Shown here: positions 1 to 64,000 of the stretch, in pieces
Numbering within the stretch: the stretch's first letter is position 1
How the letters are laid out: each line of letters opens with the position of its first letter
Origin: Nitrospiria bacterium
Lineage (GTDB): Bacteria > Nitrospirota > Nitrospiria > JACQBZ01
Direction of reading: 5' to 3'
NCBI GenBank assembly: GCA_035517655.1
Contig: DATIYJ010000011.1
Location: 1 to 64,000, forward strand
DNA: 64,000 nucleotides
Made by a program: the position numbers and the translations under genes
Notes under the pieces: generated by a model
Databases searched by the model: none
What the model was told of the DNA's origin: nothing
Seen by the model: the letters and a program-made list of their open reading frames with translations, nothing else

Positions 1-3000
1 TTATTCGATCCGGGCACCTTCCACTGCAGCGGGTCTTGTCTGACCTTCACCGACTCCACGCTCGTGGCTCACCATGTGGCCGGTCTCACGGGGCTTCAGA
101 GCAACAAGCGATACTGGGTTATCAACGAGGCCACCTCCGCGCACGGGACGACCCGGAGCACCTACGCCTATTCATTCAAGACGAAACCGGGCTCCGTCGG
201 ATCCATCCCCCCCCGCATTTACCTTTCCGATCCGGAAGGGGGGTCGAACGACCGGGTGATGATCATCGATCCGGTCACGAACACCCAGATCCTTCCTTCC
301 ATCGTGGTCACGGGGAATAATCCCACGGAACTGGCGTCGCATCCGGACGCCAGCGCGGTCTATGTGATGGCCGGGAAAAATCTTTCGGTGATCGATGTGC
401 CGACCAACAGCGAATTCGCTTCGCTGTCGGGCGCGGGGGACAGCTCAAACCATCTGGCGGTCTCCTCGGACGGCCACAGACTTTACCTCGTCTATCGGGA
501 TTTGTTGAATTCGACGCTGAAGATCAAGGTGTATGACACAACCGATTCCCACAGTCCTTCCTTGGTGACGACCATCTCCGACCCGGTTTTCAACGGTTGC
601 GCCGCTCCTCTGGGAATCGTCGTCAGCCCGGATGGGAGCCAGGTTTATACGGCCTGCCGGCCGACCGTTTCCAGCTCGCCCGATCAGTTCTACATGGTGG
701 ACACGGCCTCGAACACGCCCACGATCACGGCGACCTTCACCCGGGATTCGACCAACAATACCTCGATCAATGCGATGGCGATCACGCCGGACGGGAGCGA
801 GGTCTTCGTGGCCCGGGACGACGGGAGCGGGGGAGGCCATGCGACCGTGGAGGTCTTCGACGGGGGGACCGGGTCGAATATCGGATCGATCATACTGCCT
901 GCGAGCGCCCTGCCCCGGGCGGGGGTCGTTTCGCCGGACGGGAGCACGCTCTATGTCGCGGACCAGGTGTTGGGGACGCATATCATCGATGCCGTGGCCA
1001 ATACGTATGTCTCCACGATGACCATGGCGACGAGCCGGGGGTTTGACATCGGGATCACGCCGGACGGGACCCGCTTGTACACGTCGCTGCTTTTCGACGT
1101 CTTCGTCAACGATTCCGACGGCAATCCGGTGACGACCATCACCGGAAGCTTCAACGACGCCATGCAGCTCACGGTCACGCCGGGGATCGCCGCTCCGCCC
1201 TCGCCCGACGTGTTGATGACGGATGTCACGCCGAATGCCGCAACGGTATCGGCCGGCGAAACGCTGTCGGTGACGGATTCGGTGAAAAACCAGGGGACGG
1301 CCTCGACCGACAGCAGCTTCTTCATCGGCTACAGCCTTTCGCCCAATACGACCTACGGGGACGGGGACGACGTCGCGATCACGACCACGCGGGTCGTCGG
1401 CCCGTTGGCGGTGGGGCTGACAGATACGGCGACGACCAGCCTGCTCATTCCCAGCACCACGCCGCCCGGCACCTATCATCTCTGCGCCACGGCCGATTCG
1501 ACCGCGGCGTTGGCCGAGAGCAACGTGGACAACAATCCCCTCTGCAGCACCGTCACCGTGGACGTGGTTCGTCCGGACCTGGTGATGACGGCCGTGACGC
1601 CGAATTCCGGGTCGTTTGTGCCCGGCGGCACTTTGTCGGTGACCGACACGGTCCAGAATCAGGGCGGCGCGCCGACCGTCGGTAACTTCACGATCGCCTA
1701 CAGCCTTTCGAGCAACACGACGTACGGCGACGGGGACGATGTGGCGATTACGACCACGCGGGTGGTGGGCGTGTTGGCGGCGGGAGCATCGAACACGGCC
1801 ACGACGAACCTGTTGATTCCAAGTTCCACTCCGCCCGGCACCTACTATGTTTGTGCGAATGCGGACTCGGGCAGTGCGGTGAGCGAGAGCAATGAGACCA
1901 ACAACAGTCTGTGCAGCACGCTTACGGTGGGTCCCGCCACTCCGGATCTGATCATGTCGGCGGTCTCGACCGCGGCGACCGGAGTGGCTCCGGGCGGAAG
2001 CTTCACGCTTTCCAACTCGGCCAAGAACCAGGGAAGCGCCTCGGCGGGGAGCTTTACCATCGCGTTCCACCTGTCGACCAATGCCACGTATGGAGACGGG
2101 GATGATGTGACGATCACCGCGACGCGGACAGTGAGTTCGCTGGCGGCCGGGGCCACCAGCACGGCCTCGACCTCGCTCGTGGTGCCGGCCGCGACGCCGC
2201 TGGGGACGTATTATGTTTGCGCCACGGCGGACAGTGCGAACAGCGTGTTGGAGGGGGATGAGACGAACAACGCCCGCTGCACCACGACGACGATCCAAGT
2301 GACGCGTCCGGATCTGATCATGACGGCCGTGACCCCCAATTCGGGGACGGTGAGCCCCACGGCGACCTTGTCGGTCACCGATTCGGCGAAGAACCAGGGG
2401 GCGGTGACCGCCGGCAGCTCCAAGGTGGGCTACAGCCTTTCGACCAACACGACGTACGGGGACGGGGACGACATCGCGATCACGACGACGCGAACGATCA
2501 GCACGCTGGCGGCCGGGGCGACGAGCACGGCCACCACGACGCTGGCGATTCCCAACACCACGCCGCCGGGAAATTACTACGTCTGCGCCAAGGCGGATTC
2601 GGCCAATACCGTGACGGAGTTGGATGAGACCAACAACACGCTCTGCTCGGCGGCCACCGTCAGCGTGCCGCAGTCGGATCTGATCACGTCGGCGGTATCG
2701 ACCACGGCGACGGTTTTGGCGCCGGGGGGCAGCTTAACGCTTTCGAACTCGGTCCAAAATCCGGGGGCCTTCCCGGCCGGAAGCTTCACGATCGCGTTCA
2801 GCCTTTCCACGAACACGACCTACGGCGACGGGGATGATATTGCGTTCAGCACGACCCGCACCGTCAACTCGTTGGCCTCGGGAGCCACCAGCACGGCCAC
2901 CACGGCCCTCACGATTCCAACCGCGACGCCGTTGGGGACGTACTACGTCTGCGTCATGGCGGACAGCGGCAACAGCGTTACGGAGTCCAATGAATCCAAT

Positions 3001-3774
3001 AACAGCCTTTGCACGAGCACGACGATTCAAGTGACGCGGCCGGATCTGGTTGAGACCGCCGTGACGCCCAACGCGGGAACGGTGAATCAAGGAGCGACGC
3101 TCTCGGTGAGCGATACCGTCATGAATCAAGGCGCGTTGTCCACCGGCGCCGGTTTCAGAGTGGGCTTCCATCTCTCCACCAACACGACGTACGGGGACGG
3201 GGATGACGTGACCATCACGACCGCGCGCGTGGTGGGGGCCTTGGCCGCCGGCGCTTCAAGTTCGGGCACCACGAACCTGGCCATTGCGGCCACAACGCCG
3301 CCGGGAGTTTACTATGTCTGCGCGATGGCGGACTCCCTGGGCCAGGTGACGGAATCGAATGAGACCAACAACACCTTGTGCAGCAGCACCACGGTCACGG
3401 TTCCGCCTCCGGATCTGATCACGACCGCGGTGTCAACTTCCGCGACCACCGTCGCCAAGGGGGCGAACTTCTCCCTCTCGAACACCGTTAAAAACCAGGG
3501 CGGAAGCAAGGCCGGTTCCTTTGCGATCGGCTTCCATCTCTCCACCAACACGACCTTTGGCGACGGGGATGACGTTGCGATTACCCAAACCCGTTCAGTG
3601 GGATCTCTGGCGATCGGGGCTACCAGCGCGGGCACGACAACGTTGACCGTGCCGGGATTAACGCCTTCCGGCACCTACTATGTTTGTGCCATGGCCGACG
3701 TCAACAATACCGTAACGGAAGGGGATGAGACCAATAACTCCCTGTGTACGATCTCCACGATCATTGTGCCGTAA
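1..3774 (+). CDS. Large surface protein with beta-propeller and seven CARDB repeats (5'-partial)
   Basis: The reading frame is open from base 1, so the true start lies upstream; 1257 residues are visible. Residues 1-65 look like the tail of an Ig/fibronectin-like domain. Residues about 75-395 hold YVTN/NHL-type propeller repeats with recurring 'SPDGSxxY' and 'TPDGTRLY' strands. From residue 402 to the end there are seven CARDB-like repeats of about 122 residues, each with 'NxGDGDD' near the middle and 'TYYVCAxAD....ExNETNN' near the end. CARDB modules are adhesion-type beta-sandwiches, so an extracellular or cell-surface role is likely. No C-terminal sorting signal is seen. Long open frames on the opposite strand are shadows of the repetitive GC-rich coding sequence. 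Confidence 0.85.
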   Translation, partial: LFDPGTFHCSGSCLTFTDSTLVAHHVAGLTGLQSNKRYWVINEATSAHGTTRSTYAYSFKTKPGSVGSIPPRIYLSDPEGGSNDRVMIIDPVTNTQILPSIVVTGNNPTELASHPDASAVYVMAGKNLSVIDVPTNSEFASLSGAGDSSNHLAVSSDGHRLYLVYRDLLNSTLKIKVYDTTDSHSPSLVTTISDPVFNGCAAPLGIVVSPDGSQVYTACRPTVSSSPDQFYMVDTASNTPTITATFTRDSTNNTSINAMAITPDGSEVFVARDDGSGGGHATVEVFDGGTGSNIGSIILPASALPRAGVVSPDGSTLYVADQVLGTHIIDAVANTYVSTMTMATSRGFDIGITPDGTRLYTSLLFDVFVNDSDGNPVTTITGSFNDAMQLTVTPGIAAPPSPDVLMTDVTPNAATVSAGETLSVTDSVKNQGTASTDSSFFIGYSLSPNTTYGDGDDVAITTTRVVGPLAVGLTDTATTSLLIPSTTPPGTYHLCATADSTAALAESNVDNNPLCSTVTVDVVRPDLVMTAVTPNSGSFVPGGTLSVTDTVQNQGGAPTVGNFTIAYSLSSNTTYGDGDDVAITTTRVVGVLAAGASNTATTNLLIPSSTPPGTYYVCANADSGSAVSESNETNNSLCSTLTVGPATPDLIMSAVSTAATGVAPGGSFTLSNSAKNQGSASAGSFTIAFHLSTNATYGDGDDVTITATRTVSSLAAGATSTASTSLVVPAATPLGTYYVCATADSANSVLEGDETNNARCTTTTIQVTRPDLIMTAVTPNSGTVSPTATLSVTDSAKNQGAVTAGSSKVGYSLSTNTTYGDGDDIAITTTRTISTLAAGATSTATTTLAIPNTTPPGNYYVCAKADSANTVTELDETNNTLCSAATVSVPQSDLITSAVSTTATVLAPGGSLTLSNSVQNPGAFPAGSFTIAFSLSTNTTYGDGDDIAFSTTRTVNSLASGATSTATTALTIPTATPLGTYYVCVMADSGNSVTESNESNNSLCTSTTIQVTRPDLVETAVTPNAGTVNQGATLSVSDTVMNQGALSTGAGFRVGFHLSTNTTYGDGDDVTITTARVVGALAAGASSSGTTNLAIAATTPPGVYYVCAMADSLGQVTESNETNNTLCSSTTVTVPPPDLITTAVSTSATTVAKGANFSLSNTVKNQGGSKAGSFAIGFHLSTNTTFGDGDDVAITQTRSVGSLAIGATSAGTTTLTVPGLTPSGTYYVCAMADVNNTVTEGDETNNSLCTISTIIVP
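1204..3771 (+). repeat. Seven tandem ~366-bp coding repeats (CARDB modules)
   Basis: Repeat units begin at 1204, 1573, 1942, 2308, 2674, 3040 and 3409, giving in-frame periods of 369, 369, 366, 366, 366 and 369 bp. Units 3, 5 and 7 start with 'AVST' and units 4 and 6 with 'AVTPN'. The linkers after units 3 and 5 are near identical ('TTIQVTR'), as are those after 4 and 6 ('VSVPQ/VTVPP'). The array therefore also has a two-module period of about 732 bp. Confidence 0.9.
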
Positions 3775-3880
3775 ACCGGCCGGGGAGTTTGAAAATGGGC
3801 TTGAATCCGCTGGAGCCAACCTGGTAATCTTTAAGGAGGCGGCCGGGGAATTGGCCAAGTGAAGGGGGGGAAGAAAGACG

Positions 3881-4657
3881 ATGGCCGGTGATCGCTGGAA
3901 TTGGGTGGGCATCGGGGCGCGTCTTTTGCTTGTCGCCGGACTGGCCTTGGCGGCAGGGTGCTCGCAAGAATCGTTTCAACCGCCTGTTGAAAAGGACCCC
4001 AGGGCTTATAAGCTGATCGGCATTATCCATGGAGACTCAAAACAGGCCGGCGCCGTCTTTGAGGACCCCGAAACCAAAAAACAGAAATTGGTGCAGCTCG
4101 GTGGAGCCCTCGGGGGGGCGACGTTAACCGAAATTCGACGGCAAGAGGTTCTCCTGAAGCGGAACGGGGACGTCGTTACGCTTCATCTAACCGCCGGAAC
4201 TCCGGACGATTATCACGCCATGGATCCCATCCCGGTCCCGGTCGCTTTGCAGGATCCCATGCGCGCCCGCCAGATTGTCATATCGAAGGTGATCCCTCCC
4301 TATGATGCGCGGGTGGAAAAGGCGAAAATGGCCATCTCCCGCGATGATGTCAACCGCTTTGTGAGCTATTTTGAAGATCAACTGAAGGGTAGCTCGCCGG
4401 TGTTGACCACAACCTCCGTGGGGGCGGCCGTTGATTTGTCGCATACCGAAGGCGATTTACTCCGGACCCTGGGTCTTGAATCAACCGATCTGGTCGTGGG
4501 AATCAACGGCATGGGTGTGGATTCTCCGGACCGCTTCCGGCAGATACTGGAGATCCTGGGAAAGAGTCAGGGGAATCGGGGTGGCGTGTTTAATATTGTC
4601 GTGCTTCGCGGTGACACGGTTCAACCCCTTTATTACGGAATCAATTCCAAATCGTGA
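3881..4657 (+). CDS. GspC-like lipoprotein with C-terminal PDZ domain
   Basis: 258 aa. The N-terminal signal ends in a lipobox (LALAAGC, Cys27), so it is probably a lipoprotein. Residues about 42-105 resemble the periplasmic homology region of type II secretion protein GspC: 'LIGIIHGDSKQAGAVFED' followed by 'GGATLTEIRRQEVLLKRNG'. Residues about 185-258 resemble a PDZ domain. A G-rich Shine-Dalgarno stretch (3862-3872) sits before the ATG. GspC proteins normally have a membrane helix rather than a lipobox, and no other secretion genes lie nearby, so calling it a secretion component would be a guess. It precedes the propeller-cytochrome operon by 66 bp. Confidence 0.65.
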   Translation: MAGDRWNWVGIGARLLLVAGLALAAGCSQESFQPPVEKDPRAYKLIGIIHGDSKQAGAVFEDPETKKQKLVQLGGALGGATLTEIRRQEVLLKRNGDVVTLHLTAGTPDDYHAMDPIPVPVALQDPMRARQIVISKVIPPYDARVEKAKMAISRDDVNRFVSYFEDQLKGSSPVLTTTSVGAAVDLSHTEGDLLRTLGLESTDLVVGINGMGVDSPDRFRQILEILGKSQGNRGGVFNIVVLRGDTVQPLYYGINSKS

Positions 4658-4723
4658 TCCGATCGGCACACCTCGGAATCGCTTCGACCCTCAAAGGTTT
4701 CCTTTCAAACCAGGTCCGCTAAG

Positions 4724-6076
4724 ATGATGAGAAAAGATCGGCCTGTTTCCATTCCGGGTCAGGCCCTGTCTGTTTTCTTTCTGATGTTGAACTTTATTTG
4801 GGGGGCGGAACCCGCGACCGCGGCCGCTCCGTCGGAAGGGCTTTTCATCTCCCAGATCGCGATCAATCCAAAGGACAGCAACCGCCTCTATGCACTGACC
4901 ACCTACAGCATCGGCGTTTTAAAGAGCACCGATGGGGGAAACACCTGGGTTCAGATCAACCGGGGTATTCGGACCTACTCCCTCTATCAGTTGACCGTTC
5001 ATCCGAAAAATCCGAACATTCTCTATCTGGGCGCCGGGGGAGCGGGGTTGTACAAGAGCACGGACGGCGGCTCCACGTGGAAGGAGATGAATGACGGCCT
5101 CCAGAACACGGACATCGGCATTCTGGTCCTTCATCCGAACGATCCCGAGACGGTCTATATCGTCACGTCCACGGGCCTGTTCAAAAGTCCGGACGGAGGA
5201 AAAAGCTGGATCGCCATGAATCAAGGGGACGACTTCACCTACAGCCAGCAGTTCCAGGCGCTGGCGGTTCTCCCCACCTCGCCCCCCACCTTCTACCTGG
5301 CGTCCAAGCAGGGTCTCTATACGCGGAAGGAGGGAGACGCGGGCTGGGTATCGGTTGGAAAACCTTTTGAGGGGAAGCGGATCTCGGCTCTTGCTTTTGA
5401 TCCCCGGACGGGCCGCCTGTATGTCGCAGTGTTGGAGGGGGGGAAACTCGAGAGCCTTCATGACGGAGGGTTGTTTGTAAGCGACGGTCAAATAAAAAAT
5501 TGGACGCGGCTGGATAAAGGATTGGACCAGGACTGGATTCGGGAGATTTTAATCGATCCGACGAATCCCACGATACTCTATCTGGCCACCACCGGCCGTG
5601 GGGTGTTGAAGAGCATCGACGGCGGCCGGACCTGGAAAGAAATGAACGCCGGGTTTACGGGTTCGGAGCGGGATATTCGGAGCCTGGTCATGGACCCCCA
5701 TGATTCAAGTATTCTTTACGCCGGTTCCCACGGGGACTGGATATTCCGGTCTAGGGACGCCGCGGAAACCTGGAAGCCGCTTCCGCTGGGGCCGCACCAG
5801 ACGATGCAGCAAATCCTCGCCGACCTGATCCGTGAAGATGAAACGGCCAAGAAAGATTCGAAGATCAAGCCTCCGCCTGAGTTTCAAAAGTGCAACCGGT
5901 GCCACGGTTGGATCGATCCCCGGATCAACAGTACCCGGGGAACCTGGCGTGTGGCTCCGAACCGGCGGGACTGGGCGGTGAGCGTGAAACGGATGAGCAA
6001 GGGGGCGTTGCTCACGCCGGCGGAGGAGGCCCGGATCACGGAATTCCTGAACAGCTACAGTGAGGGGAAACGGTGA
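4724..6076 (+). CDS. Exported Asp-box beta-propeller with C-terminal monohaem cytochrome c domain (paralogue 1)
   Basis: 450 aa. A signal peptide probably ends near residue 33 (ATAAA). Five or six Asp-box (BNR) motifs follow, such as 'KSTDGGNTWVQ', 'KSTDGGSTWKE', 'KSPDGGKSWIA' and 'KSIDGGRTWKE', the signature of sialidase/Vps10-type propellers. The C-terminal ~65 residues carry C390-x-x-C-H394 (CNRCHGW), then 'WRVxPNRRDW', a Met in 'KRMSKG' that could be the distal haem ligand, and a final helix 'LTPAEEARITEFLNSY', all typical of a small class I-like cytochrome c. Two close paralogues follow in the same operon. Its stop overlaps the next start (GTGA). The function is unknown; a periplasmic or surface redox role is inferred. 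Confidence 0.85.
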   Translation: MMRKDRPVSIPGQALSVFFLMLNFIWGAEPATAAAPSEGLFISQIAINPKDSNRLYALTTYSIGVLKSTDGGNTWVQINRGIRTYSLYQLTVHPKNPNILYLGAGGAGLYKSTDGGSTWKEMNDGLQNTDIGILVLHPNDPETVYIVTSTGLFKSPDGGKSWIAMNQGDDFTYSQQFQALAVLPTSPPTFYLASKQGLYTRKEGDAGWVSVGKPFEGKRISALAFDPRTGRLYVAVLEGGKLESLHDGGLFVSDGQIKNWTRLDKGLDQDWIREILIDPTNPTILYLATTGRGVLKSIDGGRTWKEMNAGFTGSERDIRSLVMDPHDSSILYAGSHGDWIFRSRDAAETWKPLPLGPHQTMQQILADLIREDETAKKDSKIKPPPEFQKCNRCHGWIDPRINSTRGTWRVAPNRRDWAVSVKRMSKGALLTPAEEARITEFLNSYSEGKR

Positions 6077-7329
6077 AGAGAAAGACGACGATGGCGAAAG
6101 GGACTTATTTCATTCTGCTGCTGATCGTGGCATGCTCATTCATCGTGTCTTCCAGTCAACCGGCGCCGGCCGCGCCGGAACAACCGAAGGGCTTTTTGCC
6201 CGGAGAGATCCCGATTTCGATCATTCACGCAACAGAAGAAGAAGATCCGGTCATCACTTCCGATGGGAAAAGCTATGTGGTGGTCTGGCAAAGCGATCGA
6301 AAAAGCCTCGACGATTACGATGTGTACGCCGCGCGGGTCAGCTCGGAAGGAAAGATTCTCGACCCACGGGGCATTCCGGTTTCGACGGCCCCTTCCAACC
6401 AGATCTTTACCGACATCGCCACGGGCGATGGACAATATCTCGTGGTCTGGCAGGATCTCCGCAGTCACAAGCGCTGGGAGGTGTACGGAGCGCGGCTTCG
6501 TTCCGACGGCAAGGTGCTCGATCCCGACGGAATCCCGATCGCGACCGGGAGGGGCAACGCCCGGCATCCGCAGGTGGGTTGGGACGGGAGAAATTTTCTG
6601 GTCGTCTGGATGGAAGAAAATCCTGGCCGGGGATGGGATATCGTAGGGGCCAGGGTGAGTCCGGACGGGGGGGTCGTGGATCCGGATCCGATTCTTATTG
6701 CGTCGTCCCCGGGTGATCAATCCAATCCCGTGTTGGCCTGGGGGGATAATCAATATCTGGTGGTCTGGATGGACCATCCCCCGGGCAGCCCCCCACGGAT
6801 TTCAGGGGCGCGTGTTTCCGCATCCGGAAAGTTGCTCGATCCGAATGGATTCGTTCTTTCCCGTTCCTCCGTAAATCCCAGTTTTCCCGCCGTGGCGTGG
6901 GGAAAAGACCGCTATGTCGTCCTCTGGGCCGATCAGCCGGCCCCCTCCCTTCACACCCTGGCCGGGATACGGGTCGATTCCGCCGGGAAGGTGGACGACT
7001 CGAACGGGTTCGTGGTGGAGAGCAGTCCAAACCTCCACATGTTTCCTTCGGTGCGTTGTTCGGGACAACGGTGCCTCGTTGTGTGGGAAAAGGAACAGTC
7101 CCGAGGAAAGCCGCGGGGGATTCAAGATGTCATTCGGGATGTGAAAGGGGCCTGGATCGATCTTTCACAAAAAACGGTGACCCCTCGTGAGATCATGATC
7201 GCGACCGCAGCCGTCGGAAACCATTTTGCCAAAGTGGCCTCCAACGGCCGCGAATATTTCGTGGTCTGGAAGGATTATCGGACCGGCACGGCCGCCAGTA
7301 TCGGTCGCTTCGTGGGCCCCCCTCGTTAA
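6073..7329 (+). CDS. Secreted repeat protein, haem-free propeller-like
   Basis: 418 aa from a GTG whose overlap with the preceding TGA (GTGA) and 'gagggg' Shine-Dalgarno sequence support this start; an internal ATG at 6091 is the alternative. A signal peptide covers roughly residues 1-34. Repeats of about 55-60 residues follow the pattern 'YLVVWxDxR....YxVYGARxxxDGKVLDPxGIPI', as found in uncharacterised secreted proteins of environmental bacteria. There is no CxxCH motif and no recognisable catalytic site. Its position between two propeller-cytochrome genes suggests a structural or binding partner of those proteins. No function is assigned. Confidence 0.8.
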   Translation: MKRKTTMAKGTYFILLLIVACSFIVSSSQPAPAAPEQPKGFLPGEIPISIIHATEEEDPVITSDGKSYVVVWQSDRKSLDDYDVYAARVSSEGKILDPRGIPVSTAPSNQIFTDIATGDGQYLVVWQDLRSHKRWEVYGARLRSDGKVLDPDGIPIATGRGNARHPQVGWDGRNFLVVWMEENPGRGWDIVGARVSPDGGVVDPDPILIASSPGDQSNPVLAWGDNQYLVVWMDHPPGSPPRISGARVSASGKLLDPNGFVLSRSSVNPSFPAVAWGKDRYVVLWADQPAPSLHTLAGIRVDSAGKVDDSNGFVVESSPNLHMFPSVRCSGQRCLVVWEKEQSRGKPRGIQDVIRDVKGAWIDLSQKTVTPREIMIATAAVGNHFAKVASNGREYFVVWKDYRTGTAASIGRFVGPPR

Positions 7330-7332
7330 GCC

Positions 7333-8685
7333 ATGGCCCTCCGCCCCCTTTATTCGAAACTCCTTTTCGCCCTCGGTCTGGGTTCCCTTTTCTGTTTGAA
7401 CACGGCTTGGGCCGCGTTCCAGGAGCCGCTCCTGATCAATCAGATCGTGATCGACCCCCGGAATCCCAGCATCCTTTACGCCGCGGCACGACCCCAAGGG
7501 GTCCTCAAAAGCACGGATCGGGGAGGAAGCTGGCGCCCGGTTCGTCGCGGTCTGATGAACACCAGCGTCTACTATATCATCGTGAACCCGAAGAACACCC
7601 AAATCCTTTATTCGGCGACGTTCGGCGGAGGAGTTTACAAGAGCGAGAACGGCGGCGACGATTGGTTCGAGGTGAATCGCGGTCTGGGAAACACGAATAT
7701 CCACGCACTGGCCTTGAATCCCCTTCAACCCGACCGGCTCCTCGTCTCGACTTCAACCGGCGAACTCTTCAAGAGCGACGACGCCGGTCGAAGCTGGAAC
7801 CCCTTTAACGAAGGTCTGCCCATTTTTCCCGGGGATGTGATCTCGACGCTTCTCATTTTCCCGAAAGATCCCGGAGGATTCTACCTGGCTCAAGGCGGAC
7901 TTTTTATGCGGCCCTTTTCTTCTCCAGCCTGGCGGGCCGTTGAAGGCAATCTTCACGATGACATCATCACGGCCATGGCTCACGATTCCTCCGGCCGGGC
8001 CTTCTATGCCGGCACAATCAATCACGGACTTTTTAAAGCCTCCCTGGGTCCCGACGCCGCAAGCGCCGAACCCATGACTGTACGGTCCCCCTTGCATTGG
8101 AAACCGGTCGGAGGGCCGTTTCAAAAGCAACAAATTCGCTTCATCGCCATGGAACCGGGGAGGCCGGCCGCAATGTATGCGTCGGTCGTCAGCCACGGGC
8201 TCTTTAAAAGTTCAGACGGGGGTTCTTCCTGGGAGGCGATCAATTCCGGATTTCCGGAGCTGGAGGTTGAGAGTTTGGCCATTGATCCGGAAAACCCGAA
8301 GTTTCTTTACGCCGGGACACACAACGACGGTCTTTTTACCTCAAGGGATGGCGGAAAAACATGGAATCCTCCTTCAAAGATTGAGGTCGAGCCTTTAAAG
8401 CAGATTATCGCCTCCCTTTCCGGACCATCTCCCGCCGATCAACCCCGGCCGCCGCAGGACGCGCCTCCGCCCTTTTTTTTCAAATGCAATAAATGCCACG
8501 GCTGGACGGATGCGTTGTTGAACCAAAAAGCGACCTACTGGCGGGTTTCCCCCAATCAACGCGATTGGCAGCCGACCGTTCGGCGGATGAGTCCGGGGGC
8601 CGGCTTGACGGCGGGCGAGCAGGAAGCGGTCATTCGATTTTTAACGGCGTACGGCCAACAACGGAGCGGAGCGCCCGAGCGATGA
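7333..8685 (+). CDS. Exported Asp-box beta-propeller with C-terminal monohaem cytochrome c domain (paralogue 2)
   Basis: 450 aa, three bases after the preceding stop. The signal peptide ends near 'TAWAA' (about residue 28). Asp-box motifs include 'KSTDRGGSWRP', 'KSENGGDDWFE', 'KSDDAGRSWNP', 'KSSDGGSSWEA' and 'TSRDGGKTWNP'. The haem motif is C385-x-x-C-H389 (CNKCHGW). It is followed by 'TYWRVSPNQRDW', a Met in 'RRMSPG' and 'LTAGEQEAVIRFL', matching paralogue 1 in order and spacing. A proline-rich linker separates propeller and haem domain. The stop overlaps the next ATG (ATGA). The product is probably periplasmic or surface-exposed, with unknown substrate. Confidence 0.85.
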   Translation: MALRPLYSKLLFALGLGSLFCLNTAWAAFQEPLLINQIVIDPRNPSILYAAARPQGVLKSTDRGGSWRPVRRGLMNTSVYYIIVNPKNTQILYSATFGGGVYKSENGGDDWFEVNRGLGNTNIHALALNPLQPDRLLVSTSTGELFKSDDAGRSWNPFNEGLPIFPGDVISTLLIFPKDPGGFYLAQGGLFMRPFSSPAWRAVEGNLHDDIITAMAHDSSGRAFYAGTINHGLFKASLGPDAASAEPMTVRSPLHWKPVGGPFQKQQIRFIAMEPGRPAAMYASVVSHGLFKSSDGGSSWEAINSGFPELEVESLAIDPENPKFLYAGTHNDGLFTSRDGGKTWNPPSKIEVEPLKQIIASLSGPSPADQPRPPQDAPPPFFFKCNKCHGWTDALLNQKATYWRVSPNQRDWQPTVRRMSPGAGLTAGEQEAVIRFLTAYGQQRSGAPER

Positions 8686-9971
8686 GACGAGCCTGTCTCC
8701 TTTGGGTCTTGGTGGCCTTCATCGGACTCACTCCAACGGAACCGGCCGGAGCGGCCGAAGAGAAAGAAGGGCCTTTCGTGATTCACCGGATCGCGGTCGA
8801 TCCGCAAAATCCTCAGATGGTCTATGCCGCGACGAGTAACTACGGGATCCTCAAAAGCGGCGACGGCGGAACGACCTGGGCCTTGATCAATCAAGGCATT
8901 GGAAGTTATACGCATCATGCGCTGGTCGTCGACCCTTCCGATCCCAATATCCTTTATGCGGGTGCTTGGGGCGGCGGCGTATCGAAGAGTCTGGATCGCG
9001 GGATTCATTGGACCGAGATGAATCGTGGACTGGGCAATACCGCGATCGAGGATCTTGTCTTGAGTCCGGGCCATCCCGAGATGGTTTACGTAGCGACGAC
9101 GTCGGGTGTTTTCAAAAGCCCGGACGGGGGAGCCAGCTGGATCTTTTACGGCGAAGGGCTTCCGATCGCCCGGATCGAGATTTTCGAACGTTTAATCGCC
9201 TTGCCTTCCGGTCCGGTTGAGCTTTTGCTGGGAACCAGTCGGGGCCTATTTGAACGGGAAAGGAACGCCTCCAAATGGGCGGCGGTCGCTTTGCCCGTCA
9301 AGGAAGCCCATATCACCGCGTTCGCTTGGGACCCGAGGACGGGGGCGGTTTATGCGGGAACGGTCAAAAACGGTTTGCTTCAAAGTCGGGACGGTGGAAA
9401 AACATGGATCGCCTTGGGTGGAGGATTTAAAAATGTCTGGATCAGCGATATCGCCCTTGATCTTCACGGCTCCGGGATCCTATACGCTTCAACGCGCGGG
9501 CATGGAATCATAAAAAGCCTCGATGGAGGCGCCACGTGGAAAGAGGCCAACGGCGGACTGCCGGTCAAGGATATCCGAAGCGTGGCGATGGCTCCCGGAA
9601 ATTCGAAGATTCTTTACGCCGGCACGACGTATCAGGGTCTTGTTAAAACCATCGACGGGGGAGAGCGGTGGAACCCTCTGAAAGGCTATCCCCTGATGAG
9701 CGTCAACGAAATCGTGGCTTCCCTTTCCGGTTCATCCGCCCGCACGGGAATTTCTTCCGAGCCGTCCGTTCCGGCGGAGTTTTTCAAGTGTAACCGATGT
9801 CATGGCTGGGCCGACCCCTTCCTCAACAAGAAGAAGACCTATTGGCGGGTTCCGCCGAACCGAAGGGATTGGGGGATGACCGTCGGTCGAATGAGCCAGC
9901 GGGCCCGTCTCACACCGGATGATTCGCGGAAGATCATCGATTTCTTAACCCGGTATACCCTGAAGAAATGA
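8682..9971 (+). CDS. Exported Asp-box beta-propeller with C-terminal monohaem cytochrome c domain (paralogue 3)
   Basis: 429 aa. The frame is open further upstream (to 8493), but the ATG at 8682 overlaps the preceding TGA and opens directly into a signal peptide (MRRACLLWVLVAF...AGAA), so it is taken as the start. Six Asp-box motifs follow, for example 'KSGDGGTTWAL', 'KSPDGGASWIF', 'QSRDGGKTWIA' and 'KSLDGGATWKE'. The haem motif is C370-x-x-C-H374 (CNRCHGW), followed by 'TYWRVPPNRRDW', a Met in 'GRMSQR' and 'LTPDDSRKIIDFL'. The stop overlaps the next ATG. It is the third member of the tandem paralogue set. Confidence 0.85.
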   Translation: MRRACLLWVLVAFIGLTPTEPAGAAEEKEGPFVIHRIAVDPQNPQMVYAATSNYGILKSGDGGTTWALINQGIGSYTHHALVVDPSDPNILYAGAWGGGVSKSLDRGIHWTEMNRGLGNTAIEDLVLSPGHPEMVYVATTSGVFKSPDGGASWIFYGEGLPIARIEIFERLIALPSGPVELLLGTSRGLFERERNASKWAAVALPVKEAHITAFAWDPRTGAVYAGTVKNGLLQSRDGGKTWIALGGGFKNVWISDIALDLHGSGILYASTRGHGIIKSLDGGATWKEANGGLPVKDIRSVAMAPGNSKILYAGTTYQGLVKTIDGGERWNPLKGYPLMSVNEIVASLSGSSARTGISSEPSVPAEFFKCNRCHGWADPFLNKKKTYWRVPPNRRDWGMTVGRMSQRARLTPDDSRKIIDFLTRYTLKK

Positions 9972-11185
9972 TGCGATCGGGCGGTTTCAACGGGTTCGTG
10001 ATCGGAGCGATTCTCTTTTCGGTCCTATGGCCGGGGCCGGCCATGCCTCAAGATACTCCGGAACAAACGGTGAGGCGGGTCTGCGGATCCTGTCACGCGC
10101 TGGAGGTCAACCGCTTGTGTTTGGCGGGCGACTGTCAGGGTCTACGGGTGCACCGCACGCAGTCCCGGGACTGGGTCATGGTGCTCGGCTGGATGCGAGA
10201 GGCGTTCGGGTGCCGGATGACCGACGGTGAATTTGAGACGATCGGCCGTTATCTGAACGGCCTTTCTCCCTTGAAGAAACCCTACCCGCACACATGGAAA
10301 AAAGCGGGGATCATTCCCGGCGGCTGGAATGTGGTCTCTCTCACGGCCGACGGAGATGTTCTCTATGCCGGCGTCGAGGGAAATGGTATGATCTATCGCA
10401 CCACCGATGGACTCCGCTGGGCGGAGGTGGCCAGGACGGGGCACGTCACCGTCTATGGGATTACGCGTTTTCAGGGGGCGCTTTACGCGGGAACCAATAA
10501 TCCCGACCCGGAGATCTGGACCAGCCCGGAGGGCGTCCACTGGAATCCGGCGGCCCATCTTCCGTCCGAAGACCGCGGGGTGATCAGCATGGGAGTCTTC
10601 AAGGGCTTCCTCTATGCCGGAACGGGGCGGGCCCGGATTTACCGATCCCGGGACGGGAAGCGATGGGATGCAGCGGGGACTTTGGAGGCGGGTACCGTCG
10701 CGGGGTTCCCCGCCTGGGTGCGGTTTCTCGTGGAATTCCATGGCCGTCTTTATGCGGGGATAGAGTCCGGGAAGCTCTACCGGACCGAAGACGGAGTTCA
10801 TTGGACGGAGGTGGCGCCAACGGTGACGCAGTCGGGCGGAGTTCGAGGGGCGGCCGTGTTTCAGAACGCTCTCTATGTCGGAACCACGCGGACGGGGCAT
10901 ATTTGGAAAACGGGAGATGGAATTCTGTGGGATGATGTTTTCGACGCGACGACCCGCCGGCCGGGGAAATACGTGGGTTCCATGGCCGTTTATCAAGACG
11001 CCCTCTATGCCGCCGTTAATGGTTTTATCTTTCGCACGAAAAACGGGCGGAACTGGGACGAGGTCGGAAATCTCAGCGCGTTGTCCATCGAAGCCATGAC
11101 CCCGTTTCAGGGTTCATTCTATGTGGGGACGACCATGCCTCCCTCCGCTTGGATTTTCCGGACCGAAGAGAACGGGAAGCCGTGA
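9968..11185 (+). CDS. Exported cytochrome c / beta-propeller protein with N-terminal haem domain
   Basis: 405 aa. The ATG at 9968 overlaps the previous stop (ATGA). The signal peptide ends near residue 28 (AMPQD). The haem motif is near the N terminus, C39-x-x-C-H43 (CGSCHALE), followed by 'RDWVMVLGWMREAFG' and 'MTDGEFETIGRYL', again a small cytochrome c fold with a candidate Met ligand. Residues about 110-400 form a six-bladed propeller with variant Asp-box strands such as 'YRTTDGLRWAE', 'YRSRDGKRWDA' and 'YRTEDGVHWTE', each blade also carrying 'xLYAGT'. Domain order is the reverse of the three upstream paralogues, so the same parts were combined differently. Confidence 0.85.
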   Translation: MMRSGGFNGFVIGAILFSVLWPGPAMPQDTPEQTVRRVCGSCHALEVNRLCLAGDCQGLRVHRTQSRDWVMVLGWMREAFGCRMTDGEFETIGRYLNGLSPLKKPYPHTWKKAGIIPGGWNVVSLTADGDVLYAGVEGNGMIYRTTDGLRWAEVARTGHVTVYGITRFQGALYAGTNNPDPEIWTSPEGVHWNPAAHLPSEDRGVISMGVFKGFLYAGTGRARIYRSRDGKRWDAAGTLEAGTVAGFPAWVRFLVEFHGRLYAGIESGKLYRTEDGVHWTEVAPTVTQSGGVRGAAVFQNALYVGTTRTGHIWKTGDGILWDDVFDATTRRPGKYVGSMAVYQDALYAAVNGFIFRTKNGRNWDEVGNLSALSIEAMTPFQGSFYVGTTMPPSAWIFRTEENGKP

Positions 11186-14094
11186 ATAGGATGGCGATTT
11201 TCGTTTGCGGGATCTTCTTCATTTCGGGGGCGTCGGCGCTCATCTTCGAAACGCTCTGGTTTCGCCAGGCCGGGTTGGCGCTCGGCAACAGCGTTTGGGC
11301 TTCCAGCCTGGTCCTTTCGGGTTTTATGGGCGGACTGGCCATGGGCAACGCGCTGGCCGCACGGTACGGAAATCGCTTCGGCAATCCGGTCCGCGCCTAC
11401 GCCGTCGTCGAAGGGGCCATCGCCTTATCCGGCGTCGGAATCGTCTATCTCTTTCCGGTTTTCGGGGCCGCACTCGCCCCCTGGTTTCGGCCGCTGCTGG
11501 AGTATTCATGGATTTTAAACCCCCTCCGGCTCTTGATCGCGTTCGCCTTGCTCTTGACTCCGTCGACGGCCATGGGGGTGACACTGCCCTTGCTTACGAA
11601 AGTTCTCGCGGCGTACGATCCCAGCTTTGGCCGCGTGTTGGGCCGGCTCTATGGGTGGAACACCCTCGGTGCGGTGATCGGAGTGGTCGTCGGCGAGACG
11701 TATCTCATCGGTGCTTTGGGCGTGCACGGGACGGCGGTGATGGCCGGAGCCTTGAACATTGCGGCGGCCGCGGCGGCGGTGTGGCTCTCGACCCGGGCCC
11801 TGCGTCCCGTCCCGTCCCCCGAGGGAGCGGGACGGGGGGAACCCTATTGGACCGCGGGATGGTACTGGCTCATCGCGGCCTGCCTTTCGGGATTTTGCCT
11901 TCTGGCCCTGGAAGTCGTCTGGTTCCGGTTCCTTTTGTTGTTTGTCATGGGCCATTCGGCGGCCTTCTCGCTCATGCTGGGCGTTGTTCTCGCGGGTATC
12001 GCGCTCGGAGGGTTGGCGGCTTCCCGATGGCTTCGCCACTCGCCCGACGCCCATCGCTTCGCCGCCCCGATCGCCTTCGCGGCAGGCCTTTTGTGCGTGG
12101 GTTCCTATGCCGCCTTCCCGCTGATCATGATGCCCTTCGCAACCTCGCCGTACGCGATCAGCAAGACCCTCGACATTATCCATGTCGGCCTGCCCCTCAT
12201 GATTCCCGTCTCCTTCCTTTCGGGGATCTTTTTTACCCTGGTGGGTGCGGCTCTGCGCCATCATCTGGCTTCGGAGACGGCGACGACCGGGGTCCTGACC
12301 CTGGCCAACACCATCGGGGCCGCGCTCGGGTCTCTGGTGGGCGGATTTATTTTTCTTCCCGTTTTGGGGATGGAGAAGTCGTTCTTCCTGATCGCGATCC
12401 TCTACGGGGGGTTGGGGGCGCTGTTGCTTGTGAAGGGCCGGGCCCCGCGGAGAATGGCCTATGCGACGGCCGCCGTATTTTTGTTGAGCGTCGTTCTTTT
12501 TCCCTTCGGGTCCATGGAGAAGCGTCTTCTGCAAGTACCCGTGAAGCGGTATCTTCGTCAAAATACCGAAAGCCGGATAGCCGGCGTACGCGAGGGTCTC
12601 ACCGAGACCATCATCTACTTTGAGACATTGGTGTTTGGAAAACCGGCGTACTACACGATGCTGACCAACTCGGTGTCGATGTCCGGCACCAAGGACGCAT
12701 CCCGCCGCTACATGAAGCTCTATGTCTACTGGCCGATGGCGGTTCATCCAAACCTGAAACGGGCTCTCCTGATCTGCTACGGGGTAGGGAACACGGCCAA
12801 AGCGATGACCGATTCGAAGAGTCTTGAGACCATCGATGTGGTGGATATTTCCCGCGATGTTGTGGAGATGAACAACCTGGTCTATCCCAATCCGGCCGAT
12901 CGGCCCGTTCAAGATCCTCGGGTTCGCGTACATATCGAAGACGGGAGGTACTTTCTCCAGACGACCGAACGGCGCTTCGATCTGATCACGGCCGAACCGC
13001 CGCCCCCGGGCATCGCCGGGGTCGAGAATCTGTACACGCGCGAGTACTTCCAACTGCTTCACGACCGGCTTGCGGATGGAGGAATCGTCACCTACTGGCT
13101 GCCTCTCCATTCGCTTTCCGATGTGAGCACCAAGGCGATTCTCCGAGCCTTCTGCGACGTGTTCGGAGACTGCTCGCTCTGGAACGGCATGGGCACGAGT
13201 TTGATGATGGTGGGAACCCGGAATGCCAACGGTCCGGTTTCCGAGGACCAGTTCAGGCGTCAGTGGAGCGATCCGGTTGTGGCGCGTGAGATGAAGGCGG
13301 TCGGTTTCGAACGGCCGGAGCAGCTTGGCGCGCTTTTCATCGGGGATGCCGAGTATCTGAAAGGGATCATCGCCGATTCTCCGCCCCTGGTGGATAATTA
13401 TCCGAAGCTCATCGAGGCCCCCTTGGGTTCTCAAGAAGAAGTCGCCCGGCTCTTTCAGAGCTTCACCGATGTGGCCGCCGCGAAAGAACGCTTCCGTCGG
13501 AGCCCCCTGATCAAACGCCTGTGGCCGGAGCCGCTGCTGAACGCGTCGCTTCCCTATTTCGAATTTCAGGACATTATAAACGCCCACTGGTACGGTACAA
13601 TGCAAAAGCAGCACCCCGGCATCCTCGATGCGCATCATCTCCTCACCCGATCCCACTTGATTACCCCGGTCCTCTGGCGCCTGGGAAGTGATCGGGACGT
13701 TCAGCGGATCGTGGCCGATGCGGAGCCCGCGGAACGGGCAGAGCCCGCCATGCAATTCCAGCTCGGGATCGGCCTCATTTCCGAACGCGATTACGCCGCG
13801 GCCGTGGAACCCCTGACCCAAGCCGAACAACTCCCGCCGCTTCGTGAAGCTGCGTTTCGCCTCCGTATCTATGCACTCTGCATGTCCGGTCAAATTGATC
13901 AGGCCCAACGTTTGACGCAGGAGCGTTTTGCGCAGCTTCTGACGACGGCGAAAGACATCCCTGTGAAGTCCGCCGAGGAAATCCCGCTTCCGTCTTTCTG
14001 GATGTGGATGAAGCAGACCTTCGGGATCGATCCCCGCACGGGCGCACCGATTCCACGGGCTTCGACGGGGGAAACGTTGCGCCCCGCCCCATGA
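11182..14094 (+). CDS. Membrane-embedded spermidine synthase-like protein (fused transporter-like + methyltransferase-fold domains)
   Basis: 970 aa from the GTG that overlaps the preceding TGA (GTGA); an ATG at 11191 is also possible. Residues 1-455 hold roughly 12-14 hydrophobic helices of the type fused to spermidine synthases ('FFISGASALIFETLWFRQAG', 'GWNTLGAVIGVVVGE'). Residues about 500-700 are a Rossmann-like spermidine-synthase domain: 'ALLICYGVGNTAKAM', 'IDVVDISRDVVEMN', 'DPRVRVHIEDGRYFL'. The 'GxGxG' loop reads 'CYGVGN'. The last ~200 residues look helical and repeat-like. Such fused proteins are common but mostly uncharacterised, and polyamine synthesis is not assured. It ends the coupled operon. 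Confidence 0.8.
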   Translation: MNRMAIFVCGIFFISGASALIFETLWFRQAGLALGNSVWASSLVLSGFMGGLAMGNALAARYGNRFGNPVRAYAVVEGAIALSGVGIVYLFPVFGAALAPWFRPLLEYSWILNPLRLLIAFALLLTPSTAMGVTLPLLTKVLAAYDPSFGRVLGRLYGWNTLGAVIGVVVGETYLIGALGVHGTAVMAGALNIAAAAAAVWLSTRALRPVPSPEGAGRGEPYWTAGWYWLIAACLSGFCLLALEVVWFRFLLLFVMGHSAAFSLMLGVVLAGIALGGLAASRWLRHSPDAHRFAAPIAFAAGLLCVGSYAAFPLIMMPFATSPYAISKTLDIIHVGLPLMIPVSFLSGIFFTLVGAALRHHLASETATTGVLTLANTIGAALGSLVGGFIFLPVLGMEKSFFLIAILYGGLGALLLVKGRAPRRMAYATAAVFLLSVVLFPFGSMEKRLLQVPVKRYLRQNTESRIAGVREGLTETIIYFETLVFGKPAYYTMLTNSVSMSGTKDASRRYMKLYVYWPMAVHPNLKRALLICYGVGNTAKAMTDSKSLETIDVVDISRDVVEMNNLVYPNPADRPVQDPRVRVHIEDGRYFLQTTERRFDLITAEPPPPGIAGVENLYTREYFQLLHDRLADGGIVTYWLPLHSLSDVSTKAILRAFCDVFGDCSLWNGMGTSLMMVGTRNANGPVSEDQFRRQWSDPVVAREMKAVGFERPEQLGALFIGDAEYLKGIIADSPPLVDNYPKLIEAPLGSQEEVARLFQSFTDVAAAKERFRRSPLIKRLWPEPLLNASLPYFEFQDIINAHWYGTMQKQHPGILDAHHLLTRSHLITPVLWRLGSDRDVQRIVADAEPAERAEPAMQFQLGIGLISERDYAAAVEPLTQAEQLPPLREAAFRLRIYALCMSGQIDQAQRLTQERFAQLLTTAKDIPVKSAEEIPLPSFWMWMKQTFGIDPRTGAPIPRASTGETLRPAP

Positions 14095-14191
14095 TCGAAA
14101 CCGGGTCCCGGAACGCGACAAAGCCGCCGTCGGACGATGGAGCGAAACGGGGGCCGAGAGCGGAGATGAAATCGATGTCGGGAGAAAAGCC

Positions 14192-15529
14192 GTGAGCAGC
14201 CAGGAGCGCCAAGGAGAACGGGAACCGAAGCGTTTTTGGGCCGAAGTGACCGGATACCAGTGGCTGGTTCTGATCGTGGCCTGGCTGGGATGGGTCTTCG
14301 ACTCCATGGACTCCACCCTTTATGCCGTGGCGCTACAGCCGGCTCTTCATGAACTGCTGGGTCCCGGAGGTTCGACGCAGGGCGTTGAACTGTACGGGGG
14401 CGTCATCTTTTCCGTTTTCCTCATCGGGTGGGCGCTGGGCGGGGTGTTTTTTGGCATCTTGGCGGATTATCTCGGTCGGACAAAAACCCTGGTGCTTACC
14501 ATTCTGATCTATTCGATCTTCACCGGCCTGGCCGCGCTCTCGCAGACCTGGTGGCAACTGATGGGGTACCGGTTTTTGACCGCGCTGGGCATCGGCGGCG
14601 AATGGGCGGCGGGAGCCTCGCTGGTGGCTGAGATCTGGCCGGAAGCTAAAAGGGCCAAAGCCGCGGGGATGCTTCAATCGGCCTGGGCGGCCGGATTCTT
14701 CATGGCGGCGTTGGCCAATTTATTCATCGGCGCCTACGGATGGCGAATCCTGTTTCTCGTCGGTGTACTGCCGGCGCTGGTGACCCTCCTCGTTCGTTTT
14801 ACGGTAAGGGAACCGGAGCGGTGGTTGCAGGCGAGGGAGGACCGGAGACATGCGCTTCAGAAGGAGGCCCACACCCCGCGATCGGAGAGGGAACAGGAGC
14901 TGATCGCGTTCAGCCTCGAACGATTGTTCCGCCGAGACCTCCGGAGTCGCACGCTCGTCGGGTCTCTCTTGGCCTTCGTTGCTGTCTTCGGTCTCTGGGG
15001 GGCCACGAATTGGACCCCGACCTTGGTCCGTGAGTTGCTGGTGCCCCAGAACCTGGATCCCGATGAGGTCAACCGGTACGTGAGCTATTCCGTGATGAGC
15101 CTTAATTTCGGCGCGCTGGCGGGCTATCTGGCGTTTGGGCCGATCGCCGATCGCGTCGGCCGCCGCGCCGCTTTCTTTTTCATGTGCCTGGGCAGTTTTG
15201 TGATGCTGCCCGTCACGTTTTATACTACGAAGGACTATACCATTGTATTATGGCTGCTGCCGATCTTGGGTTTTTTCAACAACGGGATCTTCAGCGGGTT
15301 CCCGATCTATCTTCCGGAACTCTATCCCACCTCGATCCGTGCGACCGGGGTCGGATTTTGTTTCAACATCGGGCGAGTTCTGGCTTCGACGGGGCCCTTG
15401 GTCAAAGGGTACCTGGGGACGCTGCTTGAACCCGGCAAGGCGGCCAGTTTGATCGGCATCGTCTATCTTCTGGGAATCGTCGTACTTCCGTTCGCGCCGG
15501 AAACGAAGGGGAAGCCCCTGCCGGATTAG
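14192..15529 (+). CDS. MFS transporter, metabolite:H+ symporter type
   Basis: 445 aa from a GTG with 'gggaga' about 7 bases upstream. Twelve membrane helices are apparent. The loop after helix 2 carries the MFS motif A variant 'GILADYLGRTKTL', and its counterpart in the second half is 'GPIADRVGRRAAF'. 'GIGGEWAAGASLVAEIWP' and 'FPIYLPELYPTSIRATG' are typical of the sugar/aromatic-acid/organic-acid symporter branch. The substrate cannot be read from sequence. It starts 97 bp after the preceding operon, so cotranscription is possible. It converges with the oxidase locus, with 38 bp between the stop codons. Confidence 0.85.
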   Translation: MSSQERQGEREPKRFWAEVTGYQWLVLIVAWLGWVFDSMDSTLYAVALQPALHELLGPGGSTQGVELYGGVIFSVFLIGWALGGVFFGILADYLGRTKTLVLTILIYSIFTGLAALSQTWWQLMGYRFLTALGIGGEWAAGASLVAEIWPEAKRAKAAGMLQSAWAAGFFMAALANLFIGAYGWRILFLVGVLPALVTLLVRFTVREPERWLQAREDRRHALQKEAHTPRSEREQELIAFSLERLFRRDLRSRTLVGSLLAFVAVFGLWGATNWTPTLVRELLVPQNLDPDEVNRYVSYSVMSLNFGALAGYLAFGPIADRVGRRAAFFFMCLGSFVMLPVTFYTTKDYTIVLWLLPILGFFNNGIFSGFPIYLPELYPTSIRATGVGFCFNIGRVLASTGPLVKGYLGTLLEPGKAASLIGIVYLLGIVVLPFAPETKGKPLPD

Positions 15530-15567
15530 ATTTCATCCTTGGCTCAGTTTACAAATCGGTCATCCCC

Positions 15568-15747
15568 TTAGTCGGTGCTCCAGTATTGTATCGTGTAATA
15601 GACCCCCCAGATCAGCAGGGCGATCGCGACGACCACGAGCCATGGTGGAATTTTTCCGTGTCGTTCCGAAATCCCGGCTTCTTTGTACAGATAGAGTTCC
15701 CCTTCACCGTGCGTTTCTTGATCGGGTGGTTTGGCTTCTTTGTTCAT
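15568..15747 (-). CDS. 59-aa single-helix membrane protein, probable oxidase accessory subunit (CcoQ/CcoP-anchor-like)
   Basis: Reading the minus strand from the ATG at 15747, which overlaps the stop of the oxidase fusion gene by four bases (ATGA), gives 59 codons and a TAA at 15568. The first ~33 residues are hydrophilic (MNKEAKPPDQETHGEGELYL...), ending 'HGKIPPWLVVV'. One hydrophobic helix follows (WLVVVAIALLIWGVYYTI), then 'QYWSTD'. The 'HGKIPPWL...IWGVYYxIQYW' pattern recalls the membrane anchor of CcoP and other small cbb3 subunits. Coupled translation with the oxidase gene supports a subunit or assembly role; the exact family is not certain. Confidence 0.75.
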   Translation of the reverse strand: MNKEAKPPDQETHGEGELYLYKEAGISERHGKIPPWLVVVAIALLIWGVYYTIQYWSTD

Positions 15748-18710
15748 GGTCGACCTCCGGGGAAGGCCGGCGCCGGCCCCTGCGCAACCTTCAATGGATG
15801 CTTATCCAATTGCGCCAGCTCCTCTTGAATCACACCGTGATCCAAGTGACCTGTTTGCGCGGCGTCCGACAGCGAGGCCCAGACCGTGGACAGCGCCTCG
15901 GTCCGGTCCGATGTTTTCAGTCCCACGGCCACCAGTTCGCCGGCATGGGCCTGGACGCGCAAGGACTGCACATAGTGCACAATGTCCCAAATCCCCATGG
16001 GGGTCAGACCCTGAGGGGCCGCACAACTATTACGCTTTCTCAAATCCGGGGGGATGAGCTGACTTTCAAATTCCGGCATGGGGGTTCCGCCCACGCCGGT
16101 CATGATCGTCTTAAAGATGTGGTCTCCGTCATGGCCCAGCTTTACCCCGCCGTGCTCGCCGGCCGGCAACGTAAAGTTGGCCGGATGTTCCTGATGACCC
16201 CAAACGTCCGTCAGTCCTTTGGCCAGTATCCCGTCGCCTTGTCCTGCTGCACCATGGCATAAATAACAGATGGCTTTGCCGTGGAACAGTTTCTCGCCGT
16301 TTTCGATCGAAGCCTCGGTGACCGGAGGCTCGGGCGGCACGGGGATCGGTTCACCGACCGGCTCTTTCGCCCAGCGATCCGAGAAGGTTTTAATGTACTG
16401 GATAACCGCGATCCGTTCACGCTCCGAGATCTCCTGCCAGGTCGGCATGGCCGTTCCCCATAGTCCATGGGTGACGGTAATAAAAAGATCACCGTCGGTC
16501 GGCAGGGAATCCTTTCCCGGCGTCGAGCGGAATTTGAAAACCCCTCGGGTGAAGTCCCGCGGTTTGGGGTCTAAAAAGACGGCGGATGGCCCCTGTCCGT
16601 CACCGTTTTCCCCATGACAGCCGATGCAACGCCGTTCGTAGACTTCTTTTCCCAACAAGACGAGCTGCGCTCGCTCCCGGGGAGCCATCGTGAGCGAAAC
16701 TCCGGAGGATAAGCGGGTTGGTATAAATGTCTCGCGCCAGTCTCCGATTCCCGTACCCAACCGCTGGAGGTACGCGACGAGCGCCTTCCCATCGTCGTTC
16801 AGTCGGGGTGGTTCGTTTCCTTTCGCCGGATTGAAAAGCCAGGGAAACGACGGCATGATCGAGTCCGGAACGACATGACGCGGGTTCCAGTGATGGGCCG
16901 TGTTCCAGTCATCCCCGTATTTTCTTCCCACCCGTGTCAGGTCCGGACCGATGCGGCGCGTTCCGAAGAGATGGGGGAAATCATAGGCGTATTCGCCGGC
17001 CTGAGAAACCGGTCCCCAACGCAGCGTTTCTCCCGTGACGGAGCGGACATATTGGGAGTGACAATACCAGCATCCCTCCCGGATATAGACCTTTCTCCCT
17101 CGGGCTTCGAGCGGCGTGTAGTCGGCCACACGGATCGGTTTTTTCGTGGCTTCATCGATCACCGTATCGGTGCGAGTCTGGGGCATCATCCACGGCACGA
17201 TCCCCTGCACGAAGACCGCGAGGAAGAAAAATCCCAGTCCGGCTGCGAGGAAAACCGTGGAGGGGGTCTCGACCCAACTCCCTCGGGGCGGGGCCATTGT
17301 TGACGGGGTTGGCTCCCAAAGGGAGGTGTCCGGAACCTCCCGCTCCACCGGTTTTCCTTCGCGCGCCGTTTTATATAGGTTGATCACCAACAGTACGAAG
17401 CCGATATCCATCGTCAGCCCGGAGAGACTGCGGACCGCCCACCAGGGCTTCAACTCTTTCACGGTATCGACGAAATTGGCCTGGTACTCCAGCATCGAGC
17501 CCTGGACAAACCCCATGGCGGTCAGGACGGCGGCCATCAGGCTGAACCCCGTGATGGTGAGCCAGAGATGCCAGCTGCCCAAGCGGTTGCTCCACAGTTC
17601 ACGCCCTGTCACCCGCGGCCAGACATAGTAAAGTCCGCCGATGACCCAGAGGACCATGGCCCCGAAGACTGTGAGATGGGAATGCGAAATCACGAAATCG
17701 TTGAAATGGGTCAGCTGCTGGACCCTTCGGAGCGCCTCCGTTGATCCTTGAAAGCAGCCGAGGAAATAATAAATGGCGCCGAGAATTAAAAACTTGGCGG
17801 CGTAGTTGTCTCCTCCTCCGCCGCCGAGGATCGTTCCCCAGCGGCCGGCCATCGTCCCGAAGAAATTGACGGTCACGGCCCAGACCGGAATGATCAGAAA
17901 CATGCTGGTCGTGATCGCCATCGTCTGATTCATGTTCGGGATCGGGCTGTAAAGATAATGGTGGATTCCGACGAAGGGATAGAAGAGGGCCAGCGACCAG
18001 AATCCCAACAACGACAGGCGGTGGCTGTAGAGGGGGTTCTTGGAACTGACCGGAATAAAGTAATAAATCGTCGCGAGTCCGGCCGGCGTCAGCCACAGCC
18101 CGACGATATAATGAATATACAGGCCGTGCATCGCGGCGCTGTTGACGCCGGAGAAGGCCGGGACGTATTTCAGAATGACATCCCCTAAAACCAGGTTCAT
18201 CACGGTCCAGATGAAGGCCGCGGTGGTGTACCACATCGCCACGTAAAACCGCCTCTCCTTGCGCCGCCAGATCGTTCCCATGATCTGGATGGTGACCGCC
18301 GACAGGACAATGAAACGCAGAATCGCGAAGGGCCATTCGAATTCTCCGGCCTCCAGTCCCGAGTTGTAGCCCAGCATGAAGGAGATGGCGCCGAAGACGA
18401 TAAAGGCGTTCCAGATCCACAACAACCACCGGCCCCATTCTTCTTTATACATCCGGACCCCGCAGAGGCGGGGGACGAAATAGTAGGCCAGGGCGATGAA
18501 GGTGGTGGAGAACGCTCCGAAGATTACGCCGTTGACATGAACCGGACGCAAGCGTCCGAAGGTCAGCCACGAAATGCCGCCCAGAAAGTCGGGCTCATGG
18601 AACTTGATCGAAACGAGCAGGCCTACGAGAGGAAAGACGGTCAGCCAGACCATGGCCCAAGCCAGCCATTGTTTCACTAACGATCGGTTGACGAGGACCT
18701 CGTCATTCAT
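15744..18710 (-). CDS. cbb3-type cytochrome c oxidase, CcoN-CcoO-diheme cytochrome (CcoP-like) fusion
   Basis: 988 aa; the start at 18710 has 'aaggag' 8 bases upstream, so nine extra in-frame codons upstream are left out. Residues 1-450 are CcoN: His58 (low-spin haem), His200 with His250/His251 (CuB), Tyr244 six residues before the HH pair (the cross-linked Tyr position), and His343/His345 in 'SHSHL' (haem ligands). Residues about 485-665 are CcoO-like with an anchor helix and C547WYCH551. Residues about 680-780 and 800-915 are two class I cytochrome domains with C695IGCH699 and C815YLCH819. It would reduce O2 with electrons from periplasmic c-type carriers. Three normally separate subunits are joined in one chain. 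Confidence 0.92.
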   Translation of the reverse strand: MNDEVLVNRSLVKQWLAWAMVWLTVFPLVGLLVSIKFHEPDFLGGISWLTFGRLRPVHVNGVIFGAFSTTFIALAYYFVPRLCGVRMYKEEWGRWLLWIWNAFIVFGAISFMLGYNSGLEAGEFEWPFAILRFIVLSAVTIQIMGTIWRRKERRFYVAMWYTTAAFIWTVMNLVLGDVILKYVPAFSGVNSAAMHGLYIHYIVGLWLTPAGLATIYYFIPVSSKNPLYSHRLSLLGFWSLALFYPFVGIHHYLYSPIPNMNQTMAITTSMFLIIPVWAVTVNFFGTMAGRWGTILGGGGGDNYAAKFLILGAIYYFLGCFQGSTEALRRVQQLTHFNDFVISHSHLTVFGAMVLWVIGGLYYVWPRVTGRELWSNRLGSWHLWLTITGFSLMAAVLTAMGFVQGSMLEYQANFVDTVKELKPWWAVRSLSGLTMDIGFVLLVINLYKTAREGKPVEREVPDTSLWEPTPSTMAPPRGSWVETPSTVFLAAGLGFFFLAVFVQGIVPWMMPQTRTDTVIDEATKKPIRVADYTPLEARGRKVYIREGCWYCHSQYVRSVTGETLRWGPVSQAGEYAYDFPHLFGTRRIGPDLTRVGRKYGDDWNTAHHWNPRHVVPDSIMPSFPWLFNPAKGNEPPRLNDDGKALVAYLQRLGTGIGDWRETFIPTRLSSGVSLTMAPRERAQLVLLGKEVYERRCIGCHGENGDGQGPSAVFLDPKPRDFTRGVFKFRSTPGKDSLPTDGDLFITVTHGLWGTAMPTWQEISERERIAVIQYIKTFSDRWAKEPVGEPIPVPPEPPVTEASIENGEKLFHGKAICYLCHGAAGQGDGILAKGLTDVWGHQEHPANFTLPAGEHGGVKLGHDGDHIFKTIMTGVGGTPMPEFESQLIPPDLRKRNSCAAPQGLTPMGIWDIVHYVQSLRVQAHAGELVAVGLKTSDRTEALSTVWASLSDAAQTGHLDHGVIQEELAQLDKHPLKVAQGPAPAFPGGRP

Positions 18711-18757
18711 GCGATGTCTCCTTGAATGGAAGGACACATTTATTTAAAGGATGGCCC

Positions 18758-19327
18758 TTACGTTCCCGCGCTTAAGCGGAGAAAATGACCGCGTCGGTTC
18801 TCCTGATAGCAAGTTGGGTTGTGTTGGGAGCAAAAGGGTTTGTCCTTTCCGTAGCTGATGGTCGAGATCCGCGAAGCATCCACACCCAATGTGACCAAAT
18901 ATTGTTTTACCGCTTCCGCCCGATGGCTTCCCAGGACCAGATTGTATTCCTCCGTTCCGCGATCATCGCAGTGTCCCTCGATCCGGACCTTCAGGCCGGG
19001 ATTGTGATTCAAGATCTCGGCGTCTTTTTGCAAGGACCGTTGGGCGTCGTTCCGGATCTGAGACTTATCAAAATCAAAGAAGGCGTCGTGGAGTGATTGA
19101 CCGGAGAGTCCGACGTTCATCGGTTTGGAGGCCTCGACCGACTCCGGTATCTGACTCTTGGGAACGGAGGCCGCGTCCGCGGGGGGTTCCGGAGCTTTCG
19201 TGGCTCCGGTGTTTGAGGAAGCGGCGGCCTTGACGGTGGCCGTCGCCGTTTTCCGGTTGCAAGCCGTCACAACCGTCAGGATCATCAATAGGAGAAAGAT
19301 CGGAATACCGGATTGCAGAGGTCGCAT
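18758..19327 (-). CDS. pal: Peptidoglycan-associated lipoprotein Pal (OmpA-family)
   Basis: 189 aa. The ATG at 19327 has a good Shine-Dalgarno sequence (gaaaggag); codons further upstream are not used. The signal ends in the lipobox 'LTVVTAC' (Cys24). An Ala/Pro-rich linker leads to the OmpA domain (residues about 80-185): 'FFDFDKSQIRNDAQRSLQKD', 'KVRIEGHCDDRGTEEYNLVL', 'RAEAVKQYLVTLGVDASRI' and 'SYGKDKP'. The domain binds meso-diaminopimelate in peptidoglycan and ties the outer membrane to the wall. No tolA/tolB genes are nearby. The C terminus 'NRRGHFLRL' departs slightly from the usual 'NRRVxF'. Confidence 0.88.
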   Translation of the reverse strand: MRPLQSGIPIFLLLMILTVVTACNRKTATATVKAAASSNTGATKAPEPPADAASVPKSQIPESVEASKPMNVGLSGQSLHDAFFDFDKSQIRNDAQRSLQKDAEILNHNPGLKVRIEGHCDDRGTEEYNLVLGSHRAEAVKQYLVTLGVDASRISTISYGKDKPFCSQHNPTCYQENRRGHFLRLSAGT

Positions 19328-19364
19328 CGGCGTACTCCTTTCGTCAGAATTCAAAATGATCGAT

Positions 19365-19547
19365 TCATAGATACGGGTCCCGTCTCTCACGGCCCTTTTG
19401 GAAGTGTGCCGCGGACCGGTTCCGGTTGGAAATGACGACCGTATCGACCAGATCTCCGCAATGGATACATCGAACCATGGGAGTTCCCCCGTCCCGGGTA
19501 AAGATCCGTTCTTCAATCATGATTCCATGACATCGTTGACATTCCAT
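19365..19547 (-). CDS. 60-aa zinc-ribbon protein
   Basis: The ATG at 19547 is preceded by a near-perfect Shine-Dalgarno sequence (aaaggagg), which decides the start over longer in-frame options. The protein has two CxxC pairs, C3QRC6 and CIHCG about 25 residues later, separated by 'IMIEERIFTRDGGTPMVR', the layout of a compact zinc ribbon. It ends in a basic tail. Similar mini zinc ribbons are common as hypothetical proteins in Nitrospirota-type genomes. The role is unknown; nucleic-acid or protein binding would be a guess. Confidence 0.7.
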   Translation of the reverse strand: MECQRCHGIMIEERIFTRDGGTPMVRCIHCGDLVDTVVISNRNRSAAHFQKGRERRDPYL

Positions 19548-19664
19548 GGGCTCCTCCTTTCCATAAAAAGGGTTCATGGCATCGTTCCTGTACGCTAGTC
19601 CCCTCCCGCGCCGCAGAATATCCTCCCTCATCGGGTCTTTTTTACGATGCATCCTGGGGTGTTC

Positions 19665-20075
19665 CTATTCCAGTCCGAGTCCGGCGTCGACCATCGCCCT
19701 GAGAAGATCGTGGGTGCTGACGGTCTTGATCAAAATGCCGTTCTCCACAACGGGAAGATTGAGCAGGCGATTTTTTTTCATGAAGCTCAGGGCCGTCTCG
19801 ATCGGGGTGGTCTCGGGCACGCCATGAAGTTCCCGGCTCATAATATCCTCCACCTTGACCGACCGCAGTTCTCTCCCGGATTCAATGACCTGGAGCAGTT
19901 CGGATTCGCCGACATGGCCGACGAAGCGGCCCTGCTTGTCCACGACCGGGACTTCCGGGGTGTGCGCCGAAAGCAACATCTGAGCAACCGCCATGCCTCC
20001 CGTTCCGGTATGGATGCGCATGGTGTTGGTTCCTTTGATATCCTGAATCATCCGATACAGCGTTTGAATCGCCAT
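19665..20075 (-). CDS. Tandem CBS-domain protein
   Basis: 136 aa from an ATG with 'aaaggagg' upstream. Two CBS motifs are visible. The first runs over residues about 8-70 with 'TPEVPVVDKQGRFVGHVGES'. The second, about 75-134, has 'VEDIMSRELHGVPETTPIE' and 'LLNLPVVENGILIKTVSTHD'. CBS pairs bind adenine nucleotides and act as regulatory modules. It stands alone without a catalytic domain, so it may modulate a partner or report energy charge. It lies between the double-BON gene and the mini zinc ribbon on the same strand. Confidence 0.85.
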   Translation of the reverse strand: MAIQTLYRMIQDIKGTNTMRIHTGTGGMAVAQMLLSAHTPEVPVVDKQGRFVGHVGESELLQVIESGRELRSVKVEDIMSRELHGVPETTPIETALSFMKKNRLLNLPVVENGILIKTVSTHDLLRAMVDAGLGLE

Positions 20076-20162
20076 GATGGCCTCCTTTAAGATAAGAGCG
20101 CGGACCGAACGGAACGTCCGGTCGAGCCCCCTGGTCTGAATATCCCCTTTCCTGTAATCCGA

Positions 20163-20699
20163 TCAGGTCCGCTGAAGCGTTTCCATCCGGTCGACGACCT
20201 TGTGGACGTCCGGCAACATGGAAACGAGTCGATCCGCCAGATGTTTCTCGCAAGGCCGATCGACGATCCCCGACATCGTTACGATGCCGTTATTCGCGCG
20301 AACATGAAGCGCCTCAATATCGATCAGGGGGTTTTCGATCAAGACCGACTGGGTCTCTTTTTCGATGGCGATGTCCTGATTGAGCGGCGGTATGACCTGC
20401 ATATTATTCTGAACCCCTCGAACACCGGGGATCTGCATCGCGAGCAGTTCGGCCAGGCCCTTTTCCTCGCCGGTCAGGACCGTTCCCTCCAATTTGACGA
20501 TCCCTTTGCGGGACGACACTCCGATGCGGTTCAAGTCCAGACGGCCATCTTTTTCCATGACGGACTCCAAGGCGGTTTTAATCCAGAGATCTCCCTTTTC
20601 TAATTGCACCGCGGGCGAGGCCGGGACCGGGAACAGAACCACCAAAACAACGGACGCAAGCAATAAGGCCCCGCCGCCCACATTCATGAATTTTCCCAT
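20163..20699 (-). CDS. Secreted protein with two BON domains
   Basis: 178 aa, start at 20699 with 'gaaggggg' upstream; Met5 is an alternative. A signal peptide covers residues 1-29 (ASPAV). Two BON domains follow at about 38-105 ('IGVSSRKGIVKLEGTVLTGEE', then 'IPGVRGVQNNMQV') and 112-175 ('VRANNGIVTMSGIVDRPCEK', then 'LPDVHKVVDRMETL'). BON proteins such as OsmY and DolP act in the periplasm and bind phospholipid or protect against envelope stress. The start overlaps the end of the upstream nucleotidyltransferase gene by 16 bp, so the two are probably cotranscribed. Confidence 0.85.
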   Translation of the reverse strand: MGKFMNVGGGALLLASVVLVVLFPVPASPAVQLEKGDLWIKTALESVMEKDGRLDLNRIGVSSRKGIVKLEGTVLTGEEKGLAELLAMQIPGVRGVQNNMQVIPPLNQDIAIEKETQSVLIENPLIDIEALHVRANNGIVTMSGIVDRPCEKHLADRLVSMLPDVHKVVDRMETLQRT

Positions 20700-21718
20700 A
20701 CAAAATCACCCCCTTCGCTTTCAGGCGGCTTGGTTTCCGCATGTTTTAACCGGCCGATTTCATCCAAGCGGTTCAGATAACCCAATCGCCTCAAATCGCC
20801 CAAAATGCGGCGTTCTGACCCCCAATCGCTCCACGTAATGTCGGCAACGGTCAACACCGCCAAGTGGGACGGGTAGCTTCGCACAATATTTTCCAACACC
20901 TCCTTTGAAAAATTCATCGTCGGTATCTGTGCGTAGACCGATTCGACCACGTCCCGCTCCAGGGCCGTCCCGATTGCATCTTCGATGCGTTGATAGGCGA
21001 GATAGAGATCCGGGGAATTGAGCGCCATCAGATCCAGCATCGTTTTGGCTCGGAAGACCATCACAAAAGAATTCCACAACCCGCTTCTTTGGATAAGGAC
21101 GCTGGCTATTCTGGGTTCGGGTTTTTCCACGAACTCCAGGATATTTCGGACCTCCCCCGAATCGAGATCCTCGACCTGTGAGCCCGGAAGAATATAGCCG
21201 TATTCCGACTCCGGTTCCCACGGCTGGATCCCCAACAACACGAGGCGGGATGGATTTCGTTCAACAAACCGAAAGGCCGTCGCGACGTGCTCTATGAATG
21301 AATCCTCTTCCAGAATGAAGTGGTCCGAAGGGAAGACGGCGACAACGGAGGCCGGATAGCGTTTGGAAAGATGCATCAACGGCAGGAAAAGTCCGGGACC
21401 GGTACCCTTATTTTCGGGCTGAACGATGACCGTTTTTTCGGACCGACTCGAAAGCTGACGGCGGACATCGAGATAACGAAGGTGATCCCTGTTGACGATG
21501 GTTAAGAGATATTCCGGGGGGATCAGTTTTTCGACGCGGTGATACGTTTGCTCGAGCATCGAACGGGTTCCCAGGAAATTGACGAACTGTTTTGGGATTC
21601 CGTCCCCTCGAAGCCGGTGGATAAACGATCGCAGGCGTTTTCCGTCACCCGCCGCCAAGACGATCCCACAACGCAGGGGTTCGCTCAACCAGTCTTCTCT
21701 GTAGCATTTTTTGATCAT
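20684..21718 (-). CDS. Mannose-1-phosphate guanylyltransferase-like nucleotidyltransferase
   Basis: 344 aa from the ATG at 21718 (MIKKCYRED...), preceded by 'gggggtg'; an upstream in-frame extension of 74 codons has no coding look. Residues about 17-290 form a nucleotidyltransferase fold: 'GIVLAAGDGKRLRSF', 'GDGIPKQFVNFLGTRSMLEQ', 'ENKGTGPGL', 'VVAVFPSDHFI', 'EYGYILPGS' and 'NSFVMVFRAKTML'. These match the GDP-mannose pyrophosphorylase (ManC-like) branch. The C-terminal isomerase domain of bifunctional ManC is absent. It probably makes GDP-sugars for polysaccharide or lipopolysaccharide, though no glycan locus is adjacent. The sugar specificity is inferred. Confidence 0.8.
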   Translation of the reverse strand: MIKKCYREDWLSEPLRCGIVLAAGDGKRLRSFIHRLRGDGIPKQFVNFLGTRSMLEQTYHRVEKLIPPEYLLTIVNRDHLRYLDVRRQLSSRSEKTVIVQPENKGTGPGLFLPLMHLSKRYPASVVAVFPSDHFILEEDSFIEHVATAFRFVERNPSRLVLLGIQPWEPESEYGYILPGSQVEDLDSGEVRNILEFVEKPEPRIASVLIQRSGLWNSFVMVFRAKTMLDLMALNSPDLYLAYQRIEDAIGTALERDVVESVYAQIPTMNFSKEVLENIVRSYPSHLAVLTVADITWSDWGSERRILGDLRRLGYLNRLDEIGRLKHAETKPPESEGGDFVWENS

Positions 21719-22032
21719 GGTTTTCACCCCCAACGGATGATCATTGCGTCCGAGATGTCGCGGACTCAGTGGACGCCATCTGCAAGGACCATACCAGACA
21801 AAAATGTGATTACCTGGCTGCTTATCGCTATGAATGAGTACCAGAAAAGGAACTGAAAGTGGGGTCGTCATACCCGGATTTCGGGAGGCGATGACTGATT
21901 GATTAGGATGATAAACCCTTTTTAGCAGGATTAAGGCCACCGTGGAAGATGGTCTGAAATTTGCTTGAGAATTCTATGCGAGGCAGGACCGTGACTTGTG
22001 ACGTGACCACTTCGTATGGTAGCATAAACGGC
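21719..22032 (+). other. 314-bp divergent intergenic region
   Basis: This stretch separates the divergent nucleotidyltransferase gene (-) and sensor kinase gene (+). The only clear signal is the sigma54-like element at 21950-21965. No tRNA, repeat or convincing small gene was found; open frames here are extensions of the flanking genes. No strong sigma70 promoter for the minus-strand gene was recognised. Confidence 0.5.
21950..21965 (+). promoter_or_regulatory. Sigma54-type (-24/-12) promoter candidate
   Basis: TGGTCTGAAATTTGCT has GG and GC separated by 10 bases plus TTGCT at the -12 element, close to TGGCACG-N4-TTGCW. Mismatches fall only in the CA of the -24 box. It would start RNA near 21975, giving a ~57-nt leader to the ATG at 22033. 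The downstream operon encodes a sigma54 activator, which makes autoregulation plausible. Confidence 0.5.
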
Positions 22033-23550
22033 ATGTATTCCATTTGGTCGTTCAGGTGGCGCCTTACATGGATGATGCTTCTGATCCTGTTGACGACGAC
22101 GGGGCTGCTGTTCATTCTGAACTATCAAATGGAAAAACAGGTTCTGACCGATCAGATCCGTCAACGCGCCCTGCTCATGGGCAAGACCCTTCAACTGAAT
22201 CTATCGCGCTTGCTTTTAAAAACGGATCATCAGGTTCTTTCCAACCTTTCGGATGACGACCGACAACAAATCCGAGAGTTCATACGGCATTTCAGCGAAG
22301 AGGAGTCTCGCTTCGATATTTTCAGTGTTAATGAAGGAATCAACGACCTCTATTTTATTAACGATCAGAATAAAGTCGTCATCGACGATCCGGCGCAAAG
22401 CGAGGGACGGACTCTTCCGCCGAATGAACAAATCACTCCGGAGACCCTGGCCAACCTGAAAAAGAATAAGATCGATACCCGGATCCAGAAGCGGGGTGAT
22501 CGGACCTTTATGTTCATGACCTTTCCCGTTTTCCATAAAGAACAGCTTCTGGGACTTGGGCGGATCGAGATGTCGATGGATTATGCGGTGGCGCTTTTGA
22601 ACCGGATCAAACTTTGGGGTTTGATCACGACGGCGGGTCTTTTTATGATCGGTCTGATTTTTGCTTCCTACTTCGCGAAAAGTGTGACCCGGCCGATCGG
22701 CGAATTGGTCCGGGCGGCGGTCCGGATCGGCCAGGGGGACTTTAATCAGCGCCTGGACGAGTCCCGCCGGGACGAGGTCGGCGTCCTGATGGCCACCTTC
22801 AACCGGATGAGCGAGGGCATTGTCAAACTGGAGGAAGCGCAAAAACGGGTGGAAAAGCTGGAGATCGCAAGCCAGTTGGCCGCCCGGGTGGCCCACGAGA
22901 TTAAGAACCCGCTGAACAGCATCGGCCTTATCATCGATCATATACGAGACCGGTTTGCCCCGGCCGGTCACCCGGAACGAGAGAAATTTATGGACTTGTC
23001 CACCAACATGCAGCGGGAGGTGGATCGACTCAATAAAATTGTTGAAGGCTTTCTTCGATCCGCAAAGCCGACCTCTCTGTCGCGGCAACCAACGGATTTC
23101 AACGGCTTGATCGATGAAACCTTGGCCTCGATCGCCCCCGAGGTGGACCAACAACAGGTCAAGATTTATCGGGAGTATCAGGGGAACCTTCCAAAACTGT
23201 GGGTGGATTATCACCAACTACGTCAGGCGCTCCTCAATTTATTGATCAATGCCTTGCAGGCGATGCCGAATGGCGGCGAGCTTCACCTTTCCACATCGGT
23301 TTCCAACAACGGGACCGAAGCGGTTGCCGTCTCCGTCCGGGATACCGGTTGCGGAATCCCCCCTGAAAACCTGCCGCAACTGTTCGGTCCGTATTTCACC
23401 ACCAAAGAGCGCGGTTTTGGGTTGGGGCTTTCGATCGTCGAGCGGATTGTTCAGGAGCACGGCGGGAGGATCAAGGTTGAAAGCCGGGTCGGAGAGGGTT
23501 CGGTTTTCACGCTCCTGTTCCCGATCCAAACGGAAGGGGGCCATGCCTAG
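22033..23550 (+). CDS. Membrane sensor histidine kinase (NtrB/ZraS-like)
   Basis: 505 aa from the ATG at 22033. Upstream starts (TTG 21961, ATG 21976) are in frame, but a start at 22033 places the first helix at the N terminus and leaves a leader behind the promoter candidate. Helix 1 is about 12-30, an extracytoplasmic sensor region 31-192, helix 2 about 195-213, then HAMP (about 215-265). HisKA carries the phospho-acceptor His288 in 'VAHEIKNPLNSIG', and HATPase_c has 'NLLINALQAM', 'DTGCGIPPENL' and 'GFGLGLSIV'. The ligand is unknown. The gene overlaps the regulator gene by 8 bp. Confidence 0.88.
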   Translation: MYSIWSFRWRLTWMMLLILLTTTGLLFILNYQMEKQVLTDQIRQRALLMGKTLQLNLSRLLLKTDHQVLSNLSDDDRQQIREFIRHFSEEESRFDIFSVNEGINDLYFINDQNKVVIDDPAQSEGRTLPPNEQITPETLANLKKNKIDTRIQKRGDRTFMFMTFPVFHKEQLLGLGRIEMSMDYAVALLNRIKLWGLITTAGLFMIGLIFASYFAKSVTRPIGELVRAAVRIGQGDFNQRLDESRRDEVGVLMATFNRMSEGIVKLEEAQKRVEKLEIASQLAARVAHEIKNPLNSIGLIIDHIRDRFAPAGHPEREKFMDLSTNMQREVDRLNKIVEGFLRSAKPTSLSRQPTDFNGLIDETLASIAPEVDQQQVKIYREYQGNLPKLWVDYHQLRQALLNLLINALQAMPNGGELHLSTSVSNNGTEAVAVSVRDTGCGIPPENLPQLFGPYFTTKERGFGLGLSIVERIVQEHGGRIKVESRVGEGSVFTLLFPIQTEGGHA

Positions 23551-24973
23551 CGTTCTGATTGTCGATGATGAAAAAGTGCAGACCAGTATTTTGGGCGACA
23601 TCCTGACCCATGAGGGTTTTGATGTGACCACGGAGAACAATCCGGAACAGGCCCTGGCCGTGGCCCAAAACCAGTCCTTCGATCTGGTAATCAGCGACAT
23701 GAAAATGTCCCAGATGGACGGGATTGAACTGCTGAAACGGCTCCGGAAAATCAATCCGGACCTTCACGTGATCATCATGACCGCCTTTGGAACGATCGAG
23801 ACCGCGGTAAAAGCCATGCGCGAAGGGGCTTTTGATTATGTCATGAAGCCTTTCTCGAAAGAGGAACTCCTGATCACCATTCAGCGCGCCATCAAAAATC
23901 AAGAACTGGTTCGGGAAAATGTTTATCTCCGCGAAGAATTGGGCCTCCTCGAAGATTCCGTCCGGCTGATCGGGAGGAGCGAAGCCATCCAGAATATTCA
24001 CCGGATCATCGCCAAGGTGGCCCAAGATGACAAGGCCACCGTTTTGCTTCAGGGTGAGACCGGAACGGGAAAAGACCTCATCGCGCGGGCCATTCATCAG
24101 AGGAGTCCCCGGCAAAAAGCCCCGTTTATCGTCGTCAACTGCGCCGCAGTTCCGGCGGGTCTGATGGAGAGCGAATTTTTCGGACACGAGAAAGGGGCGT
24201 TCACCGGCGCGACGCTGGCCAAACCGGGTCGGTTTGAACTGGCCGATCGGGGTACGCTCTTTTTGGACGAGGTGGCCGAGATGGACGGCGATATCCAGGG
24301 CAAACTGCTTCGAGTGCTTCAGACCAAAGAATTTGAACGCGTCGGTGGAACACGCACACACCGGGTCAATATTCGGGTCATTGCCGCCACCAATAAAAAC
24401 CTACAAGAGGAGGTTCGCGGGGGACGATTTCGCGAAGACCTTTTCTATCGTCTCAACGTGGTGCCGGTTACCGTACCGCCACTCCGCGAACGGAAGGAAG
24501 ACATTCCCCAGTTGGTGGAATACTTTCTGAAAAAATTTCAGACGGAGGGAAAACGGAAGGTGCAGATATCTCCGGAGGCCTTGGAAGCTCTCATGAAATA
24601 TCATTATCCAGGAAACGTCCGGGAACTTGAGAATCTCCTCGAACGGGCGATCATCCTCTCGGATGGAAAAGTCATCACCTCCCGAGAAATACATCTCTAT
24701 CCGTTCGACGTTCCCTCGCCTGCGAGCGTTCCGGGTGCGACGGAAGACCGGACCAAGGCGAGCTCCCTTCGGGAGGTCAGCCGACATGCCGCGGAAGAGG
24801 CGGAACGAGTTCTTCTCGTGGAAACCCTCCTCCAGACCAATTGGAACCGCGTCAAAGCGGCGAAGGTCTTGGGGATCGACTACAAAACCCTTCGTCTCAA
24901 GATTCGTCAGTACGGGCTCACTCCCGGCGGAAGTTTGACGCCCTCAATAACCGAAAAAGGGAAGTCGCCCTAA
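23543..24973 (+). CDS. NtrC-family sigma54-dependent response regulator
   Basis: 476 aa. The ATG at 23543 lies inside the end of the kinase gene with 'ggaaggggg' as Shine-Dalgarno sequence, so the longer upstream frame is ignored. The receiver domain (1-120) has acidic residues D8/D9 and phospho-acceptor D52 in 'VISDMKMSQMDG'. The AAA+ domain (about 140-375) has Walker A 'GETGTGKD', the sigma54-contact loop 'GAFTGA', and Walker B 'GTLFLDEV'. The C-terminal Fis-type helix-turn-helix is 'NRVKAAKVLGIDYKTLRLKI'. It activates sigma54 promoters on phosphorylation by the adjacent kinase. Targets are not visible beyond the candidate site ahead of its own operon. Confidence 0.93.
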   Translation: MPSVLIVDDEKVQTSILGDILTHEGFDVTTENNPEQALAVAQNQSFDLVISDMKMSQMDGIELLKRLRKINPDLHVIIMTAFGTIETAVKAMREGAFDYVMKPFSKEELLITIQRAIKNQELVRENVYLREELGLLEDSVRLIGRSEAIQNIHRIIAKVAQDDKATVLLQGETGTGKDLIARAIHQRSPRQKAPFIVVNCAAVPAGLMESEFFGHEKGAFTGATLAKPGRFELADRGTLFLDEVAEMDGDIQGKLLRVLQTKEFERVGGTRTHRVNIRVIAATNKNLQEEVRGGRFREDLFYRLNVVPVTVPPLRERKEDIPQLVEYFLKKFQTEGKRKVQISPEALEALMKYHYPGNVRELENLLERAIILSDGKVITSREIHLYPFDVPSPASVPGATEDRTKASSLREVSRHAAEEAERVLLVETLLQTNWNRVKAAKVLGIDYKTLRLKIRQYGLTPGGSLTPSITEKGKSP

Positions 24974-24980
24974 GACGATG

Positions 24981-25727
24981 TCACTTCACCGGAGTTTTTG
25001 CTTTTCCCTGACTTGGTGCTTTTGGAGTTTTCGCTTTTTCCTGAATCGAGAGCAGTTCCACTTCAAAAATGAGTGCGGCATTGGGTCCGATCACCTGTCC
25101 GGCGCCCCGCGGGCCGTAGGCCAGATTTGCAGGGACGAAGAGCTGCCATTTTGAGCCGACCGGCATTAACTGGAGCGCCTCGGTCCAGCCGGCGATGACG
25201 CCGGTTACCGGGAACGTGGCGGGCTGTCCGCGTTTGTACGAGCTGTCGAACTCGGTGCCGTCGATCAGAGTGCCACGGTACTGAGTCGTGACCGTGTCGG
25301 TGGCTTTGGGTTTCTTCCCTTTGCCGGTTGTGATCACTTTGTACTGAAGACCGCTCGGAAGCGTGACCACGCCTTCTTTATTCTTGTTCTCGGCCAGGAA
25401 GGCTTCCCCTTCCTTCATGTTTTTGTCTCCAAGTTCTTTGTTGTGCGCGATCGTCTTGGCCTGCATCTCCTGTTCAAACGCAGACATGACGGCTCGGACC
25501 TCCTCTTCCGTGAGCAGGGGTTTCTCACCCGACATCGCGTCTTTGACGCCTCGGGCCAACAGATCCGGATCGACCTCGATGGATTGTTTTTTGAAATTGT
25601 CTCCGATATCCAGCCCGATACTATAGCTGACCTTGTCCTTTTCGGTCTTCAGGACCGTGGAATCCGCTGCGAGCACCGAACCGGGCAGCAGGGCAATACC
25701 GAATACGGCAACCAGTCGCAATAACAT
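24981..25727 (-). CDS. Secreted FKBP-type peptidyl-prolyl cis-trans isomerase (FkpA/Mip-like)
   Basis: 248 aa from an ATG with 'aaaggag' upstream. The signal peptide is cleaved near 'VLAAD' (residue 20). Residues about 27-115 are the helical FKBP-N dimerisation domain ('VSYSIGLDIGDNFKKQSIEV'). Residues about 125-235 are the FKBP fold with 'LPSGLQYKVITTGKGKKP', 'VTTQYRGTLIDGTEFDSSY' and 'VPANLAYGPRGAG'. It folds periplasmic or outer-membrane proteins. The C-terminal tail is Lys/Pro-rich. It converges with the regulator gene with only 7 bp between stop codons. Confidence 0.92.
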   Translation of the reverse strand: MLLRLVAVFGIALLPGSVLAADSTVLKTEKDKVSYSIGLDIGDNFKKQSIEVDPDLLARGVKDAMSGEKPLLTEEEVRAVMSAFEQEMQAKTIAHNKELGDKNMKEGEAFLAENKNKEGVVTLPSGLQYKVITTGKGKKPKATDTVTTQYRGTLIDGTEFDSSYKRGQPATFPVTGVIAGWTEALQLMPVGSKWQLFVPANLAYGPRGAGQVIGPNAALIFEVELLSIQEKAKTPKAPSQGKAKTPVK

Positions 25728-25817
25728 AAGATCTCCTTTCTGGGTTGATCAATGCCCGGCGCTGTGCTGGCCGTTTCCTACGCAGGCATCGCTGGGATAG
25801 GTAATTTCATGGAACTT

Positions 25818-25844
25818 TTGTTATTTGTGCCTCTCCTGTATAAT
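25818..25844 (+). promoter_or_regulatory. Possible sigma70 promoter for the RND efflux operon
   Basis: A perfect TATAAT at 25839-25844 is preceded by TTGTTA at 25818-25823 with a short 15-bp spacer (TTTGTT with 16 bp is the alternative). It lies about 90 bp before the membrane fusion protein gene. Confidence 0.4.
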
Positions 25845-25932
25845 CGAATTCCCTGATCGAGTCAATCATTATGTTAATATTACGGCGACGTGCCAAGGAG
25901 TAATTAAGCCCTTGACGCAAGGAGGCCTCTGA

Positions 25933-26991
25933 ATGAGTACCATCCGGTGGAAATGGGTCTGGCTGGCCGGTCTCCTGTCGTTGATCCTCTTTGCAGTATT
26001 CCTGACGATCCCTGGAAAAAAGGTCGGTCCCCTTCGGTTCGAAAGGCCGGTCATCCGAGCAGAAGTGATCACTCTCCATTCGGAAGAGATCCCGGTGTAC
26101 AGGGAGGTTACGGGAACCGTCACCGCCGCATCCGAGGCCACCCTCGCAAGCAAGGGGCTCGGGCTGGTGGAAGAAATCCGGGTGAAAGAAGGGAGTCGGG
26201 TCCATACGGGTGAAGTCTTGATCATCTTGGACAGCCGGGCTCTCCAAGCTCAACGTGAACGGGCGGAGGCCGAGCTTGAGAACGCGAAGATCGATTTTGA
26301 GAGGGTCAAGACGTTGTTTACGGAACGTTCGGCGACCCAACAAGAGCTGGATAATGCCGAACGAGCCTATAAAGTGGCGGAAGCGGTATTAAGTGCGATC
26401 CGGGCCGATCTGTCTTACACGATCATCAAAGCCCCTTTCGACGGTGTGATCACGGAAAAGATGATCGAGGTCGGAGAACTTGCTTCGCCGGGGCGATCCC
26501 TGTTGCGAATCGAGGATCAAGAACATCTCCGTCTTGAAGTTCCCGTGGCCGAAATGGATGTCGCCGGCCTGCGTATCGGCCAAACGGTCGTGGTCCGTCT
26601 GGACGTCTTGGGAGACAGGGTTATCGAAGGCCGTGTCGTCCAGATCCTGCCGTCCGCCGATCCGTCAACGCACTCTTTTTGGATGAAGGCGGATCTACCG
26701 TCCATTCCCGGGATCAAGACCGGTTTGTATGGAAGGATGATCCTCGTCATCGGACAACGAACGGCCTTGGTGATTCCTCAAGCCGCCGTCCGGACGGAGG
26801 GAGAACTATCCCGGGTCTACGTTGTGGGCGAATCCGAGGTTGTCCAGTCAAGACTGGTCCGACTGGGACAGATGCAGGGAGATCGGGTCGAGGTCCTCTC
26901 CGGGATGGCGCCCGGCGAGCGAATCCTGACCCGCGCTTCGGAGGGTCGGGAGGGGGCGGTTATCGAGAAGGGGAAGGGCGACCGACCATGA
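25933..26991 (+). CDS. RND efflux periplasmic adaptor (membrane fusion protein)
   Basis: 352 aa; the ATG has 'caaggagg' 8 bases upstream. An N-terminal helix (about 10-28) anchors it. 'EVTGTVTAASEATLASKGLG' and 'VKEGSRVHTGEVLIILDS' form the lipoyl half-motif. A coiled-coil hairpin follows (about 95-150). 'YTIIKAPFDGVITEKMIEVG' forms the second half, then beta-barrel and membrane-proximal domains. It links the inner-membrane RND pump to an outer-membrane channel. The next gene overlaps by four bases (ATGA). No outer-membrane factor gene is in the window. Confidence 0.92.
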   Translation: MSTIRWKWVWLAGLLSLILFAVFLTIPGKKVGPLRFERPVIRAEVITLHSEEIPVYREVTGTVTAASEATLASKGLGLVEEIRVKEGSRVHTGEVLIILDSRALQAQRERAEAELENAKIDFERVKTLFTERSATQQELDNAERAYKVAEAVLSAIRADLSYTIIKAPFDGVITEKMIEVGELASPGRSLLRIEDQEHLRLEVPVAEMDVAGLRIGQTVVVRLDVLGDRVIEGRVVQILPSADPSTHSFWMKADLPSIPGIKTGLYGRMILVIGQRTALVIPQAAVRTEGELSRVYVVGESEVVQSRLVRLGQMQGDRVEVLSGMAPGERILTRASEGREGAVIEKGKGDRP

Positions 26992-29900
26992 CCGGATTGG
27001 GTCTGAGCGGAAGGATCGTGCAGGTCTTCATCCGCTCCAAACTTACCCCGCTCATCATGATCGCTTCGCTCTTGCTGGGAAGTTTTGCCATCCTGGTCAC
27101 CCCTCGGGAGGAAGAGCCACAGATTGTTGTTCCCATGGCGGATGTCTTTATCCCTTTCCCCGGGGCTTCGCCCAAGGAAGTGGAGGAACTGGTGGTCCGA
27201 CCCCTTGAACGCAAGCTGACCGAGATTCGTCGGGTGGAATACGTTTACTCCACCTCGCAGCCGGGCATGGCGTTTTTCATTGTCCGTTTCTATGTCGGCG
27301 AGGACCTCGAAAAAAGCTTGGTGGATCTGTACGACAAACTGATGTCCAATCGCGATCTGTTGCCTCCGGGCGCCCCGGACTTTATGGTGAAGCCCCGGGA
27401 CATCAATGATGTGCCGATCGTGACCCTGACGCTTTGGAGCCCGCGCTACGATGATTTTCAACTGCGCCGCGTCGCGGATCATCTGCTCGAAGAGGTGAAG
27501 AAAATTCCGAAGACTTCCGGCGGATTCATCGTGGGCGGAAGGCTACGCCGGTTTCGTGTGATCCTGGATCCGGGGCGGATGAAATCCTACGGTGTGACCC
27601 CGCTTGAACTGGTCTCGACGATCCAAGAAGGCAATCAAAAGCTTCCTGCCGGCCGCTTTCAACGCGGAAACCGGGAGTATCAGGTTGAATCCGGCGACTT
27701 TATCAAAAGTCCGGAAGATCTGGAACGGCTCGTGGTCGGAATGCATGAAGGTAGGCCGGTCTTTCTAAGGGACGTGGCGGAAGTGAGGGATGGTCCGGAA
27801 GAGGCGTCTCGTTATGTATGGTTCGGGACCGGTGCCGGAAATCGGGCGAACGAATCCTCCCGGGATTCAATGTCCGATCCTGCCATCGATGCTTCATCGG
27901 ATTACCCCGCGGTCACTCTGGCGGTCGGCAAGCAGGCCGGTACCAACGCTGTTGAGGTGTCGCGCGCCATTATACAAAAGGTGGAGGATCTGAAAGGTTC
28001 AGTAATTCCGTCGGATATCCATGTGACGGTAACGCGGGATTATGGCCGGACGGCCAATGAAAAAGCCAACGAACTCTTAAAGCATCTTCTCTATGCGATC
28101 CTGGCCGTGGTGATTTTTCTGGGACTGGCCCTGGGGGTTCGCGAAGCCGGCGTCGTATCCCTGGCCATTCCATTGACCTTGTCCCTGACCCTGTTTGTCT
28201 CGTGGTTGATCGGCTACACGATTAATCGGGTCACGCTGTTTGCCCTGATCTTCTCGATCGGTATTTTGGTCGACGATGCGATCGTGATCGTCGAGAATAT
28301 CTATCGCCACCTCCGGCTGGAACCGAAAGACCGGCGTGACGGAGGAATCCTCTCCGCGATCCTGGCGGTGGACGAGGTTGGCAATCCGACCATCCTGGCC
28401 ACATTGACGGTGATTGCAGCCTTGCTTCCGATGGCCTTTATCTCAGGTCTCATGGGGCCCTACATGAGGCCCATCCCGGTCAACGCTTCCATCGCCATGT
28501 TCTTCTCCCTCCTGGTCGCTTTTGTGATCGTGCCCTGGTTTTGCCGGATCTGTCATCAGAATCTATCCTTCGAAGATCGTACGTCCGGTCCCGATGAGTC
28601 TTCGCGCGATTCCGGTCTGGATCGGTTCTATCGATGGCTCCTGACCCCGCTGATTCGCAGTGTCCGAAATCGCGTCCTTCTCTTAAGCGGTGTGGGTCTC
28701 CTGCTGCTGGGCTCTCTCTCTCTGTTTTATTTCAAGCTGACGGTAATGAAGATGCTGCCCTTTGACAACAAGAGCGAGCTGCAACTCGTCGTCGACATGC
28801 CGGAGGGGACTCCTCTGGAAGAAACGGCCCGGGCAACCCAGTCCCTGACGTCGTACCTGAAAACCGTTCCCGAGGTGGATCATTACCAGGCCTATGTGGG
28901 AACGGCCTCGCCCTTTAATTTTAACGGCCTGGTCCGGCATTACTTCCTAAGGGAAGCTGGCTCCATGGCCGACGTCCAGATCAATCTGGTTGAAAAACAG
29001 GAGCGGTCGAGCCAGAGTCACGACGTCGCAAATCGGATCCGGTCGGAGGTCCAGACCGTTGCCAAGCGGTTCGGCGCGAATGTCAAGGTGGTCGAGGTTC
29101 CGCCCGGACCGCCGGTCCAAGCGGTTCTGGTTGCGGAGGTGTACGGAACGGATGATGAAAAACGCACCGAACTGGCCCGGCGGGTTCGTGAGGTTTTTGA
29201 GGAGACAGCCGGTATCGTGGATGTTGACGACTCGATCGAGGCCGACCAAGTTCAGTATGAGTTCAGGGTGGATACCGTGAAGGCCGGCTTGGACGGTATC
29301 TCCACCGAAGAGATCGTCCGAACCCTCGAACTGGCCCTTGGAGGCCATGCAACTGGCCTCGCCCACATCCTGCAGGAAAAAAATCCGGTCGTGATCGATC
29401 TTCGACTATCCCGACCGCTGCGTTCGGGGACCGAGGGACTGGGACAAATTTACTTGCGGCATTCTTCCGGTCGGATGATCCCGATTTCAGAGTTGGTGCG
29501 GGTCGGTGAAGGACGGGTGGAGCAAGCCATTTATCATAAGAATCTGAAGTCCGTGACCTATGTCGTCGGGAATGTGTCCGGAAGGGAGGAGAGCCCCATT
29601 TATGGCATCCTCAACATCAGCAAGGGACTGAAGGCGTTACGCTTTCCGGGGGGAAACTCGATTCAGGAATATTATACAGGGCCGCCCGGATCAGAAGAAA
29701 AACCGGCGCTGAAGTGGGACGGAGAATGGCAGATCACCTACGAGACTTTCCGGGACATGGGTATCGCCTTTGGCGTCGCCCTTCTTCTGATTTACCTTCT
29801 TATCGTGGCCCAGTTTCAATCCTTCGTCACCCCTCTTGTGATCATGGCCCCCATTCCCCTGACCTTGGTGGGAATTGTTCCGGGCCATTGGCTAACCGGT

Positions 29901-30242
29901 TCTTACTTCACGGCCACGTCGATGATCGGTTTTATCGCCCTGGCCGGTATCATCGTACGGAATTCCATCTTGCTGGTGGACTTTATTCTGGCCGAGCAGA
30001 AGGACGGCAAGGCGTTGTCCGAGGCGGTGATTCGGGCCGGGGCGGTGCGCACGCGACCGATTCTCCTGACGGCCGCGGCTTTAATGGTGGGGGCGTTTGT
30101 CATCATCTTTGATCCCATCTTCCAGGGATTGGCGGTTTCGCTGTTGTTCGGTGTCTTTGTTTCGACCCTTCTGACCCTGATTGTGATTCCTGTTATCTAC
30201 GTAATTTTAGGAGAGTGGGAGGAGAAGAGAAAAAAGACCTAA
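26988..30242 (+). CDS. RND-family efflux transporter permease
   Basis: 1084 aa from the ATG at 26988 that overlaps the adaptor stop (ATGA); an upstream in-frame extension is the other-frame reading of the adaptor gene. Features are an N-terminal helix followed by 'TPREEEPQIVVPMADVFIPF', a large porter domain, and helices 2-6 with the proton-relay pair in 'ILVDDAIVIVENIY'. A second porter domain and a second helix block follow ('MIGFIALAGIIVRNSILLVDF'). This is the AcrB-type plan. Substrate class (drug, solvent or metal) cannot be told; the metal-specific CusA Met ladder was not seen. It works with the adaptor upstream and an outer-membrane channel encoded elsewhere. Confidence 0.92.
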   Translation: MTGLGLSGRIVQVFIRSKLTPLIMIASLLLGSFAILVTPREEEPQIVVPMADVFIPFPGASPKEVEELVVRPLERKLTEIRRVEYVYSTSQPGMAFFIVRFYVGEDLEKSLVDLYDKLMSNRDLLPPGAPDFMVKPRDINDVPIVTLTLWSPRYDDFQLRRVADHLLEEVKKIPKTSGGFIVGGRLRRFRVILDPGRMKSYGVTPLELVSTIQEGNQKLPAGRFQRGNREYQVESGDFIKSPEDLERLVVGMHEGRPVFLRDVAEVRDGPEEASRYVWFGTGAGNRANESSRDSMSDPAIDASSDYPAVTLAVGKQAGTNAVEVSRAIIQKVEDLKGSVIPSDIHVTVTRDYGRTANEKANELLKHLLYAILAVVIFLGLALGVREAGVVSLAIPLTLSLTLFVSWLIGYTINRVTLFALIFSIGILVDDAIVIVENIYRHLRLEPKDRRDGGILSAILAVDEVGNPTILATLTVIAALLPMAFISGLMGPYMRPIPVNASIAMFFSLLVAFVIVPWFCRICHQNLSFEDRTSGPDESSRDSGLDRFYRWLLTPLIRSVRNRVLLLSGVGLLLLGSLSLFYFKLTVMKMLPFDNKSELQLVVDMPEGTPLEETARATQSLTSYLKTVPEVDHYQAYVGTASPFNFNGLVRHYFLREAGSMADVQINLVEKQERSSQSHDVANRIRSEVQTVAKRFGANVKVVEVPPGPPVQAVLVAEVYGTDDEKRTELARRVREVFEETAGIVDVDDSIEADQVQYEFRVDTVKAGLDGISTEEIVRTLELALGGHATGLAHILQEKNPVVIDLRLSRPLRSGTEGLGQIYLRHSSGRMIPISELVRVGEGRVEQAIYHKNLKSVTYVVGNVSGREESPIYGILNISKGLKALRFPGGNSIQEYYTGPPGSEEKPALKWDGEWQITYETFRDMGIAFGVALLLIYLLIVAQFQSFVTPLVIMAPIPLTLVGIVPGHWLTGSYFTATSMIGFIALAGIIVRNSILLVDFILAEQKDGKALSEAVIRAGAVRTRPILLTAAALMVGAFVIIFDPIFQGLAVSLLFGVFVSTLLTLIVIPVIYVILGEWEEKRKKT

Positions 30243-30312
30243 GGAATAACTTGGACTCCACCTAAACATAATAGAAAAGAACGGAGCCGAGAAACCGGAA
30301 TTCAATCCATCA

Positions 30313-30341
30313 TTGACATATCGAAATGACTGTGTTACAAA
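30313..30341 (+). promoter_or_regulatory. Sigma70 promoter for tRNA-Val
   Basis: TTGACA (30313-30318), a 17-bp spacer and TACAAA (30336-30341), with the expected start about 7 bases before the mature tRNA. The -35 is a perfect match and the -10 matches four of six. Confidence 0.65.
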
Positions 30342-30354
30342 AACGGCTTGTCAG

Positions 30355-30429
30355 GGGCGATTAGCTCAGTGGTAGAGCGCTTGCTTCACACGCAAGAGGC
30401 CGCTGGTTCGATACCAGCATCGCCCACCA
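30355..30429 (+). tRNA. tRNA-Val (anticodon CAC)
   Basis: 75 bases including an encoded CCA (30427-30429). The acceptor stem gggcgat/atcgccc, D stem gctc/gagc, anticodon stem cttgc/gcaag and T stem gctgg/ccagc all pair. The seven-base anticodon loop TTCACAC places CAC at positions 34-36, reading GUG. It lies four bases from the end of the convergent dksA-like gene. Confidence 0.95.
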
Positions 30430-30433
30430 TGCT

Positions 30434-30838
30434 TTAGGATTCCCGGATTTTCTCATCCGCTTCCTGCTGTGTTTTACAATCGATGCACAGCGTTGTGACG
30501 GGCCTGGCCTCCAGTCGCTTCAGGGATATTTCTTCGCCGCAGCTTTCACAAATGCCGAAGGTTCCATTGCTGATGCGGTCCAATGCTTCGTCGATTTTTT
30601 TCAGCAGTTTTTGTTCTCGTTCACGGAGGCGCAGTATAAAATTTTGATCCGTCTCGGCCGAGGCCTGATCGGTCATGTCCGGAAAGTTCTCCGTGCCCGG
30701 ATTTAGACCGCCCGAAATGATTTCACCGGATTCGGCCAAGAGAACGGCTTTCTGGCGTTCCAGGTCCTTTTTGATTCCTTCGTATTTTCCTTCTTTTAGT
30801 TCGCGTTCTTTCTTTACTTTTCGATCTTTTCCGACCAT
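30434..30838 (-). CDS. DksA/TraR-family zinc-finger protein
   Basis: 134 aa from the ATG at 30838 with 'aagggg' upstream. A longer in-frame start at 30925 would lie upstream of the promoter at 30897-30925 and is rejected. A charged N-terminal helical region (about 1-95) includes 'LRLREREQKLLKKIDEAL'. The C4 zinc finger follows: 'CESCGEEISLKRLEARP' and 'CIDC'. DksA-type proteins enter the RNA polymerase secondary channel and modulate transcription with ppGpp. Whether this one carries the acidic coiled-coil tip of true DksA is not clear, so no gene symbol is given. Confidence 0.85.
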   Translation of the reverse strand: MVGKDRKVKKERELKEGKYEGIKKDLERQKAVLLAESGEIISGGLNPGTENFPDMTDQASAETDQNFILRLREREQKLLKKIDEALDRISNGTFGICESCGEEISLKRLEARPVTTLCIDCKTQQEADEKIRES

Positions 30839-30896
30839 AGAGCGCCCCTTATTTGTGGTGGTCAAATTTGCCGATGACAACACCAGCGAATGCGAA

Positions 30897-30925
30897 ACTA
30901 TATCAGAAAGACGATTTTGAGTCAA
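30897..30925 (-). promoter_or_regulatory. Sigma70 promoter for the dksA-like gene
   Basis: On the minus strand TTGACT (30925-30920), a 17-bp spacer and TATAGT (30902-30897); five of six bases match in both boxes. The predicted start near 30890 gives a ~52-nt leader and fixes the dksA start at 30838. Confidence 0.75.
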
Positions 30926-30949
30926 TAAGATTAAGGTTAAAAGGCTTCC

Positions 30950-30978
30950 TTGACACCAAGAGATTTACCTGATATAAT
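30950..30978 (+). promoter_or_regulatory. Sigma70 promoter for yqeY-dnaG-rpoD
   Basis: TTGACA (30950-30955), exactly 17 bp, TATAAT (30973-30978): a full consensus promoter, back-to-back with the dksA promoter 25 bp away. Transcription would start near 30985, about 39 nt before yqeY. Confidence 0.88.
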
Positions 30979-31023
30979 TGACATTTACATATATAATTTA
31001 TTTTCAAACAGTTTAGCCCACCG

Positions 31024-31482
31024 ATGTCTTTACAACAACGTCTCCTCGAAGAAATGAAAACGGCTATGCGTGACGGAGATGCGTTGAAGGTTTCCGTCAT
31101 CCGATTGCTCCGGGCCTCGATTAAAAACAAGGAGATTTCGAAGGGAAGACAAAATCCTTTGACCGAACAAGATATACTGGAAACGATTATATCGGCCACG
31201 AAACAACGCAAGGATTCCATTGAGCAGTTCACCAAGGGGAAACGAATGGATCTGGTGGCCAAGGAACGAAATGAGCTTGAGATTCTACAAACCTATCTTC
31301 CACAATCCCTTTCTGTTGAAGAGCTCAAGGCCAAGGCCCAGGCTCTCATAAAGGAGATCGGCGCAAACGGGCAGAAAGATATGGGGAAGATCATGAAGAT
31401 CTTGATGCCTCAAGTGGCGGGGAAAATTGATGGCTCGGTTGTCGGGCAGGTGGTGAAGGACCTTTTAACCCCGTCATCCTAA
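31024..31482 (+). CDS. yqeY: GatB/YqeY domain protein
   Basis: 152 aa. The whole protein matches the YqeY family: 'MSLQQRLLEEMKTAMRDGDA' at the N terminus, 'LRASIKNKEI', 'RKDSIEQFTKGKRMDLVAKE', 'LPQSLSVEEL', 'DMGKIMKILMPQVAGKIDGS' and a C-terminal 'VVKDLL'. The family is related to the tail of GatB amidotransferase and is thought to bind tRNA-like substrates; its cell role is not settled. Its place before dnaG and rpoD is the common bacterial arrangement, here without rpsU. No clear Shine-Dalgarno sequence is seen. Confidence 0.9.
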   Translation: MSLQQRLLEEMKTAMRDGDALKVSVIRLLRASIKNKEISKGRQNPLTEQDILETIISATKQRKDSIEQFTKGKRMDLVAKERNELEILQTYLPQSLSVEELKAKAQALIKEIGANGQKDMGKIMKILMPQVAGKIDGSVVGQVVKDLLTPSS

Positions 31483-31483
31483 A

Positions 31484-31510
31484 CGGGTCTGACACCCGCT
31501 TTTCGTTTTG
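31484..31510 (+). terminator. Weak intrinsic terminator/attenuator after yqeY
   Basis: Hairpin CGGGT-ctgac-ACCCG (31484-31498) followed by the T-rich run CTTTTCGTTTTG. The stem is only five pairs, so partial read-through into dnaG is expected. Confidence 0.45.
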
Positions 31511-31577
31511 CTTGTAAAGAGACGGCCGCCATTCTCTTATCTTCACTTTCTACCTAGAAAATTTTTATGGGTCGATC

Positions 31578-33371
31578 ATGGAGCGGGGATATTTTTCAGA
31601 AGAGCTTGTCCAGAAGATAAAGCAAGAGAGCGATATTCTGGAATGGGTGTCCAGGTACGTCTCGCTTAAGAAGACGGGACAGAACTGGGTCGGGCTCTGC
31701 CCGTTCCATACCGAAAAGAGCCCCTCCTTCACGGTAAGTCCCGGCAAGCAGGTTTACCATTGTTTTGGGTGCGGTGTTGGGGGAGACCTCATCGGGTTTT
31801 TGATGAAAATGGATGGGTTGACGTTTCCGGAGGTGATCAAGCTGTTGGCTGAGAGGCTGGGCATACCGATTCTTCAGCAACGGGGGGCGGAGGCCAATAA
31901 AGCCGAACAACTCCGAGACGAACTCTATCGGATCCATCGGGATGCGTCGGAATATTATCATTCGGTATTGTTAAACAACCCGGAAGCTCAACGGGCCAGG
32001 GAATACCTTCACGCACGGGGAATTTTGAAGCAGACCCTTGATGCGTTTTTTCTGGGTTTTGCACCTCCCGGCTGGAACGGACTCCAACAGGTTCTCGTCA
32101 AGAAGGGCTGGTCTCCGGAACAGATTGAAAAGGCCGGCCTTATTATTGCCAAGGCTCAGTCGGCTCCGGGACGAAAGCATTATTACGATCGCTTTAGAGA
32201 TCGGATAATTTTCCCGATCTTTGATTTGCAAAATAGGGTGACGGGTTTTGGCGGGAGGGTGCTGGATGACAGTCTTCCCAAGTATCTCAATTCTCCGGAA
32301 ACCCCGATTTTCAGCAAGGGCCGCCAACTGTATGCCATGGACAAAGCGAGAGAGGCCGCCGGTAAGTGCGGCTACCTGGCCGTGGTGGAGGGTTACTTTG
32401 ACGCCATCGCGGCCCATCAGGCTGGTATTCATCCGGTCATCGCGACGTTGGGGACCGCTCTGACATCGGATCATCTGGAGCGGATACACCGGTTTGTACC
32501 GACGGTTAAATTAATTTTTGATCCGGATGATGCCGGAATCCGGGCTGCGCTGCGAACCCTGGATTTGATTATTCCAAGTTCTGTGGCCGGGGAAGTGGTT
32601 TTGTTGCCCCGTGAAGAAGATCCGGACAGTTTTATTAAAAAACGCGGTGCCGAGGCTTTTAATCGGTTGTTGAATCAGTCCACCAAGCTTTTGGATTTTG
32701 CAATCCGGCGGGGCTTGTCCGAACCCACTTCCGGAACCATTGAAGGAAAGCTCAAGATCGTGGATCGCATTCTTCCCGTCGTGCGAAAAGTGAAACGACC
32801 GGTCGAGCGCAGTTACTATGTCAAACATCTTGCGGAAAGTCTCGGATTGGAAGAACGGGACCTCGCAAAAGAAATGGCTCAATTGGGTGAAACCGTTACG
32901 ACGGCCGCGCCGTTTACGGAAGGTTCCCTATCGCGACTGCCACAGGAGGAACAAATCCTGATCCATCTTTTGCTGCATCGTCGTGTCACGGTCCCGACTT
33001 TGCTTCAGCAGATCGATCAAGATCATTTTACAGATGGTCAACTCCGACAGATTTTCAGTCGATGTGTTGAAATATCACGGACGGGAGGGGAAGCCCTGCG
33101 TTCGGACATGCCGATCCATACCGACATGGCCGATCCCCGGCGGGCTTCGATCCTATCGGCGTTGATGGTGAAGGAACCTGATTATGAGGATTCCCAGCAG
33201 ACGTTGAAGGATTGCATACGGACTCTTCGGGTGAAGAAAATCCGAACGGCCATGAAGACCCTGGAGACCCAGATCCGGGACGCGGAACAGTCCGGAAATG
33301 GGTCCCATGTCAAATCCTTGCTGGATCAATTGATCGGACTTAAAAAAATGAGTTTGGAAGTGAACAGTTAG
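31578..33371 (+). CDS. dnaG: DNA primase
   Basis: 597 aa. The CHC2 zinc-binding domain has C41, H44, C62 and C65 ('LCPFHTEKSPSF', 'VYHCFGCGVGGD'). The catalytic core has 'YYDRFRDRIIFPIFD', 'GFGGRVL', 'PKYLNSPET' and the Toprim motif 'VVEGYFDAIAAHQAG' with a following 'DPDDAG'. The C-terminal helicase-binding region is about 430-597. It makes RNA primers for replication together with the DnaB helicase. The gene sits between yqeY and rpoD in the classical macromolecular-synthesis arrangement. The Shine-Dalgarno sequence is weak, and an out-of-frame ATG lies 11 bases upstream. Confidence 0.97.
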   Translation: MERGYFSEELVQKIKQESDILEWVSRYVSLKKTGQNWVGLCPFHTEKSPSFTVSPGKQVYHCFGCGVGGDLIGFLMKMDGLTFPEVIKLLAERLGIPILQQRGAEANKAEQLRDELYRIHRDASEYYHSVLLNNPEAQRAREYLHARGILKQTLDAFFLGFAPPGWNGLQQVLVKKGWSPEQIEKAGLIIAKAQSAPGRKHYYDRFRDRIIFPIFDLQNRVTGFGGRVLDDSLPKYLNSPETPIFSKGRQLYAMDKAREAAGKCGYLAVVEGYFDAIAAHQAGIHPVIATLGTALTSDHLERIHRFVPTVKLIFDPDDAGIRAALRTLDLIIPSSVAGEVVLLPREEDPDSFIKKRGAEAFNRLLNQSTKLLDFAIRRGLSEPTSGTIEGKLKIVDRILPVVRKVKRPVERSYYVKHLAESLGLEERDLAKEMAQLGETVTTAAPFTEGSLSRLPQEEQILIHLLLHRRVTVPTLLQQIDQDHFTDGQLRQIFSRCVEISRTGGEALRSDMPIHTDMADPRRASILSALMVKEPDYEDSQQTLKDCIRTLRVKKIRTAMKTLETQIRDAEQSGNGSHVKSLLDQLIGLKKMSLEVNS

Positions 33372-33478
33372 ACCATGAACGGTGATCGACACGTTTTTGA
33401 TCCCGCCGATATGAAAAGCGGTGTTTTTTACGACGGGTTCGATGGCCGCGGACGGCTGAATGCCCCGGAGGAGGTTTC

Positions 33479-35302
33479 ATGTCCAAAGATGAGAAAGTCG
33501 ATGAAGTCAAGCAGCTGATCTCGCTTGGCAAAGAAAAAGGATACCTGACCTATGATGAACTGAACAACGCTCTTCCGGCGGACATGGTTTCCTCCGAACA
33601 AATCGATAACCTGATGATGATGTTCGGGGAGATGGATATCGAGATTATCGATACGCCAGAAGAGGAACGTTATCAGAAGATGATGACGGAGCCCGAAGAG
33701 GGGAGGACGGAGTTTAAAGGCTTGGAGGAGGGGGAAGAGGAGGGCGAAGAGGAGGAAAAGGTCAAGGAGATCGATCTGACGCCCGGAGTTCTGAGCCGGA
33801 CCGCCGACCCTGTCCGATTGTATCTGAAGGAGATGGGAAGCGTTCCGTTGCTCTCCCGTGAGGGTGAGATCGAAATTGCGAAGAAAATCGAAGAGGGCGA
33901 AAAGGAGGTCGCGACCGTTGTTTTCGGGACCCCGATGATCATCAAGGACCTTTTGTCAATCAGTGAAAAGCTGCGGCACGGAAAAATCAGCATTCGGGAA
34001 GTGGTCTCGGCCTTTGATGAGGAGTTCGACGAGGAAGGGGTGGTTCAAGAACAGGATGACGCCGAACTGACGGCTCGCACCATCGAAGCCATTTCAAAGA
34101 TGAGAGGTCCGTACCGAGATCTCATGAAAGGGTATCAACGATTAAAACGATCCGGCTCCGACTCCGCAAAGCGTCGCAAGATTAAGGTCGAACTTCGCGA
34201 GATAAAACTCCAGATCGCGGAAAGGATCGAACAAGTCAACCTGCATCCGACGTTGATCGAGAAAATGATCGGTCAAGTCAAGGCCTTGGCTGTCGATATC
34301 ATGCATGCCGAGCGGGAGATCACTAATTGCAAACGACGATTGGGGGTATCGGGCGAAGAGGGCCTTCTGCTCCTCAAAAAAATCGGAAGAGGTCCGGCTG
34401 GCCTCAAGTCGGTTCGTCGAAAGACCAATCTCTCCGCCGAAGCGCTCCATGACGTCGACAAGATTTACCGGGAGGCCCGGAAAAAGATCCGGGCGGCGGA
34501 AACCCTGGCCATGGTGACGGCCGAGGAAATCAAAGAAGCCGTCAAACTCCTCGATCAGGGGGAAAATAAGATCAAATCCGGTAAAACCGACTTGGTGGAG
34601 GCCAATCTCCGGCTGGTGGTAAGTATAGCGAAGAAGTATACCAACCGCGGGCTCCAATTTCTGGATCTTATCCAAGAGGGAAACATTGGGCTGATGAAGG
34701 CCGTGGACAAGTTCGAATACAAACGGGGATACAAATTCAGCACCTATGCGACTTGGTGGATACGGCAGGCGATCACCCGGGCCATCGCGGATCAGGCTCG
34801 AACGATCCGGATTCCGGTCCATATGATCGAGACCATTAACAAGTTGATCCGCACCTCTCGGCATTTGGTGCAGGAACTTGGCCGTGAGCCCATGCCGGAA
34901 GAGATCGGCGAAAAGATGGATTTGCCCATCGAAAAGGTTCGAAAGATCCTGAAGATTGCCAAGGAGCCGATTTCATTGGAGACGCCGATCGGAGAGGAAG
35001 AGGATAGCCATCTCGGTGATTTTATCGAGGACAAAAAAGCGGTTTCTCCGATCGAGGCGGCGATCCGGTACGATCTTCAACGGCAGATCACGAACATACT
35101 CCAGACGCTGACGCCGCGTGAAGAGAGAGTTTTAAGAAAGCGTTTTGGGATTGGAGAGAACACCGACCATACCCTTGAAGAAGTGGGACAAGATTTCGAG
35201 GTCACCCGAGAACGAATTCGCCAGATTGAGGCGAAAGCGCTTCGAAAACTGCGTCATCCCAGCCGGAGTAAGAAGTTAAAAAGTTTTGTGGAAAGTTTGT
35301 AA
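33479..35302 (+). CDS. rpoD: RNA polymerase primary sigma factor RpoD (sigma70)
   Basis: 607 aa with a strong Shine-Dalgarno sequence (gaggagg). Region 1.1 is N-terminal ('[20 protein letters not shown]'), followed by an acidic stretch (about 80-98). Region 1.2 is '[20 protein letters not shown]', and a non-conserved region follows. Region 2 is '[19 protein letters not shown]' and '[19 protein letters not shown]', region 3 is '[14 protein letters not shown]', and region 4 is '[20 protein letters not shown]'. It directs RNA polymerase to housekeeping promoters such as those found in this window. A tRNA gene begins 34 bp after the stop. Confidence 0.98.
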
Positions 35303-35336
35303 TTTCAAGCCGTTTTATGGATTGCAGAGTGGTTTC

Positions 35337-35409
35337 GGGCCCATAGCTCATTTGGTAGAGCAGACCCCTTATAAGGGTCAGGTACCTGGTTCGATCCCAG
35401 GTGGGCCCA
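35337..35409 (+). tRNA. tRNA-Ile (anticodon UAU)
   Basis: 73 bases without an encoded CCA. The stems pair fully: acceptor gggccca/tgggccc, D stem gctc/gagc, anticodon stem gaccc/gggtc, T stem cctgg/ccagg. The anticodon loop CTTATAA has T at position 33 and TAT at 34-36, reading AUA. Most bacteria read AUA with a CAU tRNA modified by TilS; a UAU isoleucine tRNA is the minority solution. It lies between rpoD and the zinc-ribbon gene, whose Shine-Dalgarno sequence starts right after the discriminator base. Confidence 0.93.
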
Positions 35410-35420
35410 GAGGAGATCCG

Positions 35421-36209
35421 GTGTCAGAGGAAACCCGTTTGAAAGACCAACTGGAGCATCTCATCCGCCTTCAGGAGATCGACAACCGTCTGAGCATCAT
35501 AAAAAGTGAGATCGCCCGTATTCCGCAACGAGTGGAAACCGCCCAAAAACTCTTGACCGAAGCTCAGAAACAGTTTGCTCAAAGTCACGCGGATTGGGAG
35601 GCGTGTAACCAGCGTAAGCGGGACAAAGAGCGGGATCTTGAAACCTGCGAGGAGCGGCTCTCAAAAGCCCGTAATCGCCAAAGCGAGATCAAGACCAACA
35701 AAGAGTATCAGGTACATCTCCAGGAGATCGAAACGTTCAAGGCCGAGAAAGGTCGAGTGGAGGAGGAATTGCTGATCTTAATGGAGCAGATTGATGTTTA
35801 CAAACGCAGAGAAACGGAATTGGCCCAGACCATCAAGGCTGCCGAGCAAAAATTCGATTCGGAGCGGAGCCAACTGGAGAACCAATCCGAAGCGTTAAAG
35901 GCGGAACGGGACGTCGTCGAAAAAGAACGGGCTGCGGTCATCCCGACCATCGATCCGAAACTGCTGAAGATTTATCAGCAGCTTAAAAATCTTCACCGGG
36001 AGTTGGCCGTTGTTCCGATCCAGCATGGAACCTGCGGCGGCTGCCACATGAACATTCCGCCCCAGATGGTGGCCGAGGTGAAGGCCCGACAACGCATTCT
36101 GACCTGTTCCCAGTGTCAGAGGATTCTTTTTTGGCCCTCTTCCATCGAACAAGCCGCCGTGATGATTAATGAGGCGGGCACTCCTGGAGCACCTGCTGCG
36201 TCGTCCTGA
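35421..36209 (+). CDS. Coiled-coil C4-type zinc-ribbon protein
   Basis: 262 aa from the GTG at 35421 with 'gaggag' directly before it; the longer upstream frame runs through the tRNA and is rejected. Residues about 10-185 form a long charged coiled-coil hairpin. The C terminus is a zinc ribbon with CxxC pairs in 'GTCGGCHMNIPPQ' and 'LTCSQCQRILFW'. The family (often annotated as C4-type zinc ribbon domain protein, CT398-like) is widespread. It has been linked to secretion and flagellar sigma factors in chlamydiae, but its general role is unknown. Its 3' end overlaps the convergent RNase H gene by 44 bp. Confidence 0.85.
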   Translation: MSEETRLKDQLEHLIRLQEIDNRLSIIKSEIARIPQRVETAQKLLTEAQKQFAQSHADWEACNQRKRDKERDLETCEERLSKARNRQSEIKTNKEYQVHLQEIETFKAEKGRVEEELLILMEQIDVYKRRETELAQTIKAAEQKFDSERSQLENQSEALKAERDVVEKERAAVIPTIDPKLLKIYQQLKNLHRELAVVPIQHGTCGGCHMNIPPQMVAEVKARQRILTCSQCQRILFWPSSIEQAAVMINEAGTPGAPAASS

Positions 36210-36828
36210 AATGCCATTTCGCCACTTTTTTTAAGGCCTCGGCCGACCGTTCCTTCACCAATTTGACCGCCGCTTGTCGTACTTGATCCGACGCCCCTTT
36301 GGGTAAGTCCATCCGGTGCTCTTCCGACAATTGTTTGAGCCGTTTCAAGAATTCCGCCCTCGCCAAGATGGAGGCCGCCGCCACGGCGGGGTCTTCTTCC
36401 GCGCGGGGGCGCTGCTCGAGCACGATCTGACGTCCTTTTTCCATGAGAGCGTTTTTGATGAACCGCTCGTCCCCGAACTGATCCGCGATGGCCCGGGGGG
36501 ATTCGGTCTCCGTAAGGAGGTTCTCGAGGGTCCGGGCATGCGCCCAAGCCAACAACTTATTCAAATTACGCATTTTCTCGTACAGGGCGTTATATCGCTC
36601 CGGTCCGATCGCCACGACCGCATGTCGGCAGGCTTGTCGGATCATCGGCTCCAGTTCCAAGATGCGCTTGTCGGTCAACCGCTTACTGTCTTTCACGCCC
36701 CATGCCGTCAGTCGGACCGAGATCTCCGGGTCGACTTGAACGCCGGCTACCACCAGCGGCCCGAAATAATCCCCCTTTCCGGATTCATCCAGACCGATCC
36801 ACGAGTCTTGGGTGGACACCGGTTTCAC
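36166..36828 (-). CDS. RNase HIII-type ribonuclease H (short form)
   Basis: 220 aa from a GTG that overlaps the lgt stop by four bases (GTGA). The N-terminal 'IGLDESGKGDYFGPLVVAGV' is the RNase HIII active-site signature, where RNase HII would have 'DEVGRGPLAGP'. 'WGVKDSKRLTDKRI' and 'DPAVAAASILARAEFL' complete the type 2 RNase H fold with its acidic residues. It cuts RNA in RNA-DNA hybrids. Classical RNase HIII is about 300 aa and has an N-terminal TBP-like substrate-binding domain, which is missing here. Confidence 0.8.
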   Translation of the reverse strand: MKPVSTQDSWIGLDESGKGDYFGPLVVAGVQVDPEISVRLTAWGVKDSKRLTDKRILELEPMIRQACRHAVVAIGPERYNALYEKMRNLNKLLAWAHARTLENLLTETESPRAIADQFGDERFIKNALMEKGRQIVLEQRPRAEEDPAVAAASILARAEFLKRLKQLSEEHRMDLPKGASDQVRQAAVKLVKERSAEALKKVAKWHFRTTQQVLQECPPH

Positions 36829-37616
36829 TGCTGAATGGATACGGTGCCGGAGGGAAGGCGTTCGGAGGTCGATTGTCGCCAGACATACACTGCGAGCGCC
36901 GTGATAAACAGAAAAACGCTGAACACTTGGGGAACCGGGAAAAGACCACCGAACAGGAGGGAATCACCGCGAAAGAATTCCAGTACGAACCGTGCGACGG
37001 CGTAGACGACCGCATACATCAGAAACAGTTGGCCGTCGAACCGGGTTCTTTTTCGGAGATTCCACAGGACCGCAAAGATGAGCAGGTCCGTGGCCATTTC
37101 GTAAAACTGGGTCGGGTGGAGCGGGATATTGTGCGGAGCCTGCGCCGCCGGATTGGTGAAGGTGATCGCCCAGGGGAGCGTGGTCGGTTTTCCATAACTG
37201 CAGCCGTTTAAAGTGCAGGCCCCGCGACCGATGGCCTGCCCCAACATGATCGAAGGGGTCAGGAGATCGGCGAAGCTCCAGAAAGCCAGTTGCCGCTTCT
37301 TGCAGAACCAGACTCCGGCCAGCATTCCTCCAATCAATCCGCCGTGCAAGGCCAATCCGCCGCGCCAGATCGCGACGATATCAAGAGGATGATGGGCGAA
37401 ATAAACCGGATTGGAAACCATGACGTAGTAAAGACGGGCTCCGACGATGCCGGCAATCATAACATAGAAGAGGAGATCATAGACCAGTTCCGGATCGTAT
37501 CCTCTTCGACGGGCTTCGCGGACGCCGAGAAAAGTTCCGGCCAGAAAGGCCAGGGCGATCATGACTCCATACCATCGAATTTCCACGTTGCCGATCTGGA
37601 GCAGGATGGGATGCAT
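36825..37616 (-). CDS. lgt: Phosphatidylglycerol-prolipoprotein diacylglyceryl transferase
   Basis: 263 aa with about seven membrane helices. The conserved entry segment 'IRWYGVMIALAFLAGTFLG', 'IVGARLYYV' and the family signature region 'LGQAIGRGACTLNGCSYG' are present, as are the His-Pro motif 'PLHPTQFYE' and the C-terminal 'RFVLEFFRGD'. It transfers diacylglycerol to the lipobox Cys of prolipoproteins at the inner membrane. Several putative substrates are encoded in this window. The start abuts the htrA stop with no spacer, and the end overlaps the RNase H start, so the genes form one operon. Confidence 0.96.
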   Translation of the reverse strand: MHPILLQIGNVEIRWYGVMIALAFLAGTFLGVREARRRGYDPELVYDLLFYVMIAGIVGARLYYVMVSNPVYFAHHPLDIVAIWRGGLALHGGLIGGMLAGVWFCKKRQLAFWSFADLLTPSIMLGQAIGRGACTLNGCSYGKPTTLPWAITFTNPAAQAPHNIPLHPTQFYEMATDLLIFAVLWNLRKRTRFDGQLFLMYAVVYAVARFVLEFFRGDSLLFGGLFPVPQVFSVFLFITALAVYVWRQSTSERLPSGTVSIQQ

Positions 37617-38714
37617 TTACTTTTTTTCTCCCTTATCTTCCATCGGACCGACCCGGATCAGGACGGTCCGTTCTTGACCGTCGCGAACGGTCTTTAGTTT
37701 GACCTCTTTTCCCACCGGTGTTTCCGCAACGATTAAGGGCAGCGTGCGCATCTGGACAATTTCTTTGCCGTCAAATTCGACAATGACGTCCCCGCGCTGG
37801 AGCCCGGCCTTAAACGCGGGACTGTTTTCAAATACATCCGAGATCAGTGCTCCGTTCTTACTCTTAAGGTGGAAAGAGCGAGCGAGGTCGTCGTTTAACT
37901 CCTGGATCATGACACCTAACCATCCGCGCGTGATTTTCCCGTACGTTTCCAGCTGATCCAGGACTTTTTTCACCTGATTGATGGGGATGGCAAACCCGAT
38001 CCCTTGACCGGAAGGGCTTATCGCGGTGTTGATCCCGATGACTTCCCCGTTGGTATTGAAAAGCGGGCCGCCGCTGTTGCCGGGATTGATCGAGGCGTCG
38101 GTCTGAATGTAATCATCGAACGGTCCGTTGCCGATGGCGCGTCCTTTGGCACTGACGATCCCGACCGTGACGGTTTGTTCCAGACCGAAGGGGTTGCCGA
38201 TCGCAACGACCCATTCTCCGACATCGAGTTGGTCGGAATCCCCCAGCCGGGCGGTTGGGAGATTGTCCTGATGCGGAATTTTGATCAAGGCCAGATCGGT
38301 TTTATCGTCTCGGCCGATCACCTTCGCTTCGAACTCGCGCTCGTCGGATAAACGCACGATAATCTTATCCGCTTTTTCGATCACATGGTTGTTGGTGAGG
38401 ATCAATCCGTTTTTCTTGATGATGAATCCCGACCCCAAGCTCTCTCCTTTGTATTCCTTTGGAAATATCTTTCCAAAAAAATCCCCCAACGGGGGATGAT
38501 CCTCGGGAAGCGGGCTCTCCGCGGCCGGAGTTTTTTGTGTCGTGCTGATGTTGACGACGGCCGGTTTTTCTTTACGGACGATATCGGCGAACGAGAAAAA
38601 TTTCGGTTCCGGCTGGAGCGGGTGCTGGTTCCCCGGGTCCGCAAAGACGACCGTCGATCCAGATGCCAGAAGCGCAAAACAAAAACCGAACCAAGTACGG
38701 GTTTGAATGTTCAT
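37617..38714 (-). CDS. HtrA/Deg-family periplasmic serine protease with one PDZ domain
   Basis: 365 aa. A cleavable signal peptide is likely (about 1-25, VVFAD). The trypsin-like domain has the catalytic triad His110 ('LTNNHVIE'), Asp140 ('KTDLALIK') and Ser214 ('NPGNSGGPL'). One PDZ domain follows at about 265-355 ('GWLGVMIQELNDDLARSF', 'FKAGLQRGDVIVEFDG'). The single PDZ is DegS-like, but the N terminus looks secreted rather than anchored. It degrades or senses misfolded envelope proteins. It lies six bases after ccdA in a periplasmic-biogenesis operon. Confidence 0.92.
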   Translation of the reverse strand: MNIQTRTWFGFCFALLASGSTVVFADPGNQHPLQPEPKFFSFADIVRKEKPAVVNISTTQKTPAAESPLPEDHPPLGDFFGKIFPKEYKGESLGSGFIIKKNGLILTNNHVIEKADKIIVRLSDEREFEAKVIGRDDKTDLALIKIPHQDNLPTARLGDSDQLDVGEWVVAIGNPFGLEQTVTVGIVSAKGRAIGNGPFDDYIQTDASINPGNSGGPLFNTNGEVIGINTAISPSGQGIGFAIPINQVKKVLDQLETYGKITRGWLGVMIQELNDDLARSFHLKSKNGALISDVFENSPAFKAGLQRGDVIVEFDGKEIVQMRTLPLIVAETPVGKEVKLKTVRDGQERTVLIRVGPMEDKGEKK

Positions 38715-38720
38715 GACGGT

Positions 38721-39467
38721 TTATTGTCCAATGGACCACCCGATTCCATAGCGGGTCAGCCACGCGGCCAGCCATCGGAGGGAATTTGTGAAAATCATAA
38801 CCCCCACGATAATCAAAAAGATTCCGCTGACCAAGGAGACGATCCACAGGTAGTCTTTCAATTTTCTAAAAGAGATCAGAAATAGGTTGACGCCGAGGGC
38901 GGTGGCGAGGAGAGGAAGGCCGAGTCCGATCGAGTAGACCAAAAGCAGTTCGATCCCACCCGCCATGGATTGGGTGGCGCTGGCGTAGAGGAGAATCGTT
39001 CCCAGGATCGGCCCGACACAGGGGGTCCACCCGGCTGCAAATGCGACGCCGATCAGAACGGATCCGAGGGCCCCCGCCGGTCGGTTTTGAAACTGGTATT
39101 GTCGATACGTCATGAGAAAAGGGATCTTCAAAATACCGATCAGATACAGGCCGAAACCGACGATTAAAATCCCGCCGACCTTTCGAAGGATTCCCTGATA
39201 GGTCAACAGGGCTTGACCCGCCGCCGTGGCGGATGCGCCGAATGCGATAAAAACCAGCGAAAAACCGAGGATAAAGAGAAGCGAGTTTTTGATCGTTACC
39301 CAACGAGCCTTTTTTTGTCCGGCGGGATCGGTTAATTGTTCCAGAGAAAGGCCTGTGATGTAGGAAACATACGATGGTACCAGCGGCAAAACACACGGGG
39401 ATACGAAGGACAAAAATCCGGCCGTGAAGGCGATCATAAACGAAACGGTTGGGGGAGCTTCCGACAT
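38721..39467 (-). CDS. ccdA: CcdA-type thiol:disulfide transporter
   Basis: 248 aa with six predicted helices. The two redox cysteines sit in 'FVSPCVLPLVPSYVSYITG' and 'GWTPCVGPILGT', the CcdA/DsbD transmembrane signature. It moves reducing equivalents from cytoplasmic thioredoxin to periplasmic partners, here most likely the TlpA-like lipoprotein two bases upstream and the CcmG/CcmH system. It has no fused periplasmic domains, unlike full-length DsbD. Confidence 0.93.
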   Translation of the reverse strand: MSEAPPTVSFMIAFTAGFLSFVSPCVLPLVPSYVSYITGLSLEQLTDPAGQKKARWVTIKNSLLFILGFSLVFIAFGASATAAGQALLTYQGILRKVGGILIVGFGLYLIGILKIPFLMTYRQYQFQNRPAGALGSVLIGVAFAAGWTPCVGPILGTILLYASATQSMAGGIELLLVYSIGLGLPLLATALGVNLFLISFRKLKDYLWIVSLVSGIFLIIVGVMIFTNSLRWLAAWLTRYGIGWSIGQ

Positions 39468-39469
39468 GG

Positions 39470-40018
39470 TTACTTGTCCTTTAAAAGTTTCTCAATCAGG
39501 TCTCGTGATTCCGGATTGCTCCAGTTCCGCCCACCCACCAGTCGGTGCGTGATGACCCCTTTCTTATCCACCAAGATGGTTGTCGGAACGGACTGGATCA
39601 GGTATTTATCGTCCACCCGGAAATCCGGGTCCAGCAGGATAGGATACGACAGGCCGAGTTTTCGAATAAACGGTTGAACGGCCGATGCTCCGTCCATATC
39701 GCTCGAAACGGCCAGTATTTCCAGTCCTTGATCCTTGAAGTCATGATACAGAGCTTCCATAGAAGGCATCTCAGCCCGACAAGGGCCGCACCAAGTGGCC
39801 CAGAAATTGATAAAAACGACCTTGCCTTCCAGACTGGCCACGCTGACTTCTTCGCCATGAAGATTGGTTAACCGGAAATTCGGGGCGAGATACCCGATTC
39901 GTGGCGCTTCTTCAGTGGCGATGGCGGTTGCGCCGGCCTGGGTAGAAGCCTGCTGACAACTGACAAGAAGCAGCGCCAAACCAATTGAGATGGTGACTGG
40001 GTAAACGGACGCTCTCAT
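39470..40018 (-). CDS. TlpA/ResA-like thioredoxin lipoprotein
   Basis: 182 aa. The signal ends in the lipobox 'LLLVSC' (Cys21). The thioredoxin-like domain (about 42-180) has 'APNFRLTNLHGEEVSV', the active site 'FWATWCGPCRAEMPS', the cis-Pro region 'SVPTTILVDKKG' and a C-terminal helix. It keeps apocytochrome or other periplasmic cysteines reduced and is presumably recharged by the adjacent CcdA. A good promoter lies upstream with a ~100-nt leader, so the tlpA-ccdA-htrA-lgt-rnh group can be expressed apart from ccm. Confidence 0.9.
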   Translation of the reverse strand: MRASVYPVTISIGLALLLVSCQQASTQAGATAIATEEAPRIGYLAPNFRLTNLHGEEVSVASLEGKVVFINFWATWCGPCRAEMPSMEALYHDFKDQGLEILAVSSDMDGASAVQPFIRKLGLSYPILLDPDFRVDDKYLIQSVPTTILVDKKGVITHRLVGGRNWSNPESRDLIEKLLKDK

Positions 40019-40123
40019 GAGTTTTGTGCCGAAAACCTTCGGAATGTTTGAATCACGGGGTAAATGAATAAAACCGATGATCAGAGGACCTCAAACCTTT
40101 CAGAGGCAATTTCAAATCGTCTT

Positions 40124-40152
40124 ATTATACAACAGATCCCTCCGAAGGACAA
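40124..40152 (-). promoter_or_regulatory. Sigma70 promoter for the tlpA-ccdA-htrA-lgt operon
   Basis: Minus strand: TTGTCC (40152-40147), a 17-bp spacer, and a perfect TATAAT (40129-40124). It lies in the 155-bp gap between the ends of ccmI and the TlpA-like gene. Confidence 0.7.
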
Positions 40153-40173
40153 GCGGGATATGCGGTTTATCCC

Positions 40174-41118
40174 TCAGAGCGCGGGGGGATTTCCAGCTCG
40201 AAGGCTCTGCAACGCTTTCTTAACGAACTCGGCATCTTCCGTGCCAGGCGTGAGATTCTGAAAGGCAGTGGTCCAGCTTCGGTCCGCTAAATCGTATTGT
40301 TTCAGCCGCACGAGAGCCACGCCCTTGTACCAAAGCACGGCCGGGTCCCTCGGCATGGTGACCAACGCCGTTTCGAAGCGACCGAGAGCCTCCTGCGAAC
40401 TTTTCCGATCATCCGGAGGAGAAGTCTGGAGTTGGATTAACCCCAGGAAAAAATTTCCTTCAAAGTTTCCGGGGTCCAGTTCGACCACTTTGCTCCAGGC
40501 CTTTTGGGCATCGTCAATCCGCTTTAAGGTCATGTAGGAGCGCCCGGCCATGATCTGACCTTGCAGATCGTTGGGATTGTTTTTTAAACGTTGCTCAAGC
40601 TGCGCGACCATCTCGGCCGGATTCGGCATTCCTTGAGGACCGGCAGCGTCTCCGCTTTCCGCGAACCGTCGTTGCGCTTCGAGACCGATCTTGGCCGTGA
40701 TGTATTCGTAGATCCCGACGGCGCTTCCCACCACCACAAGACCGAGAGTGACCGACCCGGCCCACCTCAGCAGCCCGGAGGATCCTGATGCCGATTTCAC
40801 GGTTCGACTTCCTAACGGCGGATCTTGTTTGGAGAAGGAATCGAGTTTGTCCAAGATTCGACCGAACCGGGCCTCATCCACCGCTTTGAGACGTTGATGA
40901 TCGGAGGGGTTCAACCGGCCTTGGGCCAGGTCGAGATCCAATTCGGACAACGAGTTCAGGAGGGTCTGTTTTTCAATCTCGAGGTCGATCCGCTCTTGAT
41001 TCATGGATGCTTCGAGGCCCATGGGAATCGGATGGGCATCCTTGTTCCATAGAGGGTAAGCCAATATAAGGATGACGGCGATGAGGATGAGGCCGGCTGT
41101 AAGGGCGAATACGAGCAT
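40174..41118 (-). CDS. ccmI: Cytochrome c maturation protein CcmI (TPR)
   Basis: 314 aa. Two hydrophobic segments flank a cytoplasmic loop: 'LVFALTAGLILIAVILILAY' at the N terminus and another at about 122-140. The loop matches CcmI ('ERIDLEIEKQTLLNSLSELD', 'DHQRLKAVDEARFG'). The periplasmic part carries TPR repeats, for example 'NDLQGQIMAGRSYMTLKRID' and 'PAVLWYKGVALVRLKQYD'. CcmI holds apocytochromes for haem ligation by CcmF/CcmH. It is the last gene of the ccm operon. Confidence 0.88.
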   Translation of the reverse strand: MLVFALTAGLILIAVILILAYPLWNKDAHPIPMGLEASMNQERIDLEIEKQTLLNSLSELDLDLAQGRLNPSDHQRLKAVDEARFGRILDKLDSFSKQDPPLGSRTVKSASGSSGLLRWAGSVTLGLVVVGSAVGIYEYITAKIGLEAQRRFAESGDAAGPQGMPNPAEMVAQLEQRLKNNPNDLQGQIMAGRSYMTLKRIDDAQKAWSKVVELDPGNFEGNFFLGLIQLQTSPPDDRKSSQEALGRFETALVTMPRDPAVLWYKGVALVRLKQYDLADRSWTTAFQNLTPGTEDAEFVKKALQSLRAGNPPAL

Positions 41119-41133
41119 GGATGGGGTACCCGA

Positions 41134-41619
41134 TTAATCTCCCCGGGTTTGCAACTCCTCTTCGATGCGTTTGCGGAGGCGGTCATCGATGGGCGGCGGG
41201 TCTTCGTGTTTTACGGCGGCTGTTTGTGCGACCCATCGTGCCACGGTTCGGTAGAGGAAAATCCCGCCGATGCCCAACAGGACAAAGGGGCCGGCCCACA
41301 GGATCCAGTTCAATCCGCTCTTTCTCGGCGTCAGGAGAATATAATCTCCGTACCGACTCAGGAAATAGGCCCGTATCTGATCGGGCGAATCGCCTTCGAG
41401 CAGTTTTTCCTTGATGAGATCGCGCATCTGCTGCGCCAATTCCGCCTGCGATTCCCAGATGGATTCGTTCTGGCAGATTGTGCAGCGGAGTGTTTTGGCG
41501 ATGTCGCGCACCTGTAGATCGATCTGCTGCTCTTCGACCGTTGCACCCAGGACGGCGGGCAGAGGGCTCGAGAGCAGCAGGAGCATAGGAAGAATGAACG
41601 CGATCGGGGCTTTCTTCAT
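41134..41619 (-). CDS. ccmH: Cytochrome c maturation protein CcmH
   Basis: 161 aa from the ATG at 41619, which overlaps the ccmG stop by four bases; the much longer upstream frame is a shadow of ccmG. The signal/anchor is N-terminal. The redox motif is the CcmH signature 'LRCTICQNESIWES', followed by 'MRDLIKEKLLEGDSPDQIRA' and 'RYGDYILLTP'. A C-terminal helix (about 103-122) precedes a charged tail. It reduces the CxxCH cysteines of apocytochromes before haem attachment. Confidence 0.95.
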   Translation of the reverse strand: MKKAPIAFILPMLLLLSSPLPAVLGATVEEQQIDLQVRDIAKTLRCTICQNESIWESQAELAQQMRDLIKEKLLEGDSPDQIRAYFLSRYGDYILLTPRKSGLNWILWAGPFVLLGIGGIFLYRTVARWVAQTAAVKHEDPPPIDDRLRKRIEEELQTRGD

Positions 41620-42170
41620 GAACGGGAGATGGAGCGTCCTTCCAGCAAGGGCTGTAGGACATCGTCGGCCAAGTGGGCGTAGCCGGGACCCACCAGCGGG
41701 CCGACGTACTTGTAGCGGATGATGCCCTGCCGGTCGATCACAAAGGTCTCCGGAACACCGTAGACGCCGTAGTCGATTGCGATCGTTCCCTTCAGATCCC
41801 GCACGTGGTCGAAGTTGCTGCCGTACATCTTCAGGTATTGCTGGGCATCTTCCAGACGATCTTGATAATCGATCCCCAGCATCACAAAATCCGAGCGCTG
41901 ACTGAATCGTCGATTGAGGGCCAAAAGATTTTCCTGTTCCGTGCGGCATTCCAGACACCAAGAGGCCCAGAAATTCACGAGGACCACCTTGCCTTGAAAG
42001 CGGTTCAAGGACAGAATTTCTCCGGTGCGAACCTCCGGCCCGGAAAACGTCGCTGCAGGGGTGCCGATCAGGACGGTCGGAATCGCCCTGGGGTCGCCCC
42101 ACAGTCCTTTATAGAAAAGAGCCAGGAGTCCCGCCAACGCGATGACGAGAATAAAATGCCAGATTTTCAT
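41616..42170 (-). CDS. ccmG: Thioredoxin-like cytochrome maturation protein CcmG (DsbE)
   Basis: 184 aa from the ATG at 42170, which overlaps the ccmF stop by four bases. A membrane anchor (about 4-21) is followed by a thioredoxin fold with 'GKVVLVNFWASWCLECRTEQ', 'GIDYQDRLEDAQQYL' and 'YGVPETFVIDRQGIIRYKYVG'. The active site WCLEC differs from the usual WCxxC of CcmG (WCPTC). It passes electrons from CcdA to CcmH/apocytochrome. Confidence 0.93.
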   Translation of the reverse strand: MKIWHFILVIALAGLLALFYKGLWGDPRAIPTVLIGTPAATFSGPEVRTGEILSLNRFQGKVVLVNFWASWCLECRTEQENLLALNRRFSQRSDFVMLGIDYQDRLEDAQQYLKMYGSNFDHVRDLKGTIAIDYGVYGVPETFVIDRQGIIRYKYVGPLVGPGYAHLADDVLQPLLEGRSISRS

Positions 42171-44116
42171 CCGGACACCTTTGTCTTCGGCCTGAAAATG
42201 TTGAGGATGACCCCCAATCCCATGATGCCGCCCCCGATCCAGACCAGCAGAACAAGCGGGTTGATGAGCGCCCGGACCGTCACGCTGTCCGATCCGACAT
42301 CGGGCATAGTCAGAAAAATATGTCCCAGATGGATGGTATAGAGGGCGGCCTCCGTCGTTGGGGTCTCGGACACGGGATAAATGCGTTTTTGAGGTTTGAG
42401 GACCGTAAGCAGTCGGTCGCCCTTGTAAACCTCGAAGAGACCCTCCTGGGCTGTCCAATTCGCTCCCGAGACCTCATGCAGCCCGACCATTTTGATCGTG
42501 TAGTTTTTTAACTGGATGGTGTCGCCGATCCGCATCGGAACCACCTTCTCAACCTGGTAGATGGTGGAGGCGATGATGCCGACGACCATGATCAGCACGC
42601 CCAGATGGGTGACAAGACCTGCAGAACGTCTCTGATTGTTCGTGAACCCCTGATAAAAACCGATCAGGTAATTGGTCTCATGGCGGCGGGCCCAAAGGGC
42701 CGAGACCTTTCCAAAGTCCACAAAAATGGTCGTGGAGACAAAGGAGACGACCAAGGCGCCCGCCACTCCGAACACCGTTCGGATTCCGATAAGCCACGCA
42801 ACGGCGGTCATTCCAACGGCCACGAACGCGGCGGGGAGAAAGTTCTTTTTAAGATTGTCCAACGAGGCCTTTCGCCATGCGATGGAGGGACCGATTCCCA
42901 TCATCAGAAGCAGACCGAGCGCCACCGGCATAAAAACGGCGTTGTAATAAGGGGGGCCGACGCTGACCTTCGCCGTCTTGAGCGTCTCGACCAGAAGGGG
43001 GTAGAGGGTTCCCAGAAAAACGGTCGCCGCGGCGACGAGGAAGAAAAGGTTGTTAAAGAGAAAGACGGACTCTTTTGAAACGACCGAGTCCATCTCAATC
43101 TGGCTCCGGAGCCTGCCCGAACGGGCAATCAGCGTTCCGAAACCCAACGACATCATGACGGCCAGGAAGACCAAGATGTACAGTCCTCGTCCGGGATCGG
43201 TTGCAAAGGAATGAACCGACGAGAGAACCCCGCTGCGGACTAAAAAGGTTCCGATCAACGAGAGGGAAAAGGTCACGATGATGAGAAAAAGGTTCCAGAC
43301 CTTGAACATCTTCCTCTTCTCCTGGACCATGACGGAATGCAGGAAGGCGGTGCCGACCAACCAAGGCATGAAGGAGGCATTTTCGACCGGGTCCCACCCC
43401 CAATATCCGCCCCAGCCCAGCTCATAGTACGCCCAGTACCCGCCCATGAGGATGCCCGTCGTCAGAGAAATCCAGGCAAACAGCGTCCACCGTTGCGTGA
43501 CTTTTATCCATTCCTCCCCCAGCCGTCCGGAAAAGAGGGCCGACATGGCGAAAGCGAATGGGATCGAGAAGCCGACGTAGCCGAGGTAGAGCATCGGAGG
43601 ATGAACGACCATCGCGGGATCCTGAAGAAGCGGATTGAGGTCTCGTCCGTCCGGCGGGACCGGATAGAGACGTTCGAAAGGATTGGATAGAAAAACGATC
43701 ATGCTCAGGAATCCGAACATGATCAACGATTGGATCGACAAAAGATACGGCATGATGACGGGTTGGGTTCTCCAGTGCAGCCAGACCGCGAGGGTGCTGT
43801 AGGCCGTCAGGATCCAGACCCAAAGCATCAGAGATCCTTCGTGGCCTCCCCACAGACCCGCCACTTTGTAGAAGACCGGGAGTTTGCTGTTGGAGGTGGC
43901 CATCACGTATTTTACGGAGTAGTCATTGGTCAGAAAAGAATAGATCAATGAAGCCATGCCGATCGAAACGAGAAAGAAATTCAGCGTTACGGCCTGACGG
44001 GCGACCCGAACCAAATCGGGACGGCCGGTTTTCAGGCCCACGATCGGGCTGACCATGGCGACGACCGAGAGAACCAAGGCCAGAACGACGGAAAAATGAC
44101 CGATTTCAATAAACAT
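42167..44116 (-). CDS. ccmF: Cytochrome c haem lyase subunit CcmF
   Basis: 649 aa with about 15 membrane helices. It carries the haem-handling WWD-type motif 'GWGGYWGWDPVENASFMPWL', conserved 'GLWGGHEGSLMLWVWIL', and periplasmic loop histidines such as 'HPPMLYLGYVGF'. It is the core of the haem lyase that joins haem to the CxxCH motifs of apocytochromes, including those encoded in this window. The start lies 24 bp after ccmE and the stop overlaps ccmG. Confidence 0.97.
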   Translation of the reverse strand: MFIEIGHFSVVLALVLSVVAMVSPIVGLKTGRPDLVRVARQAVTLNFFLVSIGMASLIYSFLTNDYSVKYVMATSNSKLPVFYKVAGLWGGHEGSLMLWVWILTAYSTLAVWLHWRTQPVIMPYLLSIQSLIMFGFLSMIVFLSNPFERLYPVPPDGRDLNPLLQDPAMVVHPPMLYLGYVGFSIPFAFAMSALFSGRLGEEWIKVTQRWTLFAWISLTTGILMGGYWAYYELGWGGYWGWDPVENASFMPWLVGTAFLHSVMVQEKRKMFKVWNLFLIIVTFSLSLIGTFLVRSGVLSSVHSFATDPGRGLYILVFLAVMMSLGFGTLIARSGRLRSQIEMDSVVSKESVFLFNNLFFLVAAATVFLGTLYPLLVETLKTAKVSVGPPYYNAVFMPVALGLLLMMGIGPSIAWRKASLDNLKKNFLPAAFVAVGMTAVAWLIGIRTVFGVAGALVVSFVSTTIFVDFGKVSALWARRHETNYLIGFYQGFTNNQRRSAGLVTHLGVLIMVVGIIASTIYQVEKVVPMRIGDTIQLKNYTIKMVGLHEVSGANWTAQEGLFEVYKGDRLLTVLKPQKRIYPVSETPTTEAALYTIHLGHIFLTMPDVGSDSVTVRALINPLVLLVWIGGGIMGLGVILNIFRPKTKVSG

Positions 44117-44140
44117 CCGGTTTTCTTTCGCGGGGGTCGT

Positions 44141-44605
44141 TTATTGTTGTAGGGTTTTCAAGAGGTCTTTCTTGGGAAACTGCACCCCGGCTCGTTTCAT
44201 TTCAATCGGCATATAATCCTCGGAATGTTTGGCCATGATCAGGTTGGAGTGAAACCGTTTTTGGGAATCCCAGAAACCCTCAACGACGGCCCCTTTGCCT
44301 TCCTTGAACAGGTCGGGCGGAATTCCTTCAAAGTCTACCGGGATTGCGGCCTCACCGTCCGTTAATGCAAAACTTAGTTTCAGCGTATTGGGGACGACCT
44401 GAAGGCTCCCTTTGACGACCATTCCTCCGACCCGGACCTTTTTGCCGTAATAGGCCGGCGAGAAAGAAACCACTTCGGATGGGGTGAAAAAATAGACTAA
44501 ATTCTGTCCGAACTGCCCCAATCCCAGGTAAAGCAATCCTCCCGCGATCGCGATCAGGCTGAGAATCAGGCCGTATTTTTTTCTCTTACTCAAAGTCACC
44601 GACAT
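44141..44605 (-). CDS. ccmE: Haem chaperone CcmE
   Basis: 154 aa if started at the ATG at 44605; an ATG at 44638 would add 11 codons. The first choice gives the usual short basic N terminus (SKRKKYG) before the anchor helix. The OB-fold domain carries the haem-binding His127 in 'MAKHSEDYMPIEM', matching the 'AKHDENY' motif of the family. It takes haem from CcmABC and delivers it to CcmF. It overlaps the end of the CcmE/CcmD-like gene by 20 bp. Confidence 0.93.
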   Translation of the reverse strand: MSVTLSKRKKYGLILSLIAIAGGLLYLGLGQFGQNLVYFFTPSEVVSFSPAYYGKKVRVGGMVVKGSLQVVPNTLKLSFALTDGEAAIPVDFEGIPPDLFKEGKGAVVEGFWDSQKRFHSNLIMAKHSEDYMPIEMKRAGVQFPKKDLLKTLQQ

Positions 44606-45083
44606 CGGGTTCGTACTGCTTGGATTGTTTGATCTCATTATACAATAATCGGACACGCCGTTCCATCATAAAAAGAAAAAGGGCCAGGGGAATCATGACG
44701 AGATACGCTGCGATAATAAATCCATAGTTAGGAATCAGGTCGATGTCCTGAGCCACGAATTGTTGCGCGGTGTTATCCCACCGTCCGACCACGACCAGGG
44801 TCTTGAGTTCACGGAGGTCGTCCGTGTCGCTTCCTTGATAGTCGACCGGAACGCGCTGCCCCTTTCCCACGATGAAAAACAGCCTGTGGGAAGTGACGGG
44901 GTCTTTCCGAAGGCTTCCGGCCTCGATCATTCCCAACATGCGAACGGATTCGGCGGGATGATCTTTCAAGACCTGATCCGGGGTCAGAGGCCGCACGTCG
45001 CGGTTATAGCGCTGCGTTCCGACGGCGGCGATCCAGAGACCAACCAAAAGCAGTCCTCCCCAGCGGAGATACAATCCCTTCAT
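44586..45083 (-). CDS. CcmE-like OB-fold protein with CcmD-like C-terminal helix
   Basis: 165 aa. An N-terminal helix (about 7-22) is followed by a region that tracks CcmE segment by segment: 'VRMLGMIEAGSLRK', 'RVPVDYQGSDTDDLRELKTL' and 'VVVGRWDNTAQQFVAQDIDL'. The haem-ligating 'AKH' motif is replaced by 'LIPNYGF'. A second helix 'GFIIAAYLVMIPLALFLFMM' and the basic 'ERRVRLLYNEIKQ' tail resemble CcmD. It sits exactly where ccmD is expected, between ccmC and ccmE. It may replace CcmD in releasing holo-CcmE from CcmABC; this is inferred. Confidence 0.75.
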   Translation of the reverse strand: MKGLYLRWGGLLLVGLWIAAVGTQRYNRDVRPLTPDQVLKDHPAESVRMLGMIEAGSLRKDPVTSHRLFFIVGKGQRVPVDYQGSDTDDLRELKTLVVVGRWDNTAQQFVAQDIDLIPNYGFIIAAYLVMIPLALFLFMMERRVRLLYNEIKQSKQYEPDVGDFE

Positions 45084-45093
45084 CGCCCCGCGC

Positions 45094-45798
45094 TCACAAA
45101 CGAACCTCCCCCAGCAGGCGGCCTTTCTTGGCCTCCAGAAGCTGCTGCAGGTAAAGCATCTGGGTGCGGACTCCCACCATATACGTGAAGAGCAGGTAGA
45201 AGCCCACCGACATGAAGATGAGGGGATAGAGCATAACGCTGGCGATCGCTATCCCGCGTTGGGAAATCGAAAGGGGCTGGTGCAGCGTGCGCCACCACTC
45301 CACAGAAAAATGAACGATCGGAAGGTCCACGGCTCCGACAATCGCCAGAATGGCGGCGTAGCGCGCCTCCCGTTCCTTCTCTTCGATAAATGTCCGCAAC
45401 ATGAGATAGCCGATCAGAATGAGCAGTAAAATGGTGAAGGAGACCAGGCGGGCGTCCCACGTCCACCAGGTGTTCCAGGTCGGTTTGCCCCAGACCGATC
45501 CGGTGAAGAGCGCCCCGGCCGTAAAAAAGACGCCGATGCCCGCGGTGGCATGGGCCATGTTGTCGACGATCGGGTCGCGCTTCCAGAGATACCACAGGCT
45601 GGCTATCGTCAAAACGCCGTAGGCCGCCATCGAGGTGCTGGCGAAGGGGACGTGGACGTACATGATCCGGACAACCTCGCCCTGGTACGAATCGGGCGGC
45701 GAGGCCACCAGGCCGAAGTAGAGGCCGATCGCGATGCAGACGGCTCCGGCCGCTCCAAACCAGCCTTCAAAACGTCGGATGTTACGGATGATGGACAT
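45094..45798 (-). CDS. ccmC: Haem exporter/handling protein CcmC
   Basis: 234 aa from the ATG at 45798, 7 bases after the ccmB stop; an upstream frame overlapping ccmB is not used. Six helices and the WWD motif 'GKPTWNTWWTWDARLVSF' are present, with the flanking haem-ligand histidines in 'MYVHVPFASTSM' and 'IVHFSVEWWRTLHQPLS'. It binds haem in the periplasm and attaches it to CcmE. Confidence 0.96.
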   Translation of the reverse strand: MSIIRNIRRFEGWFGAAGAVCIAIGLYFGLVASPPDSYQGEVVRIMYVHVPFASTSMAAYGVLTIASLWYLWKRDPIVDNMAHATAGIGVFFTAGALFTGSVWGKPTWNTWWTWDARLVSFTILLLILIGYLMLRTFIEEKEREARYAAILAIVGAVDLPIVHFSVEWWRTLHQPLSISQRGIAIASVMLYPLIFMSVGFYLLFTYMVGVRTQMLYLQQLLEAKKGRLLGEVRL

Positions 45799-45805
45799 GG
45801 TTGAC

Positions 45806-46483
45806 TCAGTGATCCAGAATAAATTCAAACACCCAAAAGGAGACGATCGTAAAGATGACGTCAAAAATGATCAGCAACTGGATCCATGGCCGATAAAGGG
45901 CGGCGGATTCTCCCTGTAAGACGCCGCCCGTGGCTTCAACCGCGCCGATGAGGACCGGAACGATCAATGGCAGAAGCAGGATCGGAAGCATCACCTCACG
46001 GGCACGGATCTGGACCGTCATCGCCGAAAAAAGCGTGCCGACCGCCGAGATACCCAAGGTTCCAGCCACCAATATTAGCACAATGAGCGGAATCTTATCA
46101 AAGATATCCAGGTTGAAAAAAATCACGAACAGCGGAAACAGGATCACCTCGACGGTCAACATGAACAAGAAATTGCTCGCCAGCTTTCCCAGATAGATGG
46201 CCCCCCGTGGAATCGGGTTCATCTGGAGGTTTTCGAGGCAGTCGTTCTGCAGTTCGGCCGTGAAGGATTTGCCGAGGCCGATGATTCCGGTGAAGATGAA
46301 GGCGACCCACATGATCCCCGGCATCAGCTCCTCGGCCGTTTTCTGGTCCATCGAAAAGCTGAAGCTGAAGATGAGAATGACGATGAGCGCGAAAAAAAAC
46401 ATGGAGGAGATGTTCTCCCGGCTTCGCATCTCGCTGATCAGGTCTTTCCACGCAAGCCATCGGATCACGTTAAAAAAGTTCAT
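45806..46483 (-). CDS. ccmB: Haem ABC transporter permease CcmB
   Basis: 225 aa with six helices. Family motifs include 'LAWKDLISEMRSRE', 'AFIFTGIIGLGKSF', 'CLENLQMNPIPRGAIYLGK' and 'MLPILLLPLIVPVLIGAVEA'. It pairs with the CcmA ATPase to drive release of holo-CcmE. It overlaps ccmA by 14 bp. Confidence 0.96.
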   Translation of the reverse strand: MNFFNVIRWLAWKDLISEMRSRENISSMFFFALIVILIFSFSFSMDQKTAEELMPGIMWVAFIFTGIIGLGKSFTAELQNDCLENLQMNPIPRGAIYLGKLASNFLFMLTVEVILFPLFVIFFNLDIFDKIPLIVLILVAGTLGISAVGTLFSAMTVQIRAREVMLPILLLPLIVPVLIGAVEATGGVLQGESAALYRPWIQLLIIFDVIFTIVSFWVFEFILDH

Positions 46484-47159
46484 GGGCGGCGACCAGATCC
46501 TTCACGGGGATTTCACGCAGCACTCCCTGATGCAGCACACCGGCCTTGCCGGCGACCTCGGCGGACTGAACCCGGTTGTGGGAGGTCATGAGAACGGCCG
46601 CACCCTGCGCGGTGCTCTCCCGGATGAAGTGGTTCATCATCGTCATCCCCCGTTCATCCAGGGACGAGTAAGGCTCGTCCATCAGAAGAACTTTGGGACG
46701 GATCAGCATTGCCTTGGCGATCGAGAGCCGCTTTTTCATTCCCTCGGAAAAGGAACGGATCTTGAAGGCCGCGAAGGCTCCGATCCCGACCCGATCCAAC
46801 GTGACCTTGATCTCATGAGTGGTCGGGACCCGTCCGCGAAGCCCCAGGGCGAAGCGGATGTTTTCCACGGCGTCGAGCTCGCTGTACAGGTACGACCCGT
46901 GGGCGATCATCAGTAGAATTTCACGGACCTGATTCCGATTCCGGATTCCGTCATAACCCATCATTTCGAACCGGCCCGAGGACGGCTTCTGCAGCGTCGC
47001 CAAAACCTTTAACAGCGTGGTCTTCCCGGCGCCGTTCGGTCCGAACAACGCAAAGCATTCTCCCGACGCCACCTCGAATGAAACGTTCTTCAAAACCTGG
47101 TAATGACGGTACGATTTGCTGAGTTGTATTCCTCGGATCGCGGACATGATTGGGTTCAT
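46470..47159 (-). CDS. ccmA: Haem ABC transporter ATP-binding protein CcmA
   Basis: 229 aa from the ATG at 47159. An ATG at 47147 (MSAIRG...) is equally possible; a TTG at 47177 would lie on the predicted transcription start. Walker A is 'GPNGAGKTT', the signature motif 'SFSEGMKKRLSIAKA' and Walker B 'VLLMDEPYSSLD'; the switch His is in 'LMTSHNRV'. The 'SEGMKKR' variant replaces the usual 'LSxGQxxR'. It opens the ccm operon, followed by ccmB, C, the CcmD-like gene, E, F, G, H and I. Confidence 0.92.
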   Translation of the reverse strand: MNPIMSAIRGIQLSKSYRHYQVLKNVSFEVASGECFALFGPNGAGKTTLLKVLATLQKPSSGRFEMMGYDGIRNRNQVREILLMIAHGSYLYSELDAVENIRFALGLRGRVPTTHEIKVTLDRVGIGAFAAFKIRSFSEGMKKRLSIAKAMLIRPKVLLMDEPYSSLDERGMTMMNHFIRESTAQGAAVLMTSHNRVQSAEVAGKAGVLHQGVLREIPVKDLVAAHELF

Positions 47160-47184
47160 CCCGTCGGCGCAAATCAAATGTGTA

Positions 47185-47214
47185 ACGATACTTTAATCTC
47201 GGCCGGTTTGTCAA
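47185..47214 (-). promoter_or_regulatory. Sigma70 promoter for the ccm operon
   Basis: Minus strand: perfect TTGACA (47214-47209), an 18-bp spacer and TATCGT (47190-47185). The predicted start near 47178 leaves a ~20-30 nt leader to ccmA. Confidence 0.6.
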
Positions 47215-47245
47215 TGACGGGAAAGACGGCCCCACGGATCATTCT

Positions 47246-48691
47246 TTATCGGACTCTCAGCGCGCCGCTGCCCAGGAGGTATTTAAGGTCGTCGTCTTCG
47301 AATCGGAGGCCGCCGCCGATGAAGCCGGTGTCGAGCTTCCGGTTGAGGTAGTTGTCGTAGCCGCCTTGGACGAAGAGGTATTTGAAGAAGGTGTAGCCGG
47401 CCGTGGTCTTGATGTGAGGATGCGGGTTCAGCGGATCATCGCTGTTGAAATCCCAAATATCCGCGCTGAGCTTCAGGGCGTCATTGAAGAGATAGAGATC
47501 GGCGCCCCCGCCGAAGCTGTTTTCCATCAGCCCGACCCGCAGGGCCAGATCCGAGAACCGGCGGCCGAACTCGGCGCTGAACTTCAAGCGGTGCTGGGTT
47601 TCATACTGCGTCACGGGGCCGTTGTTATCGAACTGCGTGATGGTTTTGATGACCCGTCCCCGGGGATCGTCCACCAGCTCCAATAGATAAAATTTGTCTT
47701 CTCGGGGCTGGAGTTGAACCGAAAAGTAACCTTTGTTTTCGTGAGTGTCAAGTTGGTACTCGTTGCGGAATCCGATCGTGGTTTTGAACCGCTCGATGCG
47801 GTTCACGGCGTTGCCGAAGCCCTCGAGGGCCGTGGTGATCTGATCGTAGGCCTTGTCATCGGTGAAGAGCTTCCCGATCGTGCCCTCTCCTTTTTCGACC
47901 TTCTGCGTGATATTGTTCAACCCTTGAAGGGCCGAGTCCAGCTTGTTGTACACGTCGTCGTTCTGAACGAGTTTTCCCAATGTCCCTTCGCCTTTTTCAA
48001 CCTTGGTCGCGATCGCCTCCAGTTTTTCGGAGGTGCGATTGAGACTTTCCATCAACTTGGGCAGGTCCGTTTTGAGCGATGCACTGACGTCCTGAATGTT
48101 GGCAACGGCCTTGGTAAAATTCTCGCGGTTGTCTTTCACCGCGCCGCTGAGGTTGTGGCTCAGATCGCGGATGTTGGCCACGATCTCCTTCATCGATGTC
48201 TCGCCTTCCTTCGTTCCGAGCGCTTCGCGCAGGGAGGCGCTGACCGCCTTGATGTCGGTCGCAATACTGCTAAATTGGTTGATCAGCCGGTCCAAATCGG
48301 CCACCTGTTCGCTCTGGGGAATGCTATCGCCGTCCTTCAGATAACCCTCTTCTTTTCCCGGAACGAGTTCGAGGTACTTATCTCCCAGGAGTCCGGTGGC
48401 GCGGACGGCTGCCTGGGTTCCTTTGCGAAGTTTGATGTCCGGATTGATCCTCAAGGTGACCTTCGCCTGTCCGTCCAGCAGCGTGATCGTTTCAACTTGG
48501 CCCACCTCTACCCCGGCGACCCGGATCTTGGATTTGGTATCCAGCCCCGCCACGGTGTCGAAAAGCGCGAAAATGCGATAGCCGGCTTCGGTGCCAAAAC
48601 GATAGCCGCCCACCTTAAACGTCATATAGGTCAGGATGAGAACCCCGAGCAGAACCACCAGTCCAACTCGGGCTTCGGTGCTCAAGCGCAT
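47246..48691 (-). CDS. MCE/MlaD-type lipid transport protein with barrel-like C-terminal domain
   Basis: 481 aa. A helix at about 8-24 anchors it. The MCE domain (about 36-115) has 'FDTVAGLDTKSKIRVAGVEV' and 'GDKYLELVPG'. A long helical/coiled segment (about 130-290) contains a twice-repeated 'VEKGEGTLGKLV/VEKGEGTIGKLF'. The last ~180 residues alternate hydrophobic and polar residues in strand-like runs ('KGYFSVQLQPREDKFYLLEL', 'LKFSAEFGRRFSDLALRVGL', 'YLFVQGGYDNYLN'), like an outer-membrane barrel. Typical MlaD is ~180 aa and lacks this part. It probably works with the MlaE/MlaF-like genes upstream. Confidence 0.88.
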   Translation of the reverse strand: MRLSTEARVGLVVLLGVLILTYMTFKVGGYRFGTEAGYRIFALFDTVAGLDTKSKIRVAGVEVGQVETITLLDGQAKVTLRINPDIKLRKGTQAAVRATGLLGDKYLELVPGKEEGYLKDGDSIPQSEQVADLDRLINQFSSIATDIKAVSASLREALGTKEGETSMKEIVANIRDLSHNLSGAVKDNRENFTKAVANIQDVSASLKTDLPKLMESLNRTSEKLEAIATKVEKGEGTLGKLVQNDDVYNKLDSALQGLNNITQKVEKGEGTIGKLFTDDKAYDQITTALEGFGNAVNRIERFKTTIGFRNEYQLDTHENKGYFSVQLQPREDKFYLLELVDDPRGRVIKTITQFDNNGPVTQYETQHRLKFSAEFGRRFSDLALRVGLMENSFGGGADLYLFNDALKLSADIWDFNSDDPLNPHPHIKTTAGYTFFKYLFVQGGYDNYLNRKLDTGFIGGGLRFEDDDLKYLLGSGALRVR

Positions 48692-48724
48692 AATAGTGGC
48701 GGTGTCCTTTCTATTCTATGGGTA

Positions 48725-48745
48725 GGGGCTCCCGTTGCCCCCTCC
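48725..48745. repeat. GC-rich intergenic motif, copy A
   Basis: A 21-base GGGGCTC...CCCCTCC element in the mlaF-mlaD gap, similar to the copy at 52767-52789 if a two-base gap is allowed. No function is known. Confidence 0.3.
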
Positions 48746-48765
48746 ATCGGCCAAAGCCGAATGGA
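48743..48765 (-). other. Intergenic hairpin between mlaF and mlaD-like genes
   Basis: TCCATCGGC-CAAA-GCCGAATGGA can fold into a nine-pair stem with one bulged base. It lies in the 154-bp gap between these genes and lacks a T run, so it is more likely an RNA processing or stability element than a terminator. Confidence 0.35.
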
Positions 48766-48845
48766 GCTTCCCCCCTCTCGCTCGCCGTGCTCGTTGGGTT
48801 ACCACCTGCAGAGAGGACGAGCCGGAGGATCCTTCCGGAAAATAC

Positions 48846-49604
48846 CTAAACCGTCATAATCGGCCCGACCGAGCTGCCGGTGACAAATTGATGAACGATC
48901 GGATTGTCGCTGTTCTTGATTTGGTCCGGCGTTCCCACGGCCTGGATTTTCCCCTGGTACAGCATGGCGATGCGGTCCGCGATTTTGTACGCGCTGGTCA
49001 TATCGTGGGTAATGGCCACTCCCGTCACCTGAAGGCGGCGCTTCATCTCAAGGATCAGCTCGTTGATCGCGTCCGCCATGATTGGGTCCAGTCCGGTCGT
49101 CGGCTCATCGTACAGCAGGATTTCCGGTTCCATCGCCAGCGCCCGGGCGAGTCCGACCCGCTTTTTCATTCCACCGGAGAGGTCGGCCGGCATTCGGTCT
49201 TCGACCCCTCGGAGTCCGACCATCCCCAACTTCTCGGTCGCGATCCGCCGGATTTCGTCGTCCGTCATCAGGGTTTTCTGGCGCAGCGAAAAACCGATAT
49301 TTTCCCACACCGAGAGAGAGTCAAACAGCGCGGCGTATTGAAAGAGCATCCCGAATTTCTTTCGCAGCTCATCCAACGCGCGCTCCTTCAACGTGGAGAG
49401 ATCCTGTCCGGCGACGATGACCTTTCCGCGATCCGGCTTCATCAGCCCGATGATGTGTTTGAGGATCACGCTCTTTCCGCTTCCGCTCCCGCCGATGATC
49501 ACCATCGTCTCGCCGCGTTCGATCGTGAGCGTGACGCCTTGGAGCACGCGATTGTCCGCGAAGGATTTGTAGACGTCCACAAGCTGAATAATCGGTTCGC
49601 CCAC
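48846..49604 (-). CDS. mlaF: Lipid transport ABC ATPase MlaF
   Basis: 252 aa from a GTG with 'agaagga' upstream. Walker A is 'GGSGSGKSVILKHIIGLM', the signature 'DLSGGMKKRVGLARALAMEP', Walker B 'ILLYDEPTTGLDP', and the switch His is in 'AITHDMTSAYKI'. The 'GGMKKRV' signature is typical of the Mla/Ttg2A class. It powers phospholipid movement between membranes together with MlaE and the MCE protein. It starts 14 bp after mlaE. Confidence 0.94.
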   Translation of the reverse strand: MGEPIIQLVDVYKSFADNRVLQGVTLTIERGETMVIIGGSGSGKSVILKHIIGLMKPDRGKVIVAGQDLSTLKERALDELRKKFGMLFQYAALFDSLSVWENIGFSLRQKTLMTDDEIRRIATEKLGMVGLRGVEDRMPADLSGGMKKRVGLARALAMEPEILLYDEPTTGLDPIMADAINELILEMKRRLQVTGVAITHDMTSAYKIADRIAMLYQGKIQAVGTPDQIKNSDNPIVHQFVTGSSVGPIMTV

Positions 49605-49618
49605 GACGTTCCTTCTTA

Positions 49619-50386
49619 TTAGAACAGCATCGAGGTCAGAAAATAGTCCGAGATCAGGATCAGCATGGAGGAGATGACGACCGCGCCGGTCGTGGCCTTG
49701 CCCACGCCTTCCGCGCCTCCCTGGGTGTTGAATCCTTTATAACAACTGATCGTCGCGATGATCATCCCGAACACGAAGGCCTTGAGCAAGCCGCCGAAGA
49801 TGTCATCGTATTCCAGATAATCGGTGGTGCGTCGCATGTAGACGACCGGGTTGACGTCGAGCATCTGGACGGCGACTAAATAGCCGCCGGCGATCCCGAT
49901 GGCGTCCGCGAAGATCGTCAGGATCGGCAGCATCAACATCCCGGCCAGCAACCTCGGCACGACCAGGTATTTGATCGGGTTCGTGGCCATGGTGCTGAGG
50001 GCGTCGATCTGTTCGGTGACCCGCATCGTCCCGAGCTCGGCCGCCATGGCCGCGCCGGCCCGGCCGGCAACGATCAAGGCCGTGAGGACCGGCCCGAGCT
50101 CGCGGGTCATCGATAGGGCTACGACGGTTCCGACCAGGCTCTCGGCATTGAACCGTTTGAAGCCGGTGTGGCTTTGAAGGGCCAGCACCATGCCGGTCGA
50201 AACGGCCGTAATCAGGACGACCGGAACCGAACGGACGCCGACCTCCTCCATCTGCTTCAGGATGTTCCGAAATCCGAGCGGGGGACGCAGAGACCATTTC
50301 ACCGTTCTCAAAAAAAGCACGGACACATTTCCGACCTCTTCGATGAATTTCGTCGTCCGGGAGCCGATCAGTTCAAGCCACCTCAT
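49619..50386 (-). CDS. mlaE: Lipid transport ABC permease MlaE
   Basis: 255 aa with five or six helices. Family motifs include 'VRSVPVVLITAVSTGMVLAL', 'SMTRELGPVLTALIVAGRAG', 'AAELGTMRVTEQIDALSTMA' and 'PRLLAGMLMLPILTIF'. It is the membrane subunit of the Mla complex. The start overlaps the alr stop by four bases (ATGA), so alr, mlaE, mlaF and the MCE gene are cotranscribed. Confidence 0.95.
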   Translation of the reverse strand: MRWLELIGSRTTKFIEEVGNVSVLFLRTVKWSLRPPLGFRNILKQMEEVGVRSVPVVLITAVSTGMVLALQSHTGFKRFNAESLVGTVVALSMTRELGPVLTALIVAGRAGAAMAAELGTMRVTEQIDALSTMATNPIKYLVVPRLLAGMLMLPILTIFADAIGIAGGYLVAVQMLDVNPVVYMRRTTDYLEYDDIFGGLLKAFVFGMIIATISCYKGFNTQGGAEGVGKATTGAVVISSMLILISDYFLTSMLF

Positions 50387-51555
50387 GAGGGATCGACTCC
50401 GTTACGATAAAGACGGGGCACCCGGTGATTGACGGCACACAGGATTTCATACGGGATGGTTCCGAGCTGCCGGGCAAGTTCGTCGGCCCAAAGGGACTCG
50501 GATCCCTGAGCGCCGATCAGGACGGCTTCCTCTCCGGTCCTTGCGGCCGGCAGAGCCGTGACGTCCACCACAGTCATGTCCATGCAGACCCGTCCGATGA
50601 CCGGAATGCGTCGCCCGCCGATCAGCACCTGTCCCCGGTTCGACCAGGCGCGGCTGTAGCCGTCGGCATAGCCGATCGGCAGGACAGCGATCAGGCTTTC
50701 CCGGGGCGTGGTGAATGTGCGACCATAGCTGATCGGCGTCCCGGCCGGGACGCGTTTTAGATGAATGATTTTCGTTTTCAGGGTCATCACGGGCTTAATC
50801 GGGGTGGTATCCACCGCGGAAGATGCAGGAGCGTAGCCGTATAACACGATGCCGGGCCTCACCAGGTTGAACCAGGCGCGTTCCAGGCCCACGATCGCGG
50901 CGCTGTTCGACATATGGAGCAACGGGATATTAAGACCGAGCGATTCGATCGTGCGCCGAACGTTTTCGAAGCGCTCGATCTGATCTTCGGCCGATCGGCA
51001 ATCGGTCAGTTCATCGTCGGAAAAATGGGACATCAACCCAAGGATCTCGATTTTTTTAACGGCGCGGGCCCGTTCGATGAAGGGCCCAATCTCATGATCC
51101 AACAATCCCAGTCGGCCCATGCCGGTATCAATTTTAAGATGGACACCGATGGGACGGGGGGCTTTTTGCGCCAGTCGTTTTAAGGGTTCCAGTTGATCCG
51201 GGTGGGAAATCACCGGGGTGAGATTGTGTTTCAAGAATCCTTCGCTTTCTTCAGGGAGAAAACCGCCCATGACCAGAATCGGCACGGTAATCCCGGCCCG
51301 TCGAATTTGTACGCCCTCTTCGATGAACGCGACGCCCAATCCCCGGACATTTTCGGACACGGCGGCCTGCGAGATTGGAACGATGCCGTGACCGTAGGCA
51401 TTGGCCTTCACCACCGCCAGAATCCCGCGATGCGAACCGATTCGTTCACGGACCCAGCGGAGATTCTGGCGGAAGGCCGCCAGGTCGATTTCGGCCACGG
51501 TGGGATGGGGCGGTTGGACCGCGAGTGCTTTTTTCAGCGTTTTGGCGAGCGTCAC
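50383..51555 (-). CDS. alr: Alanine racemase
   Basis: 390 aa from a GTG that overlaps the preceding stop by four bases. The PLP-binding Lys50 is in 'AVVKANAYGHG'. Other family blocks are 'HLKIDTGMGRLGL', 'HMSNSAAIVG', 'VRPGIVLYGYAP', 'GTPISYGRTF' with the second catalytic Tyr region, 'IGYADGYSRAW' and 'GRVCMDMTVVDVT'. It makes D-alanine for peptidoglycan. It is encoded between a TPR lipoprotein and mlaE. Confidence 0.96.
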   Translation of the reverse strand: MTLAKTLKKALAVQPPHPTVAEIDLAAFRQNLRWVRERIGSHRGILAVVKANAYGHGIVPISQAAVSENVRGLGVAFIEEGVQIRRAGITVPILVMGGFLPEESEGFLKHNLTPVISHPDQLEPLKRLAQKAPRPIGVHLKIDTGMGRLGLLDHEIGPFIERARAVKKIEILGLMSHFSDDELTDCRSAEDQIERFENVRRTIESLGLNIPLLHMSNSAAIVGLERAWFNLVRPGIVLYGYAPASSAVDTTPIKPVMTLKTKIIHLKRVPAGTPISYGRTFTTPRESLIAVLPIGYADGYSRAWSNRGQVLIGGRRIPVIGRVCMDMTVVDVTALPAARTGEEAVLIGAQGSESLWADELARQLGTIPYEILCAVNHRVPRLYRNGVDPS

Positions 51556-52160
51556 GGACCCTCCGCCCCCTGGGAACCCCGGGTGGCCGTGGCCGCCTCG
51601 ATCTTCGACCGTGTCTCATTGTGTTGCTGTGCGAAGCCCGGCAGTTCCGATCCGGCGGCGGTTTCGGCCCGACGCGACGCGGCCTGGGCCCGGCCCGGTT
51701 GCCCGAGGGTTAAGAGAAGAAGGGCACGGGTGTCCTCATAAAACGCGCGGTGTTGTGGATCGTTCGCCAAGGCCCGGTCGATCCGTTCCCCGGCTTCGGC
51801 CAGGTGGGTCCCCTGTGCGATATAAATCCAGGCCAGGTTGTTGTTGGCCATGGGATGGTTCGGATCGTGGCGCAACACGCGTTGGTACATTTTTTCGGCG
51901 GAGGCGTACTGTTCCTGGTGAGCATACACATTTCCCAAATCGGCCAGCGCGGGTAAAAAGTCCGGATCTTGCGCCAGAGCGGCCTGATATTGCTTCTCGG
52001 CCGCGTCCCAATCTTTTTGCGATTCATAACTTACGCCGAGTTGCACATGTTCTTCGGGGGTCAACGGGTCGTGGAGAACGACGATCCGCGGCAGGGATCC
52101 GCAACCCCCCATTGCGAAAAGAAGTCCCAGTCCGAGCAGCGTTTGGATGGTGCTGTTCAT
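51552..52160 (-). CDS. TPR-repeat lipoprotein, probable partner of the C39-like peptidase
   Basis: 202 aa from the ATG at 52160. A perfect 'aggaggtga' lies 13 bases upstream, a little far, at the end of the preceding gene. The signal ends in the lipobox 'AMGGC'. Three or four TPR units follow: 'VQLGVSYESQKDWDAAEKQY', 'LADLGNVYAHQEQYASAEKM' and 'NNLAWIYIAQGTHLAEAGER'. In the PA2778-type peptidases of pseudomonads a TPR region is fused behind the C39 domain; here it looks like a separate gene five bases downstream. The function is inferred from this pairing. Confidence 0.8.
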   Translation of the reverse strand: MNSTIQTLLGLGLLFAMGGCGSLPRIVVLHDPLTPEEHVQLGVSYESQKDWDAAEKQYQAALAQDPDFLPALADLGNVYAHQEQYASAEKMYQRVLRHDPNHPMANNNLAWIYIAQGTHLAEAGERIDRALANDPQHRAFYEDTRALLLLTLGQPGRAQAASRRAETAAGSELPGFAQQHNETRSKIEAATATRGSQGAEGP

Positions 52161-52165
52161 GGGTG

Positions 52166-52732
52166 TTATGAGGTCACCTCCTGTGGAAGAACCAGCAGGC
52201 TCCAGTTGCCCGTTTTGGACCATGCCCTCAAGAAGACCTCGACCGGCATCTTTTCATAGGCGCGTTCCCCGGAGTGGACGATGACCATGGAGTGAATTCC
52301 ATCGTAGCCGGTGACGACGACAAAATGGCCCTGCGGGAAAACGACCCATCTTAAATTGAGAAAGACGATTAAGGGCTGGTTTTTGCGTAAATGAAGGCGG
52401 AGATCCTCCAGACTGCCGGCGTAAGAGGAGACGGCGAGACCTCGCTTTTGCGCGGCCCGTTCGAGGTCGATGGGCAAACTGCCTTTTACCTTTTCGAGTT
52501 GAACCTCGCGCGTGATTTCTTCCAGCGAGACCGGATGACGCCAGTACGCCAAGAGGCTTGCGACGGCCGCCGGTCCGCATCCCAGTTCTTCTTGGGGATA
52601 AAATGGAACGCCGGTGATCAGTAATGTTTCGGCGGGCGGGGATTCGGAAAATGCCGTGCGTCCATCCGCAAAAAACAACAGCGTCAGGATTCCGACGATC
52701 AGGGTTTCTGTTAATGATGAATGGTAGCGCAA
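52166..52732 (-). CDS. PA2778-like C39-type cysteine peptidase, secreted
   Basis: 188 aa. The start is uncertain; a TTG at 52732 opens into a signal peptide (ending about residue 30), and no in-frame ATG precedes the hydrophobic segment. The papain-like C39 fold has Cys52 in 'PQEELGCGPAAVASLLAYW' and His136 in 'PQGHFVVVTGYDG'. The usual 'D-P' after the His strand reads 'VHSGERAYE', as I recall from PA2778-like proteins, and it ends 'WSLLVLP'. C39 peptidases cleave after double glycine. It lies between a PA2779-like gene and a TPR lipoprotein gene. Confidence 0.78.
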   Translation of the reverse strand: MRYHSSLTETLIVGILTLLFFADGRTAFSESPPAETLLITGVPFYPQEELGCGPAAVASLLAYWRHPVSLEEITREVQLEKVKGSLPIDLERAAQKRGLAVSSYAGSLEDLRLHLRKNQPLIVFLNLRWVVFPQGHFVVVTGYDGIHSMVIVHSGERAYEKMPVEVFLRAWSKTGNWSLLVLPQEVTS

Positions 52733-52766
52733 CCGATGCCACGCAGGGAAGTTGTCTGTATGATTA

Positions 52767-52789
52767 GGGGCTCGCTTCGCTTCCCCTCC
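52767..52789. repeat. GC-rich intergenic motif, copy B
   Basis: A 23-base GGGGCTCGCTTCGCTTCCCC-type sequence between the PA2779-like and C39-peptidase genes, resembling the copy at 48725-48745. GGGG and CCCC at its ends could pair as a weak hairpin. Confidence 0.3.
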
Positions 52790-52795
52790 GGCTAT

Positions 52796-53212
52796 CTACT
52801 TCGTGATAATGATCTTGTGGCCCGTCAACTGCAGAAGGATCACCACCAGGATCGCGATCACCAGCACCAAAACGACCGTCCCGAGGGCATCCCCTCCCGG
52901 TTGTAAAGCGTCTAATTGAGTTGCGATCTCGTGAGCCTGTTGGTCTGAGAGTTGATCCAAGCGCGACGTTATTTCTTCCGGGGTCAGTCCAAGATCGGCC
53001 AGACGTTGGCCGATGATCCGGGATTCCAGGACGGCTTGGATTTTTTTGATCGAACTCTCTCGATCCGGTCCGGGGATCCCCATGTCCAAGGTTGCCTCGG
53101 AGGGAAGAAGGGCGGCCGAGGCTCCCTGTGTTTCAACCGCGAGGCTGAAGGTCGTGACAACCAGCATCCAAACGATCAGAAAACGAAGTCGAGTGAGAAA
53201 CAACGGAAACAT
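52796..53212 (-). CDS. PA2779-like small membrane protein
   Basis: 138 aa from an ATG with 'ggaggt' 7 bases upstream. The N-terminal hydrophobic segment (about 10-32) looks like a signal or anchor. The middle has 'RESSIKKIQAVLESRIIGQR' and 'LTPEEITSRLDQLSDQQAHE', then 'LDALQPGGDALG' with Gly106-Gly107. A second helix (about 110-129) and a short tail 'GHKIIITK' close the protein. This layout (helical middle, 'PGGD', C-terminal helix) is that of the PA2779 family. Its partner is usually the adjacent PA2778-type peptidase. No function has been established to my knowledge. Confidence 0.78.
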   Translation of the reverse strand: MFPLFLTRLRFLIVWMLVVTTFSLAVETQGASAALLPSEATLDMGIPGPDRESSIKKIQAVLESRIIGQRLADLGLTPEEITSRLDQLSDQQAHEIATQLDALQPGGDALGTVVLVLVIAILVVILLQLTGHKIIITK

Positions 53213-53230
53213 GAACGATACCTCCGTTCC

Positions 53231-53791
53231 CTAGGTCTTTTCCAGAATCTCGCTTTCCTTATGTTTAATGATTTCATCGATTTTCTTGATGAATTCATCG
53301 GTTAACTTCTGGATCTCGTCCTGAAACTTTCGGAGGGCATCCTCGCTCAATGAGCCGGACTTCTGTTGGTTTTTAAGCTCTTCGTTTCCATCCCGACGAA
53401 AGTTTCGAATGGCGACCTTGGAATCCTCACCCATTTTTTTGCAATGCTTGACCAGATCCCTGCGTCGTTCTTCGGTCAAGGGAGGAATATTGATCCGGAC
53501 GACCTTGCCGTCGTTGTTGGGTGTGAGGCCCAGATCGGAAGACAGGATGGCCTTCTCAATCTCGACGATGAGGTTCGGTTCCCAGGGCTGGATGGCGATC
53601 AATCGGTTCTCAGGAACAGACAGAGCAGCCACCTGGCGTAACGGGGTCGGCGTGCCGTAATAATCCACCTTGACATTGTCCAACAACGCCAACGAGGCTC
53701 GCCCGGTTCGCACGCCGGCCAACTCTTTACGAAGATGTTCGGCGGCGCCTTCCATCTTTTCCTTAACGGTTTTTTTGATATCTGCCGACAT
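53231..53791 (-). CDS. frr: Ribosome recycling factor
   Basis: 186 aa, the usual length. Family blocks are present: 'KMEGAAEHLRKELAGVRTGR', 'VDYYGTPTPLRQVAALSVPE', 'INIPPLTEERRRDLVKHCKK' and 'VAIRNFRRDGNEELK'. With EF-G it splits post-termination ribosomes. It follows pyrH by 22 bp in the rpsB-tsf-pyrH-frr string. Confidence 0.97.
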   Translation of the reverse strand: MSADIKKTVKEKMEGAAEHLRKELAGVRTGRASLALLDNVKVDYYGTPTPLRQVAALSVPENRLIAIQPWEPNLIVEIEKAILSSDLGLTPNNDGKVVRINIPPLTEERRRDLVKHCKKMGEDSKVAIRNFRRDGNEELKNQQKSGSLSEDALRKFQDEIQKLTDEFIKKIDEIIKHKESEILEKT

Positions 53792-53813
53792 ATAAGTCGC
53801 TCGCGGCCGTGGG

Positions 53814-54536
53814 TTAAAGCGTTTTTCGGACGATGGTGCCGACCTTATGTCCGAGAACGATCCGTTTGATGTTTCCGGTTTCTTTCAGGTTGAATACGAT
53901 TAACGGCAGGCTGTGGTCCATGCAGAGGGTGACGGCCGTCGCGTCCATGACCCGGAGGTCTTTTTCAATGACTTGAAAGAAGGTCAGCTCGTCATACCGT
54001 TTCGCTTTGGGATGCTTCATCGGATCGGCGTCATAAATGCCGGCCACTTTGGTCCCTTTTAGGATGACTTGCGCGCCGACTTCCATGGCGCGGAGCGCCG
54101 CCGCGGTATCGGTCGAAAAATACGGGTTGCCGGTCCCTCCCGCAAAAATGACGACCCGTTTCTTCTCCAGATGCCGAATGGCCCTCCGGCGAATGTAACT
54201 TTCGGCCAATTGCCGCATCTCGATGGCCGACTGCACGCGGGTGAACACGCCTTTGCGTTCGAGGGTATTCTGGAGCGCCAGCGCGTTCAGGACCGTGGCC
54301 AGCATGCCCATGTAATCGGCGGAGGAACGCTCCATTCCCCCGGCGCTTGCGGCCAGTCCACGGAAGATGTTGCCGCCCCCGATCACGACGGCCACTTCAA
54401 CGCCCAGATCATGGATGTCCTTGATTTCGGAAGAAACGGCGTCGATGACTTTCGGATCGATGCCGTAGCCTTGATCTCCGGCCAGAACCTCGCCGCTGAT
54501 CTTCAATAGCACCCGCTGGTATTTCGGCGCAGTCAT
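53814..54536 (-). CDS. pyrH: UMP kinase
   Basis: 240 aa. '[20 protein letters not shown]', '[14 protein letters not shown]', '[16 protein letters not shown]', '[20 protein letters not shown]' and '[14 protein letters not shown]' are the amino-acid-kinase-fold UMP kinase motifs. It phosphorylates UMP with ATP. The start overlaps the tsf stop by four bases. Confidence 0.97.
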
Positions 54537-55138
54537 TCCTCGACGATCTCACCTAGGCGAAACCGCGTAAATCGGCGAACGGAGATATTCTCGCCGAGCT
54601 TGGCGATTTTCTGACCGAGAAGGTCTTTGATCGTGATTGCGGGGTCCTTGACGAAGGGTTGCTCCAGCAGGCAGAGCTCGGTGTATAATTTCTCAAGGCG
54701 GCCGGCGATGATTTTGTCCAGAACGGCCGCGGGTTTCCCGCTCTCCTTCGCTTGGGCTAAAAATATCTCTTTCTCTTTTTCCAGGACCGCGGCGGGAATG
54801 TCTTCCCGCTTGAGGTACTGCGGGTCGGCCGCGGCGATATGCATGGCCAGGTCCCGGGCCAACTCCTGGAAATCATCCGTTTTGGCGACGAAATCGGTCT
54901 CGCAATTGACTTCGAGGAGAACGCCGAGTTTATTGCCGGCGTGGATATAGGAGACGATCAGACCGTCGTTGGTGGCGCGACCGGCTTTTTTCTGAGCCGT
55001 GGCCAGGCCTTTCTGCCTCAAAAAATCGATGGCCTTCGCAACGTCTCCTCCCGATTGGGTCAGAGCTTTCTGACAGTCCAGAATGCCGGCGCCGGTTTTT
55101 TCGCGCAGGTCCTTCACCTGTGTCGCATCAATGGACAT
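54533..55138 (-). CDS. tsf: Translation elongation factor Ts
   Basis: 201 aa from the ATG at 55138 with 'ggaggc' upstream; it overlaps the end of rpsB by 11 bp. The UBA-like N terminus '[20 protein letters not shown]' and the core '[20 protein letters not shown]' with the TDFV motif that contacts EF-Tu are clear. At ~200 residues it is the short form with a reduced second core subdomain, as in Thermus and many other phyla, versus ~283 in E. coli. It recycles EF-Tu-GDP. Confidence 0.97.
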
Positions 55139-55943
55139 TATCCGCCTCCACAATTCCTTCGGTCGGCCCCCCGGCGGCAGCCGCGATCGGTATCTCGGGC
55201 AAGTTCCTCTCGGCCAAGGAGGCCGCGCCCGCCGTTTCCGGTGGAGGGTTTTTCCTGGCGCGGAGCTGCAGCCCTTCTACGGCGGCGTCCGCAATGCGGG
55301 TGGTGATGAGTTTGATCGCGCGGAGCGCGTCGTCGTTTCCCGGGATGATCAGGTCGGCGTCCTCCGGATCGCAGTTCGTATCCAAAATGGCGATGACGGG
55401 GATATCAAGGCGCTTGGCTTCCTGAACCGCGATATGCTCTTTCTTGGTGTCAATAATAAACACCGCTCCCGGGAGGGTCGTCATTTCCTTGATCCCGCTG
55501 AGATATTTTTCCAACTTCATCCGATCCTTTTCGAGATTCGCGACTTCCTTTTTCGTGAGGCGGTCGTGGGTGCCGTCCGTCCGCGCGGCTTCCAGTTTTT
55601 TCAGACGGTCGATGTTTTTGCGGATGGTCTGGAAATTGGTCAGCATCCCTCCAAGCCAACGCTGATTGACATAGAACATCTGACTGCGCTTGGACTCGGT
55701 CTCGACCACCTCCTGAGCCTGGCGTTTCGTGCCGACGAAGAGAATGGACCGTCCTTCCGCGACGGTCTGTTTGACAAACTCATACGCCGTCAGAAACCGC
55801 TTTATCGTTTTCTGGAGATCGATGATGTAAATCCCGTTGCGTTCCCCGAAGATGTATTTTTTCATCTTGGGGTTCCAACGTTTTGTTTGGTGGCCGAAGT
55901 GAACCCCGGCCTCCAAGAGTTCTTTCATTGAAATCACGGACAT
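55128..55943 (-). CDS. rpsB: 30S ribosomal protein S2
   Basis: 271 aa from the ATG at 55943 with a perfect 'aaaggagg'; upstream in-frame codons are not used. '[20 protein letters not shown]', 'IYIIDLQKT', '[20 protein letters not shown]', '[20 protein letters not shown]' and '[15 protein letters not shown]' are S2 hallmarks. The C-terminal ~40 residues form a poorly conserved Ala/Pro/Glu tail. Confidence 0.97.
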
Positions 55944-56090
55944 GAAAACCTCCTTTGTGGTTGATCCTCCGCCCGTCTGTCCGTTCGGATCGTCCGACCG
56001 CATACAGGCGGACACCACTCCGAACGCCGATTTCTCTTGTCGAGCGAGAAACGGTCGGGCGTGTGAAATGAGTTACATCAAACCCTTCGA
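55944..56090 (-). other. rpsB 5' leader with inverted repeats
   Basis: About 145 nt separate the predicted rpsB transcription start from the ATG. The leader contains several complementary segments (for example gtccg...cggac around 56000-56025 and gtccg/cggac near 55980-55995). It is a plausible site for autoregulation by S2, as known for other bacterial rpsB leaders, but I could not match it to a specific motif. Confidence 0.35.
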
Positions 56091-56119
56091 AAAATAACAT
56101 ATTAAAGATCGATTTGCAA
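56091..56119 (-). promoter_or_regulatory. Possible sigma70 promoter for rpsB-tsf-pyrH-frr
   Basis: Minus strand: TTGCAA (56119-56114), a 17-bp spacer, TATTTT (56096-56091), in an AT-rich patch between argJ and rpsB. Four of six bases match in each box. Confidence 0.45.
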
Positions 56120-56150
56120 GAAAAAAGGTGGACCTATCATCTAAGGGAGG

Positions 56151-57368
56151 TTAGGACCGGTAGGCCGTATTGATACGGATGTATTCGTCCGAAAGATCGC
56201 AGGTCCACGCGGTGGCCGAGGCCGTACCGGTATGGAGTTCGATTGTCAGGACAAAGAACGGCTTTTTGAGCACACGGGCGGCCTTCCGTTCGGCCGCTTT
56301 ACCCAAACCAGTCCCGTTTCTAACCATAGGAGCATGGTTGAAGAAAATATCAATTCGGGAAGGATCCAGTTCAACTCCCGCCGCCCCGATGGCCGCCATG
56401 ATTCTTCCCCAGTTGGCGTCCGCTCCGAAGAAAGCGGTCTTGACCAGGTTGGAATTGGCCACGCGCATCGCGATTGTTTTCGCCCCTTCCGGGTCGACGG
56501 CGCCCCTGACATGGATTTCGATCAATTTGGTGGCGCCCTCGCCATCTTGGACGATCATCCGCGCCAGTTGGAGACAGACCGCGTCCAGGGCGGTCTGGAA
56601 TTTTAATCGGGCGCTTTCGGATCGTTTGAGATCCGGGTTCCCGGCCCGGCCGTTGGCCAGGCAGATCACCGTGTCGTTCGTGCTGGTGTCCCCATCCACC
56701 GTGATCATATTGAAGGAGCGGTTTGCGGCGGATGTCAACATCGTCCGGAGGAGGAAGGGTTCGATGCTCAGGTCGGTTGTCAGGAAGGCAAGCATCGTGG
56801 CCATGTTGGGATGAATCATTCCGGAGCCTTTTGCAATCCCCCCTACAGTAACCCACCCCTTCCCGATCTTGAAGCGGACGGCCGCCTCTTTGGGTTTGGT
56901 ATCGGTGGTCATGATGGCCCGTGCGGCGCTTCGACTGCCTTGACCATTGAGTGTTTTCACCAATTTTGGAATGCCGGTGCGGAAGGCCTCCAAGGGGAAC
57001 GGTTCTCCGATGACGCCGGTCGACGCCACAGCGACCAGTTCGGGCGCGAAACCGAGATATCGGGCGACCCGCTCGGTCATCTCCCGCGCGGCGGCTTCTC
57101 CCTGGGATCCGGTGCACGCGTTGGCATTGCCGGAATTGGCCACGATGGCTTGAAGTCGGCCGGACCGGATGTGTTCCTGGGTTAGACGAACGGGGGCGGC
57201 AGCGACCCGGTTGGTCGTGAAAAGGCCGGCGGCCGTACAGGGATTTTTTGAAAAAATTAAGGCCAGATCGGGTTCGTTGATTTTTTTGATCCCGCTATGG
57301 ACTCCCGAAGCCAGAAATCCAGGGACGGCCGTAATACCGCCTTTCACCGCTTTCATCACATGATCCAT
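56151..57368 (-). CDS. argJ: Glutamate N-acetyltransferase / amino-acid acetyltransferase (ArgJ)
   Basis: 405 aa. The self-cleavage site is Ala190-Thr191 in 'KGSGMIHPNMATMLAFLTTD', where Thr becomes the nucleophile. Other blocks are 'VANSGNANACTG', 'VASTGVIGEPFPLEAF', 'ITVDGDTSTNDTVICLANG' and the C-terminal 'SDEYIRINTAYRS'. It transfers acetyl from N-acetylornithine to glutamate, and may also use acetyl-CoA if bifunctional, in arginine synthesis. It follows argC by 24 bp. Confidence 0.96.
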   Translation of the reverse strand: MDHVMKAVKGGITAVPGFLASGVHSGIKKINEPDLALIFSKNPCTAAGLFTTNRVAAAPVRLTQEHIRSGRLQAIVANSGNANACTGSQGEAAAREMTERVARYLGFAPELVAVASTGVIGEPFPLEAFRTGIPKLVKTLNGQGSRSAARAIMTTDTKPKEAAVRFKIGKGWVTVGGIAKGSGMIHPNMATMLAFLTTDLSIEPFLLRTMLTSAANRSFNMITVDGDTSTNDTVICLANGRAGNPDLKRSESARLKFQTALDAVCLQLARMIVQDGEGATKLIEIHVRGAVDPEGAKTIAMRVANSNLVKTAFFGADANWGRIMAAIGAAGVELDPSRIDIFFNHAPMVRNGTGLGKAAERKAARVLKKPFFVLTIELHTGTASATAWTCDLSDEYIRINTAYRS

Positions 57369-57392
57369 GTTGGTATCCTAGACCTCGCTGTT

Positions 57393-58445
57393 CTACGGAA
57401 ACAGTCCCGGGGCCGTGAGTCCCAGGGATTCTTCATAACCCATCATCAGGTTCATGTTTTGAACAGCCTGGCCGGCCGCTCCTTTGACCAGGTTGTCGAT
57501 GGCCGTGACGACGACGAGGGTCGCCGCCCCGCGATCCGCGTGTCCATCGGCCACCAGACCGATGTGACAGTCGTTTGACCCCTGCACGTTTCGCGTATTG
57601 GGCAGTTCGCCCGACGGAAGAACTTGGACGAACGGTTCTCTTTTATAGAAGTCCTGGTAGAGTTTCAGAACGGCGTCGGTTTCGTTCGGTTTCGTGAGCT
57701 TCACGTAAATCGTCGACAGGATTCCTCGGTTGATCGGCACCAGATGGGGTGTAAAGGTTACCGTTACCCTTTTTTTAATCAACCCGGACAGCTCCTGCTC
57801 GATCTCGGGCCGGTGCCGATGCCGGCCGATGCTGTACGCCGATACGGCCTCGTGGGCCTCCGGAAAATGGTAGGGCAGCCCCGGGCTCCGTCCGGCCCCG
57901 GAAATCCCGGATTTTGCATCGATGATGATGTGGCCGGCATCGATCAGGGGCTTTCGGAACAACGGAAGAAGCCCGAGAAGAGCGCCGGTCGGGTAGCAGC
58001 CCGGGTTGGCCACGAGTCGGGCGGATTTGATCGCATTCCGGTGGAGTTCGGGCAGACCGTAGCGGGTTTTCGCCAGCAGTCCGGGATACAGATGGGGCGT
58101 CTTATACCATCTCTCGTAGACTTTCGGGTCTTTTAATCGGAAATCGGCGCTGAGGTCGATCACCCGTTTCTTCTCTTGAATCAGCCGGGCCGCGACCGGC
58201 ATCGCGGTCGTGTGCGGCAGCGCCAGGAAAAACAGGTCGGCTTTGTCGATCAGGCGGTCCAGATTCAACGGTTCCAGGGCCAGCGACATCCGCCCTTTGA
58301 GATTCGGAAAGACTTTGTCGATCGGCTGGCCGGCCGACTGTTCCGAAGTGGCCGCGGCCAGTGTGACGTCGGGATGCTGGCTGAGAATCCGGAGTAACTC
58401 TCCGCCGGTATAGCCGCCGGCGCCGAGTACGGCAACCTTGAACAT
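57393..58445 (-). CDS. argC: N-acetyl-gamma-glutamyl-phosphate reductase
   Basis: 350 aa from an ATG with 'gggaggc' upstream. The NADP-binding 'VAVLGAGGYTGGELLRIL', the catalytic Cys150 in 'LVANPGCYPTGALLGL', 'DAKSGISGAGR' and 'FTPHLVPINRGILSTIYV' define ArgC. It catalyses the third step of arginine synthesis. The intrinsic terminator just upstream means expression depends on read-through or a promoter not recognised here. Confidence 0.96.
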   Translation of the reverse strand: MFKVAVLGAGGYTGGELLRILSQHPDVTLAAATSEQSAGQPIDKVFPNLKGRMSLALEPLNLDRLIDKADLFFLALPHTTAMPVAARLIQEKKRVIDLSADFRLKDPKVYERWYKTPHLYPGLLAKTRYGLPELHRNAIKSARLVANPGCYPTGALLGLLPLFRKPLIDAGHIIIDAKSGISGAGRSPGLPYHFPEAHEAVSAYSIGRHRHRPEIEQELSGLIKKRVTVTFTPHLVPINRGILSTIYVKLTKPNETDAVLKLYQDFYKREPFVQVLPSGELPNTRNVQGSNDCHIGLVADGHADRGAATLVVVTAIDNLVKGAAGQAVQNMNLMMGYEESLGLTAPGLFP

Positions 58446-58480
58446 GATATCGCCTCCCTGGTTCGCTTTCGAAAAAGGGG

Positions 58481-58510
58481 AAATAAAAAAGGGGCCCTGC
58501 GGCCCCTTTT
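58481..58510 (-). terminator. Intrinsic terminator after rpsI
   Basis: On the minus strand a hairpin GGGGCC-GCAG-GGCCCC (58506-58491) is followed by TTTTTTATTT (58490-58481). A-rich sequence on the other side makes it roughly bidirectional. It ends the rplM-rpsI transcript before argC. Confidence 0.88.
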
Positions 58511-58526
58511 CAATTCAACGTTACCC

Positions 58527-58922
58527 TTAACGTTTGGAATACTGGAACCGCCGCCGCGCGCCTTTCTGGCCGTACTTTTTACGCTCCTTCACGCGGGAAT
58601 CGCGGGTCAGCAGGCCTTCCTTCTTCAAAGGCTCACGCAGTGCGCCGTTGATCTGAAGCAGGGCCTTGGCGATCCCGTGCCGCACCGCACCGGCTTGGCC
58701 CATCTCGCCTCCCCCCTGCACATTGACGGCCGCATTGAACTTCCCGGTCGTGCTGGTCACCTGAAAAGGCTGGAGGACCTGAATCCGGTGAATCTCCCGT
58801 GGGAAATAATTTTCCAGGGGCCGATCGTTGATCAGGATCTGGCCCGTACCGGGTTTCAACTGGACGCGCGCGATGGCGTTTTTTCGTTTTCCGGTGGCTG
58901 CGATCATGCCGGTGGTGTTCAT
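58527..58922 (-). CDS. rpsI: 30S ribosomal protein S9
   Basis: 131 aa. '[20 protein letters not shown]', 'NDRPLENYF', '[20 protein letters not shown]' and the C-terminal '[15 protein letters not shown]' that reaches the decoding site are standard S9 features. The start overlaps the rplM stop by four bases. Confidence 0.97.
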
Positions 58923-59368
58923 CCGTTTCTCCTTGTTCCGGCCACTTCCAGAGCTTGAAGCGACTGGGCTTTATGAGGATGTTCCGGACCGGCGTACACC
59001 CTCAGTTTCTTGATCATGGCTCGGCCTAATTTGGTTTTGGGCAACATGCCCTGAATGGCCCAGCGGACCAGACGATCGGGCCGCTCGTTTAAAAGTTTGC
59101 CGGCAGTGGTGGATTTAAATCCGCCGGGATAATCCGAATGGTGGGCATAAACCTTGCTCACGAGTTTGTCCCCCGTGAGCTGGATTCCTGCGGCATTCAC
59201 GATCACAACGTGATCGCCGCAGTCCACATGGGGTGTAAAGGTCGGTTTGTGCTTGCCCCGGAGGATCGAAGCCACCTCGGAGGCCAGACGACCCAAAATT
59301 TTGTTTTGGGCATCCACCAGGTACCAGGCTCGGTTGAAATCTTTTTTCTTGGCTGAAACCGTTTTCAT
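58919..59368 (-). CDS. rplM: 50S ribosomal protein L13
   Basis: 149 aa with 'gggg' before the ATG. '[20 protein letters not shown]', '[19 protein letters not shown]', '[20 protein letters not shown]' and '[13 protein letters not shown]' are L13 hallmarks. It opens the rplM-rpsI operon behind a strong promoter. Confidence 0.97.
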
Positions 59369-59397
59369 GACATCCCCGATTCAATTAAAAACATTTA

Positions 59398-59427
59398 ATC
59401 ATAAAATAAAGTTATTCCGCATGTCAA
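59398..59427 (-). promoter_or_regulatory. Strong sigma70 promoter for rplM-rpsI
   Basis: Minus strand: perfect TTGACA (59427-59422), an 18-bp spacer, TATGAT (59403-59398). The predicted start near 59391 gives a ~22-nt leader to rplM. Confidence 0.82.
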
Positions 59428-59447
59428 GTGTAATTAATCGTGTTTCA

Positions 59448-59783
59448 TCAGCCTCTCTTAAACAACTCGATATTGACGCCGATAAATCCACCGGTGGCGC
59501 CGCCCGAACCGGCGCCGATGATGAAGGCGTAGGGTCCGCCCAGCCACAGGGCCAGCGCGCCGCCGATAAACATGCCCACCAATACGCAAATAAAGAATCG
59601 ACGGGCGTCCAAGGTCGAAATAAATCCCCCGAGGATGATTCCGAGGAACGTTCCCATAACCGTAAGAACAGGCCCTCCGAGGTTTAAACCAATCACGGCA
59701 CCGGTCGTTCCCATGATGATCGAGCCCACGATCAGGTCGGTGGTAATCCTGAATGTTTTTGGATCGGACATCCATTCAGGCAT
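59448..59783 (-). CDS. Small glycine-rich membrane protein (glycine-zipper-like)
   Basis: 111 aa from the ATG at 59783 (59771 is an alternative). Four hydrophobic segments are rich in Gly at short intervals: 'LIVGSIIMGTTGAVIGLNLG', 'VMGTFLGIILGGFI', 'FFICVLVGMFIGGALAL' and 'FIIGAGSGGATGGFIGVNI'. Only 'TLDARR' and the tail 'ELFKRG' are polar. It is not assigned to a named family. It overlaps the acidic lipoprotein gene upstream by 8 bp, so the two are cotranscribed. Confidence 0.7.
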   Translation of the reverse strand: MPEWMSDPKTFRITTDLIVGSIIMGTTGAVIGLNLGGPVLTVMGTFLGIILGGFISTLDARRFFICVLVGMFIGGALALWLGGPYAFIIGAGSGGATGGFIGVNIELFKRG

Positions 59784-59997
59784 GGAAGATCCGTTCTTTT
59801 GAACGTTCAATTAGGTCGTCTTCCTCATCCTCATCGTCATCGTCTTCTTCATCTTCTCCTCCGCCGTTTTCCGCTTCATTCGGTACATCCTCCTCATCGT
59901 CCTCATCCTCCTCCTCGTCACCGTTTGTGTTGGAACACCCGGTCAATAGACCCACGAGGATAAGGAAAATGAGGTCCATCGAATACGCACTTTTCAT
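59776..59997 (-). CDS. Highly acidic small lipoprotein
   Basis: 73 aa from the ATG at 59997; a start at 60015 is possible. The signal with lipobox 'LVGLLTGC' is followed by a mature part of about 50 residues that is mostly Asp and Glu ('GDEEEDEDDEEDVPNEAENG', then 'EDEEDDDDEDEEDD'), ending 'LIERSKERIFHA'. The low-complexity tract makes the plus strand look like a CT-rich microsatellite. Such a tail could bind cations or basic proteins at the outer membrane. The function is unknown. Confidence 0.65.
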   Translation of the reverse strand: MKSAYSMDLIFLILVGLLTGCSNTNGDEEEDEDDEEDVPNEAENGGGEDEEDDDDEDEEDDLIERSKERIFHA

Positions 59998-60088
59998 GAG
60001 ATAATCTGTCCCCATAGTATACGAACGGGCAACTGGCTTGTTAGATGAAACCCATGTTAACAAGCCGCATGATAATAATCAATGCATA

Positions 60089-60102
60089 GACGATCGATCG
60101 TC
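60089..60102. promoter_or_regulatory. 14-bp perfect palindrome upstream of mpl
   Basis: GACGATCGATCGTC is fully self-complementary and lies 60 bp before the mpl start in a ~165-bp divergent intergenic region. It could be an operator; a nearby weak hairpin GCGGG-atatgaga-CCCGC also lies here. Confidence 0.35.
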
Positions 60103-60161
60103 AGCGGGATATGAGACCCGCGGTTGCACCCTTTGGGATGGTGTGTTAGACTCAAAGTCAC

Positions 60162-61574
60162 ATGGAGCGCACCTATCGGCATATCCATCTCATCGCGATC
60201 TGTGGAACCGGAATGGCCGCATTGGCCCGGATGCTCAAGGTGGCCGGTCACCGGGTGACCGGCTCGGACGCGAATGTCTATCCCCCGATGAGCACGATGC
60301 TGGAACGGCAGGGTATTCCTTGCCGGATTGGATTCCGCCCCGAAAATATCGAACCCGATACCGACCTGGTTGTGATCGGCAACGCGGTATCAAACACCAA
60401 TCCGGAGGTCCGGGCCGTTCTGGATCGCGGAATCCCGTACCGTTCCTTTCCGCAGGCTCTGGCCGAATTCTTTCTTGTGGACCGCACCCCGGTCGTGATT
60501 GCCGGAACCCACGGCAAGACGACGACATCGGCGCTCATGGCCTGGGTGCTGGAATGCGCGGAGTTCGATCCCGGTTTCTTGATCGGCGGCTGGGTGAAGA
60601 ATTTTGACGCAAACAGCCGTCCGGGCACGGGCCGTTATTTCGTTGTGGAGGGAGATGAATACGACACGGCCTTCTTCGACAAGGGCCCTAAATTTCTTCA
60701 CTACCGTCCCCACGCGGCGATCCTGACCAGCATCGAATTTGATCACGGAGACATCTACAACAGCCTCGACGAGATTCAGGCGGCCTTTCGGAGCTTCGTC
60801 CGGTTGATTCCATCCGACGGGATCCTTCTGGCGGCGGACGGCGATCCGAGGGTCCGTGAAGTGACCCGGGACCTGTCTTGTCCGGTATCTACCTATGGTT
60901 TGAATTCATCGTCGGTATGGTATCCCGACCGGGTGCGGTTCGACACCAATGGAGTTTCCTTCCATGTGAGAAACGGTCGGCGAGACCTGGGCCTGTTTCA
61001 CAGCGCGATGGTGGGCCGCCACAATCTGGTCAATGCGTTGGCCGTGATCGGGCTGGCCTCGGTTTTGGGGTTGTCTCCGGAGATGATTCAAAAAGGCGTC
61101 GCAAGCTTCCAGGGGGTTAAGCGGCGTCAGGAGGTGTTGGGCGAGGTGGGCGGCGTCATCGTGATGGATGATTTCGCTCATCACCCCACGGCGATTCGGG
61201 AAACCCTGGCCGGTCTCCGTCTGCGCTACCCGCAGCGGCGGATCTGGGCCGTATTCGAGCCGCGGTCAGCGACCAGTCGCAGGGGTGTGTTCCAGAAGGA
61301 GTTTCCTCCCGCGTTTGATCCGGCCAACCGGATCGTTATCGCCGATATTTTTGCTCCGGAAAAGCTCCCGGCCGGGCTTCGGTTGGATCCCAAACAGGTG
61401 GCCGGGGACCTTCAGCGTCTGGGCAAGGAGGCCGAGTTCATCCCAACCGCGGACGAGATCGTCCGCGTGATCACTCCCCAGTTGAATTCCGGCGATCTAA
61501 TCTGCGTGATGTCGAGCGGCGGATTCGATGGAATCCATGGAAAACTTCTGAAGGCCTTGGAACAAAGGTTCTGA
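60162..61574 (+). CDS. mpl: UDP-N-acetylmuramate:L-alanyl-gamma-D-glutamyl-meso-DAP ligase
   Basis: 470 aa of the Mur ligase fold. The N-terminal domain has 'HLIAICGTGMAALARML' and 'VTGSDANVYPPMSTML'. The ATP site is 'IAGTHGKTTTSALMAWVLE'. 'VEGDEYDTAFFDKGPKFLHY' is the signature that sets Mpl apart from MurC, followed by 'NLVNALAVIGLA' and the C-terminal 'DDFAHHPTAIRETL'. It joins a recycled murein tripeptide directly to UDP-MurNAc. Two further murein genes follow on the same strand. The start has no clear Shine-Dalgarno sequence and may have a very short leader. Confidence 0.95.
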   Translation: MERTYRHIHLIAICGTGMAALARMLKVAGHRVTGSDANVYPPMSTMLERQGIPCRIGFRPENIEPDTDLVVIGNAVSNTNPEVRAVLDRGIPYRSFPQALAEFFLVDRTPVVIAGTHGKTTTSALMAWVLECAEFDPGFLIGGWVKNFDANSRPGTGRYFVVEGDEYDTAFFDKGPKFLHYRPHAAILTSIEFDHGDIYNSLDEIQAAFRSFVRLIPSDGILLAADGDPRVREVTRDLSCPVSTYGLNSSSVWYPDRVRFDTNGVSFHVRNGRRDLGLFHSAMVGRHNLVNALAVIGLASVLGLSPEMIQKGVASFQGVKRRQEVLGEVGGVIVMDDFAHHPTAIRETLAGLRLRYPQRRIWAVFEPRSATSRRGVFQKEFPPAFDPANRIVIADIFAPEKLPAGLRLDPKQVAGDLQRLGKEAEFIPTADEIVRVITPQLNSGDLICVMSSGGFDGIHGKLLKALEQRF

Positions 61575-61595
61575 CCCCGATCCTTCTTCTAATAA

Positions 61596-62741
61596 ATGAC
61601 GAACCCGCATTCTTTGATCTTAAACGCCTTGAACGACGCCGTCCGTGATGGAGTTTTTCCGGGGGCCGTGCTGCTGGTCGCTTTCCGGGGTCAAATCCAA
61701 ATCCATCAGGCGGTTGGTTTTGCGGTGCTCATGCCCCGGAAGGTGCCCTTGACGCGTTCCACTTTCTTTGATCTGGCTTCGTTGACAAAACCGATCGCAA
61801 CCACTGCGGCCGTGATGCGGCTGGTGGATCGGGGCGTCTTGAAGCTTGACGATCGGGTGAACCGCTGGATTCCGGAATTTTCAGGTAGTGAAAAAGATCG
61901 GATTGCGGTCCGGGATCTTCTGAACCATTCTTCCGGGCTCCGGGCATGGGAGCCTCTCTGCAAAGAGGCCATCAAGGAGGCCAAAAACCGCATCGGTTTT
62001 GTCGGAAGTTCGGATGCGAAGCGATGGGTGCTGAATCGGATCCACCGCAGCCGGCTGGTCTACAAGCCCGGAACCCAGAGTCTCTACAGTGATCTGGGAT
62101 TCATCCTTTTGGGTGAGGTGGTCGAACGGGCCGTCGGGCTGACCTTGGACCGTTTCTGTCGTGAGCACGTCTTCCGTCCGCTCGGTCTGAAACGGACCTT
62201 CTTTATCAAGACCGGAACCCGCCGTTCCGGAAGGTTCGCGGCGACCGAGCAAAGCGATTGGCGGCGTCGTATCGTGATCGGTCAGGTGCATGACGACAAC
62301 GCCTATGTGATGGGAGGAATCGCGGGGCACGCGGGGCTGTTCGGAACGGCGGCCGATCTGAATCGCTTCGCACAGGGAATGTTGGAAGCGTTGCGCGGTC
62401 GCTGCAGTTTTGTCTCCCAGAAAACCGCGAAAAGTTTCGTGTCACGACAGACGACGCCGGGCTCAAGCTGGGCATTGGGCTGGGATACCCCATCGGAGTC
62501 TTCCGGGACGCCGTCTTCCTCGGGCCGGTTCTTTTCCGCGCGTTCCTTTGGCCATCTCGGATATACGGGCACCTCGATCTGGATCGATCCGGAACAAGAC
62601 TTGGTCGTTGTGTTGCTGACGAACCGGGTACATCCGACCAGCCGGAATATTAAAATCCGGAGGTTCCGCCCGATTATTCATGATCTCATTGTCCAGGAAA
62701 TCGTTCCGGGGGGCCGACCATGGTCAAACCGAAGAGGCTAA
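61596..62741 (+). CDS. Class C beta-lactamase/penicillin-binding-like serine hydrolase
   Basis: 381 aa with no obvious signal peptide. The S-x-x-K motif is S62LTK65 in 'FFDLASLTKPIATT'. The second motif is 'YSDLGFILLGEV' (Y-S-D in place of Y-x-N), and 'GHLGYTGTSIWIDPEQD' holds the third (H-x-G). This is the serine beta-lactamase-like family of esterases and D-amino-acid peptidases. Between mpl and ldcA a role in muropeptide or beta-lactam metabolism is likely, with the natural substrate unknown. It overlaps ldcA by 22 bp. Confidence 0.85.
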   Translation: MTNPHSLILNALNDAVRDGVFPGAVLLVAFRGQIQIHQAVGFAVLMPRKVPLTRSTFFDLASLTKPIATTAAVMRLVDRGVLKLDDRVNRWIPEFSGSEKDRIAVRDLLNHSSGLRAWEPLCKEAIKEAKNRIGFVGSSDAKRWVLNRIHRSRLVYKPGTQSLYSDLGFILLGEVVERAVGLTLDRFCREHVFRPLGLKRTFFIKTGTRRSGRFAATEQSDWRRRIVIGQVHDDNAYVMGGIAGHAGLFGTAADLNRFAQGMLEALRGRCSFVSQKTAKSFVSRQTTPGSSWALGWDTPSESSGTPSSSGRFFSARSFGHLGYTGTSIWIDPEQDLVVVLLTNRVHPTSRNIKIRRFRPIIHDLIVQEIVPGGRPWSNRRG

Positions 62742-63637
62742 AACCGGGCGACACGATCGGCGTCATTGCACCGGCCGGTTCGGTGGATCCCTCCGAATTG
62801 GCGCAAGGAGCGGACCGTTTAAAGGAAATGGGATTTCATGTCGCATTGGGAGAAGCGGTTGCCAAACGGTCTCGTTATCTGGCCGGAACCGATCGCGAGC
62901 GTGCGGACGATCTGAACCGGATGTTTTCGGATTCCAAGATAGCGGCCATTGTCTGCGCCCGCGGCGGTTACGGGACGGCGCGGATCATTCCCAATTTGGA
63001 TAGGGGCATGATCGCCTCCCACCCGAAGATTCTGGTCGGAAGCAGCGATGTCACCCTTTTGATCAATTATCTGCACCAGCAATTTGAATGGGTCACGTTC
63101 CACGGTCCGATGGTGGCGCCGAACTTCGGCAAGCTGCCGTCGAGGTTGACCGATACGTGGTTTCGGAAAATTTTAATGGGTAGTCACGGGGAAGGTCCGA
63201 TCCCGGTAGAGGGTGTGAAAAGTTTGAGGGGAGGACAGGGTCAAGGTCCGCTGGTGGGCGGTTGTCTCACCATGCTCTGCAGCGCGCTTGGGACCCCCTA
63301 CGAGATTCAGACCGACGGAGCCGTCCTTCTTTTGGAGGACATTGACGAAGCCCCTTATCGGATCGATCGGATGTTGAACCAGTTGAAGGCCGCGTCCAAG
63401 TTTCGCAATGTGAAAGGGATGATCTTCGGAAAAATGCCGGGATGCCAGCCGCCGACCCGTTCCGCTTACGTCCTGGAAGATGTCATCCGTGATCTGTTGG
63501 CCGATCAAGACTTTCCGATTCTGTACGGATTTCCGGCCGGCCACGGCGGGGATCAGGTGACGCTTCCCATCGGGATTCCGGTGCGAATCGATGGAGAAAC
63601 GGCCACGGTAACGCTTTTGGAATCGGCGGTTCAATAA
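62720..63637 (+). CDS. ldcA: Muramoyltetrapeptide LD-carboxypeptidase (family S66)
   Basis: 305 aa. 'LKPGDTIGVIAPAGSVDP' opens the fold. 'VCARGGYGTARIIPNLD' and the nucleophile Ser109 in 'ILVGSSDVTLLINYL' follow. 'LVGGCLTMLCSALGTPYEI', the acid 'LLLEDIDEAPYRIDRML' and the His in 'GHGGDQVTLPIG' complete the Ser-His-Glu set of S66 peptidases. It trims the terminal D-Ala from tetrapeptides, giving the tripeptide that Mpl reuses. The start lies inside the end of the beta-lactamase-like gene. Confidence 0.94.
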   Translation: MVKPKRLKPGDTIGVIAPAGSVDPSELAQGADRLKEMGFHVALGEAVAKRSRYLAGTDRERADDLNRMFSDSKIAAIVCARGGYGTARIIPNLDRGMIASHPKILVGSSDVTLLINYLHQQFEWVTFHGPMVAPNFGKLPSRLTDTWFRKILMGSHGEGPIPVEGVKSLRGGQGQGPLVGGCLTMLCSALGTPYEIQTDGAVLLLEDIDEAPYRIDRMLNQLKAASKFRNVKGMIFGKMPGCQPPTRSAYVLEDVIRDLLADQDFPILYGFPAGHGGDQVTLPIGIPVRIDGETATVTLLESAVQ

Positions 63638-63684
63638 AATCAAACCGGAGTATTGACCTTGTATAACGTAACGGGGGGGGGACC

Positions 63685-64000
63685 ATGATTGCATCCGGCA
63701 GCCGTTTGATGCGATTGGGCCAGTTGGTGGATCTATTAATTGCGGTTTTGATCGTCTCGGGGTGCGCCGGATCGGGTGACATCCTTTCGGAGTCCCCATC
63801 GTCCGCTTCATTTACCGAACGCTTAAACGATGTTTATTTCCTCAATGCGAGTGAGGGTTGGATCGTCGGGAACGGCGGCACCCTTCTCCACACGCGAAAT
63901 GGAGGGGCCACATGGTTCTCTGAACAGAGTGGGACGACCCTGGACCTGAGGGCCATCGAGTTTTCGACCTCGAATGCGGGATGGGCGGTCGGGGACGGCG
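63685..64000 (+). CDS. Ycf48-like beta-propeller lipoprotein (3'-partial)
   Basis: Reading from the ATG at 63685, which follows a G-rich Shine-Dalgarno run, 105 residues are visible before the window ends. A signal with lipobox 'LIVSGC' precedes a Ser-rich linker. Then come Ycf48/BNR-type blades: 'NDVYFLNASEGWIVGNGGTL', 'LHTRNGGATWFSEQSG' and 'LRAIEFSTSNAGWAVGDG'. This pattern (W-x-V-G-x-x-G then G-x-T-W) marks the Ycf48/HCF136 propeller family, which in non-phototrophs is uncharacterised. There is no haem motif in the visible part. Confidence 0.85.
   Translation, partial: MIASGSRLMRLGQLVDLLIAVLIVSGCAGSGDILSESPSSASFTERLNDVYFLNASEGWIVGNGGTLLHTRNGGATWFSEQSGTTLDLRAIEFSTSNAGWAVGDG

Follow-up and report, generated by a model that had tools for sequence, protein, structure and literature searches.

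The combination of a propeller with a cytochrome c is an architecture already known. Type II quinohaemoprotein dehydrogenases carry one cytochrome c domain at the C-terminal end of an exported PQQ propeller, and extracellular electron routes are best known from multihaem cytochromes. In the 64,000-nucleotide stretch of the Nitrospiria contig DATIYJ010000011.1 analysed here (the window), five coupled open frames at 4724–11185, all on the + strand, encode a set that resembles these dehydrogenases in the order of an exported propeller and then one C-terminal cytochrome c, but differs from them in having an Asp-box propeller and several paralogues per operon; a PQQ-propeller family was absent among the Pfam matches up to an E-value of 1. 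The haem domain of the quinohaemoprotein amine dehydrogenase α-subunit (PF09098, TIGR03908) is weakly similar to the haem module of this set (P5 module against PF09098, 15.1 bits; cut-off, 25.2) and to the N-terminus of P4 (against TIGR03908, 14.9 bits; cut-off, 274), whereas the propellers fused here belong to other families. Mtr-type porin–cytochrome systems are comparable in the possible passage of electrons across or outside the envelope, and differ in that the proteins here are predicted to be single-haem. When haem module, propeller type, and gene set are taken together, no described system was matched within the libraries and literature searched, in agreement with the earlier note, which knew of none: Pfam, NCBIfam, and PDB returned no named system, and a literature survey on propeller–cytochrome proteins, Nitrospirota, and extracellular electron transfer, mostly at the level of titles and abstracts, showed no such system. 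Cytochromes are also unmentioned in a 2009 survey of the Asp-box (PMC2716378).

The genes of the block, with the open frames next to it, are as follows.

P1 (P0001), gene 1, 4724..6076, + strand: signal peptide, Asp-box propeller, and C-terminal haem module; CxxCH at residue 390 (nt 5891–5905)
P2 (P0002), gene 2, 6073..7329, + strand: exported, haem-free, probably propeller-like repeat protein
P3 (P0003), gene 3, 7333..8685, + strand: signal peptide, Asp-box propeller, and C-terminal haem module; CxxCH at residue 385 (nt 8485–8499)
P5 (P0005), gene 4, 8682..9971, + strand: signal peptide, Asp-box propeller, and C-terminal haem module; CxxCH at residue 370 (nt 9789–9803)
P4 (P0004), gene 5, 9968..11185, + strand: signal peptide, N-terminal haem domain, and DUF6242-type propeller; CxxCH at residue 39 (nt 10082–10096), with a CxxxxC pair also present
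P6 (P0006), 11182..14094, + strand: fused MFS/spermidine-synthase-like membrane protein, coupled to the block, yet unconserved beside the cluster outside the genus
P0008, 3881..4657, + strand: GspC-like (type II secretion) lipoprotein, flanking and non-core (NCBIfam GspC_delta, E-value 6e-12, under the cut-off)
Upstream frame, 1..3774, + strand: open at the contig start, with a fibronectin-like end, a YVTN-type propeller, and CARDB-like repeats, as judged from the sequence

The earlier note had assigned four haem-bearing propeller genes to the interval; the four are there, each with one CxxCH (P1, P3, P5, and P4), but the interval holds five genes, the additional P2 having no CxxCH. All five products have N-termini resembling signal peptides by eye. 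The close coupling described in that note was found at every junction, with GTGA at P1/P2, a 3-bp gap at P2/P3, and ATGA at both P3/P5 and P5/P4. Position 11185 is the end of P4 rather than of the coupled chain, which continues into a sixth gene, P6, through a GTGA overlap. A scan for promoters and terminators gave no promoter-like sites, and terminators at chance level. P6 and P0008 were both dropped as core members, being unconserved beside the cluster across families.

The C-terminal modules of P1, P3, and P5 share the context TYWRVxPNxRDW...RMS, at which P1 reads GTWRVAPNRRDW. This context had been attributed to all four haem genes, but it is confined to these three: the haem domain of P4 follows the pattern CGSCH...CLAGDC...RDW...WM and is a different domain, not an N-terminal copy of the same module. 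An alignment of 22 modules shows no variation at eight residues (C, C, H, W, R, W, R, and M), which are also retained at 100% in a set of 34 sequences, and the CxxCH is also kept among the aligned P4 homologues. Since these residues are conserved across homologues, chance occurrence of the haem motif is excluded; loss of the CxxCH in orthologues had been named in advance as evidence against the reading, and the motif was found in 100% of the 34 C-terminal modules. P1, P3, P5, and P4 are thus predicted from the conserved CxxCH to be monohaem c-type cytochromes. Met404 of P0005, invariant across the aligned modules, is the likely sixth haem ligand. The C-terminal module resembles cytochrome c families below threshold (Dehyd-heme_bind, best E-value 3e-4; Cytochrome_CBB3, best E-value 6e-4).

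The propeller bodies of P1, P3, and P5 match the Asp-box families Sortilin-Vps10, PSII_BNR, and BNR in Pfam, with Sortilin-Vps10 above the cut-off for all three, and each contains four to five strict SxDxGxxW motifs. Strict Asp-box motifs are absent from P2, which matches DUF3659 (Pfam, E-value 3e-7), and from P4, so that the assignment of a signal peptide, an Asp-box propeller, and one CxxCH to each of the four haem genes is correct for P1, P3, and P5, and fails in P4 at its DUF6242-type propeller. An AlphaFold2 model of P5 (pLDDT, 87.6; pTM, 0.86) shows a strand-rich body with a helical module at its C-terminal end, and Foldseek with this model returned GH74, Ycf48, and other propellers, including those from two-component sensor proteins. 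In both sequence and fold, the propellers belong to the same families as the Asp-box proteins of the Ycf48/HCF136, sortilin, and F510_1955 types, but the NCBIfam scores lie under the equivalog cut-offs and the matched structures carry no reported haem domain. To our knowledge, no redox cofactor is associated with the Sortilin/Ycf48/GH74-type Asp-box families. A GH74-like glycosidase was rejected, P5 having a single propeller and a helical module and scoring under the cut-off of the F510_1955 model; GH74 xyloglucanase has two tandem seven-bladed propellers, and GH74 chains match P5 over only half their length. In PHROGs, a single weak match was to a family annotated without function. An invariant pair of histidine residues (H78/H79) was found in the P5 clade only.

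In a maximum-likelihood tree of 36 sequences, the C-terminal-haem propellers fall into the clades P1 (100/98), P3 (100/99), and P5 (97/96), with an additional clade, P1b, that is absent from the window. The P1, P3, and P5 clades each cover several families; therefore, either the duplications predate the families or the genes spread together. From the tree, the paralogue clades are old, and each is separately maintained across families. Identity between the clades is 52% for the haem modules and 35% for the propellers, bearing out the proposal that diverged propellers share one kind of haem module, and the distinct propellers may give distinct binding faces to this module.

A search of relatives revealed homologous clusters in nine other genomes. 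The profile of the module alone matched 10 of the 270 genomes of the class (five families; eight of 56 genera), with two to six matches per genome; full copies scored 85–125 bits, one copy adjoining masked bases scored 49. G012 has six matches, of which one (25 bits) is the haem domain of P4. Non-carriers in a wider sample of the phylum reached at most 28 bits, and of three such low-scoring matches that were inspected, one proved to be a multihaem protein and two were short cytochromes with a single haem. When 84,980 species were scanned with one strict motif, which diverged relatives escape, the relatives found were solely in Nitrospirae bacterium records. The operon is patchily distributed, in a minority of related subsurface Nitrospirota. 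P4 was likewise found in 10 of the 270 genomes, nine of them shared with the 10 module carriers; the chance value of 5e-15 for this co-occurrence presumes independent genomes, which they are not. In G001, the overlapping ends of contigs C36 (L034) and C26 (L097) put P6 directly after P5, and P4 appears to have been lost, while in G015, P4 and a giant CxxCH protein occur without C-terminal-haem propellers; the gene set is therefore not indivisible. Strong homologues of P2 lie within the clusters.

A genus-mate without the operon (G002) retains a scrap of P2 (61 residues, 72% identical; L072:8494–8676, equivalent to G002:C1:12493–12675) adjoining an integrase-like fragment, which is likely a deletion scar.

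The strongest evidence for joint working of P2, P5, and P4 is provided by natural fusions in two separate families. P5–P4 form one frame of 856 residues in G019, with CxxCH at 395 and 471, and P2–P5–P4 form one frame of 1267 residues in G008, with CxxCH at 806 and 900. A hydrophobic signal segment precedes the haem of stand-alone P4 proteins (peak, 2.0 to 2.9) and is gone from the fusions (0.3 and 0.7 at the P4 junction; 0.2 at the P2–P5 junction). Because the internal signal peptides are missing, a frameshift or assembly error is unlikely. The order of the fusions sets the C-terminal haem domain of P5 beside the N-terminal haem domain of P4; domain packing is not fixed in the fusion model (pTM, 0.51), and its fold search gave generic tandem propellers only. 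A further candidate partner is a giant secreted repeat protein with a single haem domain of its own, present in eight of the 270 genomes, every one a carrier. In relatives, the giant protein is encoded next to the cluster. The frame at 1–3774 resembles the giant proteins from L021 and L073 in layout and has no frame-1 stop at its start, and it probably represents the C-terminal part of such a giant monohaem protein, whose haem domain would then fall beyond the contig edge.

Based on these features, we consider it on balance somewhat probable that the locus encodes an extracytoplasmic electron-transfer assembly of single-haem c-type cytochromes on propeller scaffolds. The proteins of this set probably act as one electron-passing complex, because in some relatives members of the set are made as a single polypeptide. 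In this assembly, the C-terminal haem of P5 would lie beside the N-terminal haem of P4, as in the fusion order, with electrons passing between them; P1 and P3 would use different propellers to bring the same haem module to further partners, the propellers serving for docking or binding. A scaffold or surface anchor may be provided by P2 and the giant repeat protein, and a periplasmic cytochrome would be the final source or sink of the electrons.

The part order, a propeller followed by one C-terminal cytochrome c, would also suit a set of oxidising enzymes like type II quinohaemoprotein dehydrogenases, in which the propeller holds a catalytic metal or quinone site and the haem is the electron exit. 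The weak likeness of the haem module to the haem-binding domain of quinohaemoprotein amine dehydrogenase points in the same direction, and the clade-specific H78/H79 of P5 could bind a metal. However, the propellers are of the Sortilin/Ycf48/GH74 Asp-box type, with no PQQ-propeller family, and the inspected flanks have no cofactor-synthesis or substrate gene in common, so that we regard an enzyme set as unlikely. The flanks are family-specific, and they hold no donor or acceptor gene shared by the clusters, which, like the divisible gene set, speaks against the electron-transfer assembly. In two genomes of the family f5, genes for an MMPL transporter, a DUF1302 protein, and a barrel-like protein adjoin the cluster, to which G010 adds LolA_like/DUF1329. 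This neighbourhood recalls the AmeABCD efflux cluster of Castellaniella defragrans, whose AmeC is described as related to photosystem II assembly factors and is not called a haem protein in the excerpted text of the source (PMC6394551), and would accord with Ycf48-like propellers that acquired a haem and serve as accessory or assembly proteins of an envelope exporter. Such a role is improbable in our estimation: MMPL and DUF1302 genes were seen next to the cluster in f5 alone, and the role leaves the invariant haem without a reason.

Cell-surface haem-based sensors or adhesins are less probable still. Propellers, fibronectin-like domains, and CARDB repeats commonly serve in binding, and the fold search returned sensor propeller domains among its hits, but the conserved core of the inspected clusters contains no recognisable signalling gene. 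A bolder form of the electron-transfer assembly would be an undescribed cell-surface machinery of subsurface Nitrospirota, in which many single-haem propeller proteins replace multihaem cytochromes and the partner is solid, polymeric, or hydrophobic; this we hold to be doubtful. If true, the monohaem propeller set would represent a design different from the multihaem routes. An Mtr-type conduit was set aside, MtrB_PioB (PF11854) matching none of the 10 carriers in a search that does find one in G013. With regard to nitrite oxidation, the model of the Nxr-type α-subunit (type II DMSO-reductase family, TIGR03479) gave weak matches, below 80 bits, in the carriers and 714 in the non-carrier G009, no genome reaching the 985-bit cut-off. 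The monohaem propeller set could also reveal how these uncultured Nitrospirota, apparently not nitrite oxidisers, gain their living. The interaction is directly testable with the natural fusions, which already provide the constructs.

Several other genes were observed near the clusters and in the window. In the family f1, a GspC-like lipoprotein gene adjoins the cluster in two genera; an adjacent homologue of P0008 was found only in G005, of the same family. In two genera of f6, RoxA-like dihaem proteins (L030:10503–11999 and L074:4070–5602) adjoin a fructose-bisphosphatase (called by eye in G016) and P1-type haem-propellers. In G008 and G020, the P4 homologues have dihaem proteins of 623–631 residues (L032:3573–5468 and L033:4260–6131) as neighbours; neither has a match in Pfam, and that of L032 has none in NCBIfam. 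P6 is an MFS/spermidine-synthase fusion with a C-terminal extension, of which G000 and G001 have several copies of 59–77% identity, one of them with an internal TGA; elsewhere, only distant copies occur. Within the window, cytochrome c maturation-like genes are present, as is a cbb3-like oxidase, by eye, and both favour the electron-transfer assembly. The oxidase frame at 15744–18737 on the – strand (997 residues) appears, by eye, to join a cbb3-type CcoN with CcoO and additional haem c domains, and contains three CxxCH motifs.
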